A DNA stretch of 26,865 nt from a virus (IMGVR_UViG_3300042541_001510:1-26865), one strand, 5' to 3'; counted from the stretch's first letter, positions 1 through 26,865 are shown. The notes: generated by a model not told the origin, from the letters alone. Numbers and translations are program-made.

Positions 1-31
1 AAAATTAAAAAACGAAGTTGAATCAAATGCA

Positions 32-40
32 TAAATTTGC
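32..40 (+). promoter_or_regulatory. Bacteroidota-type -7 promoter box (TAAATTTGC), leaderless start
   Basis: The box TAAATTTGC matches the Bacteroidota -7 element TAnnTTTG. Exactly three bases (aat) separate it from the ATG at 44, so transcription would begin at or next to the start codon. No clear -33 TTG is seen at the usual spacing, although only about 30 bases lie upstream in the window. The same box and spacing occur at two minus-strand gene starts, which makes chance unlikely. Confidence 0.65.
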
Positions 41-43
41 AAT

Positions 44-214
44 ATGACACACATCGAATCAGTAAACAACGAGATGAAAAAAATCAACGGGGCTACCGAT
101 GAAATTTACGAGGCACTTGCCGACTCTGCTCTAGAGGAGGCCAGAGCTGCTATCCGTAAATTACATAAGATCCTTGAAAAACTAAATCTAAAATTAAATG
201 CCAATAAAATCTAA
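44..214 (+). CDS. Small helical protein of unknown function (56 aa)
   Basis: This short frame runs from ATG 44 to TAA at 212-214 and overlaps the next gene by 17 bases, a typical phage overlap. The product is almost wholly helical and charged, with an acidic middle (ALADSALEEA) and a basic end (KLHKILEKLNLKLNANK), so it may form a coiled coil. I do not recognise a family. Support comes from the promoter box three bases before its ATG and from its coupling to the phosphoesterase gene. A missed longer frame is unlikely because the start is fixed by the promoter. Confidence 0.6.
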   Translation: MTHIESVNNEMKKINGATDEIYEALADSALEEARAAIRKLHKILEKLNLKLNANKI

Positions 215-1394
215 ATGGTGCGTTTACGACGATGCCATCCGTTCGATGTATGTCGAAGGGATGATCCCTACGGAATTGTCAAAGAAAATACTTGACACCG
301 ACGACTCGTCTTGCCAAAACTACGATGTATGTCAACTGGCAAGATACATCAGCCGTAATTACAAAAACATATGCGACCTACACGAGGGCATATATGACGC
401 CGCTAACTCAGTAGATGTCAGTGCGATGAATGCAAAGCATATGTGGTTGAAGACAAAGGAGGCGTCTTTGTTTGTCAAGAACCCTGACTACGTAGAGCCT
501 GAGGACTTTGTGCCTCAGGATATCGACTTCGATACGCTGTTCAGAAACATTGTACCTGTTGCGTTTAGCCCTGAGCCTACTATTGACGAGGCTCAGTTTG
601 ATAGGCTTGTATACACAGATACCCACGTAGGTATGCGTATAGAGGACTTCAGTTTATACGGAGGTATATGGAACGAACACGAGCTCGATAAGATGCTTGT
701 TAATATGGTCAACCATACACTGTCTTGCAGGAAGTCTAGCGTGCTTTACATTGACGATCTAGGTGACTTCATGGACGGTTACGACGCACAGACGGTTCGT
801 AAGGGTCACGATCTTCCGCAGAACATGGACAATCAGAAGGCCTTTGATGTCGGGCTGTCGTTTAAGATACGTCTTGTGCAATCTCTGTCCCCGTACTATG
901 ACAAGGTCATATGCCACAACGTGTGCGAGGACAATCACTCAGGTAGCTTTGGATATGTAGTCAACTCTGCCTTCAAGGTGGCGATCGAGTTGATGATGCC
1001 TAACGTAGAGGTGGTCAACATTCGAAAGTTTATTGACTACTACAAGGTCGGTCGGTATGTCTTTGTCCTGTCACACGGGAAAGATAGCAAGAGTCTGAAG
1101 TTTGGGTTCAAGCCAAAGCTAGACAAGATACAGGAGAACAAGATTGACAACTACTTGGACAGGAACAATCTAGTCACTAGAGGATCGTCTGTTGAGTTTA
1201 GCAAGGGCGACTCGCATCAGTACCTGTTTGATACGTCAACAGCGCAGCGTTTCAACTACTACAACTACCCGGCACTTAGCCCGTCATCGTCTTGGGTGCA
1301 GGCAAACTTTCAGCAGGGCGTCTATGGGTTCATCCACTTTAACTACTATGAGAATAGAAAGGTAATCAACGAATTTGTAATCGATTTAAATTAA
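198..1394 (+). CDS. Calcineurin-like metallophosphoesterase of phage type
   Basis: The 398-aa product carries the ordered metal-binding motifs of the calcineurin-like phosphoesterase superfamily: DTHVGM (D141, H143), LGDFMD (D190, D193), EDNHS (N246, H247), SHGKD (H293) and GDSHQ (D338, H340). The usual C-terminal GHTH motif is replaced by KGDSHQ. Members of this superfamily include SbcD/Mre11-type nucleases, so a role in phage DNA processing is plausible, but the substrate is not shown. The first ~60 residues look like a helix-turn-helix segment (EGMIPTELSKKIL) and may bind DNA. It sits upstream of a helicase and a nuclease, which fits DNA metabolism. The ATG at 198 overlaps the preceding small gene; an A/T-rich leader replaces a ribosome binding site. 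Confidence 0.82.
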   Translation: MPIKSKWCVYDDAIRSMYVEGMIPTELSKKILDTDDSSCQNYDVCQLARYISRNYKNICDLHEGIYDAANSVDVSAMNAKHMWLKTKEASLFVKNPDYVEPEDFVPQDIDFDTLFRNIVPVAFSPEPTIDEAQFDRLVYTDTHVGMRIEDFSLYGGIWNEHELDKMLVNMVNHTLSCRKSSVLYIDDLGDFMDGYDAQTVRKGHDLPQNMDNQKAFDVGLSFKIRLVQSLSPYYDKVICHNVCEDNHSGSFGYVVNSAFKVAIELMMPNVEVVNIRKFIDYYKVGRYVFVLSHGKDSKSLKFGFKPKLDKIQENKIDNYLDRNNLVTRGSSVEFSKGDSHQYLFDTSTAQRFNYYNYPALSPSSSWVQANFQQGVYGFIHFNYYENRKVINEFVIDLN

Positions 1395-1399
1395 ATAAA

Positions 1400-1603
1400 A
1401 TGTTCAAAACAAAAGTAAAACAACTGGCAGAGAGAAGTGCTGCAGTAATCAATGTGTTCGCACAAACACGCAGTCAATTATCTGCGATTAACAAGGAGGT
1501 ATCCGAAGAGATGGACCGACTTAAAGAGGAGATGTTAGACCACGAGGCTACGTTCTTAGCCAACCGAAAGGTCATTGAAAACATCGAAAAGATTATAGGG
1601 TGA
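1400..1603 (+). CDS. Small coiled-coil phage protein (67 aa)
   Basis: The protein is 67 aa and helical, with a heptad-like pattern through residues 20-65 (INKEVSEEMDRLKEEM) that predicts a coiled coil. Small proteins of this general form are common among Bacteroidota phages, but I know no function for them. The gene starts 5 bases after the phosphoesterase stop, with an A-rich leader, and its TGA shares bases with the GTG start of the next gene (GTGA). This is a sign of translational coupling. No enzyme motif is visible. Confidence 0.7.
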   Translation: MFKTKVKQLAERSAAVINVFAQTRSQLSAINKEVSEEMDRLKEEMLDHEATFLANRKVIENIEKIIG

Positions 1604-1815
1604 GTTTAGAAGAGGCACAGGACTATGCGGTGAATAATTTCATCGCACAGTTCGGTGAACTACCTGAGAGAAGGGTAGAGAACAACACGCTAATTAACAT
1701 CATTCGTACCTGCGTAAAATGCGGGTACGTTTTGGCTATGGCCGATCAAACAATAGAAGATGCAACTACGGGACTATCAACAGACAATATCGACGGAAGC
1801 CTCAGGGCTGCTTAG
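1600..1815 (+). CDS. Small hypothetical protein overlapping the helicase gene (71 aa)
   Basis: The 71-aa frame uses a GTG start overlapping the upstream stop by 4 bases and ends 56 bases inside the helicase gene in another frame. Residues 1-50 look folded (FIAQFGELPERRVENN, then a CVKCGY segment); the C-terminal ~20 residues are encoded in the overlap and look unstructured. CVKC alone is not enough to claim a zinc site. I do not recognise the family. The continuous chain of overlapping genes supports it as real. An alternative in-frame GTG lies about 11 codons downstream. Confidence 0.6.
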   Translation: MSLEEAQDYAVNNFIAQFGELPERRVENNTLINIIRTCVKCGYVLAMADQTIEDATTGLSTDNIDGSLRAA

Positions 1816-2992
1816 TGTATTTGGGTATGCATATCTTGCTATGCAGGTACGCACAGGCAAGACCATCACAGCACTTGAGGCTGCTAGGTTATACGGAGCA
1901 AAGGATGTCATTATCCTGACAAAGAAGAAGGCCATATCAAGTATCGAGGCAGACTGTAAACACTTTAATTTCAACAGCACGGTTATCAACTACGAGTCGA
2001 TGCATAAGATAGGAAATATCAAATGCGACTTGATGATTGTGGACGAGGCTCACGGCCTTGGTGCGTTCCCTAAGCCCTCTCTCAGGGCAAAGAATGTATC
2101 TGCCATGTATCTAAAGTACCGGTTCCCTCCGGTTATACTACTCAGCGGCACTCCCACGCCGGAGTCGTACTCGCAAATTTACCATCAGCTATACTTTCTA
2201 GGGGAGGGGCCGTTTATGCGTTACCGCAACTTCTACAAGTGGGCAAAGGACTACGTCGATGTCAAACAGGTGTGGACATCAGGTATGCCAAAGAACGACT
2301 ACTCAGGGGCCAAGAAGGATAAGATCGACGAGGTCGTCAAGCCTTTTATGATAAGCTATACCCAACAAGAGGCAGGCTTTGAGTCCAAGGTTGAGGAGGA
2401 GATACTTTACGTTGATATGTCTTCAAGGACGGCCGGCATTATCGACACGCTAAAGAAAGACTTTATAGTCAATGGCAAGGACGAGACGATCATTGCAGAC
2501 ACCGGTGCCAAGCTAATGCAGAAGACACATCAGCTATGCAGCGGCACCGTAATCTTTGAGTCAGGTAATACGATGGTCATCGACCATACAAAGGCGAAGT
2601 TTATAAGGGAAAGGTTCTCGGGGAAGAAGATAGGGATATTCTATAAGTTCAAGGCTGAACTTGATGCTATCGAGTGTGTGTTTGGTCTAGACATCTGCAC
2701 CACCCTTGACGAGTTCGATAACTGCGATAAGTCTATAGCACTGCAGATACAATCCGGACGTGAGGGTGTAAGCCTAAAGAACGCAGAGTATCTTGTCTTC
2801 TATAACATCGACTTCAGTGCTACTAGTTACTGGCAGGCTAAGGACCGGATGACCACCATGGATCGTAAGTTTAATAAGGTCTACTGGGTGTTCTCAAGAG
2901 GAGGAATCGAGGAGGATATCTACAAGGCCGTATGTTCAAAGAAAAATTATACACTAAGCTATTTCAATAAATATGTCAAACTTTCAAAGTAA
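1760..2992 (+). CDS. DEAH-box SF2 (SNF2-like) helicase
   Basis: The 410-aa product has an N-terminal LRDYQ motif, a Walker A loop QVRTGKT (GKT at residues 33-35), a DEAH Walker B (residues 95-98), SGTPTP as motif III (around 129-133) and a C-terminal lobe with QSGREGVSL (motif V) and QAKDR (around 359-363) in the place of motif VI QxxxR. It should be an ATP-driven DNA translocase used in phage replication or recombination. Walker A has Arg where many SNF2 proteins have Gly. The start at 1760 is chosen because LRDYQ normally lies at the extreme N-terminus; this leaves a 56-base overlap upstream. The end overlaps the VRR-NUC gene by 20 bases, so the two are likely made together. Confidence 0.88.
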   Translation: MQLRDYQQTISTEASGLLSVFGYAYLAMQVRTGKTITALEAARLYGAKDVIILTKKKAISSIEADCKHFNFNSTVINYESMHKIGNIKCDLMIVDEAHGLGAFPKPSLRAKNVSAMYLKYRFPPVILLSGTPTPESYSQIYHQLYFLGEGPFMRYRNFYKWAKDYVDVKQVWTSGMPKNDYSGAKKDKIDEVVKPFMISYTQQEAGFESKVEEEILYVDMSSRTAGIIDTLKKDFIVNGKDETIIADTGAKLMQKTHQLCSGTVIFESGNTMVIDHTKAKFIRERFSGKKIGIFYKFKAELDAIECVFGLDICTTLDEFDNCDKSIALQIQSGREGVSLKNAEYLVFYNIDFSATSYWQAKDRMTTMDRKFNKVYWVFSRGGIEEDIYKAVCSKKNYTLSYFNKYVKLSK

Positions 2993-3224
2993 AATAATAT
3001 CTCAGTATGAGAAGACTGGGCACATTGTGTTGAATGTGATAAAGCTATCAGACAGCGGTTACCCTGACCTTATATGTCTAAAGGATGGAGTTGCTACCTT
3101 TATCGAATGCAAGGAGGCCAAGGATACATTGAAGCCGTTGCAAAGGCATCGTATAGACGAGCTAAACAAGGCCGGGTTCACCGCATTTTGCCTACAGGAG
3201 GGATTAGGTGTAATATATCCGTAG
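2973..3224 (+). CDS. VRR-NUC-type nuclease (83 aa)
   Basis: The short protein shows the core of the PD-(D/E)xK VRR-NUC family: GYPDLI (D32), then IECKE (E45, K47) and a following Q57 in the helix LKPLQRHRIDEL. At 83 aa it is a minimal, stand-alone nuclease domain, the usual form in phages. Relatives cut branched or flap DNA, so a structure-specific activity working with the adjacent helicase is likely; this is inference from family and context. The ATG overlaps the helicase end by 20 bases. Its stop is followed by a short promoter-bearing gap. Confidence 0.87.
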   Translation: MSNFQSKIISQYEKTGHIVLNVIKLSDSGYPDLICLKDGVATFIECKEAKDTLKPLQRHRIDELNKAGFTAFCLQEGLGVIYP

Positions 3225-3243
3225 GTAATATATAGTTTTATCT

Positions 3244-3252
3244 TACCTTTGC
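3244..3252 (+). promoter_or_regulatory. Bacteroidota-type -7 promoter box (TACCTTTGC)
   Basis: TACCTTTGC lies in the short gap after the nuclease gene, five bases before ATG 3258. It matches TAnnTTTG, including the C that follows the box in all four examples in this window. A recognisable -33 TTG at about 19 bases is absent. It would start a short or leaderless mRNA for the downstream small gene. Confidence 0.7.
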
Positions 3253-3257
3253 AGATT

Positions 3258-3611
3258 ATGACTACACCAGAATACGTAAGTTCTCTTTTTGAGATCGAGA
3301 CAGTGGCTCACATAGCCCATTCACAGACAGACTCATTTGCATCTCATATGGCACTTGGTTCATTATACGAAGGCATCTCAGATCAGCGTGACGCATACGT
3401 AGAGGCATACCAAGGCAAGTTCGGAATCATTAAAGGCTACCCTAGCTTTAAGATGCAAGAAGGTACCGATATGACATCATACCTAAAAGGCAAAGCTGCA
3501 GAGTTTGAAGGGTACCGTAACACATTGTCAGAAGGATATCTTCAACAGATGGTAGACAACACACAAGAGTTGATCAGCACCACGCTATACAAACTTCGTT
3601 TCCTTAGCTAA
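3258..3611 (+). CDS. Small His/Glu-rich helical phage protein, possibly ferritin-like (117 aa)
   Basis: The 117-aa product is helical with a dense pattern of potential metal ligands: E12 and E14, then HIAH (H18, H21), H30, E38, D42, D45 and E49. The segment QTDSFASHMAL and the following YQGKFGI resemble a conserved family of small phage proteins of unknown function. The pattern is reminiscent of four-helix ferritin-like or DinB-like folds, but I cannot prove metal binding. I chose ATG 3258 because an in-frame TTG at 3249 lies inside the promoter box. Its own promoter suggests expression separate from, or stronger than, the genes before it. Confidence 0.72.
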   Translation: MTTPEYVSSLFEIETVAHIAHSQTDSFASHMALGSLYEGISDQRDAYVEAYQGKFGIIKGYPSFKMQEGTDMTSYLKGKAAEFEGYRNTLSEGYLQQMVDNTQELISTTLYKLRFLS

Positions 3612-3627
3612 TCAAAATAATAATTCA

Positions 3628-3780
3628 ATGTCAATACAAGTAGAACTACGTAACAACCTATCAAAAACGTGGACGGTCAAGATGTTTGACCTATTCCCAT
3701 TCGTAAGAATTATAAGCTCATCCGATCAAACAGAAGTTGAGATCGGATGGCTTAGTTTTTCTATTGTGTTTATTTCTTAA
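3628..3780 (+). CDS. Possible small ORF at the convergent gene end (50 aa)
   Basis: An ATG frame starts 16 bases after the preceding stop and runs 50 codons to TAA at 3778-3780, overlapping the last 11 bases of the opposing giant gene. The C-terminus is hydrophobic (WLSFSIVFIS) and could insert in a membrane. Doubt arises because a terminator-like hairpin (3719-3749) with a T-tract lies inside the frame, which would cut the mRNA before the stop codon. It is either a genuine small gene with a read-through terminator or a chance frame in a transcription end region. Confidence 0.35.
   Translation: MSIQVELRNNLSKTWTVKMFDLFPFVRIISSSDQTEVEIGWLSFSIVFIS
3719..3760 (+). terminator. Rho-independent terminator candidate for the plus-strand block
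   Basis: A perfect 9-bp inverted repeat, CATCCGATC (3719-3727) with GATCGGATG (3741-3749), encloses a 13-base loop and is followed by GCTTAGTTTTT, giving a T-tract on the plus strand. It lies where the two transcription blocks meet, the expected place for a terminator. On the minus strand no T-tract follows the hairpin, so it acts best on plus-strand transcripts. Confidence 0.6.
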
Positions 3781-6700
3781 TCCAGCCCTCAGGAATTAGA
3801 TCAAACCCGGCGTGAGTCATTTTATAATACTCTGACTCTCTATCGTCTTTTTCGCCAGGAGTTCCCCATATAGTGCCCTTTACAGAGCCCTTGTAAAACT
3901 TATATTTTTCCTTTAGCTCGTCGTAGTCACTTAGCTCTACCATTGTAGGCTTCATTGCTTTTGTCATAACATTTTCAAAATCTTTAGCACCTGGCAATGT
4001 GCCCATAGTTGCAAGTCCTGATATAATTGCATCTCTAAAATACGCAGGGACATTTTTCTTGTTATCTCTAATAAGTTTGTTTTTCTCTTTGATTAATTTA
4101 TCTCGATAATCAAGACCGCTTTGTTCAAAAGGCACCTTTTCTCCCGACTCAATCTTTCTTAAATTTTCATCTATGGCCTTTATTTTGGATTGTGATTCAA
4201 GATAGTCATTGATACTAGTGCCTACGGCCCACGCTGCAGATGACGCCTTACCGTAAGGACCTACAGCTGCCTCTACTGTTTTTTGATATGCATCTTTGCT
4301 ATTAAAATCAGGCCACGAGCTATATAGAATGTTGTTCTTATATCTATTGTAATCCTCAGGGTGCAGGTACTTTGCATTAAGATATTCGACAGCCGTTGAT
4401 GTAAAGAATTTGTTTTGGATGTTCCCAAAGTTTCTACCCAAAACACCTTGTGCAACAAAACTACCAACTCCCTTTATAAAGTTATCTGAAAATGTATTTT
4501 CATCTGACGCTCTTTCTTGCAATTCTTTCATCGTGAATTTATTTTTATCAGACGTCATCATCACGTTATTCAAGTCTATAGAAGGGTCAATACCAGGTAT
4601 TCTAGGACTGGTCTTGGTAAGGAAATTAATTTGATTTTTTGCAGCAATTTTTCTAGTCTCCTTACTGTCAGGCTTGCCTTCAGTTATTGCTTGCGTTAAT
4701 TCGTCTTTATCATCATCATCATACAAGAAATGATGCATTGCTATACCTGCAGCTGCTAATCCTGAAGCTATTGCCCCTCTCATTGCCGTATATGTTCCTG
4801 CTCTTAACAATACTCCGCTTATTTGTTTTGCAGCGTCGGCTCTTGACATCTTTCCGCCTCTATGCATTGCTATTATTGCATCTGTAGTAATCTCGTATTC
4901 ATTACGACCATAGTTAGCCAGATAATTTTGAGTTTGGCCAAGCAATGTTCCATGTCTTTTTACGGTGATAGGGGACATTAACCAAGGGTTCTTAGCAGCA
5001 CCTGTATCTGTTACGTTCTTGTCTGCTATGTCTCTACTTTTATTTAGTGCATCTTCAAACTTGTCAAGATAGTTAACATCATTTTTAGCGATAGCTTCAA
5101 AATCAATATCCTGACCTGTTAATTTTTTAAAGTTCTTAGCCATTGATCCAAACCATAATGGTCTGATAATAGCTAGATCAGGTGCTGTCATCATAGTTTC
5201 GCTAACCGCTCTTAACCCTTTTTGAGGGGCCATCAAAGAATTATAGTATGCCTTTGTAGCGGCATTTACAGCAAATCCTCTAACGTTTTGCATATCGTTT
5301 GTAGATATTTCATAGCTCTCTGTGCTAAGGAATGCACCACTTAACGTACCATGAGGATATGCTCTATCTGTAGCGTAGCTATTTAAGTTTCTCATAATCT
5401 CACCACCAACTCCGTTAAGGGAATAGTCCTTATACTCTGTTATACCTAATGCCATCTCTTCCGGATAATTAGGCACTACATAGCTCAGATTACTTACAGC
5501 TTCCGAGGCAGATTTGCTAGGATTGGATAGCATATATGTTGTAGATGCTCTTGATACATAATCCCTTACATCTGACCATATATCACGGTGGAAGAACGAC
5601 CTAGATAGGGTGGCCTCAAGGACATCCTCAAATGTTTTTCTCATAGCCTTGGCAAACAATAATCTGCTTTCATTCTCCTTGCTTGGATCTGCCTTGTACA
5701 TCTCAAGAGACTTTGCTATAAAGCCATCTGTTATCTTGCTCATTGTTCTTAATGGCAACGTCATATGGTAGTCAAGCATTACATTCCTTACAGCCTTATT
5801 TGCCGAAGAGAACGGATCAAAATTTATAGGAGACGCTTGCCCTGTCCTCTCTTCTATTTGGCCAGCCTTTGTTTTAATAGAGCCTGCCGGAGTTATCCCT
5901 ATTGCTGCGTTTAATTCCCCTCTTTCATTTAAAACCTGTTCCGCACCTCTGCTTGTATTTTGGGTAACAATAGTTGTGTAATTCTCAAACGGATCGAATG
6001 GTTGATCGTGAATTTCTGATGCTACCTTCTGTGCATATGGGGTTAAAGTATCATACAATTTTCGAATCCCCTCGACTACCTTTTTTTCTGCAGGAGAGAA
6101 TGAATCCCATATTTTTTTTGAATCAATGTTACCATCTGTTGAATATAGCTCTGATAATTTTTTTAGCAGCTTCGCAGACTTTTCGTTCATAGGGTGTTTG
6201 CCAGACATTGAAGCCTCTATAGATTTTTCAACAAAGGCCATAGCCGGTGGAGACTTCTTAGAACCAGGATTGCTCTCGTGTTCAAGCTGTCTTAAATACA
6301 TTGTCATTTTAAAACCTGACTCTATAACCTTATTAAAGTCACCGCCCATGCTTTTCACAAGTTCATTTTTCAGCTTGTCGCTGTTCATTGTATTTAAGTC
6401 TGTCTTATAGCTAGACCAACCTTGCGCTATCTGCTTAATCCCGTTGTTAAATATTTCAAATCCTGGGTAGTTCTTTATGACGTTATCGATACGTTTAGCG
6501 GAGTTTCTTAATAACGCATGGTAGAACTTAGAGTTCCCGCTAAATGATAAAAACTTCCTTATCCCTTGCACTGCATTTTCAATAGCAAGCAAACCTACCT
6601 TACCCCTTGTTACTCTAACCCTTTCGCTAATACCCCTGTCAACATCCTTTGACATTTTTATCTTGTTCAATATGTAAGGGATTCTACCCATGACTCCATT

Positions 6701-9700
6701 GGTAAGTAGGTGGTCCATCGCCTCAAGTGCACGGATCTTATCCTTAGGGTCTACGATATCATCTGCAGTCATCTTAACTAACTTAGATAGCTTTATCTTA
6801 TCCTCGTCAGATAGGTCGTATTTCTCTCCATCAATAGGGGATATGCCTGACTTTATCATATCCCTTATAGAGTCTGCCATAGCATTAAATCTATCACGAA
6901 TGTAATCCTCAATAGACGGGGCAACTGTATCAGGCTCTTCTGATCTTACATCTATGCCTGTTGCCTCTAATAGATTTGCTTCATCCATTTCGGCTATTTT
7001 TTGTGCCACCTCATCTGTATAATCTGAGAGTTCCTTTATGTTTATTGCCTTACGAGTTCTATCAGATATCTCTCCCTCCTTAACCCCTATCCCGCTTGAA
7101 GATGTTGCATCTAATAGTCGTCTACCCATTTCAAGGTGAGCGTCTATGTCCTCTACTTTTGTTACGTTAGCCTCTGTAAATTTTTTGGCGGCCATTCTTA
7201 ATTGCGATTCTACCTCCTTAGACTTAATAGCCTTTTTTACTCTCTTGTTAATTTCTCTGGCCTCATTTAATTTATCTGCATAGTCCGCATCGTTGAACAC
7301 CTTCTCTGCATAGTCAAGGTATCTGTCAACCATATCAGGATTGGCAGTGTTTACATTGGCGAATCTGTTCAAAAGAGCTTTTGCTTGGTTTGCAGTAATT
7401 TGCCCCCTTCCTTGCATTTCTTTTAACTTGGCGGCTATTTCTCTTAGCGGGTCTACAACAGACTTCTTCCCTTCTTTAGCGGCTTCATAAATTAATCTTA
7501 CCTTCTCCTTTAACTCTTTAAATTCACTTACCTCCTTTATGTCGCCAGACTTAGAGTTTTTCTCAATCTCTACAATCTTGTCAAACGCCTTATTAAGAGA
7601 TGCCTCATCTTTGACACTTGAGATTACGCTCATGATCTTTTCGTAGTCACCTCTTGTGAATGAATCTTTTCTCCCTTTGACCAAATCTGTTATTGTCTTA
7701 CGTGCATCTACAACAGCCTTGGTTGCTTCTTTAGCGGCTTCATAAATTAATCTTACCTTATCCTTTAACTCTTTAAATTCACTAACTTCCTTTATGTCAC
7801 TAGCCTTAGAGTTCTTTTCAATCTCTACAATCTTGTCAAACGCCTTATTAATAGAGGCCTCATCTTTGACATTTGACATTATGTCTATGATCTTTTCATA
7901 GTCAGCTCTTGTGAATGAATCTTTGCTCCCCTTTACTAGTTCTATTATTTCCTTACGTGCGTCTACAACAGACTTGGCCGCTTTATTTGCAGCATTAATC
8001 TCAAGTTTGATCTGATCCTTTAATGCGGTACGCTCAGTGATTGTGATCTCCTTAGGCTTCTCTCCGGAGATCTTAGCCTGTGATGGTGCAGCCTTAATCT
8101 TAATGTTGTTGTCTTCCTTGAACCCCATAACGGCAGCGTTATACTCCTCCTGATTGTTCCTAATCCAAGGTGCCCATTTCTTCTCTGCGTCGGCTATTGC
8201 ATTTTCGATGATGTCCTTCTTTTCGCCAGTCTCTTTGTTCCTGTTAAAGAACCCTTGCATCTCGTCTTTAAATTCTTCGCCTTTATCACTCAGCTGTTGC
8301 TTGGACTTAGGAGTTTCTGCGATGGATTGTTCTACTGCCTTTACAAGCTCAGGATTGCTGCCATTCGCTTTTGCTTCAGCATATGCTTCGGCTATTTTTT
8401 TTGAGTTAATCTCTTTTATATTTACAGGAACCCCATTATCATCAAAACCATGTTTTTTTAGATCAAATGGCTGCTCTCTATATAAATCTTTTGTATTTGC
8501 TTTTTTATTTATATCTATTACTTCTTTGTCCGATAAAATCCTAACAACCTTCATTTCTCCAGATATCATCCAGCTGCCACTCATATTAGAGTTTGTCTTA
8601 TACTTGTAAAACCCCCCTTCTGGTACTTGATCTGTTATATGAGCTGTTCTTGCTATTACTTCTCCATTTTTATTTAATTCAGCCCTTTTATTTGCTTCTG
8701 ATTGCCAATCCTTATCGTTTGCTACCTCTACCTCTGCCCATACTTGATTATTAGGTCTTATAGACGGTTTTATATCTGACGCATTCTTTTTCTCGCCTAT
8801 ATGTGTAGCTATAGGTATATCCCCAGAATGCCATCCTGGCCTGTACGCTAAATTTCCAAGTTTAGATTTTACCATTGTCTTCCCACTTTTTGACGTAGTT
8901 TGATCTCCAACTTCTGCTTTTGTCCAAGTACCAAATGGCACAGATTTATCAGATTTTACAAACAATGGGAATAGCTCTCCAGGCTTTTTAGGATCTACTC
9001 TAAAAAGTTTATAAGCCTTTTCTGTATTTTTTGGAGATGGCACATCGGTAGGTAAATATTTCTTTATTTTTTCAACAGACGATTCGTCTATGTCGTTTAT
9101 TTTTTTAGCCACATCCTCGCTCAGCTGCTGCTTGGATTTAGGTTTGTTCTCATTGGCGACGTACTTCTCTAGCTTTGGATTGAAGACGGTAGATGTGTGG
9201 TAGTCAGGGTGAGGCTTCTCGTAAGTCTCTCCCTTCATTACCTTCGTAGTCTGAGCACGTAGGTCATTGCCCCACTTGGCGACGGTCATATCATAGCCTG
9301 CCTTTGCAGCCTCCTGAGAGACGAATGCGACCTGCTTGTTCTTGTCGAAGGCTTGTCCTGGGTACATCTTTTCAAACGTAGCCTTGGCCTTGTCCATCAG
9401 GTTCATAGGGTCGCTGTTGAAAGGATATACCTTATCCTTAGGGACACGCACCACATAACCGTAGCTACCGCCGACATCTCGTCTGTCAGGTCGTGTGTAG
9501 TACATACTCACTCCTATTCCAGGACGCTCGTCTCTGCCCGTTCTAAGGTTCTTGCCAAAGTGTCTTGGGTCGATGCTCGGGATCTTCCCCGGAGAGTAGT
9601 GGTAGAATAAATAGTTCCCCTTCTCATCCTCCGTCATATCCTTTGTCATCTTCGCATCGTCAACTAACGACTGCTTGGATTTGGGTTTAGCTTCATTAAC

Positions 9701-12700
9701 CGCTCCACCAGTTTTTTCATTTGATCCTTGTTCAAGTGTTGAGCTAGTTCGTGAGGCTCCTCTACTTTTAACTCGTTCTTCTGCAGCTGTTGCTTGTTCT
9801 CCAAGTCCTCGTTCTTCTGCAATCTTTTTAAATTCTCCTCCATAAGATAGTTTTTTTGTTGATTCTTTTTCACCGCCTAATACTGCCCAAATATCTTTTT
9901 CTGGGAACCAGATAATTGCTTGTATGTCGGCATTTGTTAATACTATATTTTTGTTTCCAAGTTTTGCTCTTACTTTGTTTATAATTCTTGATATAACCTG
10001 CCTATCTCTATCTGTAGGAACATCTATAGGCTTTAAATCATTTATAATAACAACAGCCGACTTATGCCATTCAGGCTTTCTTTTGCTTATTTCCTTATTA
10101 GTTGGGTGTGATGACATCCCTTTTGAATTATAAAAATCACTAAGCCACTTATCCAGGGATAAAGGTTTCCTTTTGTTTAATCTTTCTTTTTTTGCATATT
10201 CGTTGTATTTTTCTTTTGCTTTACTTCTGTATTTTGAAAGTTCAGAAGCTATTTGTTCGTAACTTTTTTTACCAGATAAAAAATCTTCATACATAAGTTT
10301 TGTCATTGGTTGATCATGTATTGATTTATACATACTATCGCCCTTCGCTTTTACTTTAGAAGCAAAATCTAAAAATTCAGATTTTAATTCTTCGTTGCCA
10401 TCAAGCAAGCTTTCTATTTTTTTGCTATTGTATTTTTTTACAATTTCAGGGATTTCTACACCTATAAAATTTTTTGATTTTTTTGTTTCAATTACAAGTC
10501 TATCTAGTCTATCCTTAGTTACACCATCGCCTACTACATCGCCTGTCATCCTACCCCACGTTCTTCTTGCCCACAAATCTATAGTAACCGGATAATAATT
10601 ACCCATCAAATTTTGCAAAAACCCTTGACCTATTTTAGGTCCAAATATTGCAGACCCATAAACTACATCGTTTCTATATCCAGATATTGTGACTTTTTTG
10701 TTTATTAATTTAGATACTTCTTTTTCTAAATCAGAAACTTTAAATTCTTTTTTGCAAAAATCCATCAATCCGCTAAGTCCTACGTTATCTATAAAAACAT
10801 TAGCCAATTCAAGATTGCCACTTATTGATTCTGCTTTTGACCCATACTCTTTAGATGAGTCAAATCTACCGGTTTTCTTAAATGCATCGTATTGCTCTTC
10901 TCCATACCTTGAATTAACTGCTACATCTAAATTTTGAGAGGTTATGGCAAGTGGTAGCCTAACTGCAAAACTAGCCGCATCTTCCGGGATTGGTTCGTTT
11001 GCAAATGCTTCTATTTTAACAGCCTCTTTTCTGTCATTTATTTCCGGATGCATTACGGATATTATTTCTAACGCTAGCTCTATCTCTTTTGTATACCAAT
11101 CTTCAGCATTGCCTTGTTTTTTTAACTCTAGCTCTACTTCTTCTGCTATATTATCTACAATTATTCTTTCTTGCTCTTCTGTTATTGTATCACTTGTTAC
11201 TATTTCCCCTCCCCAAAACTCCATTGCTTTTTCTTGTAGCATTTTTGCTATATTAGAGTTATCTTGTTTTTCCCCTTTGGGGGGTATCATTTCGTTTTGC
11301 CTAGAAAGTATACTTTTTGCAGACATCAATACTCTTTCTTCATCCTTTAGTTGCTGCGTTGACCTTGGCTTCTCATTTGCATCCTTCTCACTCACCGATT
11401 CTTCCTTCTTACTCACCGGTTCTTCCTTTGGCGTGTATTTCTCGTTGAGCTTGATTTCCTTACCTGCATGAAGAGCCTCGGATAATGATGAGAAATAGTC
11501 CACTAGCTCGTTGCTGTTCTTGATGTCTTCAAATGGGCTGAACCTGCCTAGGCTTACCTTGTTTATTATTTTGTTGATGGCAGCTGCCACCTTACGCATT
11601 ACTGTAGGCTCAATCTTACCGCCACCCATAATGGCAGCAAGCTCTGTCAGATACTCATTAGACTTTTTGCTTTCGCCGTACATCTTGATAAAGTTTAACA
11701 GATATTGGTTCTTTGTTTCGCCTACCAATGAAGCCACCTGTTTCTTTAAATAGTCAAACATTTTAGGGTTATCTCCAAATGCCTTCTCTAAAATAACGTG
11801 GCCAATCTCGTGAGCGACTGTTATTCTATTGGCACCTGCAGCTAGGTTAAGGTCAATACGAATACTTCCGTCTCCAAATACCCCGTAATTACCTTTAACG
11901 TTTTCGGCCCTTCGCCTTTTACCATCTTTCCCATTTACATCATATGCGTCTAATACTTTTTGCATACTCTCGTGGGTATCGTGAAACCTTACGTCTATGT
12001 TAGGCATTATCGATTTGATAGCTGCCAGTCCTTTTTTCAAAGCACTAAACATAGGCTTATGCTGAGGCATCTGGGCCTCAAGCTCAGGTGTGAATTTAGC
12101 ACCTCCTGGGTCACTCTTTTCGGCCTTAGGCTCTGCCTGCTCCCTAATTAAATTATTTATCTCGGCCGTCTTATTGGTGAATATGTCTTTCTCCCTATCC
12201 GATAAGGGCTCTTTGTTTTTTACCTTACTTGCAATGTTTTCTAATCTTTTAGGGTCTACCTTGCCGGTGTCGATAAATTCTTTGTGTTCACTATCACTAA
12301 CTTCACCAAGCGGTTTAGCTTCTTGCTTTGCTGCCGGCTCTTCTACTGGCTTTTCATTGCCAAGTTCAACGTCTTTTTTAATCCCCTCCAGTCTGTCTAT
12401 CTCCTTTTGTATTGGAGCCTTCTCCTCAGGTTCTGCAGCGTCTAATTTTTCTTTGCTAGATTCAATTAGCTCATCTATAACAGGTGCAGGATCCTCCTTG
12501 GCCCTTTCGTGTGCATCCGGGTTAGACGTAGCTAACTCTTCAACAAAATCATCCACCCTACCCTTAGCAGCCTTTTGTTCTTCTGTAGGCTCTACCGGTG
12601 TAGCCTCAGTAGGCTTGCCTTCTTCCGTGGTAGGGGCTTCCTTTTCTGAAAGAGTTCTTTCAATATGCGATGCCGCAATCTTCTCTATCTCCTTGTTATT

Positions 12701-15430
12701 ATTCTCAATTCTTTTCTTAAATTGTGCAGCAAACGATTCATTAAGCCCAGACATCTGAGCTTCGTAGTTTTTATTTTGAAGTAATAATTTTGTTACTGTA
12801 TACCTATCGGTTCTATTTAAATCTTCTGGTATTTGAGACATTATGTCTTTAAATATAGTAATAGATTTAAATTGACTGGCCGCTTCTTTAGGCGTAATTT
12901 CTCCTAGTGCTAATTTTCTTCTTATTTCATTATGTGCTATACTAAATGCGGCAGGATTGCTATACATTTCGTCTACCGTATTAAATACAGATCTATTTAA
13001 TACACCTTCCTTAACGGCAGAATGCATACCAGTTATAGTACCAAAAAACGTCCCATTAAAAAGACCTTCCGCTCCCCTTTCAAAAGCATCGCCTAAAACT
13101 TTATATACGCTTTTTTTATCATATATCTCTTCTCCTTTTGCAAAATTTACAACTTTATTTAGTCCTTCCCCGGCAACAGTTGATGCAAAGTCCAATGTCC
13201 CAAATGAGACACCGCCAGCAAGAGCACTAGACAAAATAGTTTTAACACCACTCATAGTGCTAGGCAGCCCTTTAAACACATTATATGTCATATTGTTTAT
13301 GCCTATTCCTAAATTGCCCTTCCCCTTTATGCCGGCCTTTAATCCCAGTGACATAGTAGCGGTACTGACAATAGCGTTACCTAAAGCCACTACATTTTTC
13401 TCGTCTTCGCTAAGTTTATTTGTTTCAGGGTTTTCATATAGCGATTGTTTTACACTTGAAAATGAGCTAATAAGCATAAGTGCTTCTGAGGCGGTTGCCC
13501 CTGCAGCTAATTTTACTTCCCCTAATGCCATATACGGTAGCATGCTGGCACTAAACTCTAGCCCCTTCATAAATGTACCTGCAGATTGGAGATGCTCAGG
13601 AGACGATTGAGATACAGCCTGTATTAAGCTAGATGCTTTTTTATCAAGATTTTTATTTAAATCTGCCGCTTCTTCCTGAGAAAAATCTTTTGTTATATAC
13701 GGGGCTATAGTTGATAATGATTGAAGGACAACTTTGCCGATGTCTGCTGGAATCCCCAATAATATTCTTGCTACGTCACCTGACGTAGACCCTTGTAATT
13801 TTTGTATTGAAAATAAATTATTGTATTTAGATACAGCAGAACTTGACATTGCATCTAACCCTAATCTCAGATTATCTACGTCCTCTTTTAAATTGTCAAG
13901 ATGCAGCTTTTGATTAGGCGTAATTGCAACGCCAGAATTTTGTATGCCCTCTATTTCTTTAGCATAATCATTATACTCAGCTACTTTGTCCTTTAACGTA
14001 ACTGATATTTCATTAGCTCTTTTATTCGTCTTTGATACAAGTTCACTTAACTCGTCAACTCTGGGGTCAATTGGACGCCCAGAAACTTCATCCATTCTTA
14101 TATTAGGAGCACCAAGCCCAAACTTTCCTTCTCTATTCAGCCAATTTGCATCTACTGATGGCGAAGGTTGAATTGATGCCATTTTTGTATATGGCGATGT
14201 TAATGCTACATCTTCATCAGTAAAAATAGGTGCATTGTCACCGGTCTTTAATGTCTTTTTTGAGAGCATGGCTATATTATTAGCACGCTCATTATATCTG
14301 GCTAAATATTCTTTTCTTTTTTGCTCTAAATTAAATGCAGAGTTATCTGTTGCAAGATTAGGTGCCGCAATGTCTCCACGTGCTCCGCCTGTTGGCTGAA
14401 TTGAGCTTATTTGATTCCTAAAATCTTCTAGGCCTTTAGTTGTTTGTATCCCCTCTATCTTTTTATTGAATGGGATTGTCCCATCTTTACCAGGCTTAAA
14501 GGCACTAACCGCAGTTTGGAAGTCAGTGTACATAGGGATATTAGCACCTAGCTCTTTGTTAACCAAAGCCACTTGATTATTGGCAGTCTCAAGAAATTTA
14601 TTTTGCTCTGCCTTAGACTTGGTAGCTGATGCAGTTTTTTCTAATGAGACTAGATCCCCCTTTCTTTTTTCAAAATCTTCGTAGCTACTAAACTCCGGGA
14701 ATTTTTTTATTTCAGGAGAAATGCTTCCATACACTTCCTTTAGTTTAGAGATCGACCCATTTGCCTCCTTTACACTAGATAACTTATATGTATTACCAAC
14801 TGATTCCCAGTCAATTGCCTTGTAAGATTCAAACGGTTTAAATTCAACTCCTAAATTTTTTGACCGCTTTGCCATATCGGCGTTTAAGTCTTCAACAGCC
14901 GCAGACTGAGCTTTACCTAGTAGCTCAGGCGTAAGGTCCTTCCTATCCTTTATTTTTGGTAACCCTCTTTTATTTGACAGCTGCTTTACGATCTCATTAT
15001 ACTGAGTTAATTCAGATTGAGCCTTATTAGCATCATGTAGTTTAGTGTAGTTTTCGTCATTTATATCTTCATACTTTTCAGCCTTACCTGCCTTATATTC
15101 AGGGTACTTAGTTGATAACGTATTGTACTCATTTAATGTCCCTACCTCAACCTTGGTCTTTAACACATTGTACTCTTCGTCAGGGATATCCTGTGCAAAC
15201 TTATATTTCACTAATGCCTTCTCGCCCTCTGCAAGGTTCGAGTTGTGCCAGTCCACATTGTTGTTGAAGAAGTCAATATCCTTCAACACGGCTGCAGGCT
15301 TCTCTGGCTCTACAGGAGGCGGTGCTTCAGGCGTTACTGCTACATCTACCTGTTGCGTTTGCTCGTCAATAATAGGCACCGGCTGTTCTGCCGGTGCTGT
15401 TGTAATGTCTGTTATGTTATCTTCTATCAT
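3770..15430 (-). CDS. Giant polyvalent, gp16-position ejection (internal virion) protein, 3886 aa
   Basis: This is the last gene of the late operon, in the place of T7 gp16. Order of parts: acidic/proline-rich N-terminus (1-60); helical region; hydrophobic stretch (about 560-770) that could enter membranes; acidic linkers; zinc-peptidase motif HEIGH (about 1207-1211) with a downstream TELAA glutamate as possible third ligand; cassette A (about 1365-1910, motifs VTIDLWARRTWGR and IIWFPEKDIWAVLGG); cassette B (about 1925-2090), ADP-ribosyltransferase-like (FYHYS, MYYTRPD); cassette C (about 2105-2370, GELFPLF, LAYRPGWHSGD); 85-aa tandem repeats (about 2470-2660); long helical C-terminus with a hydrophobic helix near 3545-3570. 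A KPKSKQQL-type linker borders each cassette. This matches polyvalent proteins injected with phage DNA. ATG 15430 follows the upstream stop by 1 base. Individual domain functions are inferred. Confidence 0.85.
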   Translation of the reverse strand: MIEDNITDITTAPAEQPVPIIDEQTQQVDVAVTPEAPPPVEPEKPAAVLKDIDFFNNNVDWHNSNLAEGEKALVKYKFAQDIPDEEYNVLKTKVEVGTLNEYNTLSTKYPEYKAGKAEKYEDINDENYTKLHDANKAQSELTQYNEIVKQLSNKRGLPKIKDRKDLTPELLGKAQSAAVEDLNADMAKRSKNLGVEFKPFESYKAIDWESVGNTYKLSSVKEANGSISKLKEVYGSISPEIKKFPEFSSYEDFEKRKGDLVSLEKTASATKSKAEQNKFLETANNQVALVNKELGANIPMYTDFQTAVSAFKPGKDGTIPFNKKIEGIQTTKGLEDFRNQISSIQPTGGARGDIAAPNLATDNSAFNLEQKRKEYLARYNERANNIAMLSKKTLKTGDNAPIFTDEDVALTSPYTKMASIQPSPSVDANWLNREGKFGLGAPNIRMDEVSGRPIDPRVDELSELVSKTNKRANEISVTLKDKVAEYNDYAKEIEGIQNSGVAITPNQKLHLDNLKEDVDNLRLGLDAMSSSAVSKYNNLFSIQKLQGSTSGDVARILLGIPADIGKVVLQSLSTIAPYITKDFSQEEAADLNKNLDKKASSLIQAVSQSSPEHLQSAGTFMKGLEFSASMLPYMALGEVKLAAGATASEALMLISSFSSVKQSLYENPETNKLSEDEKNVVALGNAIVSTATMSLGLKAGIKGKGNLGIGINNMTYNVFKGLPSTMSGVKTILSSALAGGVSFGTLDFASTVAGEGLNKVVNFAKGEEIYDKKSVYKVLGDAFERGAEGLFNGTFFGTITGMHSAVKEGVLNRSVFNTVDEMYSNPAAFSIAHNEIRRKLALGEITPKEAASQFKSITIFKDIMSQIPEDLNRTDRYTVTKLLLQNKNYEAQMSGLNESFAAQFKKRIENNNKEIEKIAASHIERTLSEKEAPTTEEGKPTEATPVEPTEEQKAAKGRVDDFVEELATSNPDAHERAKEDPAPVIDELIESSKEKLDAAEPEEKAPIQKEIDRLEGIKKDVELGNEKPVEEPAAKQEAKPLGEVSDSEHKEFIDTGKVDPKRLENIASKVKNKEPLSDREKDIFTNKTAEINNLIREQAEPKAEKSDPGGAKFTPELEAQMPQHKPMFSALKKGLAAIKSIMPNIDVRFHDTHESMQKVLDAYDVNGKDGKRRRAENVKGNYGVFGDGSIRIDLNLAAGANRITVAHEIGHVILEKAFGDNPKMFDYLKKQVASLVGETKNQYLLNFIKMYGESKKSNEYLTELAAIMGGGKIEPTVMRKVAAAINKIINKVSLGRFSPFEDIKNSNELVDYFSSLSEALHAGKEIKLNEKYTPKEEPVSKKEESVSEKDANEKPRSTQQLKDEERVLMSAKSILSRQNEMIPPKGEKQDNSNIAKMLQEKAMEFWGGEIVTSDTITEEQERIIVDNIAEEVELELKKQGNAEDWYTKEIELALEIISVMHPEINDRKEAVKIEAFANEPIPEDAASFAVRLPLAITSQNLDVAVNSRYGEEQYDAFKKTGRFDSSKEYGSKAESISGNLELANVFIDNVGLSGLMDFCKKEFKVSDLEKEVSKLINKKVTISGYRNDVVYGSAIFGPKIGQGFLQNLMGNYYPVTIDLWARRTWGRMTGDVVGDGVTKDRLDRLVIETKKSKNFIGVEIPEIVKKYNSKKIESLLDGNEELKSEFLDFASKVKAKGDSMYKSIHDQPMTKLMYEDFLSGKKSYEQIASELSKYRSKAKEKYNEYAKKERLNKRKPLSLDKWLSDFYNSKGMSSHPTNKEISKRKPEWHKSAVVIINDLKPIDVPTDRDRQVISRIINKVRAKLGNKNIVLTNADIQAIIWFPEKDIWAVLGGEKESTKKLSYGGEFKKIAEERGLGEQATAAEERVKSRGASRTSSTLEQGSNEKTGGAVNEAKPKSKQSLVDDAKMTKDMTEDEKGNYLFYHYSPGKIPSIDPRHFGKNLRTGRDERPGIGVSMYYTRPDRRDVGGSYGYVVRVPKDKVYPFNSDPMNLMDKAKATFEKMYPGQAFDKNKQVAFVSQEAAKAGYDMTVAKWGNDLRAQTTKVMKGETYEKPHPDYHTSTVFNPKLEKYVANENKPKSKQQLSEDVAKKINDIDESSVEKIKKYLPTDVPSPKNTEKAYKLFRVDPKKPGELFPLFVKSDKSVPFGTWTKAEVGDQTTSKSGKTMVKSKLGNLAYRPGWHSGDIPIATHIGEKKNASDIKPSIRPNNQVWAEVEVANDKDWQSEANKRAELNKNGEVIARTAHITDQVPEGGFYKYKTNSNMSGSWMISGEMKVVRILSDKEVIDINKKANTKDLYREQPFDLKKHGFDDNGVPVNIKEINSKKIAEAYAEAKANGSNPELVKAVEQSIAETPKSKQQLSDKGEEFKDEMQGFFNRNKETGEKKDIIENAIADAEKKWAPWIRNNQEEYNAAVMGFKEDNNIKIKAAPSQAKISGEKPKEITITERTALKDQIKLEINAANKAAKSVVDARKEIIELVKGSKDSFTRADYEKIIDIMSNVKDEASINKAFDKIVEIEKNSKASDIKEVSEFKELKDKVRLIYEAAKEATKAVVDARKTITDLVKGRKDSFTRGDYEKIMSVISSVKDEASLNKAFDKIVEIEKNSKSGDIKEVSEFKELKEKVRLIYEAAKEGKKSVVDPLREIAAKLKEMQGRGQITANQAKALLNRFANVNTANPDMVDRYLDYAEKVFNDADYADKLNEAREINKRVKKAIKSKEVESQLRMAAKKFTEANVTKVEDIDAHLEMGRRLLDATSSSGIGVKEGEISDRTRKAINIKELSDYTDEVAQKIAEMDEANLLEATGIDVRSEEPDTVAPSIEDYIRDRFNAMADSIRDMIKSGISPIDGEKYDLSDEDKIKLSKLVKMTADDIVDPKDKIRALEAMDHLLTNGVMGRIPYILNKIKMSKDVDRGISERVRVTRGKVGLLAIENAVQGIRKFLSFSGNSKFYHALLRNSAKRIDNVIKNYPGFEIFNNGIKQIAQGWSSYKTDLNTMNSDKLKNELVKSMGGDFNKVIESGFKMTMYLRQLEHESNPGSKKSPPAMAFVEKSIEASMSGKHPMNEKSAKLLKKLSELYSTDGNIDSKKIWDSFSPAEKKVVEGIRKLYDTLTPYAQKVASEIHDQPFDPFENYTTIVTQNTSRGAEQVLNERGELNAAIGITPAGSIKTKAGQIEERTGQASPINFDPFSSANKAVRNVMLDYHMTLPLRTMSKITDGFIAKSLEMYKADPSKENESRLLFAKAMRKTFEDVLEATLSRSFFHRDIWSDVRDYVSRASTTYMLSNPSKSASEAVSNLSYVVPNYPEEMALGITEYKDYSLNGVGGEIMRNLNSYATDRAYPHGTLSGAFLSTESYEISTNDMQNVRGFAVNAATKAYYNSLMAPQKGLRAVSETMMTAPDLAIIRPLWFGSMAKNFKKLTGQDIDFEAIAKNDVNYLDKFEDALNKSRDIADKNVTDTGAAKNPWLMSPITVKRHGTLLGQTQNYLANYGRNEYEITTDAIIAMHRGGKMSRADAAKQISGVLLRAGTYTAMRGAIASGLAAAGIAMHHFLYDDDDKDELTQAITEGKPDSKETRKIAAKNQINFLTKTSPRIPGIDPSIDLNNVMMTSDKNKFTMKELQERASDENTFSDNFIKGVGSFVAQGVLGRNFGNIQNKFFTSTAVEYLNAKYLHPEDYNRYKNNILYSSWPDFNSKDAYQKTVEAAVGPYGKASSAAWAVGTSINDYLESQSKIKAIDENLRKIESGEKVPFEQSGLDYRDKLIKEKNKLIRDNKKNVPAYFRDAIISGLATMGTLPGAKDFENVMTKAMKPTMVELSDYDELKEKYKFYKGSVKGTIWGTPGEKDDRESEYYKMTHAGFDLIPEGWIKK
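7452..8030 (-). repeat. Tandem 255-bp repeat inside the giant gene (two full copies plus a partial third)
   Basis: Two closely similar copies (7452-7706 and 7707-7961) with a period of 255 bp are followed by a diverged partial third copy to about 8030. Each encodes an 85-aa helical unit containing YEKI, KDEAS, NKAFDKIVEIEKNSK and VSEFKEL. The period is a whole number of codons, so copy number can change without breaking the frame. DNA identity remains high between the two full copies, which points to recent duplication. Confidence 0.88.
8291..8320 (-). repeat. Linker repeat copy 4 (PKSKQQL), cassette C / repeat-region border
   Basis: Encodes AETPKSKQQL near residues 2371-2380. It is the most divergent copy upstream of the PKSKQQL core, but the core is identical to copy 3. 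It follows the AT-rich cassette C. Confidence 0.75.
9121..9160 (-). repeat. Linker repeat copy 3 (NENKPKSKQQL), cassette B / cassette C border
   Basis: Encodes ANENKPKSKQQLS near residues 2091-2104. It lies exactly where base composition changes from the G+C-richer ART-like cassette to the AT-rich cassette C. DNA similarity to copies 2 and 4 (core tgcttggattta on the plus strand) shows common descent. Confidence 0.8.
9661..9700 (-). repeat. Linker repeat copy 2 (NEAKPKSKQSL), cassette A / cassette B border
   Basis: Encodes VNEAKPKSKQSLV near residues 1911-1924. It marks the switch from AT-rich cassette A to the G+C-richer cassette B. Confidence 0.8.
11341..11380 (-). repeat. Linker repeat copy 1 (NEKPRSTQQL), peptidase region / cassette A border
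   Basis: Encodes ANEKPRSTQQLK near residues 1351-1364, just after a small acidic duplication (EEPVSKKEESVSEK) that closes the zinc-peptidase region. It is the most diverged copy in the core (R and T replacing two K). Confidence 0.75.
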
Positions 15431-15431
15431 A

Positions 15432-16925
15432 TTATCTTTTTATTGGAGGTAATGTAGCTGCCGTGTTGCTTGTGATGTTAGCTGCTTTTATTAAAGTTGC
15501 AATTTGCGTTTTAGCTAACTCAGGGTTCTTCATATCTATAGTCTGAGGCTGCCAGTTTGGTGCTTTGCCTATTTCCCCATGATTTGAATACACGACCATA
15601 ACCTTTGTTCTAGGGTTGTAATCTACAACCGGTTTGCCTTGATATGTTTCAAGAGGGACTATCATGCCAGCCCTCATTGCCTGTGTTTTAAATTCATCAA
15701 CCCATGCAGACTCATTGTTTCTAACTCCCTGAACAAAACGATCTGCTAAAGTTTCTGCTTGTTCTTGAGATGTAATATTAACAGTAGTAGTGCTAGGGTT
15801 AATAGGCGTTGTAGATTTTTCCGCCATTACGTTCCACTTGTCTCTTATGGAATTAGCCAGTCTTTCATTTTGAACCTTAGTTAACTTAGGCATCAGTACA
15901 TTTTCCTTTTCATCATATTTAAACTCTACAAAATCCATGTCTTTTACATCAAGTCCTGCCTGATCTGCTACTTTCTTTTTCTCCTCAGTGGTTGCATCTG
16001 CTTTTATAAATGCCACCCCTTTAGTTGGGTCTGACCCATATAATTTTTTATAAAAATCTGCGGCAACATATGGATTAGCTTGAACTTGCCTTATATTCAT
16101 ATCTATAGCCTTCTTGTAATTATCCTGAGTTGATTGATCTATAACCTTAGTGCCTGCTCCTGCCTTATTCAAATGGTATTGAGGAGTGACTTTTATTTCT
16201 TTCTGAAGCTCTGATATCATTTTATCTGGGTCCTGTGCCTTATAATTCCCAAGATTGACAGCATTTTTTACTGCCGCCAAAGGGGTTGTTGAAACATATT
16301 CCTCTTCGCCATCTTCATTTTTTCTATACGAATGAACCACAGTTCTTAATATTCCATTATCATAATTATCACTTATTGATATAGTGTTATTATCAGTTGG
16401 GTTTACCAACCCTACTATTTCTCCAAATGCAAATGAAGCCGAAGGACTTGCATCAGGCCCTGTTGCTACTTTAGCTGTTTCGTTTAACGCAGTTACGGTA
16501 CTTGATAAATCCTCAACTGACCCAATATCTTGAGCTTTATACGTATTTAAATCCCCGATTGTCATGGTGCCATTACTCATAAGGGGTAAAAATGATTTAT
16601 ATTTTTGCGTTTTGCCATTAGCATATTGCTGAATTGCCCCATTTAATTTTGGCATACCAGTTACCGGTATTTTCCCAGTAGATTTAGCCAATTCAACTTG
16701 AGCAGTTCCAACTTCTTTTGTGTTCTCGCCCTCTTGCTTTGCCTTAGCCGCCGCTACTTTGTCCGCATCTTCTTTTGCTTTAGCGTCAAGAGTAGCCTGC
16801 TTGTATTTTCGAGCCTCGTCAAGCTCCTGTTGCTTCATGTCAAAAGCCTTTTGCTTGTCTATTTGTTCTACGGCTACAGCCCCAAGGTTAGGGGTTTCGT
16901 ATCGTTGGTATCCTGCGTATGTCAT
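15432..16925 (-). CDS. gp15-position internal virion/ejection protein candidate (497 aa)
   Basis: The 497-aa protein lies between the gp14-like gene and the giant, the place of gp15 in T7. Residues 20-75 form a strongly charged coiled coil rich in A, K, E and Q (KQQELDEARKYKQ, KVAAAKAKQEGENTKE); the rest is mixed, without recognised catalytic motifs or membrane segments. I cannot detect sequence similarity to T7 gp15, so the role as part of the DNA-ejection apparatus is inferred from gene order and character. ATG 16925 follows the preceding stop by 17 bases, with an AT-rich leader (AATAATAATATG). The downstream giant gene starts one base after its TAA, implying coupled translation. Confidence 0.7.
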   Translation of the reverse strand: MTYAGYQRYETPNLGAVAVEQIDKQKAFDMKQQELDEARKYKQATLDAKAKEDADKVAAAKAKQEGENTKEVGTAQVELAKSTGKIPVTGMPKLNGAIQQYANGKTQKYKSFLPLMSNGTMTIGDLNTYKAQDIGSVEDLSSTVTALNETAKVATGPDASPSASFAFGEIVGLVNPTDNNTISISDNYDNGILRTVVHSYRKNEDGEEEYVSTTPLAAVKNAVNLGNYKAQDPDKMISELQKEIKVTPQYHLNKAGAGTKVIDQSTQDNYKKAIDMNIRQVQANPYVAADFYKKLYGSDPTKGVAFIKADATTEEKKKVADQAGLDVKDMDFVEFKYDEKENVLMPKLTKVQNERLANSIRDKWNVMAEKSTTPINPSTTTVNITSQEQAETLADRFVQGVRNNESAWVDEFKTQAMRAGMIVPLETYQGKPVVDYNPRTKVMVVYSNHGEIGKAPNWQPQTIDMKNPELAKTQIATLIKAANITSNTAATLPPIKR

Positions 16926-16942
16926 ATTATTATTTTAGTTTA

Positions 16943-17494
16943 CTATGGGTTAGTTGTAGGAGGTTTAGTCCCAGTAATATTAGTACCAGTAAGTGCTGCT
17001 GATCCTACTGATGTCAATCCACTAAGCCCCTGCCATGCTGTCTGTCCGCCCTGTGCTGCAGCCTGGCCGGCACCGGTCAGCTCCATTAGGTCAAGTTGCT
17101 TTTGGTAGTTAGTATACTCAGAGTTAAGTCTTGACTGCTCCTGTCTCTTTAGCATCTCGACCTGTTGCAAGTCTGCAGCCTTCTTAGCCGCAATGTCAGC
17201 ATTGGCCGCCATGGACTGCTGCTGTACCATAGGTATGCCGCCTAACGCAGCGGTAACCCCCTGGTCAGATAAGCCTGCCACTAGATTAGCCTCTGTCTGA
17301 GCGTTCTTGGCCTCCTGTGCTGCATAAGCCTCGTTACCTATTCTCATAGACTCGAATGCGTTAGTGCCTACACCCTGAGCTCTAGCCTTTTGCATAGCCC
17401 TTTCTCCGGCTACCTTGGCCTGATGCTGTTGGTACAATCCAATCCCTGTTTGAGCTAGACCCCCTACGGCTCCAACTATTAATCCTGCACTCAT
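16943..17494 (-). CDS. gp14-like internal virion (ejection) protein, 183 aa
   Basis: The N-terminus is a glycine/alanine-rich hydrophobic helix (SAGLIVGAVGGLAQTGIGLY) followed by a long Ala/Gln/Glu-rich helix region to about residue 140 and a flexible Gly/Thr tail. Length and character match T7 gp14 (196 aa), the ejection protein that forms the outer-membrane channel, and the gene lies directly after the GNAT gene as in T7. The hydrophobic N-terminal helix is the likely membrane-inserting part. The start codon comes one base after the upstream stop (TAATATG). Function is inferred from position and composition. Confidence 0.75.
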   Translation of the reverse strand: MSAGLIVGAVGGLAQTGIGLYQQHQAKVAGERAMQKARAQGVGTNAFESMRIGNEAYAAQEAKNAQTEANLVAGLSDQGVTAALGGIPMVQQQSMAANADIAAKKAADLQQVEMLKRQEQSRLNSEYTNYQKQLDLMELTGAGQAAAQGGQTAWQGLSGLTSVGSAALTGTNITGTKPPTTNP

Positions 17495-17495
17495 A

Positions 17496-17891
17496 TTATA
17501 TAATTTTTATTAATTCTGTGTTATTTTTATTTGCCTCAATGAAACCTGCACTCTTCTGTGCGTCGATCATACTCTGTATCCTGAGGCTTGAATACAGGTA
17601 CTTAATGCCATTGTCCTTGGCTATCTTTTCAATCTCTGATATCATAATCTGTATCGCCTTCTTTCTGGCAACTCCCCGTATAGCCGGGTTGGACACCGGG
17701 AAGGTGAACCAACCAACCGGTGCATTTGATATAGTGTACAGGAATCCTGCACATATATTCACGTTCTCTTCGCTAACCATTACGCCGGTATCTGATAGGA
17801 AATCCTTAGGGACAGGAGCCTCCCATCCCCACGCCGCCCACCATTGACACAGTTCATTATAGTCGTCATTTGATAGTCGCCGTGTTTGCAT
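17496..17891 (-). CDS. Phage GNAT-family acetyltransferase-like protein, gp13-position (131 aa)
   Basis: The N-terminus (RRLSNDDYNELCQWWAAWGW) and AGFLYTISNAPVGWF followed by VSNPAIRGVARKKA are typical of a family of small GNAT-fold proteins found beside tail genes of podoviruses. The usual acetyl-CoA loop (Q/RxxGxG/A) is only loosely matched by the RGVA segment, so catalysis is uncertain. T7 gp13, in the same position just before gp14, also has GNAT-like character. It may assist virion assembly or modify a host or virion target. The ATG lies three bases after a promoter box that overlaps the stop of the gene before it. Confidence 0.82.
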   Translation of the reverse strand: MQTRRLSNDDYNELCQWWAAWGWEAPVPKDFLSDTGVMVSEENVNICAGFLYTISNAPVGWFTFPVSNPAIRGVARKKAIQIMISEIEKIAKDNGIKYLYSSLRIQSMIDAQKSAGFIEANKNNTELIKII

Positions 17892-17894
17892 ACT

Positions 17895-17903
17895 GCAAAT
17901 TTA
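17895..17903 (-). promoter_or_regulatory. Bacteroidota-type -7 box (TAAATTTGC) overlapping a stop codon
   Basis: On the minus strand TAAATTTGC is followed by agt and then the GNAT ATG, the same 3-base spacing as the boxes at 32-40 and 26102-26110. Its first three bases are the TAA stop of the 266-aa gene. It would start a leaderless mRNA for the GNAT-gp14-gp15-giant part of the operon. Confidence 0.65.
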
Positions 17904-18701
17904 CGGAAAAGACTTGAATATATCGCTTGAAATTGAGAAGAGTTCTACCTTGAGTGTACTAATTATTGTAATCGTGCCGGTCATGTACGATCCACGTAGC
18001 CCAAATGACTCTGTTGTTATGTTTTTAGACACTACAATCATATTCCCAATGGCTGGTGTGTTATACGGAGTGTCTGTATAATAATAAGAAAACCCACCTG
18101 CCTGATAGTACGCCGTTAACGGTCCTATTTTTTTAGGGCTATTTGTAATTGGGTCTATAAAATATAGCAAATCCCCATAGTCATTCCCATCTGGATCTAC
18201 CGCCGGAGGAGGTATTGCAGACAATGTTCTGACCACATACTTGTATGGGGCTACCGAGCTTTTGTCGTATAGAATTCCGACACCCTGCTCCTTTAACGTA
18301 GTATCAAATTCGTTAACTGTAGATATTATGTGGGCATAAGACTCCCCCTCCTTGTTATAAAATGCATCAGCAGCAACTCCGCCTTCAAAGTTTCTATTTG
18401 ATAGAGATGTTTTAAAACTTGCATAAATAGATTGATTGTCAGGGTAATTCCCTGAGAATGAGAATGTTTTAAACATCTTCACCTCTGTAGGTGAGTCGTT
18501 GAAACATATGTCTATTGTAGAGTCACCTGTTGTGCCGCCGTAATATCTATTCCTTAGCGGATTGATGTAGTGCTTCCATATCTGACCGCTCTTGAATGTA
18601 TACAGGTAATTGTTCATACCTATAGCCCACTCAGGCTGATAGCTAAAGAATGATGTAAACCCGTCTAGTTGAGGCTGGTAAGCCACTGTATATTGTGCCA
18701 T
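17901..18701 (-). CDS. Tail-associated structural protein of podovirus type (266 aa)
   Basis: The start (YQPQLDGFTSFFSYQPEWAIGMNNYLYTFK followed by GQIWKHY) fits a pattern I associate with structural proteins of Bacteroidota podoviruses, in which an SFFSYxPEW segment precedes MNN and YTFK. The remainder is beta-rich. No enzyme motif is seen. Its place between the adhesion candidate and the GNAT/ejection genes suggests a part of the tail hub or a fibre-attachment factor; this is inference. ATG 18701 lies 10 bases after the upstream stop in an AT-rich spacer. Confidence 0.65.
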   Translation of the reverse strand: MAQYTVAYQPQLDGFTSFFSYQPEWAIGMNNYLYTFKSGQIWKHYINPLRNRYYGGTTGDSTIDICFNDSPTEVKMFKTFSFSGNYPDNQSIYASFKTSLSNRNFEGGVAADAFYNKEGESYAHIISTVNEFDTTLKEQGVGILYDKSSVAPYKYVVRTLSAIPPPAVDPDGNDYGDLLYFIDPITNSPKKIGPLTAYYQAGGFSYYYTDTPYNTPAIGNMIVVSKNITTESFGLRGSYMTGTITIISTLKVELFSISSDIFKSFP

Positions 18702-18711
18702 ATCTTATATT

Positions 18712-20616
18712 TTATCCTTCGCAAACTCCTGTATCTATAACCTGCCCTATCCCGTCTATTAAAATCCAATTACTATTGTCCATCTTGTAATAAAGGTACC
18801 CCCCATTAAGTATGTCATTCTTGTAACCGTCTATGTAAACAAAGTCGTTAATCGCAGGGTACGAACACGTGTTGTCGCAGTTCACCCCGTCAAACCAAAA
18901 TGTTGACATACACTCCGTGCTATCACAAGCCGCCAATTGATTACACTCGCCTACAGACGTCATCTGGAACGGGCTAAGTGTTGGTGGGTGCTGTACTATA
19001 AAATTAATAGTTGTGCTGTCTGAAGGCCCTACACAGTTGGTTGCCACAAGGGCTATAGAGTATGATCCAGGAGTAGTGAAGTTTGTCTGTAGTATCCCGT
19101 TGTCGTCTATCGATAGTCCGTATGGCACGTACATACCGCCTATTGCGTAATCTGCATCTACCCCGCTTACTGGCGTTATTGACCCATACTCTACAGGAGT
19201 TATTATTGTCTCACCTATCCCTACAGATAATGTTTTAGAGCACAAATTTTCATCTGTGTAATCAAACACTCCGCCAGTTTCATTCCCGTTAAATGTGACC
19301 ATATCAACTGTAGAAACAACAGCCCAAGACGTTGGATTGTTCGTAGCCTCTATTTTAAATGACGATGCCGCACCAAGCTGGATAGGGAATGTAGTTGTTG
19401 ATATTACCGGTAGCGAGCTCTCTTCGCAAGCACAACTAGTTACTGACACGACTCCGCCATTTGAGTCAATTTTAATAGAAGAGTCGTTGCCTGATATGTA
19501 ATAGTATTTATTGTCACCGTTAAAAGATGTTGCACCAGAGCTGTTTGTAAATATGTAATCACCAACGGCAGGGTAGCTCCCTACTCCGTTAAAGTAATAA
19601 GTAAGATAACCCTCTCTATAAGAACAGGCTGTAGGCAAATCGTCAAACCCAACTGTTGATAAAGCCACAGAAAATAGAGATGCACATACCCCTTCAAACT
19701 TAACATCCCCCTCAATAGGGCCTTCGTTTGTTACAGATAGATACAGGGTGTCGTCATCTGCAGATGTTTTTATAAATGTAAAACTTCCGGCTCCTGTTCC
19801 ACCTGACGATACATAGGCTACCTGGCTATTATTGTACACCCCTGTGATTACATTTCCCACATCTGATGTGTCTATGTCAATTACGGATATCCCTCTTACT
19901 CCGCCACTAGTGAAATTCATCTCGACATTAACTGGGTAGTACGATCCAATGCTATCTATCCCTACTAGCCCATCAGAACAGGTTATTATATTTCTCATAT
20001 CAATGACAATGTAATAGTAGGTGTTCCTTGAATAAGTGAACGATCCTTCGTAGCGGGACTCACCGGAATTATATGTCATAGTTATTTCAGATCCACCATC
20101 AGCTATTACATCCTCTCCAGATAACAATGGATCTGAAGATGTGTGCCAGTATACCTTGTTGTTGAACGTAGGTACAAATGGCTTTTCCACGCTAGTGGAC
20201 CCTATTGCACTTACAAATACGGTTACCGCATCTCCCGTTACAGGGATTATTCCTATCTGAGGGTTATTAGATATATCCATAGTCTCACCGCACCCTGTGT
20301 TATCGCTATCCATACTTTCAAGTGGAGTCTCTATACCGAATCTTACTAGCTGCCCGACATCTCCGTCTAGACCAAGTATATATATCTTGGCGTCTACATA
20401 ACCCTCCGCATACTGGGTAATTGGTATTGTTGTAGATGTTCCGTCTGCATATGTAATTACAATATCGTCTGAGCGATAATCCCCTGTTGTGTTTGGGCTA
20501 CATATTGGTGCAAGGCTAAAGTTTCCCGAACCAATCATTGGAGGAGTTAAATTAGTAACCCATGCAGGTCCGGTAGCTGTCCACGTTGTATTTGATGATA
20601 TATTTATGTATGACAT
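18712..20616 (-). CDS. BACON-domain adhesion / receptor-binding candidate (634 aa)
   Basis: Residues 1-70 match the BACON domain pattern: ISSNTTWTATGPAWV, then a loop, then DDIVITYADGT and IPITQYA. BACON domains are characteristic of Bacteroidota and occur in a crAssphage tail protein, where a glycan-adhesion role is proposed. The remainder is beta-rich, with an Ig-like stretch around residues 400-545 and two copies of an ~85-aa Cys-containing module (about 308-396 and 552-634; YPAVGDYIF versus YPAINDFVYI). No signal peptide is present, as expected for a virion part. The gene sits after the muzzle-like gene. Receptor binding is inferred from domain and position; no enzyme motif was found. Confidence 0.75.
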   Translation of the reverse strand: MSYINISSNTTWTATGPAWVTNLTPPMIGSGNFSLAPICSPNTTGDYRSDDIVITYADGTSTTIPITQYAEGYVDAKIYILGLDGDVGQLVRFGIETPLESMDSDNTGCGETMDISNNPQIGIIPVTGDAVTVFVSAIGSTSVEKPFVPTFNNKVYWHTSSDPLLSGEDVIADGGSEITMTYNSGESRYEGSFTYSRNTYYYIVIDMRNIITCSDGLVGIDSIGSYYPVNVEMNFTSGGVRGISVIDIDTSDVGNVITGVYNNSQVAYVSSGGTGAGSFTFIKTSADDDTLYLSVTNEGPIEGDVKFEGVCASLFSVALSTVGFDDLPTACSYREGYLTYYFNGVGSYPAVGDYIFTNSSGATSFNGDNKYYYISGNDSSIKIDSNGGVVSVTSCACEESSLPVISTTTFPIQLGAASSFKIEATNNPTSWAVVSTVDMVTFNGNETGGVFDYTDENLCSKTLSVGIGETIITPVEYGSITPVSGVDADYAIGGMYVPYGLSIDDNGILQTNFTTPGSYSIALVATNCVGPSDSTTINFIVQHPPTLSPFQMTSVGECNQLAACDSTECMSTFWFDGVNCDNTCSYPAINDFVYIDGYKNDILNGGYLYYKMDNSNWILIDGIGQVIDTGVCEG

Positions 20617-20625
20617 ATTATTGTA

Positions 20626-23600
20626 TTATAAAGGTAAAGTCCCTCCGCTTGATGGTACTATTATTGGAACATCATATAAAGGAACTGTTCCTATTATAGT
20701 ATCTAATGGGTCATTTATAACCGTAGTGCTTGATAATGATTGTGATTTAGTAAAATTGGTTTCTGACAGTATGTATCTTTTATAGTACGGGTCAAACACG
20801 CCGATTTTCATTGTGTCTGGCTGTGATTTAAAGTTAGTGTTAAAAAATGACCTCATCCCGTTGCTGGATATCTCAAATATTCCGTCATTCCCAAGGCGAA
20901 GAACCGCACCTCTCTGACTGTCTGTAAAGAACATATTATCGTCCCACTGTGCGAATGACTCAGGGTTATTACTAATTCCAAACTCCCCTTGATATGCGAT
21001 CTGAGTGCCTAACACCTCTGGAATACTTGCAACTTGTCCGCCACCCGTTGAGTCGCTAAGAAGGTTCTTGCCAAAGAGCACCTTTGATACCTTATCCTGT
21101 TGAAAGACTACTAGGTCGGTATTTCTTGACTTTATCTTCTGTACAGATCCAAATGACTTATCCAAGTATTTAAAGTTGCCTAATGATAGATTAAATTGGT
21201 TAAGATTGTTCACGTTTGAGTCTTGCTTGTACACTCCACTGTATGTAAGCCCCTCTGATACTATTTGCTGCCCATAGTCTTCTACTGGGACTGATACTCT
21301 AGGAGACCACTCCATTGTTGGTGCATTAAAATCGTCATTTATACGATCTGACTCAACCCCATTTGGGAATGCCCAGCAGTTAAAGCTATGATTAGTTGTT
21401 ATGCTAATATTATTGGATTGCTCTGTAGACACTATGGCTGGCAATGTATTAGTTTGATCCTGTATAGTCCCTTTATGTTTTTTTCTGCCAAAGGCATCAG
21501 TATACACACTTAAATCTTCTGTGCATTCGTGGAAAACTGCGTTATTTGTTATTTTAGGGATTGTTTCTAATGCTAATATATTTTTTCGATATATTATAGA
21601 AAGCCCTGAAGATGGATCAGACCCATCATCTACATCATAAATACGCATATTAAAAATACTACTTAATGTTACAGCACTATCAGGTATTGTTGAATTTATA
21701 ACCATGTACACATGACCGCCTTGTGAAGATTGAGGGGCAAGAGTAATCTGATTGTTAAGATTAGTAGATGCAAAAGATATAGAAGTTCCATATCTAAAAA
21801 ACACACTTTTATAAGATTCATTAACATTAGGTGTTGCAGGCGATAATAATCTATTAAAACTAAGATATGCTCCGCTTTCCCAAAACCACTCTTGGATGTC
21901 TACATATTTATCATTAGATATAAAACTTTGTTTATTTGTAAATGAAGTTATTATATTATAACTATAAGGTATAGGATAATTTACATACACCACAGAATCA
22001 TCTACTATAAATCCAAAATTTATTTTAGCCCCAGGGTATATATTTTCTCCATTTACGCCTGTATCTACAGGGAATGCTACACCTAATTTGTTTATTTTAT
22101 TTCCACCTAATGTTTTCCCCATATTGGAATATATATTAAGTCTCCAAGAATCGCCTATATTACAAATAGCAGATGAGTTTATGGTTATGTACCCATACAC
22201 TGGGGAGGAACTAGATATTTTTATATTTACATTTATTGACAAATTGTTAGTTGCGTTTCTAAATGGCAATGGCGATGCATTTATATTTTGTCCACTAATA
22301 CTGAAATTTTTATAATTAAGGCAATGGAGCCCATTTATTATACCGGCGTATTCTATAAATATCCTAGTGTCAGAAGGCACATACAATACTCTAGTATAAC
22401 TAAATAACGATACAGGCAACCTGCTTGACACGCCATTATATGGATAATACACTATAGGAGAAGCATTTATTAGCACCCCTGCAGGAAGATTTGCCCATGT
22501 GTAAAATGCAGGAGAAGCAGTTGATGCTGTGTGTTGTGGAGAAAATACGCTTGTAGGAGCAAGCGTGTTTGTTGTAACTTTTGCTATTTTAATATATAGC
22601 CCTTCAATGCTTCCTGTTACTATTTGCCCAAAAGTTTTATATTGAATTTCTAATACTCTGTATTCTTTATTAGAATTTGTAATGCCGTTATAGTCTGATT
22701 TAATTATAATAAAATCTCCTTCTGATATTTTGTTTTTGTCTGCATTATTTATCCTATAATAAGTAAAAAAATAATTTGGATCAAAGACTACAGAAATAGG
22801 ATATATATTATAATATTCAGTTGAATTTTGTTTTATTGCTATATTATATTTAGTGGACCAATATGGAGGGTTATGAGCTATAGATATATGTACATAATTT
22901 TTTAAATTATTCCCATTTTGAGAATAATTATATATATGACAAGTATTAGTAGGAGATGTGATTACTGTAGACATTCTCCCATAATCATCTTTATATATTA
23001 TGCCAAATTCATAATTTCTATTTGCTTTTAATGAAGGCTCTATTTTGTTATCATCTACTAAAGACGATTGCTTTATTATACTAAAGTTAGGTATTACTTT
23101 AGATTTATTGACAGTTATCATATCATAATACTGCGTATAATTCCCATAAATTAAACGACTGCCTATAATATCTTGCCCAAGAGCCCTGATAGGTACATTG
23201 TCAAATAGCCTTGTCAATTGAGATGATGGCAATGTTGCATATATCTTGCTATTATCAAAACGAATATATGTCCAAGTTGTATTATTTGGGATAGCCGATG
23301 TACTTACAATCGGCTTTGCTTTATTAACTGTCTCAATTATATAAATATTTGGCTGAGACGAATCTTTAAATAGTAATTGTATGTCAGTTACTTGCCTATC
23401 TCCTGTAGCTACAGTAATATTAACAATGTTATATTTATTTTGCATACCATCATTTATACCTGTATCAAGGTTATATACGTATGCAGATGGCACAAACGCA
23501 ACTTTGCTAAATGGGGCTATTGAGCTCCATCTCCCGTCTGTATACTTATATCTGTATGAAAAATACAAAAACTTGTCCTGAATATAATTTTTTGCACTGC

Positions 23601-24258
23601 CATCGTTGAATAATTGAATCGTAGGTGATGTCAACGGCGGCTTGACGATGACGTTTATATCATCTTGATTCCACGCAAATGGAGGCGTAGCTGAAGTCCA
23701 AGCCTTAAACGTGTTGACATTTATCATCCTTGGAGGGTTCAGATTGTCCGTCCACATCAAAAACCCATTAAAGTAATTTATCCCGGTGACAGGGTAGTTT
23801 ACGTTAAAATTAAAGTACTTACCAGCTACCGCTCCAACCCCCTTAACCGCCCTAGCGATATATGAAATAGCACCGGCAGTGCCTGCGGTTCCTCCCGTAG
23901 GGATGACATTAGGTGTGTCTAGGTACTCTACTATCAAATCCTCGTATGTTGACGTAATTAGCCAGTAAATGGAGTTTGACTGGGGGTTTATGCAGGCCCC
24001 TATGCATCTAGGACTGACAAGTGGTACGCCAGAAATATTTGTAACATTAAGTGGCAAGTTAGCTCCACTCACGGGGATTAGGTTCCCTATTGAGTTCCTA
24101 AGCACACCAGAGTCCCCATAATCATCGCTGCCAGTTCCGTTACTCTCAGGATTTATGACCTCTATGTTCATAGCCTTGAAATACTGACCCTTAGGCAAAA
24201 GCCTTTGATCAATATCCATGTTCATCTTACCGCCAACGAATGTATTTGTTATCTTCAT
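20626..24258 (-). CDS. Tail nozzle / muzzle (stabilization) protein, gp12-position (1210 aa)
   Basis: The N-terminus (FVGGKMNMDIDQRLLPKGQY, then AMNIEV and GVLRNSIGN) matches the tail stabilization or muzzle proteins of crAss-like phages, in the place of T7 gp12, the tail nozzle. The C-terminus (LVVFQQDKVSKVLFG, then FAQWDDNMFFTDSQRG and PYYKRYIL) looks like repeated propeller blades. The middle, roughly 21540-23500, is much richer in A+T than both ends. The start overlaps the upstream stop by one base (TAATG), so translation is coupled to the ring protein gene. It likely forms the distal tail tube through which the genome and ejection proteins pass. Confidence 0.82.
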   Translation of the reverse strand: MKITNTFVGGKMNMDIDQRLLPKGQYFKAMNIEVINPESNGTGSDDYGDSGVLRNSIGNLIPVSGANLPLNVTNISGVPLVSPRCIGACINPQSNSIYWLITSTYEDLIVEYLDTPNVIPTGGTAGTAGAISYIARAVKGVGAVAGKYFNFNVNYPVTGINYFNGFLMWTDNLNPPRMINVNTFKAWTSATPPFAWNQDDINVIVKPPLTSPTIQLFNDGSAKNYIQDKFLYFSYRYKYTDGRWSSIAPFSKVAFVPSAYVYNLDTGINDGMQNKYNIVNITVATGDRQVTDIQLLFKDSSQPNIYIIETVNKAKPIVSTSAIPNNTTWTYIRFDNSKIYATLPSSQLTRLFDNVPIRALGQDIIGSRLIYGNYTQYYDMITVNKSKVIPNFSIIKQSSLVDDNKIEPSLKANRNYEFGIIYKDDYGRMSTVITSPTNTCHIYNYSQNGNNLKNYVHISIAHNPPYWSTKYNIAIKQNSTEYYNIYPISVVFDPNYFFTYYRINNADKNKISEGDFIIIKSDYNGITNSNKEYRVLEIQYKTFGQIVTGSIEGLYIKIAKVTTNTLAPTSVFSPQHTASTASPAFYTWANLPAGVLINASPIVYYPYNGVSSRLPVSLFSYTRVLYVPSDTRIFIEYAGIINGLHCLNYKNFSISGQNINASPLPFRNATNNLSINVNIKISSSSPVYGYITINSSAICNIGDSWRLNIYSNMGKTLGGNKINKLGVAFPVDTGVNGENIYPGAKINFGFIVDDSVVYVNYPIPYSYNIITSFTNKQSFISNDKYVDIQEWFWESGAYLSFNRLLSPATPNVNESYKSVFFRYGTSISFASTNLNNQITLAPQSSQGGHVYMVINSTIPDSAVTLSSIFNMRIYDVDDGSDPSSGLSIIYRKNILALETIPKITNNAVFHECTEDLSVYTDAFGRKKHKGTIQDQTNTLPAIVSTEQSNNISITTNHSFNCWAFPNGVESDRINDDFNAPTMEWSPRVSVPVEDYGQQIVSEGLTYSGVYKQDSNVNNLNQFNLSLGNFKYLDKSFGSVQKIKSRNTDLVVFQQDKVSKVLFGKNLLSDSTGGGQVASIPEVLGTQIAYQGEFGISNNPESFAQWDDNMFFTDSQRGAVLRLGNDGIFEISSNGMRSFFNTNFKSQPDTMKIGVFDPYYKRYILSETNFTKSQSLSSTTVINDPLDTIIGTVPLYDVPIIVPSSGGTLPL

Positions 24259-25130
24259 TATTTAATCCATTTGTCTTGACCACGTAGCGTCATCAACAAT
24301 CTTGACGAGTGGATATTGCTTAATCTTATCTTGGTATTGCGTAATGCAGCCATCTTATCCTTCTTTGCTCTGGCGACAGAGTACTCCTGTGCGTTTGATC
24401 TTCCGCTCATTAGTGCCCACTTAATGTAAGCGTACAGATACTCCTCGGCCATCTTATTGATCATTATCTTGCTGTCGTCTGCGTTAAGCCCGTCGGAGAT
24501 GTACTCCAGGACTATGCTATAACCAGACATCTTAGAGCTGAAATTTATGACACCAGAGGCCTTGTCCACACGGAATGTACCGTTACTATTCGCCTCCTCG
24601 GTGTTGAGCCCGTATCTTACCATGTTCTGAGGGAAGTACCACTGATCGTTTATGAACCACCCCCAGTAATTGTACGGTGTCCACTGTAGAGGGATCCCGT
24701 TCAAAGCGTCTTGGGTTAGCAGACCGTCTACGGTTATAGCGTTGCCGTCTACGTCGTATATGATGTCACCTATAGAGTCTTGCATCAACGACTGGCTACG
24801 GTTAGCCCTCGGCGATTCGAAGAGCTGCATAAGTACTCCTGACACGTTTGTGCTTACCTTAACGTAGTTCACGTAGTCAGACGGAAGTACCATCTTGAGG
24901 CTACCATCAAGAGTCTCCTCTATGGTAAGTATCTCTCTAGATGCGTCGTAGTTTAACTCCTGTATCCCTCTCTTGGCGTGGAAGATTACGTTGTATCTAT
25001 TCGTATTGAAAGGCACCTGCATCTCGTCGCCTACATACATCAACATGAAGTTGTTGACGATGTCTGTAAGAGATACGTATTGGTAGCTGCCGAAGTTGTT
25101 TATATTTTCGTAGTATGTTTGATCTGTCAC
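24258..25130 (-). CDS. Tail ring/adaptor (tubular protein A-like), 290 aa
   Basis: The sequence YVSLTDIVNNFMLMYVGDEM, a later FHAKRGIQELNYD and LPSDYVNYVKV resemble ring/adaptor proteins of crAss-like podoviruses. It precedes the nozzle gene as gp11 precedes gp12 in T7. The predicted role is to join the portal to the nozzle as a dodecameric ring. A GTG start at 25130 is used; it lies two bases after the TAA of the previous gene (TAACAGTG) and I see no better ATG nearby. The stop overlaps the next start by one base. Which of the crAss ring proteins it matches cannot be settled here. Confidence 0.75.
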   Translation of the reverse strand: MTDQTYYENINNFGSYQYVSLTDIVNNFMLMYVGDEMQVPFNTNRYNVIFHAKRGIQELNYDASREILTIEETLDGSLKMVLPSDYVNYVKVSTNVSGVLMQLFESPRANRSQSLMQDSIGDIIYDVDGNAITVDGLLTQDALNGIPLQWTPYNYWGWFINDQWYFPQNMVRYGLNTEEANSNGTFRVDKASGVINFSSKMSGYSIVLEYISDGLNADDSKIMINKMAEEYLYAYIKWALMSGRSNAQEYSVARAKKDKMAALRNTKIRLSNIHSSRLLMTLRGQDKWIK

Positions 25131-25132
25131 TG

Positions 25133-26098
25133 TTATTGTTTTTCAGTTTGATGGGTAATCTGCTCTTGTTGAGCTGCGTATGTGACAACCTCTTGCTCAC
25201 GAATCTGTACACCACAGTATTGTAATATCTTTAGGGCCAGCTTTACATACTCGGTCTCGGCAACTTCAAAGTCTTGATATGCAGGATCGTTTTGGTTAAA
25301 GATAGGCTCGCTATTGGTTATAGTATTATACGTCCAATTCGGGATTCTTGGGTACCTAATGTAGAATATCTCTATAGCCCCGTCGCCCAGTATAGATGCA
25401 GGGTAAACGCTAATGTCGTTGCCGTGCATTACATACGATGGGTACGTCTCACTAGGTGCAGTTAAATTTGAGTTGGTAAGATAGTACAGCCTTTGCTGAG
25501 TTACGGCCTGTATCTCCCTTTGATTCCAATATAATGAGTTTATAAGGAACCAGTCTGAAGGTAAGCTAAACGATGTGCTTGGGGCTGAATTAATTGCAGT
25601 TGCAACTATGGTGTTTGGGATGTATCCTGCACCAGCGTTGGTGATAATTACAGATACTATATTACCAAACGCATCGCTTGCCCATGTTGCAGTTGCCGTG
25701 ATACTAGGAGGAGTCGATGTCGCAAAGTTAATGTTCCCCGTCGTTATGCTAGGTGGGTAGCCGCCTCCAGGGTTTGTGATGGCGACGTTGACTATGCTAC
25801 TCGAAACAGGATCAACCGTCACGGCGAATGTAGCCGGGGTGACATTAGCATTCGTTATCTGTACGTGAGATGTGAAGTAATCGATAGCCTGCTCCATCTG
25901 TTTTACTATGTCTGCATAGCCTGAGTTTACTCGGCCCATCTTCATCTTGTTCTTGTAGTCGTTGTACCTGTCGAAATACTCTTGGAATATCTCATTCTGA
26001 GCCATATCGGCGTACTTATTGAACTCATCAGGGGTGATGTACCCATTGTTGTCTTTGTTCAAGACATACATTACAGTTTGTCTAACCTTGTCGATCAT
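25133..26098 (-). CDS. Virion ring/adaptor protein with EF-hand-like loop and inserted GxGY beta repeats (321 aa)
   Basis: Residues 14-25 (NKDNNGYITPDE) form a canonical 12-residue EF-hand loop with ligands at positions 1, 3, 5, 7, 9 and 12. Helices follow (NKYADMAQNEIFQEYFDRY). Residues about 82-172 are a beta-rich insert with GGGYPPS and GAGYIPN turns; the conserved frame resumes at LPSDWFLINSLYW, and YPSYVMHGNDISVYP. The family resembles a structural protein common in crAss-like phages. I chose ATG 26098: it is 3 bases after a promoter box, whereas the in-frame GTG at 26125 lies inside the upstream terminator hairpin. Two bases separate it from the next gene. Confidence 0.78.
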   Translation of the reverse strand: MIDKVRQTVMYVLNKDNNGYITPDEFNKYADMAQNEIFQEYFDRYNDYKNKMKMGRVNSGYADIVKQMEQAIDYFTSHVQITNANVTPATFAVTVDPVSSSIVNVAITNPGGGYPPSITTGNINFATSTPPSITATATWASDAFGNIVSVIITNAGAGYIPNTIVATAINSAPSTSFSLPSDWFLINSLYWNQREIQAVTQQRLYYLTNSNLTAPSETYPSYVMHGNDISVYPASILGDGAIEIFYIRYPRIPNWTYNTITNSEPIFNQNDPAYQDFEVAETEYVKLALKILQYCGVQIREQEVVTYAAQQEQITHQTEKQ

Positions 26099-26101
26099 AT
26101 C

Positions 26102-26110
26102 GCAAAGGTA
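26102..26110 (-). promoter_or_regulatory. Bacteroidota-type -7 box (TACCTTTGC), leaderless start
   Basis: On the minus strand TACCTTTGC is followed by gat and then ATG 26098. The box begins directly after the T-tract of the terminator at 26112-26140, so termination and re-initiation are packed into about 40 bases. No TTG is seen at -33; that position falls within the hairpin. Confidence 0.72.
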
Positions 26111-26111
26111 C

Positions 26112-26140
26112 AAAAAAAAGCCCACCCGTTAAGGTGAGCT
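26112..26140 (-). terminator. Rho-independent terminator after the 188-aa gene
   Basis: On the minus strand GCTCACC and GGTGGGC form a 7-bp stem with one G-U pair around a 6-base loop (TTAACG), followed by eight T. It ends the upstream transcript 24 bases after the stop of the 188-aa gene. Confidence 0.8.
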
Positions 26141-26163
26141 CTGATTCGTTATGACTGGTTAGA

Positions 26164-26730
26164 TTATGAGTATGTAGCTGATAAAATACCGTTAGTACCG
26201 CTAGGCAAAACAACTGGCACAATCTGCTCAACTATTTTGACATTTGTAGTGTCCATAATTGTTTTAGTTATTGCCGATTTAACTTGCCCTGGATCATTTG
26301 CAGCCAATATAAGTGTTAACGTAGGAGTAGTGGCCGTGTTAAGTTTTAGTACCATTGTAGCCGAGTTGGCTATACTTACAGCAGCAGCAGCAGCAGCCTG
26401 AAGCGGAGTAATACTTAATACAGAATCCGCATTTATATAGCAAGGAGCATCTGTAACTGTTATGACAACTGTACTTGCAGATGTATAGCCTGCACCACCT
26501 GAAACGACTGATAATGTAACTACGCCGGTAGTTACAGTTACTAATGCCGCAATTACCGCTCCGCTACCTTGTCCATCTGTGCTTGTTACGGTCACATACG
26601 GAGCAACTTGATATAATGTTCCTCCACTTGCTAATGTTGGCGCAGAAATTACTCCAGATGTTACGGTGCACGTTGCCGTTGTAGAGCATTTTGTAGCCCC
26701 AGTAAACGGTATTGATATGAATTTTCCCAT
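26164..26730 (-). CDS. Virion structural protein with inserted GxGY beta repeats (188 aa)
   Basis: The N-terminus (MGKFISIPFTG) and the later INADSVLSITPL resemble a family of small structural proteins in crAss-like and related phages where these segments lie close together. Here residues about 14-95 are a beta-rich, Thr/Ser/Gly/Val-rich insert with GGTLYQVAPYVTV and GGAGYTSASTVVI. A run of six alanines (111-118 region) is encoded by repeated GCN codons. The C-terminus (ITKTIMDTTNVKIV) is likely helix-strand. It ends just before a terminator and is preceded by a partial gene. A decoration or head-tail role is possible but not shown. ATG 26730 has an A-rich leader. Confidence 0.65.
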   Translation of the reverse strand: MGKFISIPFTGATKCSTTATCTVTSGVISAPTLASGGTLYQVAPYVTVTSTDGQGSGAVIAALVTVTTGVVTLSVVSGGAGYTSASTVVITVTDAPCYINADSVLSITPLQAAAAAAVSIANSATMVLKLNTATTPTLTLILAANDPGQVKSAITKTIMDTTNVKIVEQIVPVVLPSGTNGILSATYS

Positions 26731-26749
26731 TTTGTTTGTTTTTTAAAAG

Positions 26750-26865
26750 TTATTTTTGTTTTGTTTCGAGCATCTTTAAAACTTCAATTCCGTCATCAGT
26801 AATTAAAAACGAGACTATAGCTTGCACCGGTTCCTCTCCAAATGGTATTGTCAACAACTTCTTTT
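26750..26865 (-). CDS. Partial gene, 3' end only (37 codons visible)
   Basis: Reading in from the window edge on the minus strand, an open frame encodes KKLLTIPFGEEPVQAIVSFL, continues through ITDDGIEVLKML and ends with TAA at 26752-26750. The other two frames hit stops quickly. The start lies outside the window. The 19-base spacing to the next gene and the same strand place it in the structural operon. The fragment is too short to assign. Confidence 0.55.
   Translation of the reverse strand, partial: KKLLTIPFGEEPVQAIVSFLITDDGIEVLKMLETKQK

What the first reader, a model, noticed from the sequence alone, without database searches (positions are those of the whole stretch)
8280..11400. Four copies of a KPKSKQQL linker separate three cassettes inside the giant protein
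Seen: [A/V]NE-x-KP[K/R]S[K/T]Q[Q/S]L at 11341-11380, 9661-9700, 9121-9160, with PKSKQQL again at 8291-8320. The similarity extends to DNA. Each copy falls at the border of a distinct domain. Inference: the linkers are recombination seams that allow in-frame capture and exchange of effector cassettes, or cleavage sites, or both. I know of no description of this motif.
Basis: partly seen in the sequence, partly recalled or inferred. Interest (0 to 1): 0.78.

Follow-up and report, generated by a model that had tools for sequence, protein, structure and literature searches.

The report
Linker seams in a phage effector protein
A giant phage protein is built from interchangeable effector blocks joined by a short repeated peptide, and related phages swap, lose or reorder blocks at these peptides, which shows where such proteins break and rejoin.

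Summary
One 3886-aa ORF (15430-3770, minus strand) has KPRSTQQL, KPKSKQSL, KPKSKQQL and TPKSKQQL at aa 1354, 1915, 2096 and 2373. None of 1000 shuffles gives such a four-copy family. The linkers lie in low-confidence segments of the model between a zincin-like peptidase, a DUF7178-like cassette, an ART-fold cassette and a PHROG 30118 cassette.

The "seam" reading is largely supported. The nearest relative (G001) carries the ART cassette at 96.5% DNA identity; identity starts exactly at linker 2 and stops just past linker 3, and the neighbours differ on both sides. More distant giants carry their own version of an [STA][KR]xQ border peptide. Two hold the ART and PHROG 30118 cassettes in opposite order, with homology ending at these peptides. 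In Elemovirus, a cassette lies between 26-nt perfect direct repeats where three relatives have one copy and no cassette.

Among window linkers codons are shared by 2-4 only; in several other giants the peptide is conserved without its codons, so a protein-level role is also likely. Cleavage is untested. I found no prior description. Domain shuffling in polyvalent proteins is known; these peptide seams are a new variant.

The parts
3770..15430 (-). Giant ORF, 3886 aa: modular (polyvalent-type) protein downstream of a block of predicted virion structural genes
   Evidence: neighbouring genes match PHROG virion structural families
11381..12061 (-). Zincin-like peptidase module (aa 1124-1350; HEIGH at aa 1207-1211), shared with Elemovirus, L018, L046 and L048
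   Evidence: blastp to elemo aa 1449-1652, 28%, E 4e-13, ending 4 aa before the linker 1 core; weak Pfam Peptidase_M78; HExxH
11348..11380 (-). Linker 1, ANEKPRSTQQL
   Evidence: model residues 12-22, in or beside pLDDT <50 stretches 1-17 and 19-22
9701..11347 (-). Cassette 1 (aa 1362-1910), DUF7178-like, homologous to segments of giant proteins of ctQRb9, ctEw122, DC33, L023 and L031
   Evidence: Pfam DUF7178 E 0.03, below cut-off
9665..9700 (-). Linker 2, VNEAKPKSKQSL; left border of the 96.5% identical block with G001
9158..9664 (-). Cassette 2 (aa 1923-2091), ART-fold domain (folded part aa 1925-2071)
   Evidence: pdb_via: 6kyf Z 8.2, ParT 6.9, RES toxins 6.5, cyanophage A4 pre-ejectosome 5.7, tankyrase 4.0, PARP1 3.9; 17 viral relatives
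9114..9691 (-). Block shared with G001 at 96.5% DNA identity; unrelated DNA on both sides
   Evidence: 4-fold-site divergence 0.14 against 0.28-0.57 for most shared genes
9122..9157 (-). Linker 3, ANENKPKSKQQL; right border of the block
8315..9121 (-). Cassette 3 (aa 2104-2372), PHROG 30118; replaced by a kinase-like segment in G001
   Evidence: phrog_30118 E 6e-61 at aa 2137-2329; 36 viral relatives; kinase-like is read by eye, no Pfam match
8291..8314 (-). Linker 4, TPKSKQQL; 20-nt identical island with G001 inside unrelated flanks
3773..8290 (-). C-terminal part of the giant protein, partly shared with L022, L027, L033, L047 and L048

Best explanation
The giant gene encodes a modular polyvalent protein, probably packaged in the virion and ejected into a Bacteroidota host. 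A peptidase-like module, a DUF7178-like cassette, an ART-fold cassette and a PHROG 30118 cassette are joined by disordered border peptides. Shown: relatives have exchanged, lost or reordered whole cassettes, and the homology borders fall at these peptides. Shown: linkers 2-4 of the window share DNA by descent. Inferred: exchange runs by recombination between short linker-encoded homologies (about 20-30 nt) during co-infection, and joining at a linker keeps frame and fold. Inferred: the peptide is also kept for a protein-level reason, because other giants repeat a similar [STA][KR]xQ peptide without sharing codons. That reason could be flexible spacing for passage through the tail, or recognition by a protease.
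For: G001 borders: identity begins at GCTAAACCCAAATCCAAGCAG (linker 2) and ends within a few bases after linker 3; linker 4 is a 20-nt island in unrelated flanks, its six KSKQQL codons all identical. Linkers 2-4 share rare codons, p = 5e-5. L047 and L048 carry cassettes 2 and 3 in opposite order, each block starting and ending at RAQK-type linkers. Elemovirus: a cassette lies between 26-nt perfect direct repeats 396 nt apart, and three relatives have a single copy and no cassette; random pairs of positions reach at most 13 nt in 400 draws. Elemo/L028 homology restarts at RQQK at 92.9% for 4.8 kb after an exchanged cassette. [STA][KR]xQ occurs 29 times in ten giants of this group against 10.1 by shuffling, maximum 18. 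Of 27 linker sites in seven giants, 21 lie within 15 aa of a homology-block end, against 8.6 expected. Window linkers fall in low-pLDDT stretches, and so do linkers 2-4 of G001 apart from the first residue or so of linker 4.
Against: Codons are not shared between linker copies beyond chance in L018, L046, L048 and L072, so DNA homology cannot be the only reason for the repeat. Only one close relative of the window with this gene is known, and its gene is cut by the contig end. Some exchange borders have no repeated linker: the elemo A/D left border, the elemo cassette C left border, and the LPEEEQTKLK border. The motif regex was chosen after seeing the sequences. Virion packaging was not tested, and the Bacteroidota host is inferred from the Flavobacterium phage relatives. 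No recombinase of the window's own phage was identified.
Confidence: 0.68

Rival explanations
1. Selection only. Recombination is blind and falls anywhere; recombinants that break inside a folded domain die, so surviving borders lie in linkers. The repeated peptide is only a spacer kept for its flexibility.
For: Phage mosaicism is usually put down to non-homologous exchange plus selection (PMC3029335). Several Elemovirus borders have no repeated linker. Linker peptides are repeated without shared codons in L018, L046, L048 and L072.
Against: It does not explain base-exact borders at the linker, the 20-nt codon-identical island at linker 4, the shared rare codons of linkers 2-4, or the 26-nt direct repeats around the elemo cassette.
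Confidence: 0.35
2. Proteolytic release. The linkers are cleavage sites for the peptidase module of the same protein, or another phage or host protease, and free single effectors before or after ejection. This can be true together with the seam reading.
For: The peptidase module sits directly before linker 1 and carries HExxH. Polyvalent proteins are proposed to be processed by zincin-like peptidases (PMC5512222). The peptide is conserved without its codons in several giants and lies in predicted disorder.
Against: L047 has five linker-like motifs but HEAWE in place of HExxH, so processing in cis by that domain cannot be general. Elemovirus giants have HExxH but few such motifs. From the literature, N4 virion RNAP is packaged unprocessed (PMC5512222). 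Not tested experimentally.
Confidence: 0.3
3. Assembly artefact: the metagenomic contigs are joined wrongly at short repeats or at the shared cassette.
For: The window and G001 are virus records of IMG/VR, and linkers are repeats.
Against: Linker repeats are 18-23 nt. Both genes stay open in one frame through every junction. The cassette-containing state with its direct repeat is seen in sequenced Elemovirus isolates, and independent records show the same pattern.
Confidence: 0.05

Closest known systems
Polyvalent proteins of phages and conjugative elements (Iyer et al. 2017, PMC5512222)
   Same: Long multidomain phage proteins combining zincin-like peptidase, ART, kinase-type and uncharacterised domains; recombinational variability was suggested there
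   Different: That paper does not use the word 'linker'; in the passages read it describes neither repeated border peptides nor exchange at them
Domain mosaicism of phage proteins (Smug et al. 2023, PMC10684548)
   Same: Ongoing exchange of protein fragments between phage proteins
   Different: Agnostic on mechanism by its own statement, 0 uses of 'linker' or 'polyvalent'; reported functional groups are tail proteins, lysins and replication proteins
Short conserved boundary sequences at phage mosaic joints (discussed in PMC3029335)
   Same: Short homology at module borders proposed to guide recombination
   Different: Those are discussed as junctions between genome modules; here they lie within one gene and encode an interdomain peptide
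Elemovirus giant structural protein (MT497075 and relatives)
   Same: Peptidase module before the ART cassette, similar genome position, cassettes exchanged at short repeated or shared sequences
   Different: Linkers are RQQK and QEDAVQKQ, not KPKSKQQL; sequence identity of matched parts to the window is about 21-39%
CdiA toxins exchanged downstream of a VENN motif (named from general knowledge; papers listed not read)
   Same: A short conserved peptide marks the border of an exchangeable effector
   Different: One border and one C-terminal cassette, against four internal borders here; no VENN in this protein

Membership tests
Polyvalent proteins | Several unrelated enzymatic or nucleic-acid domains in one phage-encoded polypeptide | tested here: met
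   Peptidase-like module, ART-fold cassette and PHROG 30118 cassette in one ORF
Polyvalent proteins | Zincin-like peptidase domain | tested here: inconclusive
   HEIGH at aa 1207, Pfam M78 only E 0.023 below cut-off; not folded
Polyvalent proteins | Delivered into the host with the DNA | not testable with these tools
   Only gene position beside virion structural genes and the annotation 'structural protein' of the Elemovirus relative
ADP-ribosyltransferase superfamily (cassette 2) | ART fold | tested here: met
   Best VIA matches are ART/RES-type structures, Z 8.2 to 3.9; Z near 8 is modest, but the leading rows agree
ADP-ribosyltransferase superfamily (cassette 2) | Catalytic residues and activity | not tested
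   Conserved HYS and YT positions seen in alignments but not mapped to a catalytic triad
DUF7178 (cassette 1) | Pfam gathering score 27 | tested here: not met
   14.7 bits, E 0.03; I call it DUF7178-like, not a member
PHROG 30118 (cassette 3) | Match to the family profile | tested here: met
   E 6e-61 over 189 of 194 positions
Crassvirales | Core crAss-like gene set and order | not tested
   Only a muzzle C-terminal domain match in the 266-aa neighbour
Mosaic boundary sequences | Short conserved sequence exactly at exchange borders | tested here: met
   Window/G001 linkers 2-4 and the elemo 26-nt repeat

The most novel reading that the evidence does not exclude
A border code: giant ejected phage proteins carry a short basic-x-Q peptide at every module joint, in a version special to each phage. 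It serves at once as recognition site for a protease that frees the effectors in the host and as homology for exchanging them, so the phage has both a polyprotein and an open cassette array.
Probability: 0.15. Interest if true: 0.85.

Novelty: new variant of a known kind. Interest (0 to 1): 0.62.

Why it matters
Phages carry large arrays of effector domains against host defences, and how such arrays are rebuilt is not known. Peptide seams at the joints would give a rule for finding module borders in proteins that match no known family. They would also give a testable mechanism for intragenic exchange, and suggest where such proteins might be cut. Cultured Elemovirus isolates and their Flavobacterium host make the question open to experiment.

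Tried and rejected
A single-protein search with the whole C-terminal 2887 aa and one with the 497-aa neighbour found no relatives; the neighbour query missed G001 although they share DNA. The KPKSKQQL DNA pattern hit three viral contigs (my estimate for chance is about 1.7): only L007 (G001) is real, L008 and L009 are unrelated frames. The linker DNA pattern also hit L044, unrelated. One genome-contig scan with cassette 2 found nothing, so no prophage or host link was made. L035 is an 86% relative in the muzzle-like gene, but its contig ends before the giant gene. A plain count of shared codons among linkers 2-4 was not significant (p about 0.12); only the rarity-weighted test was. Repeated linkers are not a feature of all giants: L019-L023, L025, L029-L031, CRP-212 and the ctQRb9 group showed no clear border repeat in the pairwise scan, and the [STA][KR]xQ motif is not enriched in the remaining giants (23 against 17.3). 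Foldseek against PDB with the G001 model gave nothing with E below 0.001; 6kyf was first at E 0.04. A profile search of PDB sequences with the ART cassette found nothing. Assembly artefact was considered and judged unlikely. Early structure alignments (A6, A7) misplaced cassette 1 and were discarded.

Full report
**What is there.** The window is a 26,865-base virus record. One minus-strand ORF of 3886 aa (15430-3770) holds all four reported linkers: ANEKPRSTQQL, VNEAKPKSKQSL, ANENKPKSKQQL and TPKSKQQL, beginning at aa 1351, 1911, 2092 and 2373. None of 1000 shuffles of the protein gives a four-copy family of this kind. Genes beside it match PHROG virion structural families, and one carries a crAss-like muzzle C-terminal domain.

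**What lies between the linkers.** Before linker 1 is a zincin-like peptidase module with HEIGH at aa 1207; its similarity to the Elemovirus giant protein ends at aa 1350, four residues before the KPRSTQQL core. Between linkers 1 and 2 is a segment shared with giant proteins of freshwater podophages, weakly DUF7178-like. Between linkers 2 and 3 is an ART-fold domain: the leading structural matches are an anti-CRISPR protein (6kyf, Z 8.2), ParT and RES toxins, a segment of the cyanophage A4 pre-ejectosome, an Rhs toxin domain, tankyrase and PARP1. Between linkers 3 and 4 is PHROG 30118 (E 6e-61). The linkers fall in stretches with pLDDT below 50. The model is weak overall (mean pLDDT 49), so this supports disorder but does not prove it.

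**Nearest relative.** A DNA pattern for KPKSKQQL found one true relative, IMGVR_UViG_3300037493_001326 (G001), whose structural genes match the window at 75-95% DNA identity. Its giant gene shares 578 nt with the window at 96.5%. Identity begins at GCTAAACCCAAATCCAAGCAG, the start of linker 2, and stops a few bases after linker 3. The DNA on both sides is unrelated: a diverged cassette 1 on the left, and a kinase-like segment in place of PHROG 30118 on the right ('kinase-like' is read by eye, no Pfam match). At linker 4 the two genes share a 20-nt island inside unrelated flanks, with all six KSKQQL codons identical. The shared block has few changes at 4-fold sites (0.14), like the giant's N-terminus (0.15) and one small gene (0.12), while most shared genes lie at 0.28-0.57. 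Both genomes are mosaics, and which side moved cannot be told.

**DNA or peptide?** Linkers 2-4 of the window share rare codons (TCC, CTG) more than codon usage allows (p = 5e-5), so their DNA has a common origin. A plain count of shared codons did not reach significance. Linker 1 shares only the peptide. In L018, L046, L048 and L072 the repeated peptide does not share codons beyond chance; in L047 the result is borderline (p = 0.06). So a peptide-level constraint is likely as well.

**Other giants.** Relatives of cassettes 2 and 3 show the same plan with other peptides: SKAQ in L046, ARAQK and ARSQK in L047, TRAQK, TKAQK and TRGQK in L048, SKSQ and TKSQAK in L018, KSRQQ in G001, RQQK in Elemovirus. 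L047 reads linker-ART-linker-PHROG 30118-linker; L048 reads linker-PHROG 30118-linker-ART-linker. The two homology blocks (59% and 69% identity) begin and end at these linkers. A pattern [STA][KR]xQ drawn from these cases (x = Q, A, S, M or G) occurs 29 times in ten giants against 10.1 by shuffling, maximum 18. Of 27 sites (these hits in seven giants, plus window linkers 1-2 and G001 linker 2) 21 lie within 15 aa of a homology-block end against 8.6 expected. The pattern was chosen after seeing the sequences, and blocks from related giants are not independent, so these figures are descriptive. Giants from other phages use other peptides at similar places (KSADR in L049, YSRR in L072), which I did not pursue.

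**Cultured relatives.** In Elemovirus the cassette at aa 1066-1190 lies between two perfect 26-nt copies of CACAAGAAGATGCCGTTCAAAAGCAA, 396 nt apart, and L026, L028 and L033 have one near-identical copy and no cassette. A second indel has a 13-nt repeat, at the edge of chance. Elemo and L028 differ across a whole cassette and become 92.9% identical for 4.8 kb from the RQQK linker onward. Isolate D differs from isolate A over about 2 kb in the N-terminal part and is 99.4% identical after LPEEEQTKLK, the same right border as A/L028; that border is not a repeated linker. The relatives L026, L028 and L033 are IMG/VR records, but the state with the cassette is in sequenced isolates.

**How it most likely works.** Cassettes are exchanged, lost and reordered as units at short border peptides (shown). 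Exchange through short linker-encoded homology is the best account for linkers 2-4 and the 26-nt repeat (inferred). Survival of recombinants that break between folds must contribute, and may suffice where no repeat exists. Protease recognition is possible and untested: five linker-like motifs coexist with a broken HExxH in L047, which speaks against general processing in cis by that domain. Virion packaging of the window's protein is inferred from gene position only.

**Known or new.** Polyvalent proteins and their variability are described (PMC5512222), as are domain mosaicism (PMC10684548) and short boundary sequences between modules (PMC3029335). In the passages of these papers that I read I found no repeated interdomain peptide acting as exchange border; searches of the open library found none, but most subscription papers are not in it.

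Noticed in passing
window 7471-7977: Tandem duplication of about 85 aa (aa 2485-2653 region, 88% DNA identity over 252 nt) downstream of linker 4.
   Followed up: no
window 17901-18701: 266-aa protein with a crAss muzzle C-terminal domain above the Pfam cut-off, in a phage otherwise unplaced.
   Followed up: no
L045 2920-14193 versus L002 2-11005: Elemovirus D and A isolates from one host differ over about 2 kb inside the giant gene, with 99.4% identity after the right border: a recent intragenic exchange in cultured phages.
   Followed up: partly
L049, L053 and L072 giant ORFs: Giant proteins of other phages repeat KSADR or YSRR peptides; in L049 several precede ART-like (YHGT) segments.
   Followed up: no
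L006 (PQ492659): Limnohabitans phage DC33 is filed under Inoviridae though it is a 39-kb record with a 9.4-kb giant gene like those of podophages.
   Followed up: no
L015 17747-19315: G001 carries a chaperonin GroEL-like gene (phrog_5725).
   Followed up: no
L047 giant ORF, aa 921: Zincin-like module with HEAWE in place of HExxH: probably inactive.
   Followed up: no
window 1760-3224: A helicase-like ORF (410 aa) matches only the middle of a 1881-position helicase profile and overlaps a short endonuclease-like ORF.
   Followed up: no
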